Positions 1-64,000 of a stretch of 64,000 nt of DNA are shown here, piece after piece. Both the position numbers and the translations under genes were made by a program. Source of the DNA: Chryseobacterium sp. Its GTDB lineage: Bacteria > Bacteroidota > Bacteroidia > Flavobacteriales > Weeksellaceae. The stretch is from NCBI RefSeq assembly GCF_008831505.1, contig NZ_CP044507.1:62001-126000 (forward strand), in the 5' to 3' direction. The notes beneath the pieces are model-generated. The model did no database searches and was not told the DNA's origin. It saw only the letters and a list, made by a program, of their open reading frames with translations. Position 1 is the stretch's first letter. Each line of letters begins with the position of its first letter.

Positions 1-165
1 AATGTGAAAGATATCACCACCTCCGCTTCCAATCCCAATTCAGCCTCGGTTTCAGCAAGCTACGATGTAACTGATAAAAATGGGAGTACCTCTTCATTAA
101 ATGTGACATTCGGTTTGAAGAATGTAAATGGTGAATGGAAAATTTCCAGCTATAAAATCAATTGA
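1..165 (+). CDS. C-terminal end of an unidentified protein (partial)
   Basis: An open frame enters from the left edge in frame 1 and ends at TGA 163-165, giving the last 54 residues of a protein. The tail is rich in Ser, Thr, Asn and Val and ends in alternating beta-type sequence (NVTFGLKNVNGEWKISSYKIN), which resembles the final strands of small exported DUF4878 or NTF2-like lipoproteins. That is a guess from texture only. The next gene starts 1 base after the stop, so the two may be co-transcribed. The family cannot be decided without the upstream sequence. Confidence 0.55.
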   Translation, partial: NVKDITTSASNPNSASVSASYDVTDKNGSTSSLNVTFGLKNVNGEWKISSYKIN

Positions 166-166
166 T

Positions 167-697
167 ATGTCAGATTTAGTTCCCAGACTATTAAATACCA
201 TTGAAACGGTGCCCGATTTTCCGCAGCAGGGCATTTTATTTCGGGATATCACTCCCATTTTTCTGGATCACCGGCTCTATACTGATGTTATTGCGAATCT
301 CGCGGAATTCAGCTGTGGAAAAGTAGATGCTGTGTGTGGTATTGAAAGCAGGGGATACCTGTTTGGAATAGCGATAGCTGTCGCTATTGGCGTACCGTTT
401 ATACTCATCCGCAAAAAAGGTAAACTTCCGCCACCATTTGTGGCCGAAAAATATGATCTGGAATATGGTTCTGCCGAGATTGAAATGCGCGAGGGACAGT
501 TGCAATCCGGGATGCGGGTCCTTATTCATGATGATCTCCTGGCCACAGGAGGCACAACTGAAGCAGCTGCCCGCCTGGTACAGAAGCAGGGCGGCAAAGT
601 GGTTCAGTTCAGTTTTCTCATAGGCCTTAAAGGGTTGCAGGGCGAAGAAAGACTTGCCCGGTTTGAGGCAGAAATTCATAAAATTCTTGAGTATTAA
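167..697 (+). CDS. apt: Adenine phosphoribosyltransferase
   Basis: Cytosolic purine salvage enzyme: adenine plus PRPP gives AMP plus pyrophosphate. The 176-residue product has the usual length. It shows the N-terminal PDFPQQGILFRDITP segment, the GIESRGYLFG loop and the PRPP-binding motif IHDDLLATGGTT at about residues 120-131 (most homologs have VDDLLATGGT, so a His precedes the Asp pair here). I chose ATG 167 because it follows the upstream stop by one base and gives the standard MSDL-type start; an in-frame ATG at 128 would overlap the preceding gene and add 13 unrelated residues. Identity is clear. Confidence 0.95.
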   Translation: MSDLVPRLLNTIETVPDFPQQGILFRDITPIFLDHRLYTDVIANLAEFSCGKVDAVCGIESRGYLFGIAIAVAIGVPFILIRKKGKLPPPFVAEKYDLEYGSAEIEMREGQLQSGMRVLIHDDLLATGGTTEAAARLVQKQGGKVVQFSFLIGLKGLQGEERLARFEAEIHKILEY

Positions 698-723
698 AAG
701 TTTCGGAAGCATTGTCACAAAAA

Positions 724-755
724 TTTTGTTAATCATTCTGAAACCACTAAATTTG
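724..755 (+). promoter_or_regulatory. Bacteroidota-type promoter for the TPR protein / ribH unit
   Basis: TTTTG at 724-728 and TAAATTTG at 748-755 are separated by 19 bases, matching the primary sigma factor consensus of Bacteroidota (-33 TTTG, -7 TAnnTTTG). Initiation would fall near 762, about 15 bases before the ATG at 777. This is one of the cleanest promoters in the window. Confidence 0.65.
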
Positions 756-776
756 CACTTCAATTTTACAGAAATT

Positions 777-1481
777 ATGGCAAAACATAAACAAAACGAA
801 AAAACTCCGGAAGGAAAGGAAACAGTTGAATTCTTCAAGGATCTGGATAAGGAAGCTTTACAGACCGAACGTTTCCTGGAGAAGAACTCCAAACTGCTGG
901 TTATTTTGTTTGTTTCAATGGTGGCTGCCGTACTTGCCTTCTTTGCGTACCAACAGTTTGTGGTGGCGCCCAAGAACGAAGAAGCTACTAAAAGTTATCT
1001 GGCAGCACAGAAAAATCTGGCCGCAGGTAATAATGCCGATGCCCTTGGCGGGAAATCCGCTGCAAACCCAGGATTCCTCGGTACAGCTAAAGAATTTTCC
1101 AATACATCTGTGGGAAAGCTTGCTGCCTACAATGCGGGACTTCTTAAATTTAAGGAAGGCAAATACCAGGAGGCATATGACCTGCTTGATAAGTTCTCAT
1201 CGGATAATGAAGTACTGATGGCACTGAAATACGGAGCTATGGCAGATGCCAAATCCAACCTGAACAGAAATGACGAAACTCTTTCACTGCTGGAAAAAGC
1301 CATGAATGCTTCAGATGATCCTTATACCCAATATTATTTTACCAGGAAAGCCGGTACAGTGGCGCTGGCTCTTAACAAGAAAGATTTGGCGAAAAAATAC
1401 TTCACTTCTGTTGATGAGAAGTTTAAGGATTATGACAACGGTATGTCCGATGCATACATTGAAATGGTAAAATACTTTTAA
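777..1481 (+). CDS. Single-pass membrane protein with periplasmic TPR region
   Basis: The 234-residue protein has a charged cytoplasmic N-terminus, one transmembrane helix at about residues 39-58 (LLVILFVSMVAAVLAFFAYQ) and an extracytoplasmic helical region with TPR-like pairs (AAYNAGLLKFKEGKYQEAYD, MALKYGAMADAKSNLNRNDE). The architecture resembles YfgM-type tetratricopeptide proteins, which act as chaperone-associated partners of the Sec translocon in other bacteria; that role is inference here. A longer in-frame reading from 654 overlaps apt and lies upstream of the promoter, so ATG 777 is preferred. One base separates it from ribH, so the two are co-transcribed. Confidence 0.8.
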   Translation: MAKHKQNEKTPEGKETVEFFKDLDKEALQTERFLEKNSKLLVILFVSMVAAVLAFFAYQQFVVAPKNEEATKSYLAAQKNLAAGNNADALGGKSAANPGFLGTAKEFSNTSVGKLAAYNAGLLKFKEGKYQEAYDLLDKFSSDNEVLMALKYGAMADAKSNLNRNDETLSLLEKAMNASDDPYTQYYFTRKAGTVALALNKKDLAKKYFTSVDEKFKDYDNGMSDAYIEMVKYF

Positions 1482-1482
1482 A

Positions 1483-1971
1483 ATGGCAACAGTTAATCTT
1501 TCGGATTACAAACCATTACAAATACAAAATGCTGATTCTTTCCGAATTGGCATTGTTGTTTCAGAATGGAATGATTTTGTAACTCACAACCTTCGCGATG
1601 GTGCTCTGGAAGTCCTTATTGCGGAAGGTGTAAAGCGCGAAAACATCCTTACTTTCAGCGTTCCCGGTGCATTCGAGTTAAGCTATGCATCCATGCAGCT
1701 TTGCAAAGAAAAGCAGTTTGATGCGGTTATTGCCATCGGTTGTGTAATCCGTGGCGAAACCTCCCATTTCGACTATGTGTGCCAGGCCGTTGCGCACGGA
1801 ATAAAAGACTGTAATATTCTTACAGACACACCCACAATTTTCTGTGTTTTAACTGATGATACCAGGGAGCAATCCATCGCCAGAAGTGGCGGCACATTAG
1901 GTAATAAGGGTGTTGAAGCGGCCGTAACCGCATTGCAGATGATTGGGTTCCGCAATAAGTACGGAAAATAA
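1483..1971 (+). CDS. ribH: 6,7-dimethyl-8-ribityllumazine synthase
   Basis: Penultimate step of riboflavin synthesis: condenses 5-amino-6-ribitylamino-uracil with 3,4-dihydroxy-2-butanone 4-phosphate, normally in a 60-subunit or decameric shell. The 162-residue product has the family motifs: SEWN at 27-30 (aromatic stacking residue), PGAFELSYA at 61-69 and the catalytic loop GETSHFDYV with His95. The start is one base after the stop of the TPR gene, so translation may be coupled. No other rib genes are nearby, which fits a scattered riboflavin pathway. A short 40-base gap separates it from the convergent YgiC-like gene. Confidence 0.95.
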   Translation: MATVNLSDYKPLQIQNADSFRIGIVVSEWNDFVTHNLRDGALEVLIAEGVKRENILTFSVPGAFELSYASMQLCKEKQFDAVIAIGCVIRGETSHFDYVCQAVAHGIKDCNILTDTPTIFCVLTDDTREQSIARSGGTLGNKGVEAAVTALQMIGFRNKYGK

Positions 1972-2011
1972 TATCCACGGTACCTTAGGGTTGCATAGGT
2001 TAAATGTCCTG

Positions 2012-3142
2012 TTACTGTGAAATCAGGTGCGGAACGAAGCGGCTCTGGTTATTGGTAATTAAATTCACGCTCTCGCGCACTCCAATACCTGCCGGTTCCT
2101 GTCCAACAATCCAGCTGCCGATCACCGGAAAGTTCCCGTTAAAATTTGGCAAGTCAAAAAGTTGCTGATAAATATAACCTTCTTTGCCATAATTGCCGCT
2201 GTTTTCTTCAACAGGACGGTAATTCCGAAACAGTGAGATATTGGCGCCCTCCCTCGAATAAAGCGGTTTTTTGGCATAGCTTACGAGATGCCGCGGTTCA
2301 AAATAACTTTCAAGAAGGTAGGGATGGTTAGGAAAGAGTTCCCAAAGCACCGGCAGCATGGCTTTGGATGAGGCCAACATTTTCCACGCCGGTTCTATCC
2401 ACTGCGTTTTGTGGAGGTTGGCTGCGACATGTTTACCGAATTCTTCAGCCAAAATCCATTCATAAGGATACAGTTTGAAGATCACCTGCATTACCTCGCG
2501 GTTTTCATCAATAAATTCCTTTATCTCTTCTGCCCAACCTATGTCCTGTACCGAAATAAACTGAGTTTCAAGGCCAGCCTGAGAGGCGCAGTCGCGCATA
2601 TATTCCACGGTGGTAACATCCTCAATATTGGTTAGCGACGCAAAATGTACAAAATCGCAGCTCAGATAAGGTCTCAGATATTTCCAGTATTCAACAAGTT
2701 TCTCATGAATGGAGTTAAACTGGTCATTTTCCGGAAATTTATCCTTCAGCCAGTACCACTGGACTACTGATCCTTCGAAAAGTGAGGTGGGTGTATCTGC
2801 ATTAAATTCCAGAAGTTTGATCTGATTGCCATCGTAGCCCAGGTCAAACCTGCCGTAAATGGATGGTGCATCATTCTCCCAGCTGTCTGTAATGGGTTTT
2901 CGGAACCATTCCGGTATCTGGAATTTAAAGAAAAGGTTTTTTGAAATTACATGTTCCACCGCTTCCAGATACATCTCCCACAATTCCCCAGTTGCCTTTT
3001 CCAGCTTATCTGTCTCAGCGCGGCTGAATTCATAATAGGCGCTTTCGTCCCAATAGGCATCTTCCAGGGAATGGAAACCGAAGCCAAGTTCTTCCAGTCG
3101 CTGCTGCCAGTTATTACGTGGAGTAGTTAATATTCGGTTCAT
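2012..3142 (-). CDS. Glutathionylspermidine synthase-like ATP-grasp protein (YgiC type)
   Basis: The 376-residue protein matches the glutathionylspermidine synthase preATP-grasp/ATP-grasp family: GFGFHSLEDAYWDE near the N-terminus, SIYGRFDLGYDG, LLEFNADTPTSL and a C-terminal SWIVGQEPAGIGVRE. It is a stand-alone synthetase-like domain as in E. coli YgiC/YjfC, without the amidase half of Gss, so the actual ligated substrate is unknown. I chose ATG at 3142, one base after the TGA of the lipoprotein gene upstream, because it matches the MERV-type start of YgiC; an ATG at 3181 would overlap that gene. It is third in a tight three-gene operon. Confidence 0.8.
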   Translation of the reverse strand: MNRILTTPRNNWQQRLEELGFGFHSLEDAYWDESAYYEFSRAETDKLEKATGELWEMYLEAVEHVISKNLFFKFQIPEWFRKPITDSWENDAPSIYGRFDLGYDGNQIKLLEFNADTPTSLFEGSVVQWYWLKDKFPENDQFNSIHEKLVEYWKYLRPYLSCDFVHFASLTNIEDVTTVEYMRDCASQAGLETQFISVQDIGWAEEIKEFIDENREVMQVIFKLYPYEWILAEEFGKHVAANLHKTQWIEPAWKMLASSKAMLPVLWELFPNHPYLLESYFEPRHLVSYAKKPLYSREGANISLFRNYRPVEENSGNYGKEGYIYQQLFDLPNFNGNFPVIGSWIVGQEPAGIGVRESVNLITNNQSRFVPHLISQ

Positions 3143-3143
3143 G

Positions 3144-3473
3144 TCAGGACGAAGCGCTTTTGTCGGAATTGCCCATTCCACCGCGTACTACATTTCCTTT
3201 ATAGGCATTTCTGCCAATGTTTGAATTTGGGGCTAATGCCCCGTTATAATAGCCTCGCTGAAATCCATTGGCACCTGCATAGCCATATGGACGGAATACA
3301 TGGTACAGTAATAGGCCTGTCATAAAACCATGTGCCGGACTGTAGCCCGCTGTAGAATCGGATCGCATATACACTTTTTTCTCGCCGTCCCAGGATTTTT
3401 CCTCAGAAGCAGGTGTGCAGCTGGCTAAAATTCCGCTTACAAAAAGTAGGGTGATCTGCTTGCTCTTCTTCAT
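3144..3473 (-). CDS. Small lipoprotein, YgiB-like
   Basis: The 109-residue protein has a lipoprotein signal with Cys at about residue 19 (GILASC). The rest is rich in Gly, Tyr, Asn and Ser with an RGGMGNSDKS end that resembles the RGGFG tail of E. coli YgiB (DUF1190). In enterobacteria ygiB lies directly upstream of ygiC, and the same order is kept here with one base between genes. Function is unknown; a partner or substrate-related role for the ATP-grasp enzyme is inferred from this conserved pairing. The similarity to YgiB is short and judged by eye. Confidence 0.65.
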   Translation of the reverse strand: MKKSKQITLLFVSGILASCTPASEEKSWDGEKKVYMRSDSTAGYSPAHGFMTGLLLYHVFRPYGYAGANGFQRGYYNGALAPNSNIGRNAYKGNVVRGGMGNSDKSASS

Positions 3474-3475
3474 GG

Positions 3476-3802
3476 CTATTGAACAGTGATATAGAATTCG
3501 TAATCTTTTTTGGTGGTGTGCTGTGCCGAACTTCCGTTTTGCTCTACGGTTACCAGGGTATCCCCTAATGATGGAATGGTATCCATGCTGATGATTTCGC
3601 GGGCCATGCTGTTATTTACCCAAACTTTATGGTGCGTTACCAATACGTCTGCGGAGTCCAGATGCTTCACCGAGACTTCCGTTTCTATAGAGGATTTTTT
3701 TGGGACAGACTGCACAGTTTCATCGGTAGATTCGGTACTGTTGCAGGCCAAAATAAGTAACACGGGAAGTGCCGTACATACTCGGCGTATTTTTTGATGC
3801 AT
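3476..3802 (-). CDS. Hypothetical lipoprotein
   Basis: The 108-residue product starts at ATG 3802 (MHQKIRRVC) with a lipobox ending ILAC at Cys20. The mature part is Ser/Thr/Val-rich and ends YEFYITVQ. I do not recognise a family. It is the first gene of the unit with the YgiB-like and YgiC-like genes (2 bases to the next start), with a -7-like element TACTTTTG just upstream. A longer reading from 3874 would add a stretch that overlaps this promoter and is not favoured. Confidence 0.6.
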   Translation of the reverse strand: MHQKIRRVCTALPVLLILACNSTESTDETVQSVPKKSSIETEVSVKHLDSADVLVTHHKVWVNNSMAREIISMDTIPSLGDTLVTVEQNGSSAQHTTKKDYEFYITVQ

Positions 3803-3820
3803 CGTTTCTGTAATAAAAAT

Positions 3821-3828
3821 CAAAAGTA
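3821..3828 (-). promoter_or_regulatory. -7 element for the lipoprotein / YgiC-like operon
   Basis: Reverse-strand TACTTTTG matches TAnnTTTG; initiation would be about 12 bases upstream of ATG 3802. No convincing -33 TTTG is seen at the expected spacing. Confidence 0.4.
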
Positions 3829-3858
3829 GTGAATACTTATTTATTTTGTCACTATATC

Positions 3859-3866
3859 TAACTTTG
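3859..3866 (+). promoter_or_regulatory. -7 element for the zinc metallopeptidase gene
   Basis: TAACTTTG matches TAnnTTTG and lies 27 bases before ATG 3893. A TTTTG occurs at 3844-3848 but only 10 bases away, too close for the standard spacing. Confidence 0.4.
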
Positions 3867-3892
3867 ATCATCAACCTAAATTAAAATAAACT

Positions 3893-4744
3893 ATGAAATG
3901 GACTGGGGACCGTAGCGGTAATGTGGACGACAGAAGAGGTGCCGGGGGCGGAGGACTGCTGGTAGGCGGCGGATTAGGCTCTCTTATAATTGCCGCAATT
4001 GTATTTTTTCTTGGGGGCGATCCGTCCGCAGTTCTCAACACCGGTGGATCTTCCTCCGCACAGACAGAACAGCGCGACCTGACGCAGGAAGAATTACAGG
4101 TAAGGGAATTTGTGCAGATGCTGACGGCGGAAAACGAGCAGACCTGGGACAAAATATTTTCTGAAAACGGAATGCAGTACAGTCCGGCAAAAGTGGTTAT
4201 GTTTGAAGGTATGACTCAGTCCGGATGCGGCACAGCGCAGGCGGCTATGGGACCTTTTTACTGTCCGGCCGATCAGTCCATCTATATGGATATGAGCTTT
4301 TTTTCTGAATTGCAAAGCCGCTTTGGCGCCCAGGTTACCGAATTCTCTGTAGCTTATGTCATGGCACATGAAATGGGCCACCACGTGCAGAATCTGCTCG
4401 GTACCCTTCAGAAAACCGAACAACTGAGAAGAAGTGGTAATTATTCTGAAAGCGAAATTAACCAAGTCTCAGTGGCTACGGAACTGCAGGCCGATTTCTA
4501 TGCGGGGTTATGGGCACGGTACACCGAAAACCGTGAGAAGTTCCTGGAGCCCGGTGATCTGGAAGCAGCTATGAGTGCTGCAGAAGCAGTAGGCGATGAT
4601 AATATCCAAAAACGGTCTCAGGGATACGTAAACCAGGAAAGTTTTACCCACGGAAGTTCTGCGCAGCGTAAGCAATGGTTTATGAAAGGCTACAATACGG
4701 GCGACATAAGGCAGGGCGATACCTTCAACGCTTTACTGAAGTAG
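3893..4744 (+). CDS. Neutral zinc metallopeptidase, YpfJ family
   Basis: The 283-residue protein starts with MKWTGDRSGNVDDRRG, the family hallmark, followed by a glycine-rich hinge and one membrane helix at about residues 28-41. The extracytoplasmic domain holds the zinc motif HEMGH at residues 159-163, with a likely third ligand in E197-LQAD and the downstream GYVNQESFTHGSS region typical of the family. Length and order match E. coli YpfJ. The physiological substrate is not established. It is monocistronic with a promoter-like element in front and a hairpin behind. Confidence 0.88.
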   Translation: MKWTGDRSGNVDDRRGAGGGGLLVGGGLGSLIIAAIVFFLGGDPSAVLNTGGSSSAQTEQRDLTQEELQVREFVQMLTAENEQTWDKIFSENGMQYSPAKVVMFEGMTQSGCGTAQAAMGPFYCPADQSIYMDMSFFSELQSRFGAQVTEFSVAYVMAHEMGHHVQNLLGTLQKTEQLRRSGNYSESEINQVSVATELQADFYAGLWARYTENREKFLEPGDLEAAMSAAEAVGDDNIQKRSQGYVNQESFTHGSSAQRKQWFMKGYNTGDIRQGDTFNALLK

Positions 4745-4760
4745 ATTTGAACAAATTAAT

Positions 4761-4791
4761 AATTCCTGCTTATATTTAGGCAGGAATTTTT
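4761..4791 (+). terminator. Hairpin between metallopeptidase and 2H phosphoesterase genes
   Basis: AATTCCTGC (4761-4769) pairs with GCAGGAATT (4780-4788) and runs into a T-rich tract. It looks like an intrinsic terminator, but the next ATG lies only a few bases further, at 4795. Confidence 0.6.
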
Positions 4792-4794
4792 ATT

Positions 4795-5331
4795 ATGAGC
4801 CTGTATTTCATAGCTTTTGAACCACCACCTGAAGTTGCAGAAAAAATCAGAGAGATTACAATGGATTTCGCAGAGCGTTTTGGTGCAGAGCGCGCTCACA
4901 ACAGTTTTCCGCACATCACGCTGATTCCTCCGTTCAATTATGACGGGCAAAATGAAAGTGAGGTGACAGGCAGATTGATGAAAATGGAATTAACGGTGTC
5001 TCCGTTTGAGATATATCTTAGGAATTTTAACTGCTTCAACAAACCTAAAAGTCCGGTGATTTTTCTGGAACCTGAGGCAAACACTACCCTTCAAAAACTG
5101 TATTTGGAGGTCAATGCGGCAATGTCTATATTCAATTATGCGCAGCATTTTCATCCGCACCTTACCGTGGCTTTTCGTGACCTAAGTCCACAGGCATTTA
5201 TAAATGCCTGGAGCGAGTACCGTTATAAGAAAGCAGACTTTCATTTTCGGGTAGAAAGAATCAGCCTCTACAAACATTCTCACGGAAAGTGGTGTCCCGT
5301 TGTTCACCGTGATCTTCCTTCGGATAGATAA
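4795..5331 (+). CDS. 2H phosphoesterase / 2'-5' RNA ligase family protein
   Basis: The 178-residue protein carries both HxT motifs of the 2H superfamily: HIT at residues 40-42 (FPHITLIPPF) and HLT at residues 122-124 (HPHLTVAFR). Such proteins act on 2'-5' or cyclic phosphodiesters in RNA or small nucleotides; the substrate cannot be told from sequence. The start is immediately after a hairpin with a T tract, so this gene has either a very short leader or is expressed by read-through. It converges on the DUF6909-type gene, with an opposite-strand terminator at its 3' end. Confidence 0.82.
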   Translation: MSLYFIAFEPPPEVAEKIREITMDFAERFGAERAHNSFPHITLIPPFNYDGQNESEVTGRLMKMELTVSPFEIYLRNFNCFNKPKSPVIFLEPEANTTLQKLYLEVNAAMSIFNYAQHFHPHLTVAFRDLSPQAFINAWSEYRYKKADFHFRVERISLYKHSHGKWCPVVHRDLPSDR

Positions 5332-5355
5332 AAAAAGCCACCGTAATACGGTGGC
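5330..5355 (-). terminator. Terminator of the DUF6909-type gene
   Basis: Read on the reverse strand, GCCACCG (5349-5355) pairs with CGGTGGC (5337-5343) across a five-base loop and is followed by seven T (5330-5336). The T tract overlaps the stop codon of the convergent gene. Confidence 0.75.
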
Positions 5356-5363
5356 CGTGATAA

Positions 5364-7043
5364 TCAGATAGAATCTGCTGAGAGCAGTATTTTTTCCAGT
5401 ATTTTCATCGTGATCATGTAGGTTGGTTTCACACCTGTAAGACCCAAGCCACCCGATGACAGGGTGGAGCCGGTTTCCAATGGATTATCAGATGCGTAGT
5501 AGGCATAGCAGACAAATAGATCGGGTGATATATGGTGTCTGATCTTGGAAGCTACCTGAATGGCCTTATGATAATGCGCACCTTCCATCTCCAGGCCTAC
5601 GGCGTTCCATGTAGTATTCATAAAATAACTGAGAATGTCTTTATTCTGAAGGGAAGTACCGAGAACCGTAATCATGGAACCTTCATACGCTTTAATCTCA
5701 TCATCTTCGAAATCTTCAAGTTTCAGTGCGTTCTCAAATACGTAGTTGTCCGCTGTACCCTCGAAAATATGTGAGGTAGGGATCATTATGTCTCCTTTGC
5801 CACCCGTCAGTATTCCGGCTTTTCCCATTATGGAAATGGACTTCACCTTCATGGTATATACTTCCTGATTGTGCTCATACGGTCTAAGCAGTTCGTCCAT
5901 AATTTCATATGCCTGCTCGCCGAAAGCGTAATCAAAAACAAGGATTACATCATCTCCGTTATAGTTAATATTCTGAAAGGGCGTGTTCGTAAGGTCTGTT
6001 TTCTTTAAATCAATGATTTGGACATCTATATTGCTTCCGCTGTTGTCATCAATATAAATAAGTCCCTGACTTTGGGAATGACTGAGAACTTTTTCCTGAA
6101 GTGACCGCTGGTTGCTGATTTCCTGATAAAAAGAATAATCGACTTCATCACTGGATTTCCGGCCTACAGCCTCATTTCCGTACAGCATGTTTTTTACTGA
6201 GTGCATATTTGCAGAAATGATATGCAGGGGACGCATATGGAGATTATTGGTCACCAAAACTTCTTTTACGGCATTTGCCCATTTCTCGCCAAAAAGGTGG
6301 TGGCCTACACGCTCCCTTAGGATCGCACTGAAATAAATTTCGCGCTCACGAATACCTTTCAGGTCGTCCAGGCTGGTCTTGCCCAGATAATAAATGATTT
6401 TAAAGAGGCGGTCAGGATTTTGGTCGTCACCAAAACTGTTGTATGCATGCAGAACTTCGTCAAAAGTCCGTCCCAAAAGAGAGGAGAGGTGGATTAGTGC
6501 CACTTCCTTCTCTTTGCGACTAAGTTTATTTTGGCCTTTGGCAACATCCTCAATGATTCTCCATGTCCTTGTGGGTTTGTAATCCTCGTCTTTGCGGTAG
6601 CCAAGTTCACGGATTTTATCGGCTTCTATATAAAGGAAGGTAAGGTGGGTGAGTATATCGTAGATTTCAGAACGGCCCAGCAAAACTTCAATGTTCATTT
6701 GCTGCTCATCAATGCGGTAGCAGTTCCGGCGGCGCTTCTTTGGGACGATTACCTCAAAACTGCCTTTTTCAAAGCCTTCATCTGATGTAAGGTGCACAAA
6801 TGCAGTTTCCTCAATTCCCGCCGGAAGGCGGTCCAGTACGTAAAGTAAACCGTCAAGCTCCACCTTGTTGGATACGGCCATGGAGCCGTATATTTCGGGA
6901 GAGATTACCATTAATAGATTTCGGATTGATTCACCGGATACACCTCCGGGTTTAAAAAAACCTCTGTAAAAGAGGTGTCGCATGGTTACATAAAGGCGTT
7001 CTATTGCTTCTGTAGTTTCGCGGGCTCGTAGGTTTGTTGCCAT
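5364..7043 (-). CDS. DUF6909-type protein with nucleoside-phosphorylase-like C-terminal half
   Basis: The 559-residue cytosolic protein is of a type usually annotated DUF6909 in Flavobacteriia (assignment from memory). The N-terminal half is mixed helical (RARETTEAIERLYVTMRHLF, then a charged KKRRRNCYR patch). The C-terminal third has features of the PNP/UDP phosphorylase fold: a glycine-rich segment (MGKAGILTGGKGDIMIP) comparable to the phosphate-loop region, and GLEMEGAHYH at residues 483-492, comparable to the EMEGA substrate-binding motif of MTA/SAH nucleosidases. A catalytic role on a nucleoside is therefore possible but unproven. It is divergent from glutamine synthetase III across a 276-base AT-rich gap. 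Confidence 0.7.
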   Translation of the reverse strand: MATNLRARETTEAIERLYVTMRHLFYRGFFKPGGVSGESIRNLLMVISPEIYGSMAVSNKVELDGLLYVLDRLPAGIEETAFVHLTSDEGFEKGSFEVIVPKKRRRNCYRIDEQQMNIEVLLGRSEIYDILTHLTFLYIEADKIRELGYRKDEDYKPTRTWRIIEDVAKGQNKLSRKEKEVALIHLSSLLGRTFDEVLHAYNSFGDDQNPDRLFKIIYYLGKTSLDDLKGIREREIYFSAILRERVGHHLFGEKWANAVKEVLVTNNLHMRPLHIISANMHSVKNMLYGNEAVGRKSSDEVDYSFYQEISNQRSLQEKVLSHSQSQGLIYIDDNSGSNIDVQIIDLKKTDLTNTPFQNINYNGDDVILVFDYAFGEQAYEIMDELLRPYEHNQEVYTMKVKSISIMGKAGILTGGKGDIMIPTSHIFEGTADNYVFENALKLEDFEDDEIKAYEGSMITVLGTSLQNKDILSYFMNTTWNAVGLEMEGAHYHKAIQVASKIRHHISPDLFVCYAYYASDNPLETGSTLSSGGLGLTGVKPTYMITMKILEKILLSADSI

Positions 7044-7088
7044 AAATTATAGAGAGATATATTCGTTAAAGTTATAATTAATGACGAA

Positions 7089-7096
7089 CAAAGTTA
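7089..7096 (-). promoter_or_regulatory. -7 element for the DUF6909-type gene
   Basis: Reverse-strand TAACTTTG matches TAnnTTTG about 45 bases upstream of the ATG at 7043. No -33 element stands out. Confidence 0.35.
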
Positions 7097-7290
7097 ATAA
7101 ATTTATAGTTAAATATAAATGAATGCTGTGTAGTACTCTTTCACTCAATTATTGTCCTTTTAACATCAAAAACTGCATCTTACTGAAGTGTACCCCTTGT
7201 TTCTGGCATGTGGTTGTTTAAAAAGAGCTATATTTTTCCATTGACCCCCTTAAAATTTTTGAATTTTTATTTTCGTATATTAAAATTGTA

Positions 7291-7298
7291 TAAATTTG
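7291..7298 (+). promoter_or_regulatory. -7 element for glutamine synthetase III
   Basis: TAAATTTG matches TAnnTTTG and lies about 20 bases upstream of ATG 7320. The -33 position is T-rich but has no exact TTTG, which may mean an activator is needed. Confidence 0.45.
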
Positions 7299-7319
7299 CA
7301 GTATTAAAAATCACAATAT

Positions 7320-9521
7320 ATGTCCACTCTAAGATTTAATGCATTAAAAGAACTTCCTTTCCGTAATTACAGGAAAGACAACGCAGTTGTAGTTCCCGGA
7401 AAATTGTCCGAACTTTTCTGTGAGAATGTTTTCTCCGAAGAAACCATGCGTGCTTACCTTACCAAGGAAGCTTTTACCTCTATACAGGATGCGATAAAAA
7501 GAGGAGCCAAGACACCGCGGAATATTGCGGATCAGATTGCGGTTGCTATGAAGGATTGGGCCCTCAGTAAAGGTGCCACTCACTACACGCACTGGTTTCA
7601 GCCGCTTACTGGCTCTACTGCTGAGAAGCATGACAGTTTTTTCACACCTTTCGAGAGCGACCGCGCCATTGAACGGTTTAACGGCAGTATGCTGATTCAG
7701 CAGGAACCGGATGCTTCCTCCTTCCCAAACGGGGGAATAAGGAATACTTTTGAAGCAAGAGGCTATACCGCCTGGGATCCAACATCTCCGGCTTTCATCA
7801 TAGGTACTACATTGTGTATTCCGTCTATCTTTATCTCCTATACGGGCGAAACGCTTGATTATAAAACTCCGCTGCTGCGCGCAATGCACGCTGTAGATGT
7901 TGCAGCTACAGATATCTGCAGATCATACTTTGATAAGAATGTAACCAAGGTAATTCCCACTTTGGGTTGGGAGCAGGAATATTTCCTTGTAGACAGTGCA
8001 CTTTATCAGTCCAGACCCGACCTGGTACTTACAGGTAAGACCATGTTGGGGCATTCGCCTGCAAAGGGTCAGCAGCTGGATGATCATTATTTTGGTTCCA
8101 TCCCGACGCGGGTAATGAATTTTATGAAGGAACTGGAAATAGAGTGTATGAAACTCGGTATTCCTGTGACTACACGTCATAACGAGGTAGCACCAAACCA
8201 GTTTGAATTGGCGCCGATGTTCGAGGAAATCAATGTGGCTGTAGACCATAACTCGCTGCTGATGGATATTATGGCCAGAGTGGCACACAAGCATCATTTC
8301 CATATCCTTTTCCACGAAAAACCTTTTGCCGGCGTAAACGGCAGTGGTAAGCATAATAACTGGTCATTGGCTACCGATACAGGTGAAAACCTGCTCAGTC
8401 CCGGCAAGAACCCAAAGAAGAACCTTCAGTTCCTTACCTTTTTTGTTAATACACTGAAAGCTGTCCATGATTATGCCGATTTGCTTAGGGCAAGTATCGC
8501 ATCTGCAAGTAATGATCACCGTTTGGGTGCCAATGAGGCTCCACCTGCGATTATCTCTGCTTTTATAGGCTCGCAGCTTTACTCTGTTCTGGAGGAGCTG
8601 GAAAAAGTAACAGACGGTAAACTTAGCCCTGAAGAAAAAACAGACCTTAAACTGAACGTGGTGGGCAAAATTCCTGAGATACTTCTGGATAATACCGACC
8701 GTAACAGGACCTCACCCTTTGCCTTTACGGGTAATAAATTTGAATTCCGTGCCGTGGGTTCATCTGCAAACTGTGCAGAGCCTATGACAGCGCTTAACGC
8801 GATTGTAGCCAGACAGCTTACGGAATTTAAGAAAACTGTAGAGTTTAATATCGAGAAGAAAAACCTGAAAAAGGATGAAGCGATATTCAATACCCTGCGT
8901 GAGTATATCAAGGACTGTAAGAATATTATGTTCGAAGGCGACGGTTACTCGGACGATTGGGCTGTTGAGGCCGAAAAGAGAGGGATGAGTAATCTGAAGA
9001 CCACACCCGAAGCCCTTAAGGAAGAGCTTAATCAAAAGTTTGTAGATCTTTATCAGGAGTTGGGAATTTTCAATCACAGGGAATTTGAGGCACGTAATGA
9101 AATCAAACTTGAAAAATATTCCGCAGTAATTGATATTGAAGCGAAAGTGCTTTCCGATATTGCCCGTAACCATATTATTCCGGCCGCGCTGAACTATCAG
9201 AACAGGCTGATTGAGAATGTTAAAGGACTGAAAGAAATTTTTGGGGAGGAGGAATTTAAACCACTGGCAAAAGAACAGATGGAATTAATCAAATCTATTT
9301 CTGCAAATGTATCCGAAATAAAAACAGGTGTTGACGAGCTTCTGCGCGCTAAAGAAGCTGCCCGAGCCACCACGGGGAGCCAGGAACAAGCCGAGATGTT
9401 CTGTAATGATGTAGTGCCGCGCTTTGAAAAAATCCGTACAGCAAGTGATGAACTGGAAATGATGGTTGACGATGAACTTTGGCCAATGACCAAATACCGC
9501 GAATTGCTTTTCACCAGATAA
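7320..9521 (+). CDS. glnN: Glutamine synthetase, type III
   Basis: ATP-dependent amidation of glutamate to glutamine, the main ammonium assimilation step. At 733 residues it has the length of GSIII rather than GSI (about 470). Visible landmarks include GWEQEYFLVD, HNEVAPNQFELAP, NGSGKHNNWSL (active-site loop) and NRTSPFAFTGNKFEFRAVGS. GSIII is a dodecamer typical of Bacteroidota and cyanobacteria. The gene is monocistronic, with a -7 element in front and a strong hairpin behind. A coiled helical extension at about residues 590-720 is normal for the family. Confidence 0.96.
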   Translation: MSTLRFNALKELPFRNYRKDNAVVVPGKLSELFCENVFSEETMRAYLTKEAFTSIQDAIKRGAKTPRNIADQIAVAMKDWALSKGATHYTHWFQPLTGSTAEKHDSFFTPFESDRAIERFNGSMLIQQEPDASSFPNGGIRNTFEARGYTAWDPTSPAFIIGTTLCIPSIFISYTGETLDYKTPLLRAMHAVDVAATDICRSYFDKNVTKVIPTLGWEQEYFLVDSALYQSRPDLVLTGKTMLGHSPAKGQQLDDHYFGSIPTRVMNFMKELEIECMKLGIPVTTRHNEVAPNQFELAPMFEEINVAVDHNSLLMDIMARVAHKHHFHILFHEKPFAGVNGSGKHNNWSLATDTGENLLSPGKNPKKNLQFLTFFVNTLKAVHDYADLLRASIASASNDHRLGANEAPPAIISAFIGSQLYSVLEELEKVTDGKLSPEEKTDLKLNVVGKIPEILLDNTDRNRTSPFAFTGNKFEFRAVGSSANCAEPMTALNAIVARQLTEFKKTVEFNIEKKNLKKDEAIFNTLREYIKDCKNIMFEGDGYSDDWAVEAEKRGMSNLKTTPEALKEELNQKFVDLYQELGIFNHREFEARNEIKLEKYSAVIDIEAKVLSDIARNHIIPAALNYQNRLIENVKGLKEIFGEEEFKPLAKEQMELIKSISANVSEIKTGVDELLRAKEAARATTGSQEQAEMFCNDVVPRFEKIRTASDELEMMVDDELWPMTKYRELLFTR

Positions 9522-9544
9522 TTCACCGCATTATTTTATCAATA

Positions 9545-9574
9545 ATCCCGCCCTTTCTGTGGCGGGATTTTTTT
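9545..9574 (+). terminator. Terminator of glutamine synthetase III
   Basis: ATCCCGCC (9545-9552) pairs with GGCGGGAT (9561-9568), followed by seven T. Confidence 0.85.
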
Positions 9575-9844
9575 GATAGCAGGGACCTGATTGCAATAAC
9601 CGTGCAATTGCCTAATAATTAGTCGGATAGAAAAATTTCTATTTATTGAATTATAGATGGATTTTATATAATTAATAGATTTAGCAGATGAAATGTTAAG
9701 GAATCTTAATAAAATTAAAGCCGCAAATCCCTGTTTATGGGGATTGCGGCTGTTATTTATTTAACATAGCGCTTTATTGTGTTAAAATCTGTTAAACCAA
9801 GAAGCAGGGATAAGGCAAAAAACGCCTGTTAGGGCCCTTTTATA
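9575..9844. other. AT-rich intergenic stretch with a second hairpin
   Basis: No gene was seen between the glnN terminator and the NlpC promoter. The stretch is strongly AT-rich at 9620-9720. A near-perfect inverted repeat at 9720-9750 (GCCGCAAATCCC against GGGGATTGCGGC, one bulge) follows an A-rich run and precedes a T-rich one, so it may be a backup or opposite-strand terminator or a structured RNA element. Confidence 0.45.
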
Positions 9845-9852
9845 TAATTTTG
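9845..9852 (+). promoter_or_regulatory. -7 element for the NlpC/P60 gene
   Basis: TAATTTTG matches TAnnTTTG, giving a leader of roughly 50 bases before ATG 9911. No -33 TTTG is seen. Confidence 0.4.
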
Positions 9853-9910
9853 CCCTGCATTTCAATCACAACGATATGGTTTTAATGCTTCAAAAATTTA
9901 AAAGATAGAT

Positions 9911-10609
9911 ATGAAGAAAAGCGTTTTACTTTACTTTACTGTACTTACTTCAATTTTTACTTTGCAGTCCTGTGTAACTAATTACGTTGTAGCCGAACCG
10001 GCTCTATATTCTAAAGAATACAAATCGAATGCCAAAATTTCTTCCGCTGATGTTAAAAGGATGGAGGAAAACAAGCAGACCTTGATCAACAGTTTTGCTT
10101 CAGAAAAGTCTACAAAAATGGCGATCCTGAACAACCTGGAGAAGAAGGCGGAAATGGTGAAAGCTATTAAATTCGCCAAGACCATTGACGGAATCATTGA
10201 AGAAGCTACAACCTACCTGGGTACACCTTACAGATACGGTGGTACAACCAGAAGCGGGATCGACTGCTCTGCGTTTGTTCTTTCAGTTTTCGGTTCAGCT
10301 GCCGGCGTAAATTTGCCCAGAGTGGCTGCTTCGCAGGCGCAGGAAGGTGAGAAAGTTGAAAAAACGGAACTGCAGCGCGGCGATTTGGTGTTCTTTTCAC
10401 AGGGACGCGGTCGTATTTCACACGTAGGTATTGTGGAGAATGTAACAGAAGATGGTGATGTGAAGTTTATTCACGCAGCTACTTCCAGAGGTGTAATGGT
10501 TTCTTCTCTTAATGATAAATACTGGGGTCCCCGATACAGATTTGCGAAACGAATACTGAACCCGGATTTAGTTTCAGCTCAGGAAAACCTTGCCGGAACA
10601 CTGAATTAA
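9911..10609 (+). CDS. NlpC/P60 family cell-wall hydrolase, lipoprotein
   Basis: The 232-residue protein has a lipoprotein signal with Cys21 (TLQSC), a helical spacer with many Lys and Glu (residues 40-95) and a C-terminal NlpC/P60 (C40) domain. The catalytic triad is visible: Cys119 in SGIDCSAF, His171 in ISHVGIV and His188 in FIHAA. Such enzymes cleave the D-Glu-diaminopimelate peptide bond in peptidoglycan, here from the outer membrane or periplasmic side. Monocistronic, bounded by a perfect terminator. The family is certain; the physiological role in division or turnover is not. Confidence 0.92.
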   Translation: MKKSVLLYFTVLTSIFTLQSCVTNYVVAEPALYSKEYKSNAKISSADVKRMEENKQTLINSFASEKSTKMAILNNLEKKAEMVKAIKFAKTIDGIIEEATTYLGTPYRYGGTTRSGIDCSAFVLSVFGSAAGVNLPRVAASQAQEGEKVEKTELQRGDLVFFSQGRGRISHVGIVENVTEDGDVKFIHAATSRGVMVSSLNDKYWGPRYRFAKRILNPDLVSAQENLAGTLN

Positions 10610-10634
10610 TTGACTCTTATTATACAGCTTACTG

Positions 10635-10662
10635 CGTCTGACCCCCGGTCAGACGTTTTTTT
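10635..10662 (+). terminator. Terminator of the NlpC/P60 gene
   Basis: CGTCTGACC (10635-10643) pairs perfectly with GGTCAGACG (10647-10655) across CCC, followed by seven T. Confidence 0.92.
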
Positions 10663-10742
10663 ATGTAAAGGGGGATTACCAGGTGCTGGTTATTGCTTCG
10701 CATAGGATCAGGAAACATTACTGATCGGTGTCTGCAGGTCAG

Positions 10743-10925
10743 TTAACGTACTTCATAATTATACGTTTTCCCACCAGTACCGCCAGGTCCGGTGCCTGTA
10801 CCGAAAATATCTGCTCTAATTTCGCCCTTCCAGGGTGTTTTTATATTTTCTGTGTACTCTTGCCGAAATGGTATGGCTGAAATTGCAAATGAAGCACATA
10901 GATTGAAATTGGGCAGGCGTGACTA
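10743..10925 (-). pseudogene. Remnant of the 3' end of a gene
   Basis: On the reverse strand, codons run open for 59 residues from an in-frame TAG (10923-10925) to TAA (10743-10745). The last part reads KTPWKGEIRADIFG, then a Gly/Thr run and GGKTYNYEVR, which looks like the tail of a real protein. There is no start codon, and open fragments continue upstream in another frame (ending TAMSVF at a stop near 10930). I read this as a decayed gene whose 3' end survives. The family was not identified, and chance coding texture cannot be excluded without a search. Confidence 0.45.
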
Positions 10926-11178
10926 AAATTCAGAAAACACTCATCGCTGTTACCGAACTCAGGGTTTTACGTGCTGCAGGCGCATTGAGCAACTGCCCTC
11001 AGGCCGTAAGTGGGTCCGCAGGAATAATATAGGGTGATTTGTTTAGAAAAGTGAATCACTGAACTGAGATTGCCTCTGTTCTGCTCAGCAGTGGGGTGAG
11101 TAAAGCTGTAAAGGTTTAACTGTATAAACGACGTAAAAGGCCGTAATCAGGATTCAGCAGGAGCGGATAATCAAATCC
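10926..11178. other. Non-coding stretch downstream of rodA
   Basis: No gene, tRNA or clear terminator was recognised. Short open fragments at 10926-11000 may be the decayed upstream part of the remnant at 10743-10925. The rodA stop lies at its right boundary with no obvious hairpin. Confidence 0.4.
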
Positions 11179-12408
11179 CTAGACCAGTGAATTCTTATCC
11201 ATATAGTTCAGCTTGAAAAATATGAAAGTCATTATGGAAAACGCGAGTAGTGAACTTCCGCCGTAACTGAAATAGGGCAAGGGAATACCTACAGTTGGGA
11301 AAAGCCCCATAACCATGCCTATATTGATGCTGAAGTGCATCAGCAGTATAGATGCAAGACAGTATCCAAAGATTCTGTTAAATGCCGTTTTCTGGTTCTC
11401 TGCCAGGTAGTATATCCGGCCTATATAAAGAGCGTACGCCAGAACGAGCACGGAACTACCCAGAAACCCCCATTCTTCGCCTACTGTACAGAAAATATAA
11501 TCGGTTTCCTGTTCGGGTACAAATTTACCCTGAGTAACTGATCCCTGTCTGTAACCTTTGCCGGTTAGTCCGCCGGAGCCTATAGCTGTTTTTGAGTAAA
11601 GAAGGTTGTAGCCCGACGTGTCGCGGAACGCTTTCTCTCCTTTATAAAGAACTTCTATTCTTTCGCGCTGGTGTTTGGGGAGCTTTTCAAGTACATGAGG
11701 TGTAGCGAAGGCAATGCCGCTTAAAATGGCAACAACAAATCCAAAAGTACCAATGCTTATTACATTCCATGAAATACTCCGGAAGTTAAAAAGCAGATAC
11801 AGTCCGGAAAGCACCAGAATTCCTATAAATACATAGAGCGGATCTACTGCTATGGAAATTAGGAAAACCGCCGCCAGAATAAGACCGACTCCAAAGAACC
11901 AGCCATTTAATCCTTCACGGTAGAGCGCAATAAAAAATGCCGTGAAAACAAGCACAGACCCTACGTCGGGAATGGCCAGTACAACCAAAGCCGGTACAGC
12001 AACAATCGCGAGGGTGGTGTAAAGGGATTTTCTGTTATTCAGATTAAAATCCGGTCCCGCTACGTAGGTGGCAAGCATGAGTGCCGTGCCGATCTTGGCA
12101 AATTCAACGGGCTGCATTGTGAATCCACCGAAACGGTACCAGTTTTTCTGGCCAAGAATTTCCGTACCGAAAGGAAATAGTCCGATCAGAAGCAGTATTC
12201 CCGAGATGTAAAAGATACCAGAAAGATTTTCAAACAGTTTTGTCCGTGCGAGAAAGATAAAAATTCCTACCGCACAAGATATCCCAAAAAACAGCAGCTG
12301 TTTGTTGCCCAGGCTGTTATCAACGCTGTAAATATTTGCTATGGCAAAGAGGCAGATTATAAAATACAGCCCCAGTCCTAGTTTGTCTATACCTTCTGCC
12401 CACTTCAT
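11179..12408 (-). CDS. rodA: Rod-shape SEDS glycosyltransferase RodA
   Basis: Polytopic inner-membrane peptidoglycan polymerase of the elongasome, working with the class B PBP encoded next to it. The 409-residue sequence shows about ten hydrophobic helices and SEDS landmarks: GQKNWYRFGGFTMQPVEFAKI, the QTDYIFCTVGEEWGFLGS loop (EQETDYIF) and PTVGIPLPYFSYGGSSLLA near the C-terminus. It is the last gene of the mre operon and overlaps mrdA by 4 bases (ATGA), implying coupled translation. Confidence 0.95.
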   Translation of the reverse strand: MKWAEGIDKLGLGLYFIICLFAIANIYSVDNSLGNKQLLFFGISCAVGIFIFLARTKLFENLSGIFYISGILLLIGLFPFGTEILGQKNWYRFGGFTMQPVEFAKIGTALMLATYVAGPDFNLNNRKSLYTTLAIVAVPALVVLAIPDVGSVLVFTAFFIALYREGLNGWFFGVGLILAAVFLISIAVDPLYVFIGILVLSGLYLLFNFRSISWNVISIGTFGFVVAILSGIAFATPHVLEKLPKHQRERIEVLYKGEKAFRDTSGYNLLYSKTAIGSGGLTGKGYRQGSVTQGKFVPEQETDYIFCTVGEEWGFLGSSVLVLAYALYIGRIYYLAENQKTAFNRIFGYCLASILLMHFSINIGMVMGLFPTVGIPLPYFSYGGSSLLAFSIMTFIFFKLNYMDKNSLV

Positions 12409-14453
12409 TTTGTAGTGTTTTTAGGGGTTGCGCTATGCATCCGCAGTCTTACGGAATCACGTTTATTAATGAGCTTAGCACGGGTCTGGGCATCACCGGC
12501 TGCTTTTATACTGTCCTCCAATTGATGGAGATATAGCGAATCCTTGTCCGATGCGCGGTACAGGCCTTTTCGCTTCAGGTCCGATATCCACTGCCTTCTG
12601 TACTCCGGCATAAAACTGGCGTTCACCATTTTTTTGTAAAGATGCTCGCGTTTCAGGTCGCCGGTCAGATACTTTTCTGCAATAACAGTGGAGGCGGGAC
12701 CGGCCCATGTGGATCCGAAGCCCGCATGTTCCATTACAGCAACCACCACAATTCTTGGTTTATCGGCCGGCGCAGCCATAACATAAATGGAGTTGTCTTT
12801 TCCCTGCGGCACCTGCGCGGTACCTGTTTTGGCCAGCTGCGTAAATTCTTTGGATATCAGTCCTCGCCCGGTGCCTTTCAGTACCACGGCTTCCATTCCC
12901 TTTATAATGGGTTCAAAGTGTTTAGGATCTACAAGCGTATGATGTTTTTTTCTGAATCTTGGATCGGGATTGGGCTTGCCGTCAATGGATTTCACAATAT
13001 GGGGAGTGTAGTACCAACCGCGGTTTACAATGGCGGCCACGGAATTTGCCATCTGCAAAGGTGTAAGTAGAACATCACCCTGCCCCATACCGTTGAAGAC
13101 GGCACCGGTGGCCAGGGGATCCCATTTTTTTACCCTGCCGCGGCCTACAGCTTTGTTGATGGCTTCCATCCTGTTTTCATAAAACTCTCCGCTTGGGATC
13201 CTGCCTTTGGAACCCACGGCCAAATCATTGTTCAGAAATTCACCCAGCCCAAAACTGCTCATGATTTTCTTCCATTCGTCTACACCTTTGCTGGGGTTAC
13301 CCGGATATTTGTTGATGATGGCCAGATAAGCGTATGAGAAATGGCAGTTGCTGGAAACCTGTATCGCAGGTATAAGTGGGTCCGCACCTCCGTGTCCTTT
13401 AATCCGTAGACCCTTGTAGTTGAAGCCTCCACCGCAGGGGAATATCGTATTTTCATCCATTACACCCATTTGCATGGCGGCAGCGGCAGTAAGCAGCTTG
13501 AAGGTGGAGCCGGGTGGATAGGCCGCCTGAACAGACCGGTCAAATGTAGGTCTGTTATTATAGATGGTATCCATCTGAAGGCGGTACAGGTTCCGGGATT
13601 TCTGTGGTCCCGTGAAGACATTCGGGTCAATATCAGGCCCCGTAGCCATCACCAGGATTTCGCCGTTGCTGGGATCCAGCGCAACTATTGCACCGTGCTT
13701 GTCCACAAGCATTTCCTCCGCCATTCGCTGCAGGTCGTAGTCAATGGTCAGTGTTATGTCTTTGCCGGTAACTTCTTCTTTATCCAGTTCGCCGTCCTTA
13801 TACGAGCCAATGTCCCGGAGTTTGATGTCTTTCTGGATGTACCGCATCCCTTTTTCGCCGCGCAGATACTTTTCGTAAGACTTTTCCACTCCTGATTTAC
13901 CGATAAAGTCGCCCGGACGGTAGTAAACAGAATCTTTTTTCAAGTCCCGTTCTCCTACTTCGTTGGTATAACCCAGAAGGTTGCCTGATGTATTTACCTC
14001 ATACTGCCGCTGCGGTCTGCTAACAATACTGAAAGCCGGATATTTGAATATGATTTCCTGAATCCTGGCCACTTCTTCGCGGCTCAGGTTCTTCATGAAT
14101 GTCATTGGTACCAGTTTGCTGTAATACTTTTCTTTTTTCAGAGCTTCAATACGCTGTTCAAATTCTTCCTTCCGGATTCCAAGTAGTCCGCAGAAGCTCA
14201 AAGTGTCAAAATCCGGTCTCATGAGCGCCTGGGTAAACGAGATTTCATATGCCGGCTGGTTACCGACCAGGATCTTACCGTTCCTGTCAAAGATGACTCC
14301 GCGCTGCGGGATGATGTATTCAATCTTGATGGAGGTATTGGCGGCGTTAAGAGCGTAACGGTCTGTGAAAAGCTGTAAATAGGAAAGCCGTGCCACAAAG
14401 ATGATGGCAATGATGATCAGTACCGAAATGATTTTGAGGAACTGAGGTTTCAA
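12405..14453 (-). CDS. mrdA: Penicillin-binding protein 2 (elongation transpeptidase)
   Basis: Class B PBP that cross-links peptidoglycan during cell elongation. The 682-residue protein has an N-terminal membrane anchor (residues 9-28), the dimerisation/pedestal domain with RGVIFDRNGKIL at 51-62 and a transpeptidase domain with STFK at 316-319 (catalytic Ser316), SSN at 367-369 and KTG at 542-544. The C-terminal tail after about residue 620 is charged and has no catalytic motif. It overlaps both rodA and mreD by 4 bases, a tightly coupled arrangement. Confidence 0.95.
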   Translation of the reverse strand: MKPQFLKIISVLIIIAIIFVARLSYLQLFTDRYALNAANTSIKIEYIIPQRGVIFDRNGKILVGNQPAYEISFTQALMRPDFDTLSFCGLLGIRKEEFEQRIEALKKEKYYSKLVPMTFMKNLSREEVARIQEIIFKYPAFSIVSRPQRQYEVNTSGNLLGYTNEVGERDLKKDSVYYRPGDFIGKSGVEKSYEKYLRGEKGMRYIQKDIKLRDIGSYKDGELDKEEVTGKDITLTIDYDLQRMAEEMLVDKHGAIVALDPSNGEILVMATGPDIDPNVFTGPQKSRNLYRLQMDTIYNNRPTFDRSVQAAYPPGSTFKLLTAAAAMQMGVMDENTIFPCGGGFNYKGLRIKGHGGADPLIPAIQVSSNCHFSYAYLAIINKYPGNPSKGVDEWKKIMSSFGLGEFLNNDLAVGSKGRIPSGEFYENRMEAINKAVGRGRVKKWDPLATGAVFNGMGQGDVLLTPLQMANSVAAIVNRGWYYTPHIVKSIDGKPNPDPRFRKKHHTLVDPKHFEPIIKGMEAVVLKGTGRGLISKEFTQLAKTGTAQVPQGKDNSIYVMAAPADKPRIVVVAVMEHAGFGSTWAGPASTVIAEKYLTGDLKREHLYKKMVNASFMPEYRRQWISDLKRKGLYRASDKDSLYLHQLEDSIKAAGDAQTRAKLINKRDSVRLRMHSATPKNTTK

Positions 14454-14962
14454 ATGCGTTGTTTTATTTTAAAGATGAGGGCGTAAAGTAGTATAAATAC
14501 AAACGAAAAGAGCGTGCTGATAATTATATTAAGCAGGATTTCCAGAATTCTGCTCAGTTTAAAAAACTCAATATACTGCACCAATAGCTGGTGAAAGAAA
14601 ATAGCCGATATGATAAACAGCAGGAACTGGGGCCACTGAAGGGTAGAGAAGGTAAAGAAATCAGTGGTAGTATCCGTTGAAGTCCTGAAAATCAGCGTAC
14701 GGTAATAAGCTACCGCTGTAGTTGCGAATGCATTGATTCCCCACGTGCCCAGGAATGCATCAATACTGAGTCCCAGGACAAAACTTAGAACCAGAAAATG
14801 GTAGCGGTTTCTGAAAAAGGGGTAGAACATGACGAATACCGGATAAAGTACAGGAGTATACTCCCCGAAGAGAGTGATCCTGTTCAGTATGAATATCTGC
14901 AGTGCGGTTAGGAAGGCAATGAGAAGTATATCTGTAAAAATTGTTCTGCTAATCATCTTCAC
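14450..14962 (-). CDS. mreD: Rod-shape-determining protein MreD
   Basis: Small polytopic membrane protein of the elongasome (170 residues, about five hydrophobic helices). Sequence conservation in MreD is low, so the assignment rests on size, hydrophobicity and position between mreC and mrdA. The start overlaps the end of mreC by 14 bases and its end overlaps mrdA by 4. FVLGLSIDAFLGTWGINAFA is the type of glycine- and aspartate-containing segment seen in flavobacterial MreD. Confidence 0.88.
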   Translation of the reverse strand: MKMISRTIFTDILLIAFLTALQIFILNRITLFGEYTPVLYPVFVMFYPFFRNRYHFLVLSFVLGLSIDAFLGTWGINAFATTAVAYYRTLIFRTSTDTTTDFFTFSTLQWPQFLLFIISAIFFHQLLVQYIEFFKLSRILEILLNIIISTLFSFVFILLYALIFKIKQRI

Positions 14963-15803
14963 GCTCTATGGTTACGTCCATTGAATCCTGAATCTTCTGC
15001 ACTTCGGCTTTTTTCAGGTTTTTCACTACATAAATTTTACTCAGGGTGCCCATTTTTTCGCTAAGCTCAACTGAGATGTCCCAGAATCCTGTTTTCCGGT
15101 CCACTTCATAACCGGCAACAGTGCCAATCATCACTCCCTGCGGGAAGATCGCGGACTTACCGTCTGTCTCCACAGTATCACCAATTTTTATTGGAACATA
15201 TTTAGGAATGTCTGAAAGGTGCATGATGCGTGAATTTTCGCCCTGCCAGGTCAGTGTTCCGAAATAGCCTGAGTTTTTCAGCGCGGCATTGAGCCTTATC
15301 TTGTTTACGCTAAGCACCGACTGTACCAGCGCATAACTGTTGGTGGTGTTAATCACGATACCTGCAATTCCCTGCGGTGCGATAACGCCCATTTTGGGAA
15401 ATACACCGTCCCTTCGCCCTCGGTTGATGGTGAAATAGTTGTTCTTTCTGTTAATGGAGTTATATACGATTTCTCCGTCTACAAAAGTATACACCTGCCC
15501 ACCACCCAGGGTATCATGCACCTTGCGGAAGGTTGGTTTGCTGAAGCCACCTTTGCCATATACCTGTTCCATGAGCATTTTATTCTGAAGAACAAGTTGC
15601 TCATTAATCTGCTTAAGTTTCAGGTAAGAAGTACCCTTGTCAATGTATCCGGAAGCACGGCTGTTGAAGGCGGCCGTTTGGGCAGCCAGCCAGGACTGCT
15701 GCATGGCATTGCGGGTGAAGATGAGAACTACCGCAACAAGTTGCAGCAGCAAGAAGAACATGAAAAGACCGTTCTTTGAAAATAATCTCATCAAAAATCC
15801 CAT
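14949..15803 (-). CDS. mreC: Rod-shape-determining protein MreC
   Basis: Bitopic scaffold that links MreB filaments to PBP2 and RodA. The 284-residue protein has one N-terminal transmembrane helix (about 11-28), a helical segment (residues 50-90) and a beta-rich periplasmic domain containing INRGRRDGVFPKMGVIAPQG and GDTVETDGKSAIFPQGVMIG, the two hallmark motifs of MreC. It follows mreB after 21 bases and overlaps mreD. Confidence 0.93.
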   Translation of the reverse strand: MGFLMRLFSKNGLFMFFLLLQLVAVVLIFTRNAMQQSWLAAQTAAFNSRASGYIDKGTSYLKLKQINEQLVLQNKMLMEQVYGKGGFSKPTFRKVHDTLGGGQVYTFVDGEIVYNSINRKNNYFTINRGRRDGVFPKMGVIAPQGIAGIVINTTNSYALVQSVLSVNKIRLNAALKNSGYFGTLTWQGENSRIMHLSDIPKYVPIKIGDTVETDGKSAIFPQGVMIGTVAGYEVDRKTGFWDISVELSEKMGTLSKIYVVKNLKKAEVQKIQDSMDVTIEREDD

Positions 15804-15824
15804 CCCGAATATGTAAGTGAATTA

Positions 15825-16850
15825 TTACTTTATAAGGAAGTTGAACTTATCCATATTTTTAAGTGCAATTCCGGTACCGCGAACTACGGCACGCAGTGGA
15901 TCTTCGGCTACGAAAACAGGTAATCCGGTTTTCTTGTGCAGCCTGTCCGCCAGTCCGCGCAGTAATGCACCTCCGCCTGCAAGGTAAATACCTGTCTTGT
16001 ATATATCAGCTGCCAGTTCGGGCGGGGTAAGTGACAGGGTTTCCATAACGGCATCTTCAATACGGATAATAGATTTGTCCAGGGCGCGGGCAATCTCTTT
16101 GTAACCCACCATAATTTCTTTCGGTTTTCCTGTGATGAGGTCTCTACCCTGCACCGGAATGTCTTCCACATCAACATCAAGGTCTTCCAAGGCAGATCCA
16201 ACTTCAATTTTTATCCTTTCTGCAGTTCTTTCACCAATATACAGATTATGATGTGTTCTCAGGTAATACGCAATGTCATTGGTAAAGACATCTCCGGCAA
16301 TTTTTACCGATTTGTCGCAAACAATGCCTCCCAAAGCAACAACGGCTATCTCTGTTGTACCACCTCCTATGTCAATGATCATATTACCTTCAGGTTTCTG
16401 AACATCAATGCCTACACCAATTGCCGCAGCCATTGGCTCATAAATAAGACGTACCTCTTTCGCATTCACCTTCTGAGCGGAGTCACGAACAGCACGTTTT
16501 TCAACCTCGGTAATTCCGGAGGGTATGCAGATTACAATTCGCAGTGCGGGCTGGATGAGTTTTCCTTTAATTCCCGGAATCTTTTTTATGAACTCCTTGA
16601 TCATGTGCTCAGACGCATGAAAATCCGCAATTACACCGTCTTTCAGCGGACGGATGGTTTTAATGTCTTCATGGGTCTTTCCCTGCATATGTTTGGCCTG
16701 CTCACCTACGGCAATCGGCTTACCGGAAGAGCGTTCAATGGCAACGATAGATGGCTGATCGATAACGATCTTGTTGTTATGTATAATCAGCGTGTTAGCT
16801 GTTCCCAAGTCAATCGCAATCTCCTGCGTGAACATATCAAATAAACCCAT
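15825..16850 (-). CDS. mreB: Cell-shape actin MreB
   Basis: Actin-like ATPase that forms membrane filaments directing lateral wall synthesis. The 341-residue product starts MGLFDMFTQEIAIDLGTANT, the phosphate-1 motif; the phosphate-2 region IIDIGGGTTEIAVV and adenosine motif GIYLAGGGALLRGL are present. I place the start at ATG 16850 because it gives the family start and lies behind a promoter element; an upstream in-frame ATG (16931) would add 27 unrelated residues. First gene of the mreBCD-mrdA-rodA operon. Confidence 0.96.
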   Translation of the reverse strand: MGLFDMFTQEIAIDLGTANTLIIHNNKIVIDQPSIVAIERSSGKPIAVGEQAKHMQGKTHEDIKTIRPLKDGVIADFHASEHMIKEFIKKIPGIKGKLIQPALRIVICIPSGITEVEKRAVRDSAQKVNAKEVRLIYEPMAAAIGVGIDVQKPEGNMIIDIGGGTTEIAVVALGGIVCDKSVKIAGDVFTNDIAYYLRTHHNLYIGERTAERIKIEVGSALEDLDVDVEDIPVQGRDLITGKPKEIMVGYKEIARALDKSIIRIEDAVMETLSLTPPELAADIYKTGIYLAGGGALLRGLADRLHKKTGLPVFVAEDPLRAVVRGTGIALKNMDKFNFLIK

Positions 16851-16887
16851 AATATTCTTCCGATTTCTTTTAGTCAAATCAAGTGCA

Positions 16888-16895
16888 CAAAGATA
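16888..16895 (-). promoter_or_regulatory. -7 element for the mre operon
   Basis: Reverse-strand TATCTTTG matches TAnnTTTG about 38 bases upstream of the mreB start. A -33 match is not evident. Confidence 0.45.
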
Positions 16896-17209
16896 TAAAT
16901 TTAGAACCATTTCAGGAGCCGGCGACCTCAATATTTGGTTAAAGTTTTATTAAAAGTAGATAGTTCTTTCTGATAAAAATTTGGTCATATCCATCTTTTC
17001 AAGAAGGGTTGGCATTTACCGTTTTGTTTTATCATGATATTTAAAACTGTGTGCAGAAAGGTAATTTTTGCGGTTTTTGTAAAGTGCGGAATAAATTGGT
17101 GGCTGGGGGAGAAAGAAGTCCCAAATGTGTAGGAGACTTTCTGATTATTAAAGACATAATGCTGATAATGATCACCGTTGATCAGGGTGCAGGTTAATTA
17201 AAATTTCAG
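16896..17209. other. Divergent control region between mreB and hemA
   Basis: No gene seen. An imperfect inverted repeat lies around 17110-17145 (AGAAAG...CTTTCT arms), and TGATCA-CCGT-TGATCA lies at 17169-17184. Otherwise the stretch is AT-rich without recognisable structure. Confidence 0.4.
17169..17184. promoter_or_regulatory. Candidate operator TGATCA-N4-TGATCA upstream of hemA
   Basis: Two copies of the self-complementary hexamer TGATCA are separated by four bases, 26 bases upstream of the hemA -7 element. The site is dyad-symmetric in its outer parts and has the size of a dimeric repressor or activator site. No regulator is assigned. Confidence 0.3.
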
Positions 17210-17217
17210 TATTTTTG
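17210..17217 (+). promoter_or_regulatory. -7 element for the hem operon
   Basis: TATTTTTG matches TAnnTTTG and ends 10 bases before ATG 17228, so the leader would be only a few bases long. No standard -33 element is seen. Confidence 0.45.
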
Positions 17218-17227
17218 CAGTTGCGTT

Positions 17228-18502
17228 ATGAATAACCTTCCTGAAATAAACAAAACAGCCAATTTTGCCGTCCTTAGTGTAAGTTACGAGAAAGCCGATG
17301 CTGAAACCCGCGGGAAATTTGCCTTTTTTGAAGAGCATATCAAGGATTTTGTAAAGTCGCTTCATCAGGAAAGTATCGGAGATGCTTTTGTTGTGTCCAC
17401 CTGCAACCGGACCGAAATTTATACCACCTCAGCAAATTACCTTCTGGTAGCCGAGGAGTTCTGTAAAACTACCGGCGTAAGCCTCACTGATTTCCTGCAG
17501 TTTGCCAATATTTATACCCGGGAGGAAGCTCTTAATCATCTTTTCCGCGTGGCAGGCGGACTCGAAAGTCAGATTATTGGTGATTTTGAAATTATTGGGC
17601 AAATCAAGAATGCCTATAACCGCTTCAAGAAAGAAAAGCAGAACAGCAATCCTTATCTGGAACGTGCAATTAATTCTGCCATACAGATCTCAAGGAAAAT
17701 CAAGAATGAAACCGGGATATCAAACGGCGCTGCCTCGGTGTCCTATGCCGCCGTACATTATATACTTAATCATCAGAAGCAGCTCGCGGACAAGAATATC
17801 CTGCTCCTTGGAACGGGTGAGATAGGGCAGAATACTGTTGAGAATTTAGTGAAACATATCTTTGAGCCCAATATAAAGGTGATGAACCGCTCGCTGGACA
17901 AGGCGGAAAAAATTGCTGAAAAGTATAAGATTCCACATATTGCTATGGAAGATCTGGATGCGGAGCTGAAATCCACCGACATTCTGATTGTGGCTACAGG
18001 AGCTCCTCACCCGATTATTAACAGGGATCATTTTCCAAACGGTAAGGAAACTTTGGTCATTGATCTTTCTATTCCGAATAATGTGGACAAGAATGTTACC
18101 GAAAACCCCAATGTACAGCTCGTAGATGTGGATCAGCTATCGGCACATATCCGTGAAACCATGTCCCAGAGGAAAAAAGAGATTCCTAAGGCTGAAGAGA
18201 TCATCAGGGAAATGAGTAAGGATTTTGCCGAATGGGAAAAGAAAAGAAAGATGGTACCCAAAATTCATCACTTCAAGGCGGTGCTGAAGAACATGGAGCG
18301 TAACGAGATGCACAATATTCACCGCAAGCACAGGTATGTGGGAGTGGAAGACATGGAGCTCTCCGACCGTATGATCCAGAAAATAACCAACCGCTTTGCA
18401 AAGTATATCATAGACCATCCCTGGAAGGCGGAGGAAGTAAGTAAACTGATGCACGAAATTTTAGTGGAACAACCAAACAACGAATTCAATGAAAAGCATT
18501 AG
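17228..18502 (+). CDS. hemA: Glutamyl-tRNA reductase
   Basis: First committed step of C5 tetrapyrrole synthesis: NADPH-dependent reduction of glutamyl-tRNA to glutamate-1-semialdehyde. The 424-residue protein has the catalytic cysteine in VVSTCNRTEIY (Cys59), the GGLESQIIGDFEIIGQIKNA signature and the nucleotide-binding LLLGTGEIGQNTVENL. It heads the hemACDE operon and overlaps hemC by 14 bases. A C-terminal dimerisation region is present but shorter than in E. coli. Confidence 0.95.
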   Translation: MNNLPEINKTANFAVLSVSYEKADAETRGKFAFFEEHIKDFVKSLHQESIGDAFVVSTCNRTEIYTTSANYLLVAEEFCKTTGVSLTDFLQFANIYTREEALNHLFRVAGGLESQIIGDFEIIGQIKNAYNRFKKEKQNSNPYLERAINSAIQISRKIKNETGISNGAASVSYAAVHYILNHQKQLADKNILLLGTGEIGQNTVENLVKHIFEPNIKVMNRSLDKAEKIAEKYKIPHIAMEDLDAELKSTDILIVATGAPHPIINRDHFPNGKETLVIDLSIPNNVDKNVTENPNVQLVDVDQLSAHIRETMSQRKKEIPKAEEIIREMSKDFAEWEKKRKMVPKIHHFKAVLKNMERNEMHNIHRKHRYVGVEDMELSDRMIQKITNRFAKYIIDHPWKAEEVSKLMHEILVEQPNNEFNEKH

Positions 18503-19403
18503 AATCGGAACCCGAAATTCTCCGTTGGCATTGTGGCAGGCCCGCGAAGTTGCACGCCACCTTCAGAACAATAATTACAAGACAGAAATCACACCCATAC
18601 TGTCCTCCGGCGACAAAAATCTTACGCAGCCACTCTATGCGCTGGGTATAACGGGCATCTTTACGCGTGACCTTGATACCGCACTTCTGAACGGCGAAAT
18701 TGATATCGCTGTCCATTCACTGAAGGATGTGCCTACATCACTTCCGGAAAATATCGAACTTATTGCTTATCTGGAGCGCGATTTCCATCAGGATGTATTG
18801 GTAAGGAAAGTCTCATCGCTTGACAAGCCCCTGCATGAGCTTAAGGTAGCCACAAGCAGTTTAAGAAGAAGGGCTTTCTGGCTCCGTGAATTTGCACATG
18901 CTGAGTTTTCTGATATCAGGGGAAATGTGCAGACCAGACTGCAGAAACTTGAAGACCTGGACTTCGATGCCACCATCTTTTCACTGGCCGGAATTAAACG
19001 GATGGAACTGGCTGTTGACTATGAAGAGCTTCCCATGATGATCCCGGCACCATCCCAGGGGGTTGTAGCGGTGGCCGGACTCAGTTCAAATACCGAAATA
19101 AATAATGTTGTAGCGCAGATTACGCACGCCGAAACGGAAAAATGTGTGCGGATGGAAAGACAGTTCCTGAGTACCCTGGAAGGAGGCTGTACAGCACCCA
19201 TCGGAGCTTTTGCGGAAATAAAGGAAGGACAGGTACGCTTTATTGGCCGCCTGTGCTCGCTGGATGGGAAAGACTGTATAGAGACCGATAAGATCTTCAG
19301 TTACGAAGAAAACCGCAACTATGGTAAAGAACTGGCGGAGGAAATACTCGATAACGGCGGGCGCCAAATTATGTCTGTGATAAAGGAAACACTTAAAATT
19401 TAA
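18489..19403 (+). CDS. hemC: Porphobilinogen deaminase (hydroxymethylbilane synthase)
   Basis: Polymerises four porphobilinogen units into hydroxymethylbilane. The 304-residue protein shows RIGTRNSPLALWQA at the N-terminus, HSLKDVP at 76-82 and the cofactor-attachment motif EGGCTAPIGAF, with Cys234 holding the dipyrromethane. Its start lies inside the end of hemA, suggesting coupled translation, and hemD follows after 14 bases. Confidence 0.95.
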   Translation: MKSIRIGTRNSPLALWQAREVARHLQNNNYKTEITPILSSGDKNLTQPLYALGITGIFTRDLDTALLNGEIDIAVHSLKDVPTSLPENIELIAYLERDFHQDVLVRKVSSLDKPLHELKVATSSLRRRAFWLREFAHAEFSDIRGNVQTRLQKLEDLDFDATIFSLAGIKRMELAVDYEELPMMIPAPSQGVVAVAGLSSNTEINNVVAQITHAETEKCVRMERQFLSTLEGGCTAPIGAFAEIKEGQVRFIGRLCSLDGKDCIETDKIFSYEENRNYGKELAEEILDNGGRQIMSVIKETLKI

Positions 19404-19417
19404 CCTGGGGTGATAAT

Positions 19418-20092
19418 ATGAAGGTTTTGTTCACCAAGAAAAATATTGATAAAAAAATGATTTCCGAGAAATTTGGGAGTCGTTTTTCTTATGACATCGT
19501 GGATGTAATCAGAGTGAAGTCATTACAGATGGAACCTTTTGACCTGAAAAACCATTCCCTGATTTTTACCAGCGTTAATGCCGTGGGGGCATTTTTTGAA
19601 AACGGATTTAAACCCAATGAGGACTTTACCGACCGTAATTACAATAAGATTTACTGTGTAGGCCAGAAAACCAAGAAAAAACTCCGCGAATATGGTTTCG
19701 GAACTTTTAAGGTGAAGAAGCACGCTAAAGATTTGGCAGAGTTCATCATTGAGAATTCCGGCCGGGAAAAATTTATTCATTTTTGCGGTAATTTGGCGCT
19801 GGATGTGTTAAACAATGCGTTGCCGCTGCAGAATATCTCCTACAGAAAAGTAGTTATCTACGAAACTGAGCTGCTGTATCCACAGGTGCACGGTGAGTAT
19901 GATGCCATAGCATTTTTTAGCCCCAGTGGGGTGCGCAGCTTTACCAAATACAATTCCCTGGAAGGCAAGAAAATATTTTCCCTGGGAAATACCACAACCC
20001 AGGAAGTGAAAAACCATACCGACAAAAGAATTTACACCAGCAGAGAAAGCAGTTTTGAAGATATGCTGGATTTAATATTGAAATATGATTAA
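19418..20092 (+). CDS. hemD: Uroporphyrinogen-III synthase
   Basis: Closes hydroxymethylbilane to uroporphyrinogen III with inversion of ring D. HemD is poorly conserved, but the 224-residue protein has the two-lobed pattern: [14 protein letters not shown] (family: FTSxNAV) and the second-lobe [10 protein letters not shown]. Its position between hemC and hemE supports the call. The stop overlaps the start of hemE by 8 bases. A second HemD-like gene lies at 43643-44383. Confidence 0.88.
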
Positions 20093-21110
20093 GAACGATT
20101 TATATCTGAAAGCCCTCAGAGGCGAAACCGTGGAGCGTCCACCTGTGTGGATGATGAGACAGGCAGGCAGATACCTGCCGGAATTTATTGAACTGCGCAA
20201 TAAATACGATTTCTTCACCCGTTGCCAGACGCCGGAACTTGCCTCCGAGATTACTGTGCAGCCTATCCGCAGGTTTCCGCTGGATGCTGCGATCCTTTTT
20301 TCCGATATTTTGGTGGTTCCTCAGGCGATGGGGATTGATTTCAAGATGAAGGAAAGTGTCGGGCCCTGGCTGGATAATCCCATCCGCACCACAGAGCAGG
20401 TAAATAATGTAGTGGTACCGGATGTTAATGATACCCTGGGATACGTTTTTGATGCAATAGAAATGACATTGGAAAAGCTGGATAATGAAATCCCGCTTAT
20501 CGGATTTGCAGGTTCGCCATGGACCATCCTATGCTACTGTGTGGAAGGTAAAGGTAGCAAAGCCTTTGACATTGCCAAAGCGTTCTGTTTCACCAATCCC
20601 GAAGCTGCACATCTTCTGCTTCAGAAAATTACAGATACTACAATCGCTTATCTGAAGAGAAAAGTAGAGAAAGGAGTCTCTGCAGTTCAGGTATTCGACA
20701 GTTGGGGAGGTATGCTTTCGCCTACTGATTATAAAGAATTCTCCTGGCAGTATATTGACCAGATTGTTGAAGCTTTAAGTCCGCTTACACATGTTGTGGT
20801 TTTTGGTAAAGGTTGCTGGTTCGCACTGGAGGATATGACCAAATCAAAAGTCTCCGCTTTAGGTGTAGACTGGACCATTACGCCGGAAATAGCGAGAAAA
20901 CTGACCCACAATTCTATCACGCTGCAGGGTAATTTTGATCCCGCACGGCTGCATTCGTCACCCCAAACCATCAGACGCATGGTCCATGAAATGATTGACC
21001 GGTTCGGTAAAGACAAATACATCGTAAATCTTGGTCACGGAATACTGCCCAATATTCCTGTTGAAAACGCCGAAGCTTTTATAAAGGCAGTAGTGGAATG
21101 GAAAGGATAG
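20085..21110 (+). CDS. hemE: Uroporphyrinogen decarboxylase
   Basis: Decarboxylates uroporphyrinogen III to coproporphyrinogen III in the cytosol. The 341-residue protein has the family signature [16 protein letters not shown] at about residues 19-34, the [19 protein letters not shown] loop and [18 protein letters not shown] at the C-terminus. Last gene of the hem operon, followed by a hairpin terminator. hemB, hemL and later pathway genes are not in the window. Confidence 0.96.
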
Positions 21111-21130
21111 TCACCAATTAATAAACTATA

Positions 21131-21157
21131 AAAAACGCAGAAATCCTGCGTTTTTTT
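21131..21157 (+). terminator. Terminator of the hem operon
   Basis: AAAAACGCAG (21131-21140) pairs with CTGCGTTTTT (21146-21155) across a five-base loop, with a continuing T tract. Confidence 0.85.
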
Positions 21158-21339
21158 GTTTGGGGACAGCCCGAAAAACCGGCATGGCTATAGCTTCGCC
21201 TTACTCCACCCCAATCCGAAGAACTCTTGCTATAAATAAAACCACCTTAAAAGCGGTCAGTTTTTATCCCATTAGATCTAGCGTTATAGAACCAGCATTG
21301 CGCAACCGTGATTAATGTTGTACGCAGCACATTTTCTTC

Positions 21340-21846
21340 CTAATCAAGTCCAAAAGTTAATGTTATTATTTTGTCAGAATTCTCTAATGTTGAAATTATG
21401 GAAATTAAATACGTGAAGAAATTGGGTTTGGCCAGTTTTTCAGGGTTTATTTTTTCAATATTTATATAATAATAAGTTCTCTTATTTTCTGAATACTCAT
21501 ATAGTTTTTTAATTGCTATTTCAAAATTTTCTTTGAAAATTGGTAAATCAGCTCCCCAATTATCATCTTTCCAATAGTCTGATATTTCATCTCTTAATTC
21601 TTGAAAATCTAGAATCTTAAAATCTGATACTTCGATTTTGTCTAGTATTATAGAACCATACACTTTCGTTGGATCAGGAATAGATTCTAATTTATAATCT
21701 CCAAATTGCGTGTCGTTTAGAATATTTGATTGAAGAAGATTCTTCAGCGATAAATCTGTGTCAAACTTTTGGAAAATATTAATAAGGTAAAATCCTAATC
21801 CATTTTCGTTCGATTTCCAAATATTTTCAATTAGTTTTAGCGGCAA
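21340..21846 (-). CDS. AT-rich orphan protein of unknown function, no ATG start
   Basis: A 168-codon open frame of clear coding texture (for example DYWKDDNWGADLPIF, YYYINIEKINPEKLAKPNFF) but no recognised family. It is visibly more AT-rich than its neighbours and uses A/T-ending codons. The frame contains no ATG at all; the only near-start codon is TTG at 21844-21846, which sits inside TAATTTTG, a -7 promoter match (21844-21851). Either it starts at a non-ATG codon from an almost leaderless transcript, or it is a 5'-truncated gene. The open frame continues upstream to a stop near 21890 with no alternative start. Likely acquired by transfer; size and isolation recall orphan immunity-type genes, which is only a guess. 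Confidence 0.5.
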   Translation of the reverse strand: MPLKLIENIWKSNENGLGFYLINIFQKFDTDLSLKNLLQSNILNDTQFGDYKLESIPDPTKVYGSIILDKIEVSDFKILDFQELRDEISDYWKDDNWGADLPIFKENFEIAIKKLYEYSENKRTYYYINIEKINPEKLAKPNFFTYLISIISTLENSDKIITLTFGLD

Positions 21847-22061
21847 AATTAAGAGTGTTGCATTAGCGGTTAGGCGTTTTTTGCTGTCGGGCTAAATAAA
21901 TAGCATTTTAAACAACTTTATTGATGGCAAAATCGTCATACGCGGTTCTACAATTAGCTGTTATGACTTATGTCAGTTTAAATTTTTAAAAATTATGCAC
22001 TCTAATTAATTAGGGTCCCTATCGAGAATTAAATTTCTAATATTGAAATCGACGTTGTTGA
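21847..22061. other. AT-rich spacer in the accessory patch
   Basis: No gene seen. It contains short GC-containing motifs (GCGGTTAGGCG near 21866, CGCGGTTCTACA near 21940, GCTGTTATG near 21957) of the kind that often flank small orphan genes in Bacteroidota. I cannot show that they are recombination sites. Confidence 0.3.
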
Positions 22062-22675
22062 TTATTTATTTCTTTCATACTTCCAGTGGCGTCCCTTACC
22101 TTCAGAAATCCATTCAACTGCTTCCGCCATCCTTTTGTTGCGGGTTGCCTCGGTTTTAGCTTCGGTAAGCCACATCACATATTCTTTCCGGAAGGAAGGT
22201 GAAGCCTTTTCAAAAATATCCTTTGCCTTAGGGGTAGTTTCCAGTGCCTCAATAAAATAATCCGGAACCTCAATTTCCGTTGAATTGGACTGACTTTTTT
22301 AATGGTGACGCCCATGTCTGTAAGTTCCATGGCTTCCAGAATACAGTTCTTAAGTTGAGCTTTGGAAGGTAAATCTTCAATTTTGGTAATTTTACCCAGC
22401 GTGAACATGGAGTTTTTCTCCCGACCTTGCGTAAGTTCCTTCATTGTTTTCATTTCGCTTTCCAGCCAGAAGCCGAAGACACAATGCTGCTTAAAGGCAG
22501 CCATTGAACATAAATTCTTTCCCTTGTAAATAAAGTGTGGAAAGCTCCATTTCATAGCTTCGCCTGCCTCCGGGCAAAACTCGTGTACTGTTTCCCGTAT
22601 ATATTCCAAAACGGGCTGTGCGAAGGGTTGCGCATTTTGAATGTAGGCATCAACTTTTGAATCGGATTCATACAT
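22062..22675 (-). pseudogene. YdeI/DUF1801-type protein with a one-base frameshift
   Basis: The N-terminal part (ATG 22675, MYESDSKVDAYIQNAQPFAQ) is a DUF1801 domain with EAMKWSFPHFIYKGK. It reads on as far as MGVTIKK and then goes out of frame. After the poly-A run (forward T6 at 22295-22300), the other frame continues perfectly as STEIEVPDYFIEAL, a segment containing SFRKEYVMWLTEAKT, and GKGRHWKYERNK, ending at TAA 22062-22064; this is the C-terminal YdeI/bacteriocin-protection-type region. One additional A in that run would restore about a 204-residue protein. It could be a true mutation, a slippage-controlled gene or an assembly error. Without correction the frame gives 166 residues ending in unrelated sequence at 22175. 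Confidence 0.8.
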
Positions 22676-22685
22676 GTCTTTAATT

Positions 22686-23822
22686 CTATGAGTAGAGTTT
22701 TACGGTTTCATTCACAACATACCGAACCTGATCCGGCCGGCCGCGGTCATTCTTGGGCTGGTCCTTATAGCTTCCTGTTCTCACAATGACCATGTTATGT
22801 TCGGGAACAATAATAACATACTGTCCCTGCAAACCCAGCAGGAAATAGTGTTTTACGGGATTGTCGTTGTTAATCCAGACGCCCAGTCCATAAATCCCGG
22901 CAGAAGCCGGTGTAGGGGTAATCATCTCCTGCACAAAATCCTCATTCAGCACCTGTATTCCGTTCGCCCTTCCTTTGTTCAGCATCATGAGTCCGAGTTT
23001 TGCAAAGTCGCGTGGCACCGCGTGGATGCAGCAAAAGGTTTTTTCCATACCGCTGTTGTCGGTGGTCCATTCCGCAGGCTGTTCCATTCCGAGCGGCTTC
23101 CATATTTTTTCGGAAAGATAATTGGCAACAGAAGTGTTTACCGCTTTTCTCAGTGCGAAGCCCAACAGTTGCGTGGAACCACTCTGATATTCAAACCGTT
23201 TTCCGGGTGCCTGCTTGAATCCCTGTGAATGAATAGCCTGCTCCAGACTGTTGCCATAGTAGGCTCTCGCATTTGGAGCCAGCGGATTTTTATAATCTTC
23301 ATTCCAGTTCAGTCCGGATTCCATAGCGGCCAGGTGCCTCAGAGTAAGGTCGCGTCCGTACTGCGTATCTTTATAATTATCATAAAAATCAGTGAATTTA
23401 CTGTCCAGGCTTTCAATTTTGCCTTCTTCCAAGGCCTTGCCGGTAAGCATTACAGCAACTGTCTTGGCCATGGAGAAGGAGTTGGACCGGGTATTTTCGT
23501 CATACCCCATCCAGTACTGTTCATGAAGGAGTTTGCCGTCCTTCACAACCAGAAATGATACCGTCTTCGATTCTTCAAGACTTTTCAAAAGATTTTGGGG
23601 CAGCGGTTTTTTATTATATTTCTCATCCTTTAGCCAGGGAACCGGCTTGCCGGAGGCTACGGTATTGCTTGGAAAAAGCTTTAGATCATCTATGGTCGCA
23701 CTTTTTTCGCCGCGAAAATAGGTTTTCGCGATTCCCTTAAAAAGATAACCGTAATCAAATAGGTAAACGGCGGCTATGGTTCCGGCGGCCACGGCAGCGG
23801 CGCCAGTCAGGATTTTTTTCAA
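22686..23822 (-). CDS. Serine hydrolase of the beta-lactamase / class C family, membrane-anchored
   Basis: The 378-residue protein has a hydrophobic N-terminal anchor (residues 5-22) and a periplasmic beta-lactamase-type domain. The SxxK active site is SMAK in SFSMAKTVAVMLTGKALEEGKI, and the second tyrosine motif is YQS in FEYQSGSTQLLGFAL. The YGLGVWIN segment and the final strands GQYVIIVPEHNMVIVRTG match 6-aminohexanoate-dimer-hydrolase/esterase relatives. Substrate unknown; antibiotic resistance is not implied. A -7 element lies just in front, directly after the glyS terminator. Confidence 0.85.
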   Translation of the reverse strand: MKKILTGAAAVAAGTIAAVYLFDYGYLFKGIAKTYFRGEKSATIDDLKLFPSNTVASGKPVPWLKDEKYNKKPLPQNLLKSLEESKTVSFLVVKDGKLLHEQYWMGYDENTRSNSFSMAKTVAVMLTGKALEEGKIESLDSKFTDFYDNYKDTQYGRDLTLRHLAAMESGLNWNEDYKNPLAPNARAYYGNSLEQAIHSQGFKQAPGKRFEYQSGSTQLLGFALRKAVNTSVANYLSEKIWKPLGMEQPAEWTTDNSGMEKTFCCIHAVPRDFAKLGLMMLNKGRANGIQVLNEDFVQEMITPTPASAGIYGLGVWINNDNPVKHYFLLGLQGQYVIIVPEHNMVIVRTGSYKDQPKNDRGRPDQVRYVVNETVKLYS

Positions 23823-23839
23823 GATGAGGTTGTTTCAGA

Positions 23840-23847
23840 CAAATTTA
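23840..23847 (-). promoter_or_regulatory. -7 element for the serine hydrolase gene
   Basis: Reverse-strand TAAATTTG matches TAnnTTTG; it lies between the glyS terminator tract and ATG 23822. Confidence 0.45.
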
Positions 23848-23850
23848 GAT

Positions 23851-23876
23851 AAAAAAAGTTCCGAAAATTGCGGAAC
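23851..23876 (-). terminator. Terminator of glyS
   Basis: On the reverse strand GTTCCG (23871-23876) pairs with CGGAAC (23858-23863), followed by seven T. Confidence 0.8.
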
Positions 23877-23907
23877 CCTCATTGTTTTTTCACCCGGAAA
23901 CAGTCGG

Positions 23908-25449
23908 TTAGATCTTGCTAAGAAGGTTTCTGAAATTAGTCTTCTCGTCGATGATCCGGCGCAAATCTGCCACCGGAACTCTTTCCTGCTGCATCGTATC
24001 GCGGTCTCTAAGTGTTACTGTGTGGTCAGTAAGCGTGTCGTGGTCAATCGTGATACAGAACGGCGTACCTATCGCGTCCTGACGGCGGTAACGCTTACCG
24101 ATACTGTCCTTATCTTCATAAATCATATTGAAATCGAATTTCAGGTCATTAAAGATTTTCTCACCATATTCACCAAGGCCGTCTTTCTTCATCAAAGGTA
24201 AGATAGCCGCTTTTACCGGAGCCAGCGCCGGCGGAAGTGAAAGAACTGTTCTTTCCGAACCGTCTTCCAAAACTTCCTCTTTCAGTGAGTTTGAGAAAAC
24301 CGCCAGGAACAAACGGTCCAGACCAACCGAAGTTTCTACTACATAGGGAATGTAATTCTCGTTTCTTTCGGAATCAAAATACTGCAGTTTTCTGCCGGAA
24401 TGCTGCTCATGCGCTTTCAGATCGAAATCGGTTCTGGAGTGAATTCCTTCCAGTTCCTTAAATCCGAACGGGAATTTGAATTCAATATCAGCCGCGGCAT
24501 TTGCGTAATGCGCCAGCTTTTCGTGGTCATGGAATTTATAGTTATCTGCGCCCAGACCTAAAGCCAGGTGCCAATTCAAACGTTTCTGTTTCCATTCTTC
24601 GTAAAAACCGAGTTCAGTTCCCGGTGGTACGAAGAACTGCATTTCCATCTGTTCGAATTCGCGCATTCTGAAGATGAACTGTCTCGCAACAATCTCATTT
24701 CTAAAGGCTTTGCCAATCTGTGCAATGCCGAATGGAAGTTTATGCCGTGACGTTTTCTGAACGTTCAGGAAGTTCACGAAAATTCCCTGCGCCGTTTCAG
24801 GTCTTAAGTATAAATCAGTGGCAGAATCTGCGGAAGCGCCTAATTTGGTTCCGAACATTAAATTGAACTGGCGCACATCTGTCCAGTTTTTGGAACCTGT
24901 ATCCGGATCAGCGATCTCAAGTTCCTCAATCAAAGCTTTTACATCCGCCAAATCTTCATTTTCCAATGATTTCGCCATTCTGGAAAGAATTGTTTTCTGC
25001 TTTTCGCGGTATTCCAGAACACGACCGTTCGTGGTTTCAAATTCGTTCTTGTCGAAAGCATCACCAAATCTTTTTGCGGCCTTATCAATTTCTTTCTGTG
25101 CTTTTTCTTCAAGTTTCGCACAATAATCTTCCAGCAAAACATCGGCTCTGAAACGTTTTTTAGAGTCCTTATTATCGATCAAAGGATCATTGAAAGCATC
25201 CACGTGGCCGGAGGCTTTCCATATTGTGGGATGCATGAAGATCGCGGAGTCAATACCCACGATATTTTCATTCATCTGCACCATGGCCTTCCACCAATAC
25301 TGTTTGATGTTGTTTTTCAGTTCCGTACCGTTCTGTCCGTAATCGTAAATTGCTGAAAGTCCGTCATATATCTCACTGGATGGGAATATAAAACCATATT
25401 CTTTCGCATGTGAAATCAGTTTCTTGAAAACATCTTCCTGTTTGGCCAT
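23908..25449 (-). CDS. glyS: Glycine--tRNA ligase (homodimeric, class II)
   Basis: Charges tRNA-Gly in the cytosol. The 513-residue product is of the alpha2 eukaryote/archaea-like type, not the bacterial alpha2-beta2 GlyQS. It shows MAKQEDVFKKLISHAKEYGF at the start, motif 2 FRNEIVARQFIFRMREFEQME and the class II motif 3 region SVGLDRLFLAVF, ending with the anticodon-binding domain. Monocistronic, with a -7 element upstream (25469-25476) and a terminator downstream. Confidence 0.95.
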   Translation of the reverse strand: MAKQEDVFKKLISHAKEYGFIFPSSEIYDGLSAIYDYGQNGTELKNNIKQYWWKAMVQMNENIVGIDSAIFMHPTIWKASGHVDAFNDPLIDNKDSKKRFRADVLLEDYCAKLEEKAQKEIDKAAKRFGDAFDKNEFETTNGRVLEYREKQKTILSRMAKSLENEDLADVKALIEELEIADPDTGSKNWTDVRQFNLMFGTKLGASADSATDLYLRPETAQGIFVNFLNVQKTSRHKLPFGIAQIGKAFRNEIVARQFIFRMREFEQMEMQFFVPPGTELGFYEEWKQKRLNWHLALGLGADNYKFHDHEKLAHYANAAADIEFKFPFGFKELEGIHSRTDFDLKAHEQHSGRKLQYFDSERNENYIPYVVETSVGLDRLFLAVFSNSLKEEVLEDGSERTVLSLPPALAPVKAAILPLMKKDGLGEYGEKIFNDLKFDFNMIYEDKDSIGKRYRRQDAIGTPFCITIDHDTLTDHTVTLRDRDTMQQERVPVADLRRIIDEKTNFRNLLSKI

Positions 25450-25468
25450 GATTATTAATTATTTGGCG

Positions 25469-25476
25469 CAAAAATA
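25469..25476 (-). promoter_or_regulatory. -7 element for glyS
   Basis: Reverse-strand TATTTTTG matches TAnnTTTG 20 bases upstream of the glyS ATG. Confidence 0.4.
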
Positions 25477-25535
25477 GGGAATTATTTCTGTTTGACCGGC
25501 GTCGGACATGAGGGATCCTAACCTTTTACGAATGA

Positions 25536-25558
25536 AAAAGACGGGTAAAAAACCCGTC
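25536..25558 (-). terminator. Terminator of the small exported protein gene
   Basis: Reverse-strand GACGGGT (25552-25558) pairs with ACCCGTC (25540-25546) across five bases and is followed by TTTTTC. Confidence 0.75.
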
Positions 25559-25580
25559 TCAAAACTTATATTATCATTAA

Positions 25581-26069
25581 TCAGAAATTATAGCTTAATG
25601 CTACCCCAGTACCTGCCGATTCCAGTTTGAAATGTGGCTGAAAAGCTGTTGCCTCTCCGTTTTCCAGCGCCATTGCTCTTTTCGCATGCTTATTGGCTGC
25701 CAGTGCGAACGGAATACCGATACCTACGATTCCGGCACCGATCCCAACAGCCGCCCATGCACCGCCATTGTTCTGTTTTACCGTTTGAGTACCGTACGCC
25801 GTAGTTACCTTGGTTTTATTTCCGCTTAATGCTGTTCCAAGACCGAAACCCATTACTCCACCGCCTATACCGCCGAAGATGTTTCCTACAGTACTGTTGT
25901 TACGGGCTCTCTGGAACGAAGCAGCTGCTTCCGGATTTTTAAAGACTTCTCTAAACTGGGCAATTTTGTACGTCTGTCCGTCCCGTACCAGTTTACTGCC
26001 TTCCATCGTCACCTGAGCATTGCTCAGCGTGAACGTGAGCATCATACCTAATAATAAATTTTTCTTCAT
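25581..26069 (-). CDS. Small exported protein, paralog A, with glycine-rich hydrophobic segments
   Basis: The 162-residue protein has a signal peptide (about residues 1-18, ending SNAQ), a conserved head (KLVRDGQTYKIAQFREVF), two glycine-rich hydrophobic stretches (GGIGGGVMGFGLGTALSG and AAVGIGAGIVGIGIPFALAA) and a tail KLESAGTGVALSYNF. A close paralog lies at 29157-29636. Glycine-zipper-like segments suggest association with a membrane; the final aromatic residue is typical of outer-membrane-targeted proteins. Function unknown. The last 54 bases of coding sequence are identical to the paralog. Confidence 0.75.
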   Translation of the reverse strand: MKKNLLLGMMLTFTLSNAQVTMEGSKLVRDGQTYKIAQFREVFKNPEAAASFQRARNNSTVGNIFGGIGGGVMGFGLGTALSGNKTKVTTAYGTQTVKQNNGGAWAAVGIGAGIVGIGIPFALAANKHAKRAMALENGEATAFQPHFKLESAGTGVALSYNF

Positions 26070-26082
26070 CCAATTTTATTTT

Positions 26083-26090
26083 CAAAATTA
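26083..26090 (-). promoter_or_regulatory. -7 element for paralog A
   Basis: Reverse-strand TAATTTTG matches TAnnTTTG, 14 bases before ATG 26069. Confidence 0.4.
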
Positions 26091-26159
26091 AAAAGATAAT
26101 CGATAAAACAGAAAACTTTCAGGATTTTCCCTATGTTTAAATTGGATCCAGATAAGTTT

Positions 26160-26867
26160 TCAAAAATGGTTATAGTCGTCATTACTGTCTCTAATGAAAC
26201 TTCTTATATCTTCATTATCTCCATACAGCACAAGAATGTCTCCTTTGTCAAAAGGTGTTTCATTGTTCACAACACCCTGCACTTCATTAACCCTTTTTAC
26301 TTTTCCGAAAATGCTTTTTTCCGCTAAAATTTTGATGACCGTTACCAGAACCAGGTTGTACTTGGCGCGAAATTCAATCTCGACAGGACTTTTACCGATA
26401 AACTGCTCGGGTAACCGGAGCTCAACAATGCTGTATTTTCCACTTAATTCAAATGATTCAACCAAGCCCTTAAGAGAGAGTTTTTTAGCCCATTTTTCAG
26501 CAGTTTCTTCTTCGGGATGTACTATAGTGTGAATATCCATCGCTTCCAATATCGTTTCGTGTACGGGATCTATGGCGCGGCTTATGATTCGGTTGGGGTG
26601 CAGTTTTTTAATAATAGCGGTTGCCATAATATTTGCACCGGTATTCTCCCCGATTGCGATTACAACTATATCGGTATCCTTGTAAGGGAGTCCACCCATT
26701 GTATATTCGTCGGTGGCATCCAGACAGATGGCATGTGAGATTTTCTCTTTTACGGCTTCAACTTTTGTCATTGAACTGTCCACTCCAATAACTTCGTTTC
26801 CCAGTTTTGTAAGTTTTTCTGCCAGGGAAAGTCCAAAATTTCCTAATCCGATGATGATGTATTTCAT
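26160..26867 (-). CDS. Potassium uptake regulatory subunit (KtrA/TrkA family)
   Basis: Cytosolic gating ring subunit that binds nucleotide and controls the potassium channel encoded just upstream. The 235-residue protein has an RCK_N Rossmann domain starting IIIGLGNFGLSLAEKL (GxGxxG at 7-12) with VDSSMTKVEAVK, and an RCK_C domain (residues about 150-230) ending DILVLYGDNEDIRSF. One RCK pair, so it is KtrA-sized rather than the doubled TrkA of proteobacteria. It starts 14 bases after the TrkH/KtrB gene ends. Confidence 0.92.
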   Translation of the reverse strand: MKYIIIGLGNFGLSLAEKLTKLGNEVIGVDSSMTKVEAVKEKISHAICLDATDEYTMGGLPYKDTDIVVIAIGENTGANIMATAIIKKLHPNRIISRAIDPVHETILEAMDIHTIVHPEEETAEKWAKKLSLKGLVESFELSGKYSIVELRLPEQFIGKSPVEIEFRAKYNLVLVTVIKILAEKSIFGKVKRVNEVQGVVNNETPFDKGDILVLYGDNEDIRSFIRDSNDDYNHF

Positions 26868-26881
26868 TTAGTTGCCGTTTG

Positions 26882-28633
26882 TTAATTAATCATTATTTCC
26901 TCCTTCGGATAGCGGTAATTAAAATATTTCTCCCTTTTTGCAAGAGCTATGAGCAGAGACAGCATACTCACCCTTCCAATGAACATTACTGTTATAATGA
27001 TCAATTTGCCTGCCGGCGTAAGTGTGGGTGTTAAATTTAAACTTAGTCCAACTGTGGAATATGCAGAAAACACTTCAAAAGCTAAGCTCATCAGATCTTT
27101 ATCTTTTTCTGTGAGAACCAGCAGAAAGATGGCAAACCCAATAATTATTAAGGAGAGGGCGATAATAGCAAAGGCACGCTTTACTGAATTATCACTGATC
27201 TCCCTCCGGTAAACCTCTGTCCTGCTCTTGCCTCTGGCGAAAGCAATAATGTTGAGAATTGCGATTGCAAAGGCAGTAGTTTTAATACCGCCACCTGTGG
27301 ATGCGGGCGAGGCTCCGATCCACATCAGTAACATGCAGATCATAATGGTTGGGCCACTTAAACTGACCATGTTAACGGTGTTGAAACCGGCTGTTCGGTT
27401 TGATGCTGAGATGAAAAACGCCTCTACAACAGTCCCAAAATAGGTGTGATTTTTCAATGCGCCGTCCTTTTCAAACAGGTAAATCAAGGCCGTTCCTCCG
27501 ACTAGAAGAACTGCAGTAGTGATCAGAATTATCCTTGTGTTGATATTGATGACCCATGGAGTATATTTGTACCTTTCTCTCGTAATTTTAGCGAAAAGTA
27601 TATTTTGGATTAGATGATGCATATATTTATACACATTGTATACGATGGGAAATCCAAGTCCACCGAAGATAAACAGGAAAGCGATAGTAAGGTGTAATGA
27701 ATAATTGTAATCATATCCAGGTTCGCTTAATCCCCCAGTAAGCGTGGAAAATCCAGCATTACAGAACGAAGATATGGAATGAAAAACGGAAAACATGATC
27801 CCATTATTCGTGGAGTTACCCAAAAGACTCCTATCAAGCGAAAGATAAATAAGTGCAGCTCCCAGCAGTTCTACAGTTACAGTGATCACCAAAACCCTTT
27901 TCAGTGTATTGAAAACATCGCCGAGTTTATCTGAACTTGTCATTTCGCTGAGGCTGATCTGGTTTTCAAAGGACGATCCTCCACGAAAAAAATAACTGAA
28001 GTAACTTGCAAACGTCATAATTCCCAACCCTCCGGTCTGAATCAGGGCCAGAATAATTATTTTTCCGAACACCGTGAAGTCTTTTGCAGTATCCAATGTT
28101 ACTAAGCCGGTAACACACACTGCACTGGTAGAGGTAAAAAGCGCATCGAGCACACTTATTTCTTTCGTAGTTGCATTAGGCATAAGCAGCATTGCGGTGC
28201 CAAGAAATATAATGCCTATAAAACTGGAAATAAATAATTGTGCAGGGTTTATAAACGTCCTTTTAAAATTGATGTGAAGGCTTGAGAAATCTCTGATAAA
28301 GCACAGTACGATAAGCAAATAAAGGAGTCTCTGATTCACGAACCTTAAATTTCGCGAATCTAAAAAATTATATTCCAGCCGTGCTGCGTAATACAATATC
28401 ACTAACAGGATTATAATTATTTCCAGTGGCCAAAGTTTCCTAGTAGCCCGGCTCTTTTTATAAATATTGTAATAAAAGATATTAAAAATGGTAAGCAGAA
28501 AGCTTAAATCATAGAAGTAAATTACTTGCGACCGGTACAGGAGTTCCTTATAAAATCCAGCTTCGATAATCATGAGACCGAAGGCCAGAAAGCTGGTATA
28601 AAATGAAAAAGTATTAAGTCTGTTATTCCACAT
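26882..28633 (-). CDS. Potassium uptake channel subunit (TrkH/KtrB family)
   Basis: Inner-membrane ion-translocating subunit. The 583-residue sequence holds the four pseudo-repeated selectivity-filter segments, including TSTSAVCVTGLVTLDT, HSISSFCNAGFSTLTG, SASNRTAGFNTVNM and FSAYSTVGLSLNLTP, plus GASPASTGGGIKTTAFA. The N-terminal 120 residues add four extra hydrophobic helices compared with a minimal KtrB. First gene of a two-gene operon with the RCK protein; two -7-like elements (28651-28658 and 28661-28668) lie in front. Confidence 0.93.
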   Translation of the reverse strand: MWNNRLNTFSFYTSFLAFGLMIIEAGFYKELLYRSQVIYFYDLSFLLTIFNIFYYNIYKKSRATRKLWPLEIIIILLVILYYAARLEYNFLDSRNLRFVNQRLLYLLIVLCFIRDFSSLHINFKRTFINPAQLFISSFIGIIFLGTAMLLMPNATTKEISVLDALFTSTSAVCVTGLVTLDTAKDFTVFGKIIILALIQTGGLGIMTFASYFSYFFRGGSSFENQISLSEMTSSDKLGDVFNTLKRVLVITVTVELLGAALIYLSLDRSLLGNSTNNGIMFSVFHSISSFCNAGFSTLTGGLSEPGYDYNYSLHLTIAFLFIFGGLGFPIVYNVYKYMHHLIQNILFAKITRERYKYTPWVININTRIILITTAVLLVGGTALIYLFEKDGALKNHTYFGTVVEAFFISASNRTAGFNTVNMVSLSGPTIMICMLLMWIGASPASTGGGIKTTAFAIAILNIIAFARGKSRTEVYRREISDNSVKRAFAIIALSLIIIGFAIFLLVLTEKDKDLMSLAFEVFSAYSTVGLSLNLTPTLTPAGKLIIITVMFIGRVSMLSLLIALAKREKYFNYRYPKEEIMIN

Positions 28634-28650
28634 TTTTTATAATAGGAAAG

Positions 28651-28658
28651 CAAATGTA
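28651..28658 (-). promoter_or_regulatory. -7 element for the potassium uptake operon
   Basis: Reverse-strand TACATTTG matches TAnnTTTG; a second match TAATTTTG lies 10 bases further upstream (28661-28668). Confidence 0.4.
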
Positions 28659-28726
28659 TTCAAAATTACTCCGGGGGCGTTCGTTTCGCCCGAAAATAGT
28701 AAATTTTTAAAACGAGATTTCATATA

Positions 28727-29123
28727 GGTTAAGGAGCTAAGTCCGACCCTGCTTTTAAAATTCGATATAGAAGAAGTCCATTATCTAACCTTCTCTGCGT
28801 TAAAGAAATTCGGATTCCTCACCTCGCTCTTTTTTAAGAAGCCACTATAAGACAACTGCCTTGCAAGGGAAGTCTTTGGTTTAAAGCTCAGGAATCCTGT
28901 AGGTCTGGCCGCAGGTTTTGATAAGGATGCGAAATGTTCTCGGAACTTTCTAACCTTGGTTTTGGTTTTATTGAAATAGGAACACTTACGCCAAAGGCAC
29001 AGCAAGGTAATCCCAGGAAAAGACTTTTCAGGCTGGAGGAAGATTCCGCGATCATTAACCGTTTGCGCTTCAACAACGGTAGGTAGATTCAGCTGTGGAA
29101 CGGCCTAAAGAGAAAAAAAAGAA
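28727..29123 (+). pseudogene. Truncated, frameshifted copy of pyrD
   Basis: The forward strand is a degenerate copy of the first third of the intact pyrD at 29864-30886. In reading order it gives KFDIEEVHYLTFSALKKFGF, an in-frame TAA in place of IVDKR (after FFKKPL), then [20 protein letters not shown], a one-base deletion (GCGAAATG against GCGAAAATG in the intact gene), and [33 protein letters not shown]. Similarity stops at about 29123, where the intact gene continues for another 250 codons. This is a non-functional duplicate; the amount of divergence says it is not recent. Confidence 0.9.
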
Positions 29124-29156
29124 AACTAATTCCGCCTCTTATTATTTAGAATTATT

Positions 29157-29636
29157 TTAAAAATTATAGCTTAATGCTACCCCAGTACCTGCCGATTCCA
29201 GTTTGAAATGTGGCCGGAATGCTGTGGGCTCACCATTCTCTAAAGCCAAAGCCTTTTTTGCCTGCTTGTCTGCAGCATAGGCAAAAGGGATTCCAACTCC
29301 CACCAGGCCCGCACCAATCCCTACAACAGCCCAGCCTCGGGAGGGTTTATTTTCGTATACCACTCCATTTCTAACCTCGGTCTTTTTGCCGGAGAGCGCG
29401 GGTACGATACCAAAACCGATCAGGAAGCCACCGGCATAGCCGAACACATTGGATACGGCAGCATTTGTTCTGGCTTTGTGGAAAGTGCTTGCAGCGTTGG
29501 GATCTTTAAATACACTACGGAATTCTTTCAATTTGTAGGTTTGTCCATCCTTAACTAATTTGTTTTTTTCCATTGTAACCTGTGCGGTCCCGAGTGTGAA
29601 GCTGAGCATCATCCCGAAGAGAATCATTTTTTTCAT
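29157..29636 (-). CDS. Small exported protein, paralog B
   Basis: The 159-residue product is a paralog of the protein at 25581-26069: same signal peptide layout (ending GTAQ), KLVKDGQTYKLKEFRSVF, glycine-rich hydrophobic stretches and the same tail LESAGTGVALSYNF. Overall protein identity is roughly two thirds by eye, but the final 54 coding bases (29161-29214) are identical to paralog A. It sits between the pyrD pseudogene and intact pyrD, read toward the pseudogene. A -7 element TATTTTTG lies at 29659-29666 on the reverse strand. Function unknown. Confidence 0.75.
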   Translation of the reverse strand: MKKMILFGMMLSFTLGTAQVTMEKNKLVKDGQTYKLKEFRSVFKDPNAASTFHKARTNAAVSNVFGYAGGFLIGFGIVPALSGKKTEVRNGVVYENKPSRGWAVVGIGAGLVGVGIPFAYAADKQAKKALALENGEPTAFRPHFKLESAGTGVALSYNF

Positions 29637-29838
29637 GGTGTTTATTTTTATTTTGCGGCAAAAATAGTGTTTTGTTCAATTGAATTGAGATAATTCCGGC
29701 CGACTTATGTCAGTTTCAGCAACTATTTTTTCGAATTGGTGGATTGCAGGATTGGTGGCTTGCTCATATACTGCTGCCTTTCCGTTATTATAAGACAGGA
29801 GGGTGGGGTGTTAGCTGCACGGATAGAGCAAAAAACCC

Positions 29839-29846
29839 TATTTTTG
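29839..29846 (+). promoter_or_regulatory. -7 element for pyrD
   Basis: TATTTTTG matches TAnnTTTG 18 bases before ATG 29864. No clear -33 element. Confidence 0.4.
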
Positions 29847-29863
29847 TGTTTCAAAATTTTCGC

Positions 29864-30886
29864 ATGTATAAAAGCTTTATCCGCCCTTTATTATTCAAAT
29901 TTGACCCTGAAGAAGTTCATTATTTTACGTTCTCTGTTTTGAAGAATTTTAAATTTCTGACTTCAATTGTATTTCCGAAACCAATTGTAGACAAGCGTCT
30001 TGAAAGGGAGGTTTTTGGATTAAAATTTAAAAATCCTGTAGGTTTGGCCGCGGGCTTTGATAAGGATGCGAAAATGTTCTCCGAACTTTCAGATCTCGGT
30101 TTTGGCTTTATTGAAATAGGAACGCTGACTCCCAAGCCTCAGGATGGAAATCCTAAGAAGAGATTATTCAGACTAAAGGAAGATTCGGCAATCATTAACC
30201 GGATGGGTTTTAATAACGGTGGTGTAGATGCTGCGGTGGAACGTCTGAAGAAAAATAAAAACGTGCTTATTGGCGGTAATATCGGAAAGAATAAAATCAC
30301 GCCCAATGAAGAGGCCGTCAATGACTATATTATCTGTTTTGAAAAGCTTTTCCCTTATGTAGATTATTTTGTCGTAAATGTAAGTTCACCCAATACGCCC
30401 AATTTACGAGCTTTGCAGGATAAGGAGCCTTTAACTAAACTTTTAAGTGAACTTCAAACCCTGAATGTTGCTAAGGAAAAACCCAAGCCAATTTTGCTGA
30501 AAATCGCGCCTGATCTTACTGATGATCAACTAATGGATATCATCGATATAGTAAAGATAACCGGAATTGCGGGAGTAATTGCCACCAACACGACTCTTTC
30601 GCGTGAGGGTTTGAGATCTGAAAACAAAGTTGAAAGTGGGGGTCTTTCAGGCAAACCGCTCACCAAGCGTTCGACTGAAGTGATACGTTTCCTCTCCGAA
30701 AAAAGCAATAAAGCATTTCCAATTATTGGTGTGGGCGGTATTCATTCTGCTGAGGATGCTTTGGAAAAACTGGAAGCCGGCGCAAGCCTGGTACAACTGT
30801 ATACCGGCTTTATTTATGAGGGACCTGAACTGATCCATGAGATAAACACTAAACTTCTTCAAACAGAAAAGGAACCTGTGTTTTAA
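29864..30886 (+). CDS. pyrD: Dihydroorotate dehydrogenase (quinone), class 2
   Basis: Membrane-associated FMN enzyme that oxidises dihydroorotate to orotate with quinone, fourth step of pyrimidine synthesis. The 340-residue product has the class 2 N-terminal helix region ([20 protein letters not shown]), [27 protein letters not shown], the catalytic Ser in [11 protein letters not shown] and the FMN-binding [23 protein letters not shown] 29864 gives the normal start and lies just after a -7 element; longer in-frame readings are not supported. An inactive partial copy lies 0.7 kb upstream. Confidence 0.95.
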
Positions 30887-30903
30887 AGCTTGCTGTTCGC
30901 AAA

Positions 30904-32148
30904 TCAGATAAAAAAGTTGCTTACAGTATAAATAATCAGTCCCACCAGACCTCCCACAAGTGTTCCGTTTACACGTATAAACTGAAGGTCTTTTCCTACT
31001 TCCAGTTCAAGTTTTTCGCTTAGTTCTCTGCCTTCCCAATTGCCCACAGTAGAACTGATTAGGTGTGACGCCTGGTGCGTATTCTTCAGGATGTATTTGT
31101 AGGCCGTAACGCGCACCCAATGATCGATTTTATACTGTAGTTTCTCGTCGGTCTGAAGATTTTGCGAGAGTTCAGACAGGTTTTTCGTCAGGTAGCGTTT
31201 CAGGGCCGAATCTTCTTCCTCCAATTCCTGTGTTAAAGACTGTTTTATCGAACGCCAGATATCTGCTGAATACTCCTTGAGTTTCACATCTGTGAGGAAG
31301 TCATTCTTGATATTGCGGAACTCATCTTCCCATTTCTTCTCGGACTGGACCTCCTCAGAAAAGGCAAAAAGTTTAGCCGTAATTTCTGCACGTAAGGAGT
31401 GTCCCGGATTATTTTCAACCTCTTCGAAGAATTTTGAAAGCCCGTTGGTAATTTTATCCGCAATTGTATCATCAACGAATTTTGGAATAAGGAAATAGCT
31501 TTCTTTCTGTACCCTCTCCTTCACTATTTGCTGGTTGGTCAGTACGTATTCCTTTATCTGTTTGGCAAGACCCGTGATCATTTTCTGGTGATCTTCCTTC
31601 TCAACTAAATATTCTATTCCGCTGCCAACTATGCGGTTTATTTTCAGATCGTTGGTCATTTCCCTCGCCTTTTTTGCGATAAGTTCTGCCGCTGCGTCAT
31701 CATCCAGTTTATGCAGGATGTTAAGAACCATTTTTGAAAGTTCACCAACGAGGTTTCGCTGGTTTTTCTCTTTTGACAGCCACTCTCCCGCAATATTTGA
31801 GATCCTGATTTTCTGAATATAAGGGCGTATGTTTTGAGGTGACAGGAAGTTTGAGACCACGAAGGTCCCAAGATTATCACCAATGCGCTCCTTACTGTTT
31901 TGAATCAGGTTGGTATGCGGGATCTTAAGTCCGAGGGGATGATGGAATAGTGCGGTCACCGCGAACCAGTCGGCGAGTGCACCTACCATAGCTGCCTCAG
32001 AGAAGGCCCGGATATAGCCTATCCAGTGGGCTGGATTCTGCTTTTCCAGCACGGTCGTAATTACAAATACGACGGCCATCAATACAAACAGTCCGGTGGC
32101 AAACATTTTATATTTCTGTAGCTGCTTACGTTTTAGGTGATCGTTCAT
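30904..32148 (-). CDS. DUF445 family membrane protein (YjiN-like)
   Basis: The 414-residue protein has one hydrophobic helix near the N-terminus (about 16-33), the DUF445 signature IRAFSEAAMVGALADWFAVT followed by HHPLGLKIPHTNLI, a long charged helical middle and a C-terminal hydrophobic helix (residues 396-412). Size and order match E. coli YjiN. Function is not established. It converges on pyrD with an 18-base gap. A TAAATTTG match lies at 32153-32160, only 4 bases from the ATG, so the transcript would be leaderless or translation begins slightly further in. Confidence 0.85.
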   Translation of the reverse strand: MNDHLKRKQLQKYKMFATGLFVLMAVVFVITTVLEKQNPAHWIGYIRAFSEAAMVGALADWFAVTALFHHPLGLKIPHTNLIQNSKERIGDNLGTFVVSNFLSPQNIRPYIQKIRISNIAGEWLSKEKNQRNLVGELSKMVLNILHKLDDDAAAELIAKKAREMTNDLKINRIVGSGIEYLVEKEDHQKMITGLAKQIKEYVLTNQQIVKERVQKESYFLIPKFVDDTIADKITNGLSKFFEEVENNPGHSLRAEITAKLFAFSEEVQSEKKWEDEFRNIKNDFLTDVKLKEYSADIWRSIKQSLTQELEEEDSALKRYLTKNLSELSQNLQTDEKLQYKIDHWVRVTAYKYILKNTHQASHLISSTVGNWEGRELSEKLELEVGKDLQFIRVNGTLVGGLVGLIIYTVSNFFI

Positions 32149-32265
32149 ATCTCAAATTTATGTAAATCCTACTGAAAGCAGTGCTGCTATTAACATGCCG
32201 ATACTATAATGTACCGGCAAATTTGACCACAAGTATTATACTGAAGCCGTTTTAATATTTATACC

Positions 32266-32273
32266 TAATTTTG
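32266..32273 (+). promoter_or_regulatory. -7 element for msrB
   Basis: TAATTTTG matches TAnnTTTG 17 bases before ATG 32291. Confidence 0.4.
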
Positions 32274-32290
32274 AAGATATTTTGAACAGA

Positions 32291-32812
32291 ATGAAACCTT
32301 TGCTTTTCCTGCTCTTTCTGATTAACATGCAGATGTGTACACAGTTAAACCAATCCGAAAATACTAAAGTTATGCAAAATACTCCCAAAAATCCTTATTA
32401 CTCCAGAACAGACCGTACAAAACTTACCGTCACAAACGCCGAATGGAAAAAGATCCTGCCACCCGACCTGTATGCAATTGCCCGCGAAGCCGATACGGAA
32501 AGACCTTTTACCGGAAAATATAATGAATTTGATGAGCTGGGTGATTATTACTGTGCAGTTTGCGGTAATCATCTTTTCCGTTCGGATTCTAAATTCTCGT
32601 CTACCTGTGGCTGGCCAAGTTTTTTTGAGGCTGATAAGGAGGGAGTGGCTTATAACCGTGACTCCAGTCATGGGATGGAAAGGATTGAGGTAGTTTGTAA
32701 ACGCTGCGATTCACACTTGGGTCATGTCTTTAACGACGGTCCGCCACCGACAGGGATGCGTTATTGTATGAATTCTGTGAGCCTTGAATTTGTAGGTGAC
32801 TCCCAAAAATAA
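32291..32812 (+). CDS. msrB: Exported peptide-methionine (R)-S-oxide reductase
   Basis: Reduces the R-epimer of methionine sulfoxide in damaged proteins. The 173-residue product starts MKPLLFLLFLINMQMC, a lipoprotein-like signal, so it is probably a periplasmic or membrane-anchored form. The MsrB domain has the structural zinc cysteines (CAVCG and CKRCDSHLGHVF), the CGWPSF active-site loop and the catalytic cysteine in YCMNSVSLEF. A TTG at 32282 is an alternative start but is less likely than the ATG. Periplasmic Msr suggests repair of exported proteins; no thioredoxin partner is adjacent. Confidence 0.92.
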   Translation: MKPLLFLLFLINMQMCTQLNQSENTKVMQNTPKNPYYSRTDRTKLTVTNAEWKKILPPDLYAIAREADTERPFTGKYNEFDELGDYYCAVCGNHLFRSDSKFSSTCGWPSFFEADKEGVAYNRDSSHGMERIEVVCKRCDSHLGHVFNDGPPPTGMRYCMNSVSLEFVGDSQK

Positions 32813-32932
32813 TAACAAATTGTAGCGCAAAAACTGTTAAATTCTCTTAATTAGAGTTAAACTTTTGGGATGTAACCTCCTGAAGGATATCGTTATGTAA
32901 TTTTGCCGCACCAATCAATTTAACATAATAAT

Positions 32933-33682
32933 ATGCGTAATTTACTTCTGGCTGTCTCAGCCACCTTTATACTGACCACCTCCTTTTACAGAGATACCCG
33001 CGAAGTTTCTGCTGACAATACTATTGAAAATCCTGTGCCGCTTTCGTCCGAAAGTGAAAATTCACCTGTACTTAATGTTGATGCTGCAGCTGAACTCTAC
33101 AAGACAATCAACTTCGGAAGTGGCAATAAGATGAATGAAGAAGTTTTCGGGAAGGCTTTTCAGGGATATTCAAACTTAATGAAAGCCGGAAAACTTGATA
33201 ACGGTGCGGGCATTCTGACCGTTTGTGATTTCTCACTTTCATCAACAAAGAAAAGATTGTGGGTTATTGACATGAATTCTAAAAAGGTTCTTTTCAATGA
33301 GTTGGTAGCCCACGGAAAGAATACAGGAGAAGAATTTGCGACAAAATTCTCGAACACCGAAAGTTCACTGCAAAGCAGCATGGGTTTTTATATTACGGAA
33401 TCTACTTACAATGGTTCTAACGGTTACTCGCTGAAGCTGATCGGGATGGATAAAGGCTACAACGACAACGCGTACAAACGTGCCATCGTAATGCATGGTG
33501 CCGATTATATTAGTGAGGAATTCATTAAGGCACAGAACAGGATTGGCCGCAGTTGGGGCTGCCCCGCCGTGGCACGTGAACTGGCGGAACCTATAATCAA
33601 CACCATAAAAGGTCAGAATGTGCTCTTCATCTACTATCCGGACCAAACATATCTGGAATCTTCTGAATGGCTTAAGGCATAA
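32933..33682 (+). CDS. Exported L,D-transpeptidase-like protein (murein L,D-transpeptidase catalytic domain family)
   Basis: The 249-residue protein has a short N-terminal hydrophobic signal (residues 3-17) and a catalytic domain with IVMHGADYIS (substrate-side His) and SWGCPAV, where the Cys is the nucleophile expected in YkuD-like folds. The spacing between His and Cys (about 25 residues) fits this family. It probably remodels peptidoglycan peptides, but activity on murein has to be inferred. A -7-like TAATTTTG at 32898-32905 precedes it, and a bidirectional hairpin follows. Confidence 0.85.
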   Translation: MRNLLLAVSATFILTTSFYRDTREVSADNTIENPVPLSSESENSPVLNVDAAAELYKTINFGSGNKMNEEVFGKAFQGYSNLMKAGKLDNGAGILTVCDFSLSSTKKRLWVIDMNSKKVLFNELVAHGKNTGEEFATKFSNTESSLQSSMGFYITESTYNGSNGYSLKLIGMDKGYNDNAYKRAIVMHGADYISEEFIKAQNRIGRSWGCPAVARELAEPIINTIKGQNVLFIYYPDQTYLESSEWLKA

Positions 33683-33699
33683 CTGCTATAATACATAAT

Positions 33700-33737
33700 A
33701 AAAAGGGAAGCCGGCGTATGCTGACTTCCCTTTTTTT
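33700..33737. terminator. Bidirectional terminator between the L,D-transpeptidase gene and the TonB receptor
   Basis: AAAAAGGGAAG (33700-33710) pairs with CTTCCCTTTTT (33725-33735). T tracts follow on both strands, serving the two convergent genes. Confidence 0.8.
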
Positions 33738-33753
33738 ATTACCCAAACTACTA

Positions 33754-36426
33754 TCAGAATTTGAGGTCGAGGCCTATATAAAAATTGGCCGGCATAATGG
33801 GTGCGTACACCATTCCGCCGTCAAAATAATTTCCAAAAGGATTGGAGGCATCAATAATGGGATTGTCCTGGGTAAATGATGTCAGGTTTTCGCCGCCCAC
33901 GTAAACTCTGATGTTTTCCGAGAAGTCACGCGAAATCTGCGCATTCAGCGTCATGAAAGGATCTGAAGTGCGAGCCAGTTGAAATTGGGAAGGATTGGAT
34001 GACAGGTTGGGCAGGTTCTGCTTTCCTACATACTGAAGCGTGGTGTCAAAAGACCAAAAAGCCTTTCTTTCATTGGCTTCGGTGCTGTACGAGGCATTAA
34101 AAAACCCTCTGTTCTTAGCCATAAAAGGTATGTTTCTTCTGCCTTCCAGATAATCTGCCTGCACATCATAGTATTTGTAAGCCAGACGAAGGTCCAGGTT
34201 TTTAGCCGGTGAAAAGTCCAGCTGGGTCTGGAAACTGTTGGCAAAGGATTTTCCGTTCAGATTGTAGAATACAATTTTCTGTGGAGATACGTCAAGGTCT
34301 GTCAGGACCTGATTCTGGAAGTCCGTACGGAAGAAATCAGCTACCAAAGTAGCTTTCCTGCTGAAAAGGTTAAATTCCTGCTGTAGGCTGGCACCGTAAT
34401 TCCATGCAGTTTCAGGCTTCAGGTCATATATCTTACCGCCATTTCCCAGTATTTCGATTTGCCTGTTGGACGCAAAATACTGCTGGTTTTCAGCAAAGAC
34501 ATTCGCTGTGCGGAATCCTCTTCCGGCCGAAAGACGAAGTATGGTCTTCGGTGTAAAATCATATTTAAAATTAACACGCGGTGTGAACTGCGTTCCGGCC
34601 AGATTGTGAAAATCGGCTCTGGCCCCGGCCACCAAAGTGTATTTTTCTCCTGTTAGGGTGTATTCCAGGAAGAGTCCGGGAACAGTTTCTGTGCGGCTAT
34701 AGCCCTCCTGAAGATATACTTCATCAAATTTATCAAACAGGAAACTCGCACCGGCTTTGTATTTGTGGTTGGTGTTTCCCAAGATGCTTTCAAAAATCAG
34801 ATTGGAATAAAAGGTGCTTTGCTTGCCCAAATAATTCCTGTTTCCGAAGAAACTGTCCTGTTCGTGATGGCTGTACTGGTTCATCCAGCCGATACTTTGG
34901 TAGGGTTTGCCTTCAAAAACATACCCCGTCTTGTTCCAGATGTCAAATTTAGCCAGGTCAATTCCGATACCATAAAGACTCTGCTGAGACTGGTCAGTAT
35001 GTCTGTCATAGTCTTTCTGTCCACCGTGTCGCTGATCCTTAACGAAACTGATTCCGAAGTGAGTCCCCAGACCCGAATTTTCCAGGTCATTGTAATTAAG
35101 TAAATAAGCGGCATTGATCTGGTTGCCTGTGGGCTGGTCCAGGAAGCCGTCGTCATTTGTGTCCATTTTGGCTACAGTTGCATTTCCGTGCAGAAGTACT
35201 GTCTGATTCCATTGGCCGGTAAGCGCGCTTGTTGATGTGATATTAGTTTCAAACCTTCCGTTGGCATCGCCAAAGAAATTAAGAGCTGTTTCCGGAGCTG
35301 TCTGAAACTTCAGGAATTCAGTATTGATTTGTCCGGTTATACTTTCATATCCGTTGGTTACCGTACTTCCGCCTTTTGTCAGCTGTATGCCGCCAATCCA
35401 CCTGCCCGGGATTAAGTTTAGTCCGTAAGGTGAGGCCAAACCACGTATTGAGGGCAGCAGTTCCCTTGTGAGCGAGGTGTACTTCTGGTCCAGACCTAAC
35501 ATTTTCAGCTGTTTTGTGCCGGAAACAGCATTACTGAAAGAAACATCTACAGTTGCATTCGTTTCAAAACTTTCTGATAGGTTGCAGCAGGCCGCCTTCA
35601 GCAATTCTTTTTGGCCAATGTTAAAGGTTAGACCCGCAGATTTGCGGCTTAGTGAAGTTGCTTCTTCCTTCTTGGTGATCAAGACACCGTCTATATTATG
35701 GTCAATGTGGTCCTTATGCTGGGTAAAATCCTTGGGAGCTTGCTGTTCATCGCTGTGAACCAGATCACTCTTTACACCAAAAGCCAGTTCGCGGTCGTAG
35801 AGGCAGCATGCGGGCAAAGCATTATACACAGAATCCTTTGCCAGGAATTTTTCATTGTCGTGACCAGCTTCTGCAATTTTCTGCAGAATAATGTCTGAAG
35901 ATGTTTTTGATGGGTCAAAATTGAGCACCACAGTCTGGGTCTCAGAATTCCAGTCCGCAGTTGTGGCGCCGGCGTCTTTGGCGGCCTTTTCAATCCTGGC
36001 TTTGCATGAACCACAGTTTCCTTTTACAAAAAATGTATTCGCAGGTAAGGCGGAAACACTGGCTTGCGGTTCTATGTTGGTCGTTATAAACGAAGGAGTC
36101 CTTTCGTACAGGCAGCAGCCGGGAAGGTTACTGTACACTGAGTCGGGAGCGGTATATTTTTCATTGTCGTGACCAACCTCGGCGATTTTTTTAAGTATCG
36201 TATCTCCAGTAACCCTGGCAGCGTCATATTTTACACTCAGCGTTTGGGTGTTGGCGTTCCAGTTGGCGGATGCCGCACCGGCGCTCTTTGCGGTGGTTTC
36301 TATTCTGTCTTTACACATACCACATTCACCTTTTACTTTGAAGGTGGATTCGGTAATGGTTTGGGCATTTAATAACTGAGTGAAGAAAAGGGATATAATC
36401 AGAACACTTTTTAATAAAGTTTTCAT
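33754..36426 (-). CDS. TonB-dependent receptor with two N-terminal HMA domains
   Basis: Outer-membrane receptor of 890 residues. In order: signal peptide (1-22), HMA-like domain 1 with CGMC at 35-38, a CC pair at 104-105 in LPGCCLYER, HMA-like domain 2 with CGSC at 138-141, a second CC pair at 207-208 in LPACCLYDR, a linker with His residues and KAACC at 278-281, then a TonB plug (LPSIRGLASPYGLNLIPGRW, GYESITGQINTEFL) and a 22-strand-type barrel ending in FYIGLDLKF. The two HMA-plus-CCLY units are tandem repeats of about 103 residues. HMA domains bind soft metals such as Cu(I), so copper or a related metal is the likely cargo. Last gene of a three-gene operon. Confidence 0.88.
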   Translation of the reverse strand: MKTLLKSVLIISLFFTQLLNAQTITESTFKVKGECGMCKDRIETTAKSAGAASANWNANTQTLSVKYDAARVTGDTILKKIAEVGHDNEKYTAPDSVYSNLPGCCLYERTPSFITTNIEPQASVSALPANTFFVKGNCGSCKARIEKAAKDAGATTADWNSETQTVVLNFDPSKTSSDIILQKIAEAGHDNEKFLAKDSVYNALPACCLYDRELAFGVKSDLVHSDEQQAPKDFTQHKDHIDHNIDGVLITKKEEATSLSRKSAGLTFNIGQKELLKAACCNLSESFETNATVDVSFSNAVSGTKQLKMLGLDQKYTSLTRELLPSIRGLASPYGLNLIPGRWIGGIQLTKGGSTVTNGYESITGQINTEFLKFQTAPETALNFFGDANGRFETNITSTSALTGQWNQTVLLHGNATVAKMDTNDDGFLDQPTGNQINAAYLLNYNDLENSGLGTHFGISFVKDQRHGGQKDYDRHTDQSQQSLYGIGIDLAKFDIWNKTGYVFEGKPYQSIGWMNQYSHHEQDSFFGNRNYLGKQSTFYSNLIFESILGNTNHKYKAGASFLFDKFDEVYLQEGYSRTETVPGLFLEYTLTGEKYTLVAGARADFHNLAGTQFTPRVNFKYDFTPKTILRLSAGRGFRTANVFAENQQYFASNRQIEILGNGGKIYDLKPETAWNYGASLQQEFNLFSRKATLVADFFRTDFQNQVLTDLDVSPQKIVFYNLNGKSFANSFQTQLDFSPAKNLDLRLAYKYYDVQADYLEGRRNIPFMAKNRGFFNASYSTEANERKAFWSFDTTLQYVGKQNLPNLSSNPSQFQLARTSDPFMTLNAQISRDFSENIRVYVGGENLTSFTQDNPIIDASNPFGNYFDGGMVYAPIMPANFYIGLDLKF

Positions 36427-36494
36427 CGTAAAAATTTAGATTAATTAAAAGAGAATTTGCCCAGTGAACGTACCTTGGGCATAGAATCGGATAA

Positions 36495-36860
36495 TTAACC
36501 TATTTTAGGAGGTTGCCAGATTTTGGCTGCGGCATCGGAAAGTTCGGGGCTTAAATAGCTAAAGGCCTTGCTGTTGTCTGCAGCGGATAAGGTGTTATCT
36601 GTTACCTTAATGTCCTGTGCAATGGAGGCAAAAACCGTGGTAGTGGAGCAGGATTTGCAGCTCGTACAGTCACCTCCACAGGATTTTTTTTCTCCACTAT
36701 GACAAGGCTTGCTATCACTTTCAGGAGAGGGACAGCAGTCTGCGGAACCGGAAACAGAGCAGCAGTCCTGCTGGAGGAGTTGAGCAAAGAGGTTCTGCTT
36801 AGGCATTACAAAAATACCCAAACAGAAAATTAAAATCAGTATGTGAAGTTTCCCTGCCAT
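36495..36860 (-). CDS. Cysteine-rich small exported protein
   Basis: The 121-residue protein has a signal peptide (about 1-26) and a cysteine cluster at residues 33-71: two CC pairs (QDCCS, ADCCPS), CHSG, then SCGGDCTSCKSC, and a C-terminal tail ending WQPPKIG. It resembles the small HYC/CC/PP-type proteins found beside metal-related TonB receptors in Flavobacteriia, though the HYC motif is absent, so the family is uncertain. The cysteine spacing is that of a soft-metal chelator. A -7 element TAATTTTG (36869-36876, reverse) overlaps the 22-base gap to the upstream gene. Confidence 0.65.
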   Translation of the reverse strand: MAGKLHILILIFCLGIFVMPKQNLFAQLLQQDCCSVSGSADCCPSPESDSKPCHSGEKKSCGGDCTSCKSCSTTTVFASIAQDIKVTDNTLSAADNSKAFSYLSPELSDAAAKIWQPPKIG

Positions 36861-36882
36861 TTAAGGCACAAAATTAGGCAAT

Positions 36883-37539
36883 TTATTTTAAAGGTGCGCC
36901 TACGGCGATATCACATCTGTGTCCGGGCTGGCCATGGGCAGGGTTAAGACCCGCTTTTCCGGTGGTCGCAGCTGCCGGTTTGTTTGCAACGTTATACGCC
37001 ATTGGGTCTGGTGTACCAGTGGCGGGAACTATGCTGGCAGGTGTCGCCGTGCCTGTAGTACTTTTGGCAGGGCTGTTAAGCGGTGCCCCAACGGAGATAT
37101 CGCACCTGTGGCCGGGTTGGCCGTGTGGCGGGTTCATGCCGGGAGCGGTAGTAGGTGGTGGTGTTACATTATAAGCCGCGGGATCTTTCTTCGCCGAATT
37201 AGGATCTACAGTAATGGACTGCTGAGCAGCAGGGCTTTTTGCGGCAGAATTAAGTGGTGCACCTACAGGAATCTCGCATTTATGTCCGGGCTGTCCGTGT
37301 GGAGGGTTGGTGCCGGGTGCTGTTTGCTGTGCTCCGGCGGTGTTCTGTGCCACGCCGGGTACCGATGCCGTTCCACCTGCAGGTAACAGCATATTTGAGG
37401 CTTGGGCCTTTGCTGCATCAGCTTTGCTGTTTGTGGAAGCTGCAGTGTTTGAATCCTTAAGATAAGTGGGCTTCTGGTCTTTGTCACAGGAGTTGAGAGC
37501 CAGAATACTTGCGATTATAAATAGTGTACTAATTTTCAT
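36883..37539 (-). CDS. Lipoprotein with three NPPHGQPGHRC-type repeats
   Basis: The 218-residue product has a lipobox ending LNSC at Cys18. The mature chain is low in complexity (Ala, Pro, Thr, Asn), with three copies of a precise motif: NPPHGQPGHKCEIPVGAPLN, NPPHGQPGHRCDISVGAPLN and NPAHGQPGHRCDIAVGAPLK, the last forming the C-terminus. Each unit offers two His and one Cys, a plausible metal site. The repeats are separated by linkers of about 40-50 residues, two of which carry AYNV. I do not know an assigned function. It is the first gene of the operon with the cysteine-rich protein and the HMA TonB receptor. Confidence 0.7.
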   Translation of the reverse strand: MKISTLFIIASILALNSCDKDQKPTYLKDSNTAASTNSKADAAKAQASNMLLPAGGTASVPGVAQNTAGAQQTAPGTNPPHGQPGHKCEIPVGAPLNSAAKSPAAQQSITVDPNSAKKDPAAYNVTPPPTTAPGMNPPHGQPGHRCDISVGAPLNSPAKSTTGTATPASIVPATGTPDPMAYNVANKPAAATTGKAGLNPAHGQPGHRCDIAVGAPLK

Positions 37540-37559
37540 GTTGTTATCTTCTGATTCAG

Positions 37560-37567
37560 CAAAAATA
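37560..37567 (-). promoter_or_regulatory. -7 element for the repeat lipoprotein / TonB receptor operon
   Basis: Reverse-strand TATTTTTG matches TAnnTTTG 20 bases upstream of ATG 37539. Confidence 0.4.
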
Positions 37568-37619
37568 GCAAATTCTGCTGACTTTGCAGTATCTGTTTGT
37601 TTTTTGTAAAATTCTCGTA

Positions 37620-37655
37620 TTTTGAACGGTTTACAGCTTGAAAAAATTACATTTG
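37620..37655 (+). promoter_or_regulatory. Promoter for the DUF3887-type gene
   Basis: TTTTG (37620-37624) and TACATTTG (37648-37655) are 23 bases apart, at the long end of the usual -33/-7 spacing. Confidence 0.5.
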
Positions 37656-37680
37656 CAGCTAAAATAAAACTAAAGTACTT

Positions 37681-38058
37681 ATGAAAAATGTATTTGTATT
37701 GATCTTTATGGTCTTTTCTGTGGTGTTGTTTTCTCAGGACAGGAAAAGTTTAGGTCAGGATTTTGTGAAATCCATGTTCTCAGATAATGAAAGTGAAAGG
37801 GCGTATGCAATGTTTGACTCAACGATTAAAGAACAGCTTCCGCCGTCCGAATTTAAAGAATTGGGCTCTCAGATCACGGGTCAGACCGGAGCTTTCAAAA
37901 AAATCCTTGATGTAAACAATGAGGAGGATACCTATTATTTTTATTCTGAATTTGAAAAGACCAGTCTGGATGTTCAGGTCACCTTTAACAAAGAGAATAA
38001 AATTGCAGGCTTTTATTTCGTACCTCATAAAGAATTTGCAGCCGAAAGTAAGAAGTAA
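37681..38058 (+). CDS. Exported DUF3887-type protein
   Basis: The 125-residue protein has a signal peptide (about 1-19, ending LFSQ) followed by a small alpha/beta domain: helix DFVKSMFSDNESERAYAMFD, then strands ending DVQVTFNKENKIAGFYFVP. This is the pattern of DUF3887 (NTF2-like) domains, found as stand-alone exported proteins or fused to hydrolases. Role unknown. Monocistronic, with a two-part promoter and a terminator. Confidence 0.7.
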   Translation: MKNVFVLIFMVFSVVLFSQDRKSLGQDFVKSMFSDNESERAYAMFDSTIKEQLPPSEFKELGSQITGQTGAFKKILDVNNEEDTYYFYSEFEKTSLDVQVTFNKENKIAGFYFVPHKEFAAESKK

Positions 38059-38087
38059 GACCGTAATTTAAAAAAGACAAACAGCAA

Positions 38088-38120
38088 AAACACCTCGCAG
38101 TACTGGACTGCGAGGTGTTT
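38088..38120. terminator. Terminator between the DUF3887-type gene and the response regulator
   Basis: AAACACCTCGCAGT (38088-38101) pairs perfectly with ACTGCGAGGTGTTT (38107-38120) over a five-base loop. The convergent genes on both sides can use it. Confidence 0.8.
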
Positions 38121-38140
38121 ATAATAATAATATTGAAGGA

Positions 38141-38827
38141 TTAGTTTTTTACCAGCAGGCGGAAACCCTCGCCGTGTACGTTAATGATCTCAAGACCCTC
38201 ATCATCGCGAAGCAGCTTCCGCAGTTTAGCGATATAGACGTCCATACTGCGTGCTGTAAAATAATTTTCCTTTTTCCAGATTTTCCTGAGTGCCAGATCC
38301 CGCGGCATGAAATCGTTTCGGTGCTGACAAAGTAGCTTCAGGAGTTCGTTTTCCTTTGGTGAAAGTTTATATTCTTCATCGCCCACGCGGAGTTGCCTCA
38401 ACATGGAATCGAAGAAAATATTACTGATCTTGAACTGTTCCTGTTCGTCATTTTCTACCGCTGCGCTGCGCTGCAGGATGGCCTTGATCTTATACAGCAG
38501 TAATTCCGTATCAAAAGGCTTTGTAATATAATCATCAGCTCCCAACTGATACCCCTTCAGGATATCTTCCCGGAGGTTTTTGGCAGTAAGGAAAATGATG
38601 GGTGTGTTCTTGTCTATCTTCTTCACGTCTTCGGCGAGTGAGAAGCCGTCTTTCTTAGGCATCATCACATCAAAGATGCAAATGTCGAATTCATTCTCGG
38701 TAAATTCCTTCAAACCCTGCTCTCCATCCACTGCAAGGGTCACCTCGAAGTTATTGATGGTTAAGTAGTCCTTCAGAACTGCGCCAAAACTTTGGTCGTC
38801 TTCTACCAGTAGGATCCTGTTATTCAT
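38141..38827 (-). CDS. Response regulator, OmpR family (RprY-like)
   Basis: DNA-binding regulator of 228 residues. The receiver domain has acidic residues DD at 10-11, the phospho-acceptor Asp53 in IFDVMMPKKDG, Thr in FLTAK and Lys in ITKPFD. The C-terminal winged helix runs from about residue 128 with KLSPKENELLKLL and ARSMDVYIAKLRKLL. It is co-directional with, and 30 bases after, the histidine kinase gene. In Bacteroidota this pair corresponds to RprXY, linked to envelope and stress gene control; targets here are unknown. Confidence 0.92.
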   Translation of the reverse strand: MNNRILLVEDDQSFGAVLKDYLTINNFEVTLAVDGEQGLKEFTENEFDICIFDVMMPKKDGFSLAEDVKKIDKNTPIIFLTAKNLREDILKGYQLGADDYITKPFDTELLLYKIKAILQRSAAVENDEQEQFKISNIFFDSMLRQLRVGDEEYKLSPKENELLKLLCQHRNDFMPRDLALRKIWKKENYFTARSMDVYIAKLRKLLRDDEGLEIINVHGEGFRLLVKN

Positions 38828-38857
38828 TTTATTTGTTTTTTATTGTTTTACTGTGTT

Positions 38858-40405
38858 TTATACATGATTCATAGGTAGTTTTATGGTGAAAGTACTTCCT
38901 TTTCCTTTACGCGATTCTACCAGAACCTGTCCTTTATGGAGTTCAATGATTTTCTTTACGTAGGACAGACCTAAGCCCTGACCTTTCACATTGTGGATGT
39001 TACCTGTTTCCTCTCGGAAGAACTTATCAAAAATCCGTTTGTTGTTGTCCACATCCAGACCAATACCTTTGTCTGAAATTTCAATTACATACCAGTTTCC
39101 TTCATTTTTGGTCTTTACATTTATCTGAGGTGTTTCCGGCGAATACTTATTGGCATTGTCCAGAAGGTTGATCAGTGCATTGGATATATGGAATTCGTCC
39201 ACTTTCACAATATATCGGTCTGCCGTGAACTCCTGTTCCAGCGTACCGCTGCGCTGTGCAATGATGAGGCCGAAACTTTCGGTAATTTCTTTGATGAGGT
39301 TTCGCAGGTTTGTTTCCTTCAGGAAAAGCTGTACTTCGTTTCTTTCCAGCTTGCTCATGTTCAGTACATTTTCCACCTGCTTTTTCATGCGCAGGTTTTC
39401 CTGTTTGATGAGTTGCGAATAATACTTCACCTTCTCCGGGTTGGTGGCAATTTTATCATTGGCCAGCGAATCTGTAGCTACCGAAATGGTGGCCAGCGGC
39501 GTCTTGAACTCGTGCGACATGTTATTGATGAAATCCGTTTTAACCTCAGCAATTTTTTTTTGCCTCATCATGTAATTGATGGAAATAATGTAGATTCCAA
39601 GGATGGTGAGCAGAGACATAAAAGTTCCCAGCAGCATAGGAAGATTGTTTTTGGCCAGTGAATAGCCTTTTCTGGGAAATACTAAGGAGAGGCTGTAGAT
39701 GGTCCGGTCTTTACTGTCGGAAAAAATGGGGTAAGTGTAGCTGTCGGCATTTTTCTCCACTTTAAAGATCTCATTGGCTACCGGAGTCAGATTGTTCCGG
39801 CTGTCCAGAATTCCGTAGCCGAATTTGGTATCTATGCCCTTAAGGCGGAGTTCCCGCGATATCACAGAATCCAGTACTTCGGGCACAACACGTTTTTCCA
39901 CCGGCTGATTAATTCCTATAAGCTGCACAAACTCTCTAAGCGTATATTCGCCGCTTTGTATGGACCTGTTCAGGTCTTCTGTAAGAAGTTCGGGCGCGGA
40001 GGAATCTCTACGCAATCGTACAAGTGCCTCATCGGTGTACATGGTAGTCACCTTCAGGCTGTCGCCGCGGTGTGAAATGGGAATATCCTTATTTTCAATA
40101 ATATTCTTGGAGTAGGTTATGGTACGACGGCTGGCCGAATCCTCCACCTGCTGGATGGCTGTTATTGAGGGCTGAGTGCTGGAAGTGACGTCTTTGTCCA
40201 GATTTTTATACTGCGCATAATACTTTTCAACCTCTATATCCGTCATTTTTTTGGCTGATGATTCCAATGCCGCGTGCACCTTATTCGAAAAATCCTGTTC
40301 CAATGCTTCATAGTAGCTTTTGAGCCAGTAAAACTGCAGCGCAACAAAAACCACCAGAGAGATGGTCATAAAAACAGATATGATGGGAATAAATTTATTG
40401 TTCAT
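38858..40405 (-). CDS. Sensor histidine kinase (RprX-like)
   Basis: The 515-residue membrane kinase has a transmembrane helix at about 8-28, a periplasmic sensor region (30-255), a second helix (about 256-278) and a cytosolic core. The phospho-acceptor is His298 in MSHEFKTPLATIS; the N box NLLDNANKYSPE, G1 box DKGIGLDV and G2 box GQGLGLSYVKKI are intact. It is upstream of its cognate OmpR-type regulator. The sensed signal is unknown. Confidence 0.92.
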   Translation of the reverse strand: MNNKFIPIISVFMTISLVVFVALQFYWLKSYYEALEQDFSNKVHAALESSAKKMTDIEVEKYYAQYKNLDKDVTSSTQPSITAIQQVEDSASRRTITYSKNIIENKDIPISHRGDSLKVTTMYTDEALVRLRRDSSAPELLTEDLNRSIQSGEYTLREFVQLIGINQPVEKRVVPEVLDSVISRELRLKGIDTKFGYGILDSRNNLTPVANEIFKVEKNADSYTYPIFSDSKDRTIYSLSLVFPRKGYSLAKNNLPMLLGTFMSLLTILGIYIISINYMMRQKKIAEVKTDFINNMSHEFKTPLATISVATDSLANDKIATNPEKVKYYSQLIKQENLRMKKQVENVLNMSKLERNEVQLFLKETNLRNLIKEITESFGLIIAQRSGTLEQEFTADRYIVKVDEFHISNALINLLDNANKYSPETPQINVKTKNEGNWYVIEISDKGIGLDVDNNKRIFDKFFREETGNIHNVKGQGLGLSYVKKIIELHKGQVLVESRKGKGSTFTIKLPMNHV

Positions 40406-40561
40406 GAACCCGTTAAATTTCAGGTGTTAAAATTACTGATTTTAAGAATGTAAATGCAAAAAGGGGGCTGGAATAATAATAAAATTTTCTTAAAAACGCT
40501 CATTTTAACGGTTTATTGTGAATGCTTCGGCATGGTTATAATTGTTTTGAATTCTAATGTT

Positions 40562-40569
40562 TAAATTTG
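40562..40569 (+). promoter_or_regulatory. -7 element for the AHSA1-type gene
   Basis: TAAATTTG matches TAnnTTTG 17 bases before ATG 40587; an ATTG at 40541-40544 lies 17 bases upstream as a weak -33. Confidence 0.45.
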
Positions 40570-40586
40570 ACATAAAATAACTCAGG

Positions 40587-41096
40587 ATGAAAGACAGAAC
40601 AATTGTACAGACGGACCGTGATGCAGCCACGATGTTTATAATGCGGGTTTTCAATGCGGATGTTTCTGCTGTATGGGAACATTTTTCCCATAAGGAACTT
40701 TTGGACCGCTGGTGGGCACCAACTCCCTGGAGATGCGAAACCGGGAGTTTAGACTTTAAGGAAGGGGGTGTATGGCAGTATGCAATGGTGGGACCGGCAG
40801 GTGAGCGCCATTATGCCGGAGTTCGCTACAATGAAATCATGTTCCACCGCAGTATTGCCTGGTCTGATTATTTTTCGGATTCTGCCGGCAATATGGACAG
40901 CAACAAACCTGTGGTAGACTGGCTGATAGGCTTCACCGGCGTGCAGGAAGGTACAAAGCTCACCGTAAATCTTCATTTCAGATCAGCGGAGGATATGGAA
41001 GAGATTATCCAAACCGGTTTTGAAGAAGGTTTCAAAGCTGGTTTTGATAATCTCGAAAGATCTCTGCAGGGAGGTATGCAGCCAAGCAGCGTTTAA
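40587..41096 (+). CDS. SRPBCC/AHSA1 family protein
   Basis: The 169-residue cytosolic protein has the helix-grip fold markers of the activator-of-Hsp90-like family: FNADVSAVWEHFSHKELLDR, WWAPTPWRCETGSLDFKEGG and the C-terminal helix GFEEGFKAGFDNLERSL. Such proteins bind hydrophobic ligands; the ligand is unknown. The stop codon overlaps that of the convergent gene at 41093. Confidence 0.82.
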   Translation: MKDRTIVQTDRDAATMFIMRVFNADVSAVWEHFSHKELLDRWWAPTPWRCETGSLDFKEGGVWQYAMVGPAGERHYAGVRYNEIMFHRSIAWSDYFSDSAGNMDSNKPVVDWLIGFTGVQEGTKLTVNLHFRSAEDMEEIIQTGFEEGFKAGFDNLERSLQGGMQPSSV

Positions 41097-41443
41097 AACA
41101 GATCTTCGTCTGTAAAGTACTGGATGATGGCTTTTTTCATCAGCAGTTGCTGCTCATTGGGCTTAAGTTCGGGTAATGCCTCCACTTCACTGAAATGTGG
41201 AAAGCCTTCTTTGTCATAATGCGAGAATTTATAGTAGCCAAATGGCTCAAGTAACCTGCAAACCGCAATATGCAGGATGTTGAGCTTATCATCTTTTGTG
41301 TATTTCTGCGGCCCGCTGCCCAGTTCCTGAACACCGATCAGAAAGAGAATGGTGTCCAGCGACGGATGTTTTTCGGTATCAAAATTTTCAACAAAGAAAC
41401 TCTCAACTTTGGTCCACAGCTCTGCTTCGCTCAAATTATTCAT
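41093..41443 (-). CDS. Conserved hypothetical protein, coupled to oligopeptidase B
   Basis: The 116-residue protein is acidic and mostly helical, with no signal peptide or known motif (LDTILFLIGVQELGSGPQKY, KDDKLNILHIAVCRLLEPFGYY). I do not recognise a named domain. The ATG overlaps the stop of the oligopeptidase gene by 4 bases (ATGA), so translation is coupled, but a functional link is not established. Confidence 0.7.
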   Translation of the reverse strand: MNNLSEAELWTKVESFFVENFDTEKHPSLDTILFLIGVQELGSGPQKYTKDDKLNILHIAVCRLLEPFGYYKFSHYDKEGFPHFSEVEALPELKPNEQQLLMKKAIIQYFTDEDLF

Positions 41444-43488
41444 GTTGTTCTTTTTTCCAGTTTTAGTAAGAATGCAAACTCCAGCGCGTCTTCTTTCAGG
41501 CTCTCAAAGCGGCCGCTGGCACCTCCGTGTCCCGAGCTCATGTCGGTTTTGAATAAAAGGAGATTGCTGTCGGTTTTCAGCTCTCTTAGTTTCGCTGTCC
41601 ATTTGGCAGGCTCCCAATACTGTACCTGCGAATCGTGAAGACCTGTTGTGATAAGCAGGTTTGGGTAATTCCTGGCCTCCACATTATCATAAGGTGAATA
41701 TGATTTCATATAATGGTAATATTCACTCTCATTTGGATTACCCCACTCATCATATTCACCCGTGGTAAGCGGTATGGTTTCGTCCAGCATTGTGGTCACA
41801 ACATCTACAAACGGTACCTGAGCAATTACACCGTTGAAAAGTTCCGGTTCAAAATTGATTACGGCACCCACGAGTAAACCTCCTGCCGAGCCGCCCATCG
41901 CATATAAGTGCCTGGATGACGTGTATTTTATTGAGATCAGATGTTTCGCGACATCGATAAAATCGTAAAAGGTGTTCTTTTTCTTAAGCATCCGGCCTTC
42001 TTCGTACCATTCGCGTCCCAGGTACTCGCCACCGCGGATGTGAGCAATGGCATAAATGAAACCCCGGTCCAGAAGGGATAACCGTACGTTAGAAAAACCT
42101 GCGTCTACTGTATGGCCATAACTTCCGTAACCGTACATCAGCAATGGAGTATCGGGGCTTTTGGCGGTATCTTTATGGTATACCAGCGAAACGGGGATCA
42201 CAGTTTCACCATCCCGTGATTTGGCCCAAAGTCTTTCCGAAATATAGTTTTCGGGGCTGAAGTTGCCTCCCATTACCTCCTGCTGCTTCAGCAAGGTGGT
42301 TGTCCGCTCTTCCATATCGTATTCGTAGGCTGTCGTAGGTTGTGTCAGGGAGGTGTAACCATAACGCAGTTTAGTGGTGTCAAACTCCAGGTTGAGACTT
42401 ATAAATGCTGTATAGGTTGGGTCAGAAAATTTCAGGTAGTGACTTTCTCCGTTCCGGGAATCGGTCACTTTAAGCCGTAGCAGACCTTCTTTCCTTTCTT
42501 CCAGCACAATGAAATGCCTGAAAATTTCAAAGCCCTCCAGCAGTACATCCTCACGGTGTGGTACAATATCCCTCCAGTGGCTGATATCCGGTTTGGTTAC
42601 CGGTGTTTTAACAAGTTTAAAGTTAAAGGCATCATCAGCATTGGTGATTATATAAAAGTCATCACCAAAATGTTCTACAGAATATTCCAGGTCTTCAGTT
42701 CTGGGCTGAAGGATTTGCCAGGAACCCAGTGGGTCGCTGGCAGAGATAAATCGGTGCTCGTCTGAGAGCGTGCTTGAACTTCCTATGAAAATGTACTCAA
42801 GGGATTTTGTTTTGTAGACGGTTACGTCATACGCCTCATCCTGCTCATGATAAACTTCTTCATCGTTTTCCGGGCTGCTTCCAATCCGGTGCCGGAACAC
42901 TTTGTATGCGCGCAGGTTTTCGTCCTTTCGGATATAGAAGATATATTGGTTGTCTGCCGACCATACCGCTTTACCCGTACAGTTTTCAATGGTGTCAGGC
43001 AAGAGTTTGCCCGTGTTGAGGTCTTTTATCTGAATGGTGTAGATCCTCCTTCCCACGGTGTCGGTGGAGTAGGCTCCCAGGCGGTTATCCGGGCTGGCTG
43101 CGGCGCTTCCGAGGTCAAAATAATCATGGCCTTCTGCAAGCTCGTTGGCATCCAGCATAATCTCTTCCGGGCTTTCAAGGGTGAGGTGTTTCCTGCAGAA
43201 TATGGGATATTCCTTACCTTTCTCATACCGTACAATATACCAATACCCGTTGAAGAAGTAAGGAATGGATTCATCATCCTTTCTGTACCGGGCCTTCATT
43301 TCACGGTAAAGTTCCTCCTGAAGTTCTTCTGTGTCCTTCATCACAAACCCGGCATATTCATTCTCGGCCTGCAGATAAGCAGTCACTTCCGGATTATCTC
43401 TTTCGTTCATCCAGAAATAAGGATCTACACGGCGGTCACCATGGATTTCGAGGATTTTTTCTATTTTCTTTGCTTGTGGGATATTCAT
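41440..43488 (-). CDS. ptrB: Oligopeptidase B, S9 family serine peptidase
   Basis: Cleaves short peptides after basic residues in the cytosol. The 682-residue product has a seven-bladed beta-propeller (about residues 70-400) and a C-terminal alpha/beta hydrolase domain. The nucleophile is Ser534 in YAMGGSAGGLLVG; the His lies in DMSSGHGGASGRF near the end, and FVDVVTTMLDETIPLT is typical of oligopeptidase B. A -7 element TATCTTTG (43506-43513, reverse strand) precedes it. No signal peptide is present. Confidence 0.93.
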   Translation of the reverse strand: MNIPQAKKIEKILEIHGDRRVDPYFWMNERDNPEVTAYLQAENEYAGFVMKDTEELQEELYREMKARYRKDDESIPYFFNGYWYIVRYEKGKEYPIFCRKHLTLESPEEIMLDANELAEGHDYFDLGSAAASPDNRLGAYSTDTVGRRIYTIQIKDLNTGKLLPDTIENCTGKAVWSADNQYIFYIRKDENLRAYKVFRHRIGSSPENDEEVYHEQDEAYDVTVYKTKSLEYIFIGSSSTLSDEHRFISASDPLGSWQILQPRTEDLEYSVEHFGDDFYIITNADDAFNFKLVKTPVTKPDISHWRDIVPHREDVLLEGFEIFRHFIVLEERKEGLLRLKVTDSRNGESHYLKFSDPTYTAFISLNLEFDTTKLRYGYTSLTQPTTAYEYDMEERTTTLLKQQEVMGGNFSPENYISERLWAKSRDGETVIPVSLVYHKDTAKSPDTPLLMYGYGSYGHTVDAGFSNVRLSLLDRGFIYAIAHIRGGEYLGREWYEEGRMLKKKNTFYDFIDVAKHLISIKYTSSRHLYAMGGSAGGLLVGAVINFEPELFNGVIAQVPFVDVVTTMLDETIPLTTGEYDEWGNPNESEYYHYMKSYSPYDNVEARNYPNLLITTGLHDSQVQYWEPAKWTAKLRELKTDSNLLLFKTDMSSGHGGASGRFESLKEDALEFAFLLKLEKRTT

Positions 43489-43590
43489 TTGTTAATAAAA
43501 GGATTCAAAGATAGCTATTTCGCGTGGTAGGCCAGGCATTGCTTATGACAGTGGCTGTGTATGGCTCCGTTCTGTGGTTCACAATCTAAC

Positions 43591-43619
43591 AAAAAATCCG
43601 TCCCAGCCAGGAACGGATT
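43591..43619 (-). terminator. Terminator of the second HemD-like gene
   Basis: Reverse-strand AATCCGT (43613-43619) pairs with ACGGATT (43595-43601), followed by a T tract (43591-43596). Confidence 0.7.
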
Positions 43620-43642
43620 ATACAGCATAATAGCCTAAGGTA

Positions 43643-44383
43643 TTATTTGTTCATATTTCTGATGTACTTCTCTATTGCCATGGTCATAGAAGGAGTTTCC
43701 TTCGTAGGAGCCATCACATTGACCATCAGTCCGGTTTCTTCAGCGGCACTTTGTGTGGTTGGGCCGAAAACAGCGATCTTGGTTTCGCCCTGTTTGAAAT
43801 CTTTAAAGTTCTGATGAAGCGACTTTATACCCTGAGGACTGAAAAATACCAGCATATCATAGTCCTGTATGGAGATATCTGTAAGGTCGGAACAAACCGT
43901 TCTGTACATGATGGCACGGGTCCAGTCTACGTTCGCTTTGTCCAGGATTACAGGTATATCCGGACTTAAGACATCCGAAGATGGCAGCAGGTATTTCTCT
44001 GAAGGGAACTTTTTGAACAGAGGTGCCAGGTCGGCGAATGTTTTTTCGCCAAAACTGATCTTTCTTTTTCTGTAAACAATATGTTTCTGAAGATAATTCG
44101 CAATAGCTTCACTCTGGCAGATGTAACGCATAGAATCCGGTACGCTGAAGCGCATCTCTTCAGCAAGACGGAAATAGTGGTCAATAGCGTTTTTGCTCGT
44201 AAAGATAATTCCCGTAAACTGAGCAAGGTCAATCTTCTGTGTTCTGAGTTCCTTGTTGTCCAGACCTTCCACATGAATGAACGGACGGAAATCTATTTTG
44301 ATTTTTTCCTTCTTCGCCATTTCCAGATAAGGTGAAGATTCACTTGGTGGCGGCTGAGAAACAAGAATAGATTTGATCTTCAT
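43643..44383 (-). CDS. Second uroporphyrinogen-III synthase-like protein
   Basis: The 246-residue protein has the bilobed HemD pattern (FTGIIFTSKNAIDHYFRL in lobe 1; YDMLVFFSPQGIKSLHQNF in lobe 2, then KIAVFGPTTQSAAEETGL). It is longer than the hem-operon HemD at 19418-20092 and differs widely in sequence. It lies 12 bases after a DUF4271 membrane protein, a pairing typical of Flavobacteriia. Whether it is enzymatically active or has a different role is unknown; the operon copy is the more obvious enzyme. Confidence 0.8.
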   Translation of the reverse strand: MKIKSILVSQPPPSESSPYLEMAKKEKIKIDFRPFIHVEGLDNKELRTQKIDLAQFTGIIFTSKNAIDHYFRLAEEMRFSVPDSMRYICQSEAIANYLQKHIVYRKRKISFGEKTFADLAPLFKKFPSEKYLLPSSDVLSPDIPVILDKANVDWTRAIMYRTVCSDLTDISIQDYDMLVFFSPQGIKSLHQNFKDFKQGETKIAVFGPTTQSAAEETGLMVNVMAPTKETPSMTMAIEKYIRNMNK

Positions 44384-44395
44384 ATTAATTTGTGT

Positions 44396-45073
44396 TTAAA
44401 AAAATAATAATTTCCAAAGCGCCAAAACAGGTATAAATTGGAGCGTGCAAATATACAAAAATTTATAATACCACTCGTTGGGCAGAATGTGATTTTTGTG
44501 GAAGATGTAATACACCGTTTTGAATATGAAAACAAAACCGAAAAACGAAATGTAATATATTAGTGCTTCGCTTTTATCAATAGGAAAATAATAATGGCTG
44601 ATACACAATCCCATAAGCACCAGCGAAAGCACGAAGTAAAACCTTGTAGCAGTGAAACAGAAAGCGTTCCAGCGTCTGGAGAAGCCTACGCTCTGGTAAA
44701 ATAGGTAGCTTAGCATAGCTTTAACAAGGTAAAACAAGACCAGGGCAAGAAATGTAAATCCAAACTTATTAAACTGCAGGCCTAAGAATCCGGGCAGTGA
44801 AAGGAATCTGGGCACGGTGGGCACATACTGTGAGATCAGCGCAGCGGCACTAAGGCAAAGTACCAGAGAAACGATGGCCCAGGTAACGATAACATTACTG
44901 GCATCAGCGAAATCCTGCATCAGAAACCGCTTAAGATTTATGCCCCTGTGCAGTGATGACAGCATGAATACGTAAAGAAAGCATGATGCCAGCAGCAGAG
45001 CAATTACCCAGTCATGGCTTTCGGTGAGGCGAAGTTGGTTGGTAAACCCGGTTACTGCAGTTAATTGGAACAT
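44396..45073 (-). CDS. DUF4271 family integral membrane protein
   Basis: The 225-residue protein has about six hydrophobic helices (for example ALLLASCFLYVFMLS, FGFTFLALVLFYLVKAML, FCFTATRFYFVLSLVLMG) and ends in PVLALWKLLFF. These features and the position in front of the HemD-like gene match DUF4271. Function unknown. A reverse-strand TATTTTTG at 45079-45086 sits six bases before the ATG, implying a leaderless or nearly leaderless mRNA. Confidence 0.78.
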   Translation of the reverse strand: MFQLTAVTGFTNQLRLTESHDWVIALLLASCFLYVFMLSSLHRGINLKRFLMQDFADASNVIVTWAIVSLVLCLSAAALISQYVPTVPRFLSLPGFLGLQFNKFGFTFLALVLFYLVKAMLSYLFYQSVGFSRRWNAFCFTATRFYFVLSLVLMGLCISHYYFPIDKSEALIYYISFFGFVFIFKTVYYIFHKNHILPNEWYYKFLYICTLQFIPVLALWKLLFF

Positions 45074-45125
45074 TTATGCAAAAATAGGATTATTTTAAAA
45101 ACATAATGCAGTCTTGATTTTACAC

Positions 45126-45133
45126 TATCTTTG
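45126..45133 (+). promoter_or_regulatory. -7 element for the glycosyltransferase operon
   Basis: TATCTTTG matches TAnnTTTG and ends only 9 bases before ATG 45143, so transcription would start within a few bases of the start codon. Confidence 0.45.
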
Positions 45134-45142
45134 CACCCGGAA

Positions 45143-45859
45143 ATGAAGAAACTCGTTATTATACCTACCTATAATGAACAGGAAAATATCGAAGCCATAA
45201 TTGCTGCGGTGTTTGCTCTTGATCAGGATTTCCATGTCCTGGTGGTAGACGATTCCTCACCCGACGGAACCGCCGGTTTGGTGAAAAAGCTGCAGGAAAA
45301 GTATCCCCATCACCTGCATCTAAGCATCAGGAAAGTAAAGGATGGATTGGGCAAGGCCTACATTCATGGATTCAGGTGGGCTCTGCAGAACGGGTATGAC
45401 TATATATTTGAAATGGATGCGGATTTTTCGCATAATCCTGCGGACCTGCCGCGAATGTTTGAAGCCTGTCTTCAGGCTGATATGAGCGTGGGTTCGCGCT
45501 ACTCCAACGGGGTTAATGTGGTAAACTGGCCTATGGGGCGAGTCCTGCTTTCCTATTGTGCCTCCAAATATGTCCGGTTTATCCTGGGTATTCCGGTTCA
45601 TGACACCACGGCCGGCTTTGCCTGTTTTTCCCGAAAAGTGCTGGAGGAAATAGGTCTGGATAATGTCAATCTCAAAGGCTATGGCTTTCAGGTAGAAATG
45701 AAATTCAGGGCCTATAAAAAAGGGTTTAGGATCGTTGAGGTTCCCATCATTTTTATGAACCGTGTAAAGGGAGAGAGTAAGATGAATGGCGGAATCATAG
45801 GTGAAGCCGTCTTCGGGGTGCTGCATCTGAAGTGGCAGTCATTAATCGGTAAATTGTAA
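45143..45859 (+). CDS. Polyprenol monophosphomannose synthase-type glycosyltransferase (GT2)
   Basis: Transfers a sugar (mannose in the best-studied members) from a nucleotide donor to polyprenol phosphate at the inner membrane. The 238-residue protein has the GT-A motifs IIPTYNEQENI, VVDDSSPDGT, the metal-binding EMDADFSHNP and GSRYSNGVNV, with RVKGESKMNGGI near the end as in Dpm1-like enzymes. There is no C-terminal membrane domain. The start is ATG 45143; a TTG at 45131 lies inside the promoter element. It is first in a run with the DUF4296 lipoprotein, tgt and the permease. Confidence 0.88.
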   Translation: MKKLVIIPTYNEQENIEAIIAAVFALDQDFHVLVVDDSSPDGTAGLVKKLQEKYPHHLHLSIRKVKDGLGKAYIHGFRWALQNGYDYIFEMDADFSHNPADLPRMFEACLQADMSVGSRYSNGVNVVNWPMGRVLLSYCASKYVRFILGIPVHDTTAGFACFSRKVLEEIGLDNVNLKGYGFQVEMKFRAYKKGFRIVEVPIIFMNRVKGESKMNGGIIGEAVFGVLHLKWQSLIGKL

Positions 45860-46233
45860 TGCTGATGAAACGGTTGGTCCTTTTTTGCCTGTTTGGTTTT
45901 TTCCTTTCCTGCTCAGATTATGTGGAAAGGCCGGCAAATCTGCTTTCTGAAGATGAGATTGCTGAAATTGTTGCAGAAATTACCATACAGGAAGAACTGT
46001 TGAGGGTTACACAGAACAGTAATATGGAGAATGCCACGCGTCTTGTACTGCAAAAGTATAAGGTAAGTGCGGCAGATTTTACTGCCAGCTATAAATATTA
46101 TGGCAGCAGCCGTAAACTGGAGTCGATTTTAGAGGAATCGCAGGAGATTATTAAAAAACGTCATCCGAAGGCGGAAGCCTTTATTGAAAAAGAACTTAAG
46201 AAAAATAAAGTGGAAGAAATTCCGCGTAATTGA
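45859..46233 (+). CDS. DUF4296 family lipoprotein
   Basis: The 124-residue protein has a lipoprotein signal (FFLSCS, Cys18), then a helical domain with LLSEDEIAEIVAEITIQEEL and YKYYGSSRKLESILEESQEI, the DUF4296 pattern. ATG 45859 overlaps the glycosyltransferase stop by one base (TAATG), a coupled start. Its tail overlaps nothing; tgt begins one base after the TGA. Function unknown. Confidence 0.8.
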   Translation: MLMKRLVLFCLFGFFLSCSDYVERPANLLSEDEIAEIVAEITIQEELLRVTQNSNMENATRLVLQKYKVSAADFTASYKYYGSSRKLESILEESQEIIKKRHPKAEAFIEKELKKNKVEEIPRN

Positions 46234-46234
46234 T

Positions 46235-47368
46235 ATGCAGCCATTTTTTCAAATAGATAAAAAGTCAGAAGGAAAAGCACGCGCGGGCTTACTCACCACG
46301 GATCACGGGCAGATACAGACTCCCATCTTTATGCCGGTAGGAACTGTTGCCTCAGTGAAGACAGTTCATCAGCGCGAATTAAAGGACGATATCAAGGCCC
46401 AGATTATCTTAGGAAATACCTACCACCTGTTATTGAGACCCGGTATGGACATTATGACAAAGGCGGGCGGTCTTCATAAATTCATGAACTGGGAACTGCC
46501 AATACTTACCGATTCAGGAGGTTATCAGGTGTTTTCGCTCGCTGCCTCACGGAAGATGACTGAAGAAGGAGTGAAATTTAAATCTCACATAGACGGCAGC
46601 GTGCAGTTTATTTCTCCGGAAAAGTCAATGGAGATCCAAAGACAGATTGGTGCCGACATTTTCATGGCTTTTGATGAATGTACACCTTATCCCTGCGGTT
46701 ACAGCCAGGCAAAAACATCTATGGAACTCACCCACCGCTGGTTAAAAAGATGCATAGACTGGTGTGCAGATAATCCCGAAATGTATGGGCACCGTCAACA
46801 TCTTTTTCCCATTGTACAGGGTTCTACCTATGCCGATTTACGTAAAATTTCCGCTGAGGTCATTTCCGAAAGCAATGCTGTGGGAAATGCCATTGGAGGA
46901 CTATCCGTTGGTGAACCCGAGGACGAGATGTACCGCATCACTGATATCGTTACAGATGTGTTGCCCAAAGATAAGCCGAGGTATCTTATGGGAGTGGGCA
47001 CACCCTGGAATATTCTGGAATCAATTGGTCTCGGTATAGATATGATGGATTGTGTAATGCCCACCCGAAACGCACGAAACGCAATGCTTTTCACCTGGAA
47101 TGGTGTTATGAACATGAAAAACCAGAAATGGAAAGATGATTTTTCGCCGCTGGATGAGTTTGGAACCAGTTATGTGGACCGGGAATACAGCAAAGCTTAT
47201 GTGAGACATCTGTTCGTTTCCAAAGAATATCTGGCGAAGCAAATTGCCTCTATCCATAATCTCGCGTTCTATCTGGATCTGGTAAAAGTAGCCCGTGAGC
47301 ATATTATTGCGGGTGATTTCTACAAGTGGAAGGATTCCGTAATGCCGGCTCTCCGCCAGCGCCTGTAA
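46235..47368 (+). CDS. tgt: tRNA-guanine transglycosylase lacking the usual zinc cysteines
   Basis: Exchanges guanine-34 for preQ1 in tRNAs for Tyr, His, Asn and Asp. The 377-residue TIM-barrel protein has DSGGYQVFSLA, FDECTPYPC, GGLSVGEPEDEM, YLMGVGTP and the nucleophile region MDCVMPTRNARNAM. In place of the family CxCxxC zinc motif it has G310-T-S312-Y-V-D315 (LDEFGTSYVDREYSKAY), so all three cysteine ligands are missing, although the downstream His in IHNLAFY is kept. Start ATG 46235 lies one base after the upstream TGA. Confidence 0.93.
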   Translation: MQPFFQIDKKSEGKARAGLLTTDHGQIQTPIFMPVGTVASVKTVHQRELKDDIKAQIILGNTYHLLLRPGMDIMTKAGGLHKFMNWELPILTDSGGYQVFSLAASRKMTEEGVKFKSHIDGSVQFISPEKSMEIQRQIGADIFMAFDECTPYPCGYSQAKTSMELTHRWLKRCIDWCADNPEMYGHRQHLFPIVQGSTYADLRKISAEVISESNAVGNAIGGLSVGEPEDEMYRITDIVTDVLPKDKPRYLMGVGTPWNILESIGLGIDMMDCVMPTRNARNAMLFTWNGVMNMKNQKWKDDFSPLDEFGTSYVDREYSKAYVRHLFVSKEYLAKQIASIHNLAFYLDLVKVAREHIIAGDFYKWKDSVMPALRQRL

Positions 47369-47383
47369 ATATTGAGCAACTTC

Positions 47384-48478
47384 ATGGGGATTGTAGACCG
47401 TTATATCATCAAAAAATATCTTGGAACCTTCGGTTTCATTTTGCTGCTGCTCTCCACCGTCGTTTTGGTAATAGACGTGCAGGCTAAGAAACCGCGTATT
47501 GAAGAGAACGGTTTTCAGCTTTCTGAATTCCTGACCCAGTATTATCCATTCTGGATCATTTACCTTATAATGACCTTCATGTCTATTCTGGTATTTATTG
47601 CTGTGATTTTCTTTACGTCCAGAATGGCCAATAACACTGAGATTGTTGCAATTATAAGCAGTGGCGCCAGCTTTCACCGGTTTGCCAGGCCCTATTTTAT
47701 AACCTCGCTTTTTATAGGTCTTTTTTCACTTGTCATAAACCACTATGTTCTGCCCTGGGCCAATATCCAGAAAAACGAGTTGGAAGCCTATACAATGAAC
47801 GCACGAAAAAGGGAGCAGATTATTGGCAGCGCACCGGTTTCCGCGCAGATTAATGTCAATGAGTACATATTCATTCACAGTTATAACAAGAAGGAAAAAC
47901 GCGGGTCAGGCTTTGCTTACCGGAAATACGATAAAGACAAGAGGCTTGTCTATCAGTTGCTGGCTTCGGAAATGTACTGGGACGAGGCCAAAAAACATTT
48001 TGTGCTGAACAGTTTTCATGAAAAAACAGTCCAAAAAGACGATTCTGAGAAATTAAACAACGGTCCCGAGATTTACCGAAAGTTTGGCTTTCCGCCTGAA
48101 GAACTCTTTCCGGACCAGCTTTTAGGACAAACCAAGACCACTCCGGAACTCATCCGCTTTATAGACCGGGAACGCGAGAAGGGTAACAGCAACCTGAATA
48201 CCTACCTGAACGAACTTTACCAGCGTACTGCCATGCCGGTTTCGGTAATTGTGCTCACCTTTCTGGCACTCTCACTGGCTTCGGAAAAGAAGCGGGGTGG
48301 TTTGGGTGTTAACCTGGCTATCGGGATTGCGCTGGCCTTCATTTTTGTATTCTCGTTCGAAGCGCTTAAGGTAGTTTCAGAAAACAAGACACTTCCGCCG
48401 GCCGTAGCCATGTGGCTGCCCAATATGGTATTTGCGCCCCTGGCGGCCGTACTTTATTTCCGGAGAGCCAATCAGTAA
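47384..48478 (+). CDS. LptF/LptG family permease
   Basis: Inner-membrane subunit type of the Lpt lipopolysaccharide exporter. The 364-residue protein has three N-terminal helices, beginning with the family start MGIVDRYIIKKYLGTFGFIL, a periplasmic beta-jellyroll domain (about residues 130-260) and three C-terminal helices with LNTYLNELYQRTAMPVSVIV. The close relation to LptG (often annotated LptG or YjgQ) cannot be separated from LptF by eye. A TTG at 47372 is a less likely start. It ends overlapping birA by 7 bases, convergent. Confidence 0.9.
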   Translation: MGIVDRYIIKKYLGTFGFILLLLSTVVLVIDVQAKKPRIEENGFQLSEFLTQYYPFWIIYLIMTFMSILVFIAVIFFTSRMANNTEIVAIISSGASFHRFARPYFITSLFIGLFSLVINHYVLPWANIQKNELEAYTMNARKREQIIGSAPVSAQINVNEYIFIHSYNKKEKRGSGFAYRKYDKDKRLVYQLLASEMYWDEAKKHFVLNSFHEKTVQKDDSEKLNNGPEIYRKFGFPPEELFPDQLLGQTKTTPELIRFIDREREKGNSNLNTYLNELYQRTAMPVSVIVLTFLALSLASEKKRGGLGVNLAIGIALAFIFVFSFEALKVVSENKTLPPAVAMWLPNMVFAPLAAVLYFRRANQ

Positions 48479-49188
48479 AGCATCTCTATTTCCTTGTGGT
48501 AAAACTTCTGCAGACCCTCATGCTCAAGTTCAATCCATAAGTTACCGTCTTCATCTGCAGTGGAAATCATGCCATTTTGTCTAATGTTGTCTTTTCGGAA
48601 AACCGCAACCTCATTTCTTTTGTACAGACATGAATTATAGTCCTGCAGAATGCCTTCGGGACCCGCAGTCTCACTGAACCTACCCAAAAGGAAGGTGTAC
48701 ATGCTTTCAGCCACATCAGTAAGGTTAAAAAGCGTGCCCGTCTGCGTTAGAAGGGACCCGGCCCTGGGAAGGTCGCCAAAATCTTCCTGCAGAACATTCA
48801 GTCCGATACCCACAATGTAGTACATACGGTTATTTACTTTTTTTTTCTCAATGAGAATTCCACAAACCTTTTTATGGCTGATTATTAAATCATTGGGCCA
48901 CTTTATTTTCACTTCATTTCGGGTCAGATTGGCGGTAAACCGGCGTATATTAAGTGCGGTATAATAGTTGAATAGTGAATCGGACAGTTTAACAGAGCTA
49001 GCGGGGACAGCCAGTGAAAGGGCAATATTTTTGCCCGCGGCACCTTCCCATCTGTTTCCATACTGACCGCGGCCGTTATTCTGGAAAAAGGTACAGAGGC
49101 CTGCAATTTCAGCGGATCCCGGTCGGAGGAAGTTCACGACTTCGTCATTTGTAGAGCCGCACTGTGGCAGGTAATTCAGCATGGTCAT
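48472..49188 (-). CDS. birA: Biotin--[acetyl-CoA-carboxylase] ligase
   Basis: Attaches biotin to the carrier domain of biotin-dependent carboxylases. The 238-residue protein has the catalytic biotin/AMP loop as GRGQYGNRWEG (GRGxxGxxW), VKIKWPNDLIISHKKVCGIL and VGIGLNV. It lacks the N-terminal helix-turn-helix of E. coli BirA, so it is a ligase only and not a repressor. Convergent with the permease gene and divergent from rsfS. Confidence 0.93.
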   Translation of the reverse strand: MTMLNYLPQCGSTNDEVVNFLRPGSAEIAGLCTFFQNNGRGQYGNRWEGAAGKNIALSLAVPASSVKLSDSLFNYYTALNIRRFTANLTRNEVKIKWPNDLIISHKKVCGILIEKKKVNNRMYYIVGIGLNVLQEDFGDLPRAGSLLTQTGTLFNLTDVAESMYTFLLGRFSETAGPEGILQDYNSCLYKRNEVAVFRKDNIRQNGMISTADEDGNLWIELEHEGLQKFYHKEIEMLY

Positions 49189-49237
49189 TTAAGAAAGTTT
49201 TAAGACTGTTGAGAATGTTAAAGTAAAGAAAAAAGAA

Positions 49238-49245
49238 TAAATTTG
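49238..49245 (+). promoter_or_regulatory. -7 element for rsfS-ftsH
   Basis: TAAATTTG matches TAnnTTTG about 20 bases before ATG 49265. No clear -33 element. Confidence 0.45.
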
Positions 49246-49264
49246 CAGATTATACCAATTTTTA

Positions 49265-49627
49265 ATGAATAACAACACAAATAAGCAAGCACTAATAGAT
49301 AAAATCGTTGATGCGGTACAGGATACCAAAGGAGAGGACATCATGATTTTCGACCTTTCAAAGATAGAAAATTCCGTAGCGGAAACTTTCATCATCTGCA
49401 GCGCAAACTCCAATACACAGGTTTCGGCAATCGCCGGGAATATCGAGAAAAAAGTTCGTAATGATCTTCAGGAACGTCCATGGCATGTGGAGGGTTCCGA
49501 AAATGCCATGTGGGTACTGGTAGATTATGTATCAGTAGTCGTTCATATTTTCCAGAAACACATCCGCGAGTATTACGAGATAGAAGAGTTATGGGGCGAC
49601 GCCAAGATCACCCGCATTGAAGCTTAA
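49265..49627 (+). CDS. rsfS: Ribosomal silencing factor
   Basis: Binds uL14 on the 50S subunit and blocks subunit joining under starvation. The 120-residue product has the family region DIMIFDLSKIENSVAETFII, RPWHVEGSENAMWVLVDY and VVHIFQKHIREYYEIEELWG. It starts the rsfS-ftsH unit common in Flavobacteriia; ftsH begins 19 bases after its stop. Confidence 0.94.
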   Translation: MNNNTNKQALIDKIVDAVQDTKGEDIMIFDLSKIENSVAETFIICSANSNTQVSAIAGNIEKKVRNDLQERPWHVEGSENAMWVLVDYVSVVVHIFQKHIREYYEIEELWGDAKITRIEA

Positions 49628-49646
49628 TATTTTTAAAAAAATTTGA

Positions 49647-51647
49647 ATGAATAATAAAGGATTTAACTGGTTTTTTCCCATCGCTATCATGGCGTTCCTA
49701 CTGTTCTTCGGGCGCGGGCTGTTCATGCCGTCCACCAGTTCCGAGATTACGGAGGAGCAGTTTTTTGATATGATGAAGGAAGGCAAAGTCCAGAACATCA
49801 AAGCATACAGGGATAACTTCACCGCCGATGTATTCCTGACACCGGAAGCACGTACCGCTTTGGCAAAGAATTCCGGGGACAGCAAAAGCCCTTTTGCGGC
49901 ACTTGAAACTACTCCGGGACCGGATTACAACCTTAAATTCGGCGAACTCAGGCTTCTCATGGAGAAGTTTGACAAGGTAAAAGCCGAGAATCCCCAGCTT
50001 AAAACCACAATCAATGTGGATACTGCGGGGAGTTTAATGGAAAGTTTCCTGATCCAGATCGCTGTCGGGCTTATTATACTTTCTATCATTTACTTCATAT
50101 TCTTCCGGAAAATGGCAGGTGGCGGCGGTCCGGGCGGACAGATTTTCTCCATCGGTAAATCCCGCGCAAAACTTTTTGACGAAAAGGATAAGGTGCAGAC
50201 TACATTTAAGGATGTAGCGGGACTTGAAGGCGCAAAGGAAGAAGTGCAGGAAGTAGTGGATTTCCTTAAAAACTCGGATAAATACACGAAGTTGGGCGGT
50301 AAGATACCGAAAGGCGTGCTGCTGGTTGGCCCTCCGGGCACTGGTAAGACCCTTTTGGCAAAAGCAGTGGCAGGTGAAGCTAAGGTTCCCTTCTTCTCTC
50401 TGTCCGGTTCCGATTTTGTTGAAATGTTCGTTGGGGTGGGAGCTTCCCGGGTAAGGGATCTCTTTGCGCAGGCAAAAGCTAAATCACCGGCCATTATTTT
50501 TATTGACGAAATTGATGCCATTGGCCGTGCCAGGGGCAAAGGTAACTTTACCGGTGGAAATGACGAGCGCGAAAATACACTGAACCAACTGCTTACAGAG
50601 ATGGATGGTTTTGGTACAGATACCAACGTAATTGTGATGGCCGCAACGAACAGGGCTGATATCCTGGATAAAGCACTTATGAGAGCCGGACGTTTCGACC
50701 GCTCTATCTATGTAGATCTGCCTGAACTGCATGAACGCCGCTCTATTTTTGATGTTCATCTTTCTAAGATTAAACTGGACGAAGGTATAGACCGGGAATT
50801 TCTGGCCAAACAGACACCTGGATTCAGCGGTGCTGATATAGCTAATGTCTGTAATGAAGCAGCGCTGATCGCGGCACGTAATAACCACGAATCTGTGACC
50901 AAGCAGGACTTCCTGGATGCGGTAGACCGTATTATTGGTGGTCTGGAAAAGAAGAATAAGGCTATTAAACCATCTGAAAAGCGCCGTGTTGCCTATCATG
51001 AAGCCGGTCATGCCGCCATTTCCTGGCTGGTGGAACATGCCGCACCCTTACTTAAGGTGACTATTGTGCCGCGTGGGCGTTCCCTGGGAGCTGCCTGGTA
51101 CCTGCCGGAAGAAAGATCGCTTACGACTACAGAACAAATGTACGACGAGATTTGTGCTACATTAGGCGGACGCGCTGCTGAACAGACTGTATTTGGTAAT
51201 ATTTCTACAGGTGCACTGTCCGATTTGGAGCGTGTTACCAAACAGGCTCAAGCCATGGTAACCATCTACGGTCTTAATGAAAAAGTAGGAAACAGGTCCT
51301 ATTACGACAGTAGCGGGCAGAGTGAATACAGCTTTGGCAAACCTTATTCGGAAGAGACGGCAAAGGTAATTGATGAGGAAATTTCAACGATTATTGAGAA
51401 CCAGTACTCCCGAGCACTGAATATATTGGCAGAAAACCGTGACAAACTGGACAGTCTTGCCCGGAAACTGTTGGAAAAAGAGGTTATCTTCCGCGAAGAT
51501 CTGGAGGAGATCTTCGGCAAAAGAGCCTGGGATCCCGAACTGACTGAACACCCTGTAAGCACGGTAGCAGGCTCAGTTTCTGAGGATAATCAGGCGTCAG
51601 TTCCTGACGAAAATACCGCTGCGCCAGACAGTCCTTCGCAACTTTAA
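49647..51647 (+). CDS. ftsH: ATP-dependent zinc metalloprotease FtsH
   Basis: Membrane-anchored AAA+ protease that degrades misfolded and regulatory membrane proteins. The 666-residue product has two transmembrane helices (about 6-22 and 133-151), Walker A GPPGTGKT, Walker [11 protein letters not shown], the second region of homology [13 protein letters not shown] and the zinc motif HEAGH at 451-455. A C-terminal acidic low-complexity tail follows [13 protein letters not shown] terminator hairpin lies directly after. Confidence 0.96.
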
Positions 51648-51658
51648 TGTATAAATAA

Positions 51659-51701
51659 TCCCGGTATTCTTTTCTTAATGAACGGATACCGGGAATTTTT
51701 T
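51659..51701 (+). terminator. Terminator of rsfS-ftsH
   Basis: TCCCGGTAT (51659-51667) pairs with ATACCGGGA (51686-51694) and is followed by a T tract. Confidence 0.85.
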
Positions 51702-51743
51702 GCTATTTAGTCAGTGTTTCCGGAGATTTGCTGAAATATTTTA

Positions 51744-51751
51744 TATTTTTG
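51744..51751 (+). promoter_or_regulatory. -7 element for the LUD/cdsA/psd unit
   Basis: TATTTTTG matches TAnnTTTG 23 bases before the TTG start at 51775. Confidence 0.4.
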
Positions 51752-51774
51752 TATTGATATCTAATTGAAGAAAG

Positions 51775-52356
51775 TTGAGTTTATTTAAAAGAATTGTCGG
51801 TAAGATAATGAACCAGCCTGAGGATAATGAAAATCAGAGCCTGGAAAAACTTGGGGATTCGCTTAAAAATGCGGATCTCGATTACAAGTTTGCGCAGCTA
51901 TTTACCCATTCCGGCGGATTTTTTAATTATTGTGCAGATGAAGCTGAGGCTTTACAGATCCTGAATCAGATCATTAAGATAGAACAGGTGAAATCCGTGT
52001 TCTGCTGCGACCGGGATCTTAAGAACTTTCTGGATGTCGTAAAGGTTCCTTACACGGACAATTTGGAACAGTCCAATGATACAGCCTTTATAACCTGTGA
52101 ATACCTGATCGCCTATGATGGCAGGATTATGCTTTCGCATAATAATATCAAGCATTTTCACTCCTCCCGTTTACCGGAAAAGATCATTGTAATGGCGAAT
52201 GTTTCCCAAATTGTTTCTAACCTTAATGATGCCATGAGCAAGATCAAGCGAAACGGCAATGTTAAAAACCTGACCTCCATCAGCGGGAACCAGAATAAAT
52301 TGGATGCGCCTACGCGTAACAGCACTAAGCTATTCCTTCTTCTTATTGAAGATTAG
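51775..52356 (+). CDS. LUD domain protein (LutB/LutC-related), TTG start
   Basis: The 193-residue cytosolic protein has the LUD fold seen in lactate utilisation proteins (VKSVFCCDRDLKNFLDVVKV, AFITCEYLIAYDGRIMLSHN, LPEKIIVMANVSQIV) but no iron-sulfur cysteines and no lut partners, so a lactate role is not supported. In Flavobacteriia it is found between ftsH and cdsA. TTG 51775 is preceded by GAAGAAAG, a good ribosome-binding sequence, and gives the N-terminus SLFKRIVGKI; the first ATG at 51808 would remove this basic helix. Confidence 0.78.
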   Translation: MSLFKRIVGKIMNQPEDNENQSLEKLGDSLKNADLDYKFAQLFTHSGGFFNYCADEAEALQILNQIIKIEQVKSVFCCDRDLKNFLDVVKVPYTDNLEQSNDTAFITCEYLIAYDGRIMLSHNNIKHFHSSRLPEKIIVMANVSQIVSNLNDAMSKIKRNGNVKNLTSISGNQNKLDAPTRNSTKLFLLLIED

Positions 52357-52373
52357 TAACAAACAGAACTATT

Positions 52374-53246
52374 TTGGATAAAAATTTAATTCAGCGTACC
52401 ATTTCCGGGTTGGTATATATTCTGATAATTATGGCCTGTATACATCCGGCAGGTGCAGAATCAATTAATAAGGTCTTCCCTGATACTGTGAAACAGCATT
52501 ACCTGTATTACGGGCTAATCAGTCTACTTTTCTTGGCCTCTGTGTGGGAATGTATGAAAATCATGAAATTCGGCACGGGGTATGAACGTTGGATTGTTCT
52601 TCCACTGGCATTTTTTGTTTTTTACCTTTTCAGTAAACGCTACTTTAATTTTGGATTTTATTACAATTTCAGACTGTCCGAAATCCTGGCGCTGTCCCTG
52701 ATCATCATTGCCGTAGTTACCCTGTTTAAATTCAGTACGGAGCTGTACTATGACAGTGGTAAGCTGATCTTTACAGTAATCTATACCGCACTTCCTTTCG
52801 GCTTCGCACTTGGTTTGCCTAAGTATTCCGCCTTTCAGAATACTTTCAGTCTGGAGGTATTCTTCCTCTTTATCCTGATTTGGAGCAGTGATACATTTGC
52901 CTACCTTACAGGTAAGTTTTTCGGCAAACATAAGATGGCACCAAAGGTTTCACCTAAGAAAACCTGGGAAGGCTTTGCAGGTGGTGTGATCCTGACAATT
53001 ATTCTTGCATTCTTTGTTGATAAATATTTTCCCGAACTTCGCGGGAACTGGATGGTCGTGGGTGCATTGATTGCCGTATTTGCGCCATTGGGAGACCTGG
53101 TGGAAAGCCAGCTTAAACGCAGTTTTGCGGTAAAGGATTCCGGAAATCTGATTCCGGGACACGGCGGTGTACTGGACCGGTTGGATAGTTTCATTATCTG
53201 CGCGCCTGTAGTATATTTGTACTTTATTTTAGAAAAACTTATTTAA
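52374..53246 (+). CDS. cdsA: Phosphatidate cytidylyltransferase
   Basis: Makes CDP-diacylglycerol, the precursor of all phospholipids, in the inner membrane. The 290-residue protein has about eight helices and the signature SPKKTWEGFAGG with the C-terminal GDLVESQLKRSFAVKDSGNLIPGHGGVLDRLDS (family: KDxGxxxPGHGGxxDRxDS). It appears to start at TTG 52374 (LDKNLIQRTISG); no nearby ATG gives the correct N-terminus. It directly precedes psd, so both steps of phosphatidylethanolamine synthesis flank a phosphatidylserine synthase gene not present here. Confidence 0.93.
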   Translation: MDKNLIQRTISGLVYILIIMACIHPAGAESINKVFPDTVKQHYLYYGLISLLFLASVWECMKIMKFGTGYERWIVLPLAFFVFYLFSKRYFNFGFYYNFRLSEILALSLIIIAVVTLFKFSTELYYDSGKLIFTVIYTALPFGFALGLPKYSAFQNTFSLEVFFLFILIWSSDTFAYLTGKFFGKHKMAPKVSPKKTWEGFAGGVILTIILAFFVDKYFPELRGNWMVVGALIAVFAPLGDLVESQLKRSFAVKDSGNLIPGHGGVLDRLDSFIICAPVVYLYFILEKLI

Positions 53247-53250
53247 TACC

Positions 53251-53904
53251 ATGAAACTTCACCGGGAATCCAAAGGGACCATTATAGTTGCCACCCTTAT
53301 TTTTGCAGTTTTAAGCTTTTTAGCGGTTACTTTTCTTGAACTGTGGGCACTTGTTGTTATTGTCCCTCTTCTCGTTATTTACGGTCTTATATTTTGGTTT
53401 TTCCGTGTTCCAAATCGCGACATAGAAGACCATAAGGAAAATGTAATCGCACCTGTAGACGGCAAGGTGGTCATGATAAAGGAGGTGAATGAAGATGAAT
53501 TCATTAAAGGGAAAGCTATTCAGGTTTCCATTTTTATGTCACCGCTTAACGTTCATATTTGCCGCTATCCGGTTTCAGGGAAGGTGGTCTATAAGAAATA
53601 CCACCCAGGAAAATATCTTGTTGCCTGGCATGAGAAGTCATCTACCGAGAATGAAAGAACTACCGTAGCGGTTGAAAGTCTGACGCATCATCAGGTCGTG
53701 TTCAGGCAGATTGCTGGCTATGTAGCCCGGCGGATTGTTTTTAACTGTACTGAAGGGGACACCGCAAAGGCCGGGCATGAATTCGGCTTCATAAAATTTG
53801 GTTCAAGGATGGACGTGTTCCTGCCCCTGGATACAGAAATTATCTGTAAGATTGGAGATAAAACCAAGGGTGGATTAGATGTGATAGCCAGAATGAAGGC
53901 TTAG
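53251..53904 (+). CDS. psd: Phosphatidylserine decarboxylase, short (PSD-A) type
   Basis: Decarboxylates phosphatidylserine to phosphatidylethanolamine at the membrane. The 217-residue proenzyme has an N-terminal hydrophobic hairpin (residues 10-50), NVIAPVDGKVVMIKEV, FMSPLNVHICRYPVSG and the self-cleavage site FGSRMDVFLP, where cleavage at Gly-Ser creates the pyruvoyl group. The LGST motif of long Psd is replaced by FGSR, normal for this type. It follows cdsA by 4 bases and ends at a hairpin terminator. Confidence 0.94.
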   Translation: MKLHRESKGTIIVATLIFAVLSFLAVTFLELWALVVIVPLLVIYGLIFWFFRVPNRDIEDHKENVIAPVDGKVVMIKEVNEDEFIKGKAIQVSIFMSPLNVHICRYPVSGKVVYKKYHPGKYLVAWHEKSSTENERTTVAVESLTHHQVVFRQIAGYVARRIVFNCTEGDTAKAGHEFGFIKFGSRMDVFLPLDTEIICKIGDKTKGGLDVIARMKA

Positions 53905-53930
53905 TCCCACTATATTTTAAAGCACAACAG

Positions 53931-53952
53931 TCCGGCATTGCCGGATTTTTTT
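53931..53952 (+). terminator. Terminator of the LUD/cdsA/psd unit
   Basis: TCCGGC (53931-53936) pairs with GCCGGA (53940-53945), followed by seven T. Confidence 0.82.
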
Positions 53953-53976
53953 GTATATTTTGGCAAACATTTTATT

Positions 53977-54549
53977 ATGCGCCTAAAACTTTTTCCCATA
54001 ATCTTTAGCTTTTTTCTTCTCACCGCATTTATCCGCTGCCAGGAGAAAACGGATCCCAGGCAGGCCGAACTTCAGAAACGCGATTCAATCCTGACCGTGA
54101 AGGAGAAGGAATTTGCTTTAAAAGCGGCAGATTATCAGGCGCTGCTCAAACTGCGGGACAGTCTGAACACCCCGATGGATACCATAGCTGTGAATCCGCT
54201 GCCGGCAGAGATTAACGGCACCTGGACAGGAAAGATCGTTTGTACCCATTCCAACTGCACCGATTATGTGGTGGGTGATGTACGTACAGACGAGTGGCAA
54301 CTGTCCGCAGATGGCGGTAAAATTGTGGCAAAAAATGTGAACAAGACGGGTGTGGTCCGGATGTACACCGGTGAATATAGCGGAGGTAAAATTGTGCTGG
54401 CTTCCGAAACTTCTGCAGACGCCGCTTCACAGAGAACTTTCAGAATTGAGTTCGGTACAGTTTCTGCGGAACGTCTCGCCGGAACCCGGGAAATACAGGT
54501 AGACCAGTCCTGTACCTCGCAATTTTCAATTGAACTTGTAAGAAAATAA
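53977..54549 (+). CDS. Exported protein of unknown family, probable lipoprotein
   Basis: The 190-residue product (ATG 53977, MRLKLFPIIFSFFLLTAFIRC) has a signal peptide ending in a possible lipobox (FIRC), a charged helical stretch (residues 24-60) and a beta-rich domain with EINGTWTGKIVCTHSNCTDY and GVVRMYTGEYSGGKIVLA. The texture is that of a lipocalin-like or small beta-barrel domain; I do not recognise a named family. ATG 53938 upstream lies inside the terminator and is not favoured. The antiporter gene begins two bases after the stop. Confidence 0.7.
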   Translation: MRLKLFPIIFSFFLLTAFIRCQEKTDPRQAELQKRDSILTVKEKEFALKAADYQALLKLRDSLNTPMDTIAVNPLPAEINGTWTGKIVCTHSNCTDYVVGDVRTDEWQLSADGGKIVAKNVNKTGVVRMYTGEYSGGKIVLASETSADAASQRTFRIEFGTVSAERLAGTREIQVDQSCTSQFSIELVRK

Positions 54550-54551
54550 TT

Positions 54552-56687
54552 ATGAACGGTATGCTAAGTATCGCGGGCCATTTTGTGTTGCCCTTAGAGG
54601 ACCCTATTCTTAAGTTCCTGGTCATTCTCATCATCATACTTTCAGCCCCCTTACTTCTTAACAAGATTAAGGTACCGCACCTTATCGGACTCATCATTGC
54701 AGGAGCGGTAATAGGTCCGCACGGATTCAATGTTCTGCCCAGGGATGCAAGTGTAGTCGTCATAGGCACCACAGGTCTGCTATTTATAATGTTTATGGCG
54801 GGACTGGAGATTGATCTTACTGAGTTCCGGAAAAACAAATGGAAAAGCCTCACATTCGGTATGTATACCTTCGCTATACCTCTTGCGCTGGGCATCGTGG
54901 CCGGATATTATATTCTGGGTTATGCAATACTCGTAGCTGTGCTTTTTGCCAGTATCTTCTCTTCACATACCTTGATTTCCTATCCGCTTATAAGTAAGCT
55001 GGGAGTGGCTAAGAACCGTGCAGTTAATGTAACAGTGGGCGGGACAATGATCACCGATGTTCTGGCACTCCTGGTCCTTGCGGTTTGTGTAGGTATGGCG
55101 CAGGGTACAGTTACATCAGCGTTCTGGATCCGGTTAACACTTTCGGTAATTGTATTTGCCGCTGTAGTGCTATTTGGGTTTCCCATAGTGGCGCGCTGGT
55201 TTTTTAAGAAAGTTCATGATAAGGTCTCACATTTCATCTTTGTCATGGTAATGATTTACCTGGCTTCCCTGTTTGCTGAATTGGCTGGTGTAGAGGCTAT
55301 CATCGGCGCTTTTTTGGCGGGGCTGGCACTCAACCGGCTTATCCCTCATACCTCAGCACTGATGAACCGTATCGATTTTGTAGGAAACGCCATATTTATT
55401 CCCTTCTTTCTGATAAGTGTTGGTATGCTCATCGATTTCAAGGCATTTTTTAAAGATTTTGAAACCATCAAGGTGGCATTACTGATGACCGGGATCTCTT
55501 TGGGTGGAAAATATGTAGCTTCACTGGCCACACAAAAGACATTCAGGTTTACTGATGACGAAGGCAGGCTTATTTTCGGTCTGTCTTCAGCCTCCGCAGC
55601 GGCCACGCTCGCAACAGTAATGGTGGGGTACAATATTATTATCGGCGAGACAGAAAGTGGCGAGCCCATAAGACTTTTGAATGAAAGCGTCCTCAACGGC
55701 AGTATCCTCCTGATCCTTGTCTCCTGTACCGTTTCTTCCTTCGTCTCGCAAAAAAGCGGTAAAAATATCGCCGACGCAGAAAATGAAAACAGTATGAATG
55801 ATGATACGGCTGATGAGGAAAGGATTCTGCTAGCACTGAATTATCAGGCCACTGCCGCACCTGTGACCAATCTGGCACTGCTGCTGAAATCCAAAAAGAA
55901 TACAGAAGATGTCTTTGCCCTCAACATTATTAATGAAAAGGAAAATGAATCCTCTGAGAAAAACGCTGAGAAAATCCTTGGAACTGCTGCCGAAACTGCC
56001 GCAGCCGCAGACCTTAAACTCAACATGCTGAAGAGACATGATTCGGATGTAGTAAACGGCATCAACAATATGATCCGGGAACACAGGATTACTGACCTCA
56101 TTATAGCGGTGGACAGTGAAAGGGGATTCACGTCCTCCTTCGTCTATAACCTTTACAATGGTTACCTAACTAACGAGACCACCAATCTGCTAGTGTATCA
56201 TTCCGTACAGCCTGTGGCTACCATACAGGCCTATCATGTCCTGATTCCGCAGAATGCGCACAGGGAATCCGGATTCTTTAAATGTTTGCAGAAGGTGTGG
56301 AACATTTCAAGACATTCCGCTACTAAGATAGTTTTCTATGCCGACGAAAACACAATCCGCATGCTGGAAACAATTCAGAAAAAAGCGACGATAGATGCCG
56401 AATTCATTATCTTCAACAACTGGAAAGACCTTCCCCGGATTGCGGAAAAAATGAAAAATGATGAAGCACTTATCCTAATGATGGCCAAACGGGGGATGAA
56501 ATCTTTCCATCCGGCTATGCAATCGGTAAGCTACCATCTTAATGATCACTTCAGCGGAAGGAATTATCTGCTGATGTATCCCTATGCCAATGGCAGCAGT
56601 ACAGAAAGTACATTATATTCCAGAAGTGTTAACAATCCTGATGATTTTGCAGAAATAGGGAATTTGCTGGGTAACCTGTTTAAATAG
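54552..56687 (+). CDS. Cation:proton antiporter (CPA2) with C-terminal universal-stress-like domain
   Basis: Inner-membrane antiporter of 711 residues. About twelve helices occupy residues 15-400, with KVPHLIGLIIAGAVIGPHGF, the helix VEAIIGAFLAGLALNRL and AASATLATVM-like SSASAAATLATVM. The cytosolic C-terminal region (about 425-700) looks like tandem UspA-type domains (VNGINNMIREHRITDLIIAV). Ion preference (Na+ or K+) is not evident. It overlaps no neighbour and faces the ABC exporter convergently with an 10-base gap. Confidence 0.9.
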   Translation: MNGMLSIAGHFVLPLEDPILKFLVILIIILSAPLLLNKIKVPHLIGLIIAGAVIGPHGFNVLPRDASVVVIGTTGLLFIMFMAGLEIDLTEFRKNKWKSLTFGMYTFAIPLALGIVAGYYILGYAILVAVLFASIFSSHTLISYPLISKLGVAKNRAVNVTVGGTMITDVLALLVLAVCVGMAQGTVTSAFWIRLTLSVIVFAAVVLFGFPIVARWFFKKVHDKVSHFIFVMVMIYLASLFAELAGVEAIIGAFLAGLALNRLIPHTSALMNRIDFVGNAIFIPFFLISVGMLIDFKAFFKDFETIKVALLMTGISLGGKYVASLATQKTFRFTDDEGRLIFGLSSASAAATLATVMVGYNIIIGETESGEPIRLLNESVLNGSILLILVSCTVSSFVSQKSGKNIADAENENSMNDDTADEERILLALNYQATAAPVTNLALLLKSKKNTEDVFALNIINEKENESSEKNAEKILGTAAETAAAADLKLNMLKRHDSDVVNGINNMIREHRITDLIIAVDSERGFTSSFVYNLYNGYLTNETTNLLVYHSVQPVATIQAYHVLIPQNAHRESGFFKCLQKVWNISRHSATKIVFYADENTIRMLETIQKKATIDAEFIIFNNWKDLPRIAEKMKNDEALILMMAKRGMKSFHPAMQSVSYHLNDHFSGRNYLLMYPYANGSSTESTLYSRSVNNPDDFAEIGNLLGNLFK

Positions 56688-56697
56688 TCTTATACTT

Positions 56698-58530
56698 TTA
56701 TTCGAAGTTCTGCAGATCCACAAGTTTACGGTATACTCCGTCCTTTTCGTAAAGGTCGTTATGGTTGCCCTGTTCCACGATTTTTCCGCGTTCCATCACT
56801 ACGATGGTATCTGCCTTCTGGATGGTTGAAAGCCTGTGCGCAATAACCAGCGAAGTGCGGTTCTGCATCATTCTTTCCAGGGCATCCTGAACAAATCTTT
56901 CGGATTCAGTATCCAGGGCTGATGTGGCTTCGTCCAGGATCATTATCGGTGGATTCTTCAGTACCGCACGTGCTATGGAAAGACGCTGTTTCTGACCGCC
57001 GGAAAGCTTCCCGCCGGCCTCGCCGATTCCTGTCTCGTAGCCCATTGGCAGTTCAGCAATGAAATCGTGGGCATTGGCGATCCTGGCGGCACTTTCCACG
57101 CGGTCTTTGCCTGCGGAGAGGTTACCCAGCGCGATATTGTTGGAAATGCTGTCGTTAAAGAGAATATTGTCCTGAGTAACCAACCCGAAGAGTTGGCGGT
57201 AGCTGGACAGTTTCAGGTTTTTAATGTTGATGCCGTCTATGAGTATTTCACCGGACTGAACATCATAGAACCGAGTAATAAGGTTGGCAATGGTACTTTT
57301 CCCACTCCCGCTCTGACCTACCAGGGCGACACTTTGTCCTTTGGGGATTACGAGTGAGAAGTTCTCCAGGACTTTTCGGTCTTCGTAAGCAAAGCTGATA
57401 TTTCTGAATTCAATCTTGTCCTTAAACTCATTGATTTCCACTGCGTTTGAAATTTCCTTAAGCTGGTAGTCTGCATCCAGGATTTCAAAAACCCGCTTTG
57501 CCGAAACTTCGCCCTTCTGGAAGTTGGAAATGGAATTGGAAAGTCTTTTCAGTGGGTCCAGAATGGTATAGAACAGGGAAATATACACTATAAACTCAGC
57601 GCCCGAAAGGCCGTTGCCCTGCAGGGCCAGTTTTCCGCCAAAATAAACGATCATACCGATGGTAGTAGCTCCCAACAGTTCACTTACAGGCGAGGCCAGC
57701 GCTTTCTTTTTAAACAACCTGAGAGACAGATGACGGATGGTATTCAACGTATTGTCGAAACGGGTACGGATCTGGTCGGACGCGTTGAATATTTTAATCA
57801 CTTTAAGGCCTACCAGGGTTTCATCTACGTATGAGTAAAGTTTACCCAGCTCATTTTGGGCTTCGCCGGTATCCTTCTTCAGACTTTTCCCTATAATTGA
57901 AATCAAGGTGCCCATTACAGGGAATACTATGAGGGTAAATACCGTCAGTTCGAAATTGGAGTAGAGCAAATATCCCATGGTAAGGATAATGACGATGGGA
58001 GAGCGGATGATATCAATTAAACTGTTCAGGATATTGCCCTCAATCTCACCTACATCCGAGGTGATCCTGGCAAACACATCGCCCTTCCGGGTATCGGAGA
58101 AGAAAGCTACGGGCAGTTCCAGGATCTTGCTGTGCAACTGGCTCCTGAAGTCGCGCGAAACGCCGGTGCGTGAGTAGGTAAGGTAAAATTCCGAAAAATA
58201 GCTGAAAACATTACGAAGCAGGAACATACTGATAAACATAATGCATGTTACAAGAAGCACATACTCCGGCCCGCGGTCCGCTTCCATCTGCTGTATAAAG
58301 TAGTTGAAGCTGTCCTTACCATAGGTAGCAAGGGTGGTTACATCACCATTATACTTTGGCTCCGTAAGGAGAACCTCATTTCTTTTATCGAAAAGGATGT
58401 TTAGAACGGGTATGAAACCCAGCATGGCAAAGATGTTGAAAACTGCATACAAGATATTGAAGAAGATACCCAGTGCAATGCTGCTTTTATAAGGTAAGAT
58501 GTACTCTATTGCCCTTTTATAGTAATTCAT
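56698..58530 (-). CDS. ABC exporter with fused membrane and ATPase domains (MsbA-like)
   Basis: Inner-membrane half-transporter of 610 residues that works as a dimer. The six-helix membrane domain covers about 1-330; the nucleotide-binding domain has Walker A GQSGSGKST, the ABC signature LSGGQKQRLSIARAV, Walker B IMILDEATSALD and the H loop AHRLST. Lipid A-core flipping (MsbA) is possible from the overall sequence but is not proven; related exporters carry lipids or drugs. A -7 element TAATTTTG (58548-58555, reverse) precedes it. Confidence 0.9.
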   Translation of the reverse strand: MNYYKRAIEYILPYKSSIALGIFFNILYAVFNIFAMLGFIPVLNILFDKRNEVLLTEPKYNGDVTTLATYGKDSFNYFIQQMEADRGPEYVLLVTCIMFISMFLLRNVFSYFSEFYLTYSRTGVSRDFRSQLHSKILELPVAFFSDTRKGDVFARITSDVGEIEGNILNSLIDIIRSPIVIILTMGYLLYSNFELTVFTLIVFPVMGTLISIIGKSLKKDTGEAQNELGKLYSYVDETLVGLKVIKIFNASDQIRTRFDNTLNTIRHLSLRLFKKKALASPVSELLGATTIGMIVYFGGKLALQGNGLSGAEFIVYISLFYTILDPLKRLSNSISNFQKGEVSAKRVFEILDADYQLKEISNAVEINEFKDKIEFRNISFAYEDRKVLENFSLVIPKGQSVALVGQSGSGKSTIANLITRFYDVQSGEILIDGINIKNLKLSSYRQLFGLVTQDNILFNDSISNNIALGNLSAGKDRVESAARIANAHDFIAELPMGYETGIGEAGGKLSGGQKQRLSIARAVLKNPPIMILDEATSALDTESERFVQDALERMMQNRTSLVIAHRLSTIQKADTIVVMERGKIVEQGNHNDLYEKDGVYRKLVDLQNFE

Positions 58531-58605
58531 TAAAGCTGTTTGAAGCGCAAAATTACATAAATCCCGTCAATAAGCCCATTGTTGCAAGTCGCGGGCTGGC
58601 ACAAA

Positions 58606-58634
58606 GAAAAACAGCTCCCAAAACGGAAGCTGTT
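58606..58634 (-). terminator. Terminator of the DUF4293 gene
   Basis: Reverse-strand AACAGCT (58628-58634) pairs with AGCTGTT (58610-58616) and runs into TTTTTC. Confidence 0.65.
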
Positions 58635-58661
58635 CTTACACTCAAAAAAATCGCTGTAAGG

Positions 58662-59051
58662 TTACCGGATACGGTCTGCAGATTTTACGAGCAATGTATC
58701 CTTACGGATATTGCTGTTTGCCAACAAAAGACAGAACAGCGCCACCAAAGGAAAAACGAGCTCAATACCTTTCTCAGGAAATGACATTCCTCCAGATAAG
58801 ATTAGCACCCAATATAACAGTAAACCCGTCAACAAAACGTTTATCAGCATGCTGATGTTATTCAGCAGGATTTGTCGGGATCTGTTTTTATAACTGAAAA
58901 TGGAGATCATTCCCAGCAACACGCAAAGCACAGCCAGGGCAGGAATGATATACGTACTGCCAAAAATTTCTACATCCATTGCGGTGAAAGGCAGGACCAG
59001 GGCCGCCAGCACGGCCAGAAACATAAAGACGGTTTGTATTCTCTGCAGCAT
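58662..59051 (-). CDS. DUF4293 family membrane protein
   Basis: The 129-residue protein begins MLQRIQTVFMFLAVLAALVL, the characteristic DUF4293 start, and has four hydrophobic helices arranged as two pairs. It ends in a short charged tail (KDTLLVKSADRIR). Function unknown; it lies divergent from rho in Flavobacteriia. Its promoter and that of rho interleave in the 147-base gap. Confidence 0.82.
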   Translation of the reverse strand: MLQRIQTVFMFLAVLAALVLPFTAMDVEIFGSTYIIPALAVLCVLLGMISIFSYKNRSRQILLNNISMLINVLLTGLLLYWVLILSGGMSFPEKGIELVFPLVALFCLLLANSNIRKDTLLVKSADRIR

Positions 59052-59068
59052 TTTCAGATCGTAAGGGC

Positions 59069-59099
59069 CAAAAATAGTACAAATTTTGCATATTTCAAA
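59069..59099 (-). promoter_or_regulatory. Two-part promoter for the DUF4293 gene
   Basis: On the reverse strand, TTTG (59096-59099) and TATTTTTG (59069-59076) are separated by 19 bases, the ideal Bacteroidota spacing. Confidence 0.65.
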
Positions 59100-59115
59100 A
59101 ATAAGTGTAGATTTG
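59084..59115 (+). promoter_or_regulatory. Two-part promoter for rho
   Basis: TTTTG (59084-59088) and TAGATTTG (59108-59115) are separated by 19 bases. It lies about 85 bases before the rho ATG, giving a leader of about 75 bases, unusually long for this window. It interleaves with the divergent DUF4293 promoter. Confidence 0.65.
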
Positions 59116-59198
59116 CATTACGAATTCTAAAGAATAGCCGCCCGGCTGAACTTTTACAAACTCTACTTACATCATTTTTTACGTAACACACCCTATAT

Positions 59199-61097
59199 AT
59201 GTTTAACTTAGAAATACTAAGGTCTAAATCCATTGCGGAACTGACCAAAATTGCTAAGGATTTGGAGGTGAAGCTGCCCAGAAACAGCGATGAAAATACC
59301 ATTATTTTCGCCATACTGGACTTTCAGGCTTCCAACTCCAAAACTGCAAAGGAGTATTATAAAAGCACAGAGAAGGCTGCTGCATCAGCAGAACCCGAAA
59401 GTGCACCGGTACAGAAAGCCGCGCCTAAAACGCCCAAAAAACCGGCGGCAAAAAAGAAACCTTCCGCTGCCAAAACTGAGGCCGATCCCATGCCTGCCAT
59501 GATTGAAATCACTGAAACGCCAGTGGAAGAACCTGACTCAGAGCAGAAACCGGCTACAGAAGAAGCTCCCAAAGAAAAGCCGGCAAGGCAGCCCAGAAAG
59601 AAAAAAGAACCTGTAGTACCGGAACCGGCAGTCGCTGCGGAAGAACCAACTGCCGAAACAGAGCAACCTAAAGAAGAGGTTTCAAAACCTAAAACTCAGA
59701 AGCAGGAACAGAGCAGACCTCAAAAGCAGCAACCACAGCAAAACAGACCTGTTCAGCAGCAGAACCAGGCTCAGCAATCCCAGAATCAGGGACAGCAGCA
59801 GCCCCAGACACCTCCACAACAACAGCAGCAGGGTCAGAATCCACAACAAAACCGCAACCAGTCTCAGAACAGCGGAAACCAGAATGAGAACCGTCCTCAG
59901 GGCGGAAATCAGCATAAAAATCAAAAACATCAGCGCAACCAGGATAACCAGGAAGAAACTGAACCGAAAAAGGAATACAGCTTCGACGGTATGGTAACCA
60001 TAGAAGGTGTGCTGGAAATCCTGCCGGATAATTACGGATTCCTCCGTTCACCGGATTTCTCCTATATCTCCTCTCCCGACGACGTTTATGTATCTACCGC
60101 TCAGATCCGCAATTACGGACTGAAGACCGGCGACGCTGTAAAAGGGATTGTAAGGCTGCCAAAGGAAGGAGAGAAATACTTCTCCCTGATGAGGCCGGTA
60201 GAAGTAAACGGCCGCGACCTGGCGTTTATAAAAGACCGCGTTTCGTTTGAATACCTAACGCCACTTTTCCCTGAAGAGAAGTTTAATCTTGCAGGCAAAG
60301 GTTCTACCCATTCCACACGTATCGTCGATTTATTTTCGCCGATCGGTAAAGGTCAGCGTGCCATGATTGTGGCGCAGCCTAAGACAGGTAAGACCATGTT
60401 GCTTAAGGATATTGCGAATGCGATCTCAGCCAATCACCCGGAAGCATATATGATGGTCCTTCTTATTGACGAAAGACCGGAAGAAGTTACCGATATGGAA
60501 AGAAGCGTAAATGCGGAGGTTATTGCCTCTACATTCGACGAAGCTGCAGAAAAGCATGTAAAAGTAGCCAACCTTGTCCTTGCAAAGGCACAGCGCATGG
60601 TAGAGTGCGGTCACGATGTGGTGATCCTGCTGGATTCCATTACCCGTCTGGCCAGAGCCTATAATACGGTAACACCTGCTTCAGGTAAGATCCTTTCCGG
60701 AGGTGTAGATGCCAACGCTCTGCACAAGCCAAAACGTTTCTTCGGAGCGGCACGTAATATTGAAGGCGGCGGATCACTGACCATCATTGCCACAGCACTT
60801 ATTGATACAGGCTCCAAAATGGATGAGGTAATCTTTGAAGAATTTAAAGGTACCGGAAATATGGAACTTCAGCTTGACAGAAAGATTGCCAATAAAAGAA
60901 TCTATCCTGCCATTGACCTGGTTGCATCCAGCACGCGTAAGGACGACCTGCTTTTGGATGAAACCACCACACAGCGTATGTGGATCCTGAGGAAATATTT
61001 ATCAGATATGAATCCGATGGAGGCGATGGAATTTGTAAACCGCAACATTAAAGGAACCCAAAGCAATGAAGAGTTCCTGATGAGCATGAACAAATAA
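59199..61097 (+). CDS. rho: Transcription termination factor Rho with long disordered insertion
   Basis: RNA-dependent hexameric helicase that ends transcription. The 632-residue protein has a Rho_N domain (about 1-45: [20 protein letters not shown]), a low-complexity insertion (about 60-255) rich first in Lys, Pro, Glu and Ala and then in Gln and Asn, the OB-fold RNA-binding domain (about 263-335) and the ATPase domain with Walker A PKTGKTML, Walker [17 protein letters not shown] and the Q/R loops. E. coli Rho is 419 residues, so the excess of about 200 is the insertion. Bacteroides Rho carries an analogous disordered region reported to drive condensates. The 59116-59198 leader may hold a control element, but none was recognised. 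Confidence 0.95.
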
Positions 61098-61118
61098 TAT
61101 TTATCACCATAAAAATTA

Positions 61119-61150
61119 AACTGCCCTGAAGATATTCGGGGCAGTTTTTT
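61119..61150 (+). terminator. Intrinsic terminator after rho
   Basis: AACTGCCC (61119-61126) pairs with GGGCAGTT (61139-61146), followed by a T tract; GAA/TTC within the loop may extend it. Confidence 0.75.
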
Positions 61151-61276
61151 GTTGACGTGAGGTTCTTGCTCTCTTAGTATGCAACAGTATAGGAGATAGC
61201 AATTTGGTTTTGGTTGGAGCTTAATTCCTTCCATTGACTTACAACCTGCCCATCGGGATTTAAATATATACATTAT
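61151..61276. other. Non-coding stretch before a decayed small gene
   Basis: No gene recognised. A frame continuous with the pseudogene at 61277 extends upstream to an in-frame TGA at 61235-61237 without an ATG, so part of it may be its lost 5' end. Confidence 0.35.
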
Positions 61277-61580
61277 GTGATTCGTTTTACAGGAACACAC
61301 ACTCAGTTACAGGGGCTCCCGCTTTCTCAAATGCAAAATAAAATTAAAAAGTGGAAGCTTGATCAAACAATCTATGAGAGAAAAATACGAGAACAAAATT
61401 TAAATATCCCTGATAATGGTTTTATTAATCAAAATGGATTGGAAAAGGTATTTTTTAAACTCTGCAGAATATGGGATTGCAAATCTAATAACTTTGCAAC
61501 GCGTATTTGACAATAATGAAATTTATAGTATAACACAAAATAGTGATGGATCTTTAAATTCCCCGTCACTTTGTAAATAA
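61277..61580 (+). pseudogene. Small AT-rich gene disrupted by a one-base frameshift
   Basis: From GTG 61277 the frame reads MIRFTGTHTQLQGLPLSQMQ, then a lysine-rich helical part, up to NQNGLEKVF, and goes out of frame at a T6 run (61451-61456). With one T fewer it continues LNSAEYGIANLITLQRVF, then DNNEIYSITQNSDGSL to TAA 61578-61580, about 100 residues in all. The texture on both sides is that of real coding sequence. No family recognised. The GTG is only the first possible start. Confidence 0.55.
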
Positions 61581-61587
61581 AAATAAT

Positions 61588-61765
61588 ATGAAAGTGATTT
61601 TAAAAAAAATCTTGCCTGTTATACTTACAAAACTAAATGCCGCTCAGTTCAACTGGATGTATTCGCCAAATTCAAGTATGATTTAATGGTGATGTCTGCC
61701 CTCCCGGCCAGGATTTAAAAATCTACCTTCATGTTACCGGAAATTTAGTATTTACCAAACAGTAA
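61588..61765 (+). pseudogene. Second small AT-rich gene remnant with indels in homopolymers
   Basis: From ATG 61588 the frame runs only 34 codons (MKVILKKILPV). Two homopolymer sites, A8 at 61602-61609 and T3 at 61682-61684, separate it from better frames; with one extra base at each, it reads NLACYTYKTKCRSVQLDVFA, then KYDFNGDVCPPGQDLKIYLH and VTGNLVFTKQ to TAA 61763-61765. The restored protein of about 58 residues contains three Cys. It may be the C-terminal part of a larger decayed gene. Family unknown. Confidence 0.45.
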
Positions 61766-61855
61766 AAGCAAACTGCCGCCAGCGTTTTCGCTTCTGTCTA
61801 TCCTTTTTATTATTTTTTTAAGAAACTTTATAAGGCAAAGATTTTTCCTAATCCT
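61766..61855. other. Promoter region of the superoxide dismutase gene
   Basis: AT-rich, no gene seen. It leads into the -7 element at 61856-61863. Confidence 0.3.
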
Positions 61856-61863
61856 TATCTTTG
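61856..61863 (+). promoter_or_regulatory. -7 element for sod
   Basis: TATCTTTG matches TAnnTTTG, giving a leader of about 20 bases before ATG 61891. No clear -33 element. Confidence 0.45.
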
Positions 61864-61890
61864 AGAATTAACTTTAAAAATAACAGCATT

Positions 61891-62487
61891 ATGTCATTCG
61901 AATTACCACAGTTAGGATATGCTTACGACGCGTTAGAGCCTACCATTGATGCAAGAACAATGGAAATACACCACACAAAACACCACCAGGCGTACATTGA
62001 CAACCTGAACAAGGCTATTGAAGGTACTGAACTTGAGGGAAAATCCATTGAAGAGATCTGCAAAACAGGAACGGACAAGGCGGCGGTTAGAAACAACGGC
62101 GGCGGACACTTCAACCACACTCTTTTCTGGGAAATCATGACTCCCGGTGGCATTAAGGAGCCTGTAGGAAATGTGAAAGCGGCCATTGAAACCTATGGCG
62201 GTATGGAGAAATTCAAGACCGATTTTGCCGAAGCTGCCAAGACAAGATTCGGCTCCGGATGGGCGTGGCTTTGCAAAAAAGGCGATGGTTCGGTAACTGT
62301 TTGTTCTACACCCAACCAGGACAACCCACTGATGCCGGTATCTGACTGTCAGGGAACGCCGGTTCTTGGACTTGATGTTTGGGAGCACGCCTATTACCTG
62401 AACTACCAGAACAAAAGACCTGATTACGTTGCAGCGTTCTTCAGCGTTATTAACTGGGATAAAGTAGAGGAGCTTTTCAATAAATAA
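61891..62487 (+). CDS. sodA: Superoxide dismutase, Mn/Fe family (Mn-type features)
   Basis: Dismutates superoxide to oxygen and hydrogen peroxide in the cytosol. The 198-residue protein has the four metal ligands: His27 (EIHHTKHH), His76 ([11 protein letters not shown]), Asp162 and His166 ([10 protein letters not shown]). The GGG before NH and the Gln in NQDNPLM fit manganese-type enzymes, but metal preference is not certain from sequence and cambialistic enzymes exist. ATG 61891 gives the family start [17 protein letters not shown]; the TTG at 61861 overlaps the promoter. Monocistronic with a strong terminator. Confidence 0.95.
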
Positions 62488-62509
62488 GCTTTTATCATAT
62501 AAAACAGAA

Positions 62510-62535
62510 GGTCCGGCAACTTGCCGGACCTTTTT
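62510..62535. terminator. Terminator between sod and the DUF6146-type gene
   Basis: GGTCCGGC (62510-62517) pairs perfectly with GCCGGACC (62523-62530), followed by five T on the plus strand; the convergent gene ends at 62537. Confidence 0.88.
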
Positions 62536-62536
62536 G

Positions 62537-62947
62537 CTATCTTGAATAATCCATGGCGCTAAGGCCGGTAAATCTTAGTTTGTATTTCCAGTTCACAAAG
62601 GCGAATACCTGATAGAGTTTATACTCGAAATCCAGACCGTAATTTTCATTAGGATCGTAGTCTATTGAAGATTCTATGATGTTCCTGTAACGTCCGGACA
62701 TATAATAGGAGTTCCACTCGTTTACCAGGCTTCTGTTCCGGTTTCGAAGGGTTTCCAGTGAGTACATGCTTTTAGGCTTGGCAATGGCATTCATAAAGTA
62801 ATCAAACTGTGAGTCAATTACAGTCAGGTCCCATTCACCATCATCTTCTTTATTTTGTTTAATGGTGGTGTCGTTACCTTTGTTCTGTTGGGAAGTACAA
62901 CTCATGCCTCCAAAATAGAGCGCGAGTAAAAAGATCAGCTTTTTCAT
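62537..62947 (-). CDS. Lipoprotein of DUF6146 type
   Basis: The 136-residue protein has a lipobox (GGMSC, Cys17) and an acidic mature part with WDLTVIDSQFDYFMNAIAKP, SLVNEWNSYYMSGRY and FEYKLYQVFAFVNWKYKL, a conserved pattern that I associate with DUF6146. That assignment is from memory. Function unknown; outer-membrane location is likely. Confidence 0.68.
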   Translation of the reverse strand: MKKLIFLLALYFGGMSCTSQQNKGNDTTIKQNKEDDGEWDLTVIDSQFDYFMNAIAKPKSMYSLETLRNRNRSLVNEWNSYYMSGRYRNIIESSIDYDPNENYGLDFEYKLYQVFAFVNWKYKLRFTGLSAMDYSR

Positions 62948-62990
62948 GTTGAATCAGATATATAGGTAAAGCTACAAATTACCGACCATA

Positions 62991-63017
62991 AAAAAACCGG
63001 AACAGCAATCCCGGTTT
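62991..63017 (-). terminator. Terminator of the endonuclease/exonuclease/phosphatase gene
   Basis: Reverse-strand AAACCGG (63011-63017) pairs with CCGGTTT (62994-63000), followed by a T tract. Confidence 0.7.
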
Positions 63018-63035
63018 AAATTTAATTACAGGCAG

Positions 63036-64000
63036 TTACCTGGCTGGTGTATATTCTCTCTGAAGCACAGAAACGGCAGGGAAGTGGTCACTGTAACCTC
63101 CTGTGTAGCGGTCGCCGTCCCAGGAACGGTAAGGATAACCTTTCCATTGACCCTGCGAGTTTACAAGGTAAGACGGTGCGAAAATCTCAACTTTGTACAC
63201 AGAATAGGTGCCCGTCATTTTCTCCGGTGAATACAGGTTTTTTGAAACAATGATCTGGTCGAACAGGTTTGGTGCATCACGGTAGGCCAGTGAGGCAACA
63301 CCTGCTTTGTACAGTTTGGTCATCAGGTTGTAGTACGGCGATTTATCAGAAAGCTCAGAAGGTTCACCTACGGCACCCAGATGTTTCCTTAAACTTGGGC
63401 TCACGGGGTCGTCGTTAAAGTCACCCATGGCGATAAGCTTGATGCCCGGACTTTCGGCACTGGCTTTATCCATCTCTTCTTTCAGCGCTGCAGCGGCAGC
63501 GATACGTCTTGGCAGTGAACGGGCTTCGCCACCGCTCCGGGAAGGCCAGTGGTTCATGAAGACCGCGATTCTTTCGCCGTCAAGCAGGCCTTTCATCACG
63601 ATAATGTCACGGGTATAAACCCTTTTGCCTTCATCGTCAAAGATCTTGATTTCCTTTTTATAGGTTTCCGTTGGGCGGAATCTTTTTTTCTGATAGATAA
63701 TGGCATTGTCTACACCCCGTGCGTCATATGAATTGAAGTGCACGATGCCGTAATCACTTTTTGCCAGTAAGGGTTGGCTGATGAGGTCCTGCACCACCTG
63801 GCGGTTTTCAATTTCAAGAAGACCCATAATGGCTGGATTGTCATTGGTATGCTGACGGCCAAGTTCTGAAATTACCTTTGCCAGTTTGCCCATCTTGTCG
63901 TTGTACTTCTGGGTGTCCCAGTTCTTGGCACTGTTGGCAGTGAAATCATCGGCTAGGACCTGTTTTCTGATGACTTTCTTGCCTATCAGCAGTTCGTCGC
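63036..64000 (-). CDS. Endonuclease/exonuclease/phosphatase family protein (partial, runs off the edge)
   Basis: The frame is open from the TAG/TAA end at 63036 through the right edge of the window; the last codons seen upstream read ELLIGKKVIRKQVLADDF and WDTQKYNDKMGKLAKV, so the 5' end is missing. The seen 321 residues carry the metal-dependent phosphodiesterase fold: GLLEIENRQVV (catalytic Glu), FMNHWPSRSGGE, IAMGDFNDDPVSP (GDFND) and the C-terminal SDHFPAV (catalytic His). Family members act on DNA, RNA or phosphoesters; secreted versions occur in Flavobacteriia, and whether this one is exported depends on the missing N-terminus. Confidence 0.9.
   Translation of the reverse strand, partial: DELLIGKKVIRKQVLADDFTANSAKNWDTQKYNDKMGKLAKVISELGRQHTNDNPAIMGLLEIENRQVVQDLISQPLLAKSDYGIVHFNSYDARGVDNAIIYQKKRFRPTETYKKEIKIFDDEGKRVYTRDIIVMKGLLDGERIAVFMNHWPSRSGGEARSLPRRIAAAAALKEEMDKASAESPGIKLIAMGDFNDDPVSPSLRKHLGAVGEPSELSDKSPYYNLMTKLYKAGVASLAYRDAPNLFDQIIVSKNLYSPEKMTGTYSVYKVEIFAPSYLVNSQGQWKGYPYRSWDGDRYTGGYSDHFPAVSVLQREYTPAR

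Follow-up and report, generated by a model that had tools for sequence, protein, structure and literature searches.

A family of lipoproteins with repeated His-His-Cys units, encoded near an HMA-fused TonB-dependent receptor in Weeksellaceae and possibly involved in metal capture

In the window, the whole stretch of 64,000 nucleotides of Chryseobacterium sp. DNA analyzed here, we identified a lipoprotein gene, LIPO, whose product carries three near-identical copies of a short unit. We observed a lipoprotein architecture, a conserved unit, metal-type domains in the partner proteins and, for 8 of the 11 LIPO-carrying genera of the host family (Weeksellaceae), linkage to a Cys-rich gene and an HMA-fused TonB-dependent receptor gene. 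We infer metal binding by the unit, copper as the metal, an uptake direction and a hand-off to the receptor. Capture or buffering of metal by LIPO for the receptor system is the reading that we put forward tentatively, as a little short of an even chance.

LIPO (36883..37539, minus strand, as are all the features given below for the window) encodes a protein of 218 aa without a Pfam family above cut-off. According to the translation, a signal peptide and a lipobox (L-N-S-C, with the codon of Cys18 at 37486..37488) are followed by an Ala/Thr/Pro/Ser-rich chain bearing the three units. Unit 1 (residues 78-96, NPPHGQPGHKCEIPVGAPL) is encoded at 37252..37308, unit 2 (residues 136-154, NPPHGQPGHRCDISVGAPL) at 37078..37134 and unit 3 (residues 199-217, NPAHGQPGHRCDIAVGAPL) at 36889..36945. 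All follow the pattern N-P-x-H-G-Q-P-G-H-x-C-x-I-x-V-G-A-P-L, and each contains two His and one Cys. The translation bears out the three-copy repeat that an earlier note on this DNA had described in a lipoprotein; the same note placed one unit at the exact C-terminus, which holds to within one residue, a single Lys standing between unit 3 and the stop codon. The linkers (134 aa) contain no His and no Cys, and all the His and Cys of the mature chain sit inside the units, the lipid-bearing Cys excepted. At the DNA level, only 42-43 of 57 bases were identical between any two unit-coding stretches, and of the 15-17 residues that agree, 8-10 are written with different, synonymous codons. Since the units are alike in protein and diverged in DNA, their likeness is held by selection and does not result from a recent DNA duplication. 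When the genome of the host (2.76 Mb) was searched with the unit, the three matches at E 1.1e-8 or better were all LIPO's own and no further copy was found, the next match having an E of 0.66 and 50% identity.

The unit was found in 209 of 296 host-family genomes, which excludes chance, and in 11 of 33 genera of this family. The family is spread through one class: a sample of 345 genomes from it had 35 carriers (16 of 178 genera), and a sample of the phylum, which overlaps the former in genomes, had 32 carriers among 395 (10 of 171 genera). Named carriers include Chryseobacterium, Pedobacter and MAGs labelled Weeksellaceae, Saprospiraceae and Flavobacteriaceae, the closest named carrier being a Weeksellaceae MAG, on which our assignment of the host family (f1) to Weeksellaceae is based. 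Among the matches listed, unit-bearing open frames ranged from 110 to 288 codons, so that no fusion to a larger enzyme was seen there. Three copies of the unit, a loop of 22 residues, are the commonest count and not a rule: 53 of 93 distinct family proteins have three, 38 have two and 2 have one.

We then considered the conservation of the unit. N, P, H, G, H, C, V and G were identical in 158 of 158 distinct units, and P9 (145/158), P20 (149/158) and L21 (155/158) were nearly invariant. Extending the set to 105 proteins gave 261 unit windows, every one of them with both His and the Cys; this includes the degenerate copies of two loci (L172 and L173). These values include one unit per protein that is invariant by construction, because proteins entered the 93-member set through one unit matching NP.HG...H.C plus VG and the 105-member set through one unit matching NP.HG...H.C. 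The units free of this entry condition, 144 of 237 in the smaller set and 156 of 261 in the larger, were found allowing up to 4 or 5 mismatches over 11 lettered positions, and many of the sampled proteins come from related species. With the lipobox set aside, proteins had as many Cys as units in 53 of 53 cases with three units and in 37 of 38 cases with two (90/91 together). The linkers were poorly conserved. As N, P, V and G are kept as strictly as the presumed ligands, the unit is more than a bare metal site.

The protein was compared with known families. DUF4402 (PF14352) matched LIPO at E 0.0015 with 19.6 bits, under the Pfam gathering cut-off of 25.2, and membership was rejected on this score. 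No NCBIfam model matched at E ≤ 1. Searches of PDB sequences with profiles of 18 and 24 units gave no credible relative, the 18-unit profile yielding one zinc-finger chance match (E 3.5), and the plasmid collection gave none either (one match at E 0.07). The unit motif strings were absent from 5.39 million open-access papers, and no description of LIPO was found in the open-access literature. LIPO thus belongs to a real and unnamed family, which looks undescribed by the database and open-literature searches made. Homology to HMBD (PF19335), suggested by the PG-x-C...G...L spacing, was rejected by profile comparison (probability 0.5% by hhalign when the unit profile was set against the five HMBD copies taken from the own genome), and Pfam gave no HMBD match in LIPO at E ≤ 1. 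An HMA/CopZ metallochaperone was also rejected: LIPO has no C-x-x-C and no HMA match at E ≤ 1, and the unit models contain neither helix nor strand. H-x-x-M, the ligand motif of SilE-type sponges, is absent from the LIPO sequence. Overall, LIPO would work like a short-motif metal sponge yet stands outside the HMBD, HMA and SilE families by the tests made.

The predicted structure was analyzed with AlphaFold2. In models of the whole protein (10 sequences), block pLDDT was 35-55 for the linkers and 60-82 for the units. For the unit alone (24 sequences), modelled as a 32-residue peptide without ligand, mean pLDDT was 86.1 (81-86 across the five models), and half of the residues (16 of 32) reached at least 90. 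Neither helix nor strand was present in the lone unit, whose loop is closed by a bridge from residue 6 to residue 24. With AlphaFold2, the unit is thus predicted with confidence in the absence of metal, and the combination of confident units and low-pLDDT linkers fits loops on a disordered chain. No match was returned by Foldseek against the PDB for the whole-protein or the lone-unit models.

Concerning cell location, the lipobox pattern was present in 89 of 93 family proteins, 53 of these 89 having at least two acidic residues at positions +2 to +6 and 27 having C-x-K-(D/E)2 after the lipobox. Extracts of one study describe C-x-K-(D/E)2 as the optimal surface export signal in Capnocytophaga (PMC5080379). 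Surface exposure of many members is plausible from these signals; the residues of the window's LIPO, C-D-K-D-Q, fit the export signal only in part.

In the window, LIPO is followed after 22 bp by a gene for an exported Cys-rich protein of 121 aa with 10 Cys (36495..36860) and, 68 bp past the latter, by a gene for a TonB-dependent receptor of 890 aa with two N-terminal HMA domains (33754..36426). These spacings bear out the operon proposed earlier. Upstream of LIPO lie an OmpR-type response regulator gene (38141..38827) and a histidine kinase gene (38858..40405), which are neighbours in part of the family only and whose membership is uncertain. A two-component system of Riemerella is said to be conserved across Flavobacteriaceae in extracts of its description (PMC5399024); we do not equate it with this pair. 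Genes for SelR (methionine sulfoxide reductase B, 32282-32812) and a YkuD-type transpeptidase (32933-33682) stand beside the receptor operon, and they occur near it in several genera.

To describe this neighbourhood across the host family, stretches of 16-26 kb were inspected in 34 genomes (the window, L035-L037, L042, L046, L047, L049-L060, L108, L109 and L181-L193; L035 and L045 are the same genome and were counted once, and L036, L037 and L042, named Chryseobacterium, were counted with genus g20). The loci were chosen or returned by the search tool and are not a random sample. LIPO was near the Cys-rich gene and the HMA-fused receptor gene in 25 of 34 genomes, representing 8 of 11 genera. 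Neither gene was near LIPO in the other 9 genomes, which belong to genera g10, g18 and g28; these three genera carry both LIPO and the receptor, unlinked. Three gene orders were observed. In most genomes, LIPO, the Cys-rich gene and the receptor gene followed each other behind the two-component genes. In six g8 genomes and in one genome of g26 (G026), the Cys-rich gene and the receptor gene preceded LIPO, and the two-component genes were not in the stretch. In the single g32 genome, LIPO was followed about 1 kb on by a YkuD gene on the opposite strand, then by the Cys-rich gene and the receptor gene.

No operator common to genera was seen in alignments upstream of LIPO. A perfect palindrome (TTAGCAAAAC, 9-10 bases, GTTTTGCTAA) was found at one place per genome in 6 of 8 Chryseobacterium-type genomes, with no exact match in the 2 others. 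It lies upstream of LIPO in L055, L056, L059 and L060 (for example at G214:C9:323515-323544 and G237:C1:324665-324694), about 10-26 bp from the called start in the four genomes checked (G111, G214, G237 and G284). Either an operator or the response-regulator gene's terminator could account for this palindrome.

The partner proteins were then examined. In the receptor, Pfam recognized HMA (E 6.4e-13, two stretches) and TonB_dep_Rec_b-barrel (E 3.2e-26). Its NCBIfam matches, of HMA/CopZ type and weakly of FepA type, were all under their cut-offs, and no copper-receptor model was among them. Each HMA domain (in 33754-36426) is followed by Leu-Pro-x-Cys-Cys-Leu-Tyr, giving a CxxC plus a Cys pair per module. 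For the Cys-rich protein, the best Pfam match (E 0.022) stayed under its cut-off. None of the NCBIfam models matched it at E ≤ 1, which includes HYC_CC_PP (NF047658, cut-off 28 bits), a candidate rejected on this result. Its gene was beside the receptor gene in the 19 host-family loci of one tblastn set (two from the same genome), and it holds the place taken by HYC_CC_PP beside receptor relatives elsewhere.

Homologues of the receptor's barrel and plug were present in 62 of 80 genomes outside the host family (E ≤ 1e-60); they align from about residue 216-274 of the query, hence without the two HMA domains. Among ten such relatives whose surroundings were examined (L194-L203), HYC_CC_PP was adjacent in seven (L195-L199, L202 and L203), the match covering 7 of 7 small Cys-containing proteins tested, with L194, L200 and L201 outside this test. 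Separate HMA proteins of 113-125 aa, above the Pfam cut-off, adjoined the receptor relative in six of the ten (L195, L196, L199, L201, L202 and L203), and none was recognized in L197 and L198; the gene calls resolved these eight loci, all but L194 and L200. Two more genes of the L202 cluster encode an AraC-type regulator and a P-type ATPase; the ATPase has HMA and HMBD domains and scored 577 bits with the copper-ATPase model TIGR01511 (cut-off 397). We observed that HYC_CC_PP, a TonB receptor and a small exported HMA protein form a module recurring in several families of the class; in the host-family counterpart (33754-36860 of the window), HMA is fused onto the receptor and a different Cys-rich protein occupies the HYC_CC_PP place. 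A Cys-Cys plug motif, A-A-C-C-N-L-S-E-S-F, occurs in five of the ten relatives and as a variant in one, the others being without a pattern match. The fusion of HMA domains to the receptor in the host family is good evidence that they act together. Judged by these domain types, the receptor is probably a copper receptor.

Within the host family, a receptor homologue (E ≤ 1e-150) was detected in 285 of 296 genomes. It was absent from none of 209 LIPO-positive genomes and from 11 of 87 LIPO-negative ones. The receptor occurs without LIPO in 16 genera, so LIPO is dispensable for it. LIPO is an optional partner of a near-universal receptor of the host family.

Outside the host family, we analyzed 43 loci, each over 10 kb (L038-L040, L043, L044, L092-L107, L110, L111 and L134-L153). 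The receptor, the HMA domains and the Cys-rich protein were found in none of them by tblastn at E ≤ 1e-5. Pfam analysis of 19 neighbours in these loci revealed one HMA chaperone (L107) and one AcrB-type pump (L100, two genes from LIPO), the rest being without a metal role. The chaperone, of 74 aa (L107:9457-9681), is convergent with LIPO at a distance of 20 bp, and this was the one outside LIPO seen with a metal-type neighbour. In L096 (11216-15613), LIPO and a 129-aa gene face genes for a putative multihaem cytochrome and an iron-sulfur respiratory-complex subunit, named from motifs only. Clustering of the neighbours in 42 of the 43 loci (L146 left out), together with Pfam on the 19, revealed no partner common to several families. 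Synteny was confined to genera or families and involved genes of unrelated kinds, among them those for DinB, a polysaccharide transporter, lycopene cyclase, CIA30, VF530 and a response regulator. In family f2, the distance between LIPO and the receptor homologue was about 110 to 910 kb in the ten genomes with both genes on one contig, among the matches listed.

At the level of whole genomes outside the host family, a receptor homologue (E ≤ 1e-60) was present in 42 of 49 LIPO-positive versus 20 of 31 LIPO-negative genomes, uncorrected for kinship; LIPO thus occurred without one in 7 of the 49. The direction fits a co-occurrence, on which we do not lean because of the uncorrected sample. What weakens the metal reading most is that the LIPO-receptor association, although strong, is restricted to one family. 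The earlier note had proposed surface metal capture or hand-off, a proposal that our results support in part. His and Cys, kept in 261 of 261 unit windows, and the linkage to the receptor and Cys-rich genes in 8 of 11 genera speak for this proposal, and the absence of such linkage from all 43 outside loci speaks against it under the refuting condition that the note itself had set. The metal-related neighbours expected around the motif were indeed found in those 8 genera when the neighbours were listed, and were missing from g10, g18, g28 and the outside loci, the L107 chaperone apart.

In the mechanism that we propose, LIPO would hold at the outer membrane two or three near-identical small loops, strung along a flexible chain rich in Ala, Pro and Thr. 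Each, about 20 residues long and closed on itself, would offer two His and one Cys to one ion, which would be a soft or borderline metal and most likely copper. In the Chryseobacterium group, LIPO would collect or buffer this metal at the outer membrane, and would do so on the cell surface in members with a suitable export signal. The HMA-fused receptor, with its HMA domains, would bring in metal from LIPO, the Cys-rich protein working alongside. In other families of the class, a solitary LIPO might supply that system from a distant locus, in trans, or simply buffer metal. We infer copper over other thiophilic metals from the types of the partner domains. A bolder version would make the unit N-P-x-H-G-x-P-x-H-x-C-x3-V-G-x-P-L an undescribed, metal-nucleated microdomain of about 20 residues, a class-wide tethered copper-binding bead. 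In the Chryseobacterium group this bead would join the HMA-fused receptor and the Cys-rich protein in a system dedicated to capturing copper and taking it up at the outer membrane; we consider this version doubtful.

Other explanations were weighed against the same observations. The invariance of N, P, G, V and G and the near-invariance of P and L, besides the ligands, would also suit a peptide tag or docking loop for a partner or an envelope structure, in which His and Cys would be part of the shape, the repeats would raise avidity and the receptor link would be a lineage accident. The final unit lies 0-3 residues from the C-terminus in 87 of 93 proteins, which agrees with such a loop, as does the lack of a partner common to families outside the host family. 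We regard this explanation as rather unlikely, however: even degenerate units retain His and Cys, and the rearrangements around the same receptor pair in one family exceed what accident would give.

An unlikely role, in our estimation, is one in defence, LIPO being a disordered, SilE-like sponge that mops up a surplus of copper, or of some other thiophilic metal, in the envelope and not an uptake factor. Only two or three sites are available per molecule, the partner is a TonB receptor, which is an importer class, and no metal efflux gene was found among the 19 Pfam-scanned neighbours or by motif in the outside loci, apart from the AcrB-type pump of L100. Points on the other side are the low-confidence linkers with repeated small ligand sets, the copper-family P-type ATPase at one related receptor locus, and SilE itself, which is disordered and folds on Ag+ according to extracts of its description (PMC5008109). 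LIPO might also be a precursor holding several copies of a pheromone or a metal-chelating peptide, each unit being excised and perhaps modified. Several near-identical short units between poorly conserved linkers recall such precursors. This is very improbable, given that no modifying enzyme or protease recurs beside LIPO across families in the loci listed, that no common cleavage site was seen by eye in the linkers and that one unit is placed at the C-terminus. Some other function takes up the remaining probability.

Repeated small metal sites on a flexible chain are an idea already known, and metal capture by LIPO can be compared with several systems. HMBD resembles LIPO in being a short Cys/His module repeated on Ala/Pro-rich linkers; its motifs, C-P-M (within Y-x-C-P-M-H) and C-P-x-C-G-M, are unrelated to the LIPO unit. 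The host encodes a multicopper-oxidase-like protein (G000:C1:1635155-1635775, L154; named from motifs only) with three HMBD modules on Ala/Pro/Lys-rich linkers, which is an architectural twin of LIPO with an unrelated unit. SilE too is exported and for the most part disordered, and short ligand motifs recur along its chain, as extracts of the same study describe (PMC5008109). In contrast, SilE is periplasmic with His/Met motifs, and LIPO is a lipoprotein with His-His-Cys units, lacking H-x-x-M and carrying an AlphaFold2-confident loop with invariant N, P, V and G. If LIPO binds copper, its unit would be a very small repeat acting as a defined metal site outside the CxxC and Met-rich motifs, and a single short peptide, amenable to synthesis, titration and mutation, would open the copper handling of a large bacterial class to direct study. 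Copper passage across the Gram-negative outer membrane is poorly known.

OprC and CrtA are copper-importing TonB receptors in extracts of the papers describing them (PMC8610252, PMC12914433). Copper is also the proposed cargo of LIPO's partner receptor, which differs in bearing two HMA domains. HmuY and HmuR form a lipoprotein-TonB receptor couple, and HmuY, like BtuG and BtuH, binds its ligand through a folded domain. LIPO, in contrast, consists of linkers and loops and is unlinked to the receptor outside one family. BtuG and BtuH are described, in extracts of PMC6143338 and PMC8941943, as Bacteroidota surface lipoproteins paired with the TonB receptor BtuB. In both the BtuG/BtuH-BtuB and the HmuY-HmuR systems, as at the LIPO locus of the window, the lipoprotein gene adjoins the TonB receptor gene, and surface capture of a ligand is the role proposed for LIPO. 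If the bolder version given above is true, the LIPO-receptor system would be the copper counterpart of the heme and vitamin B12 lipoprotein-receptor pairs.
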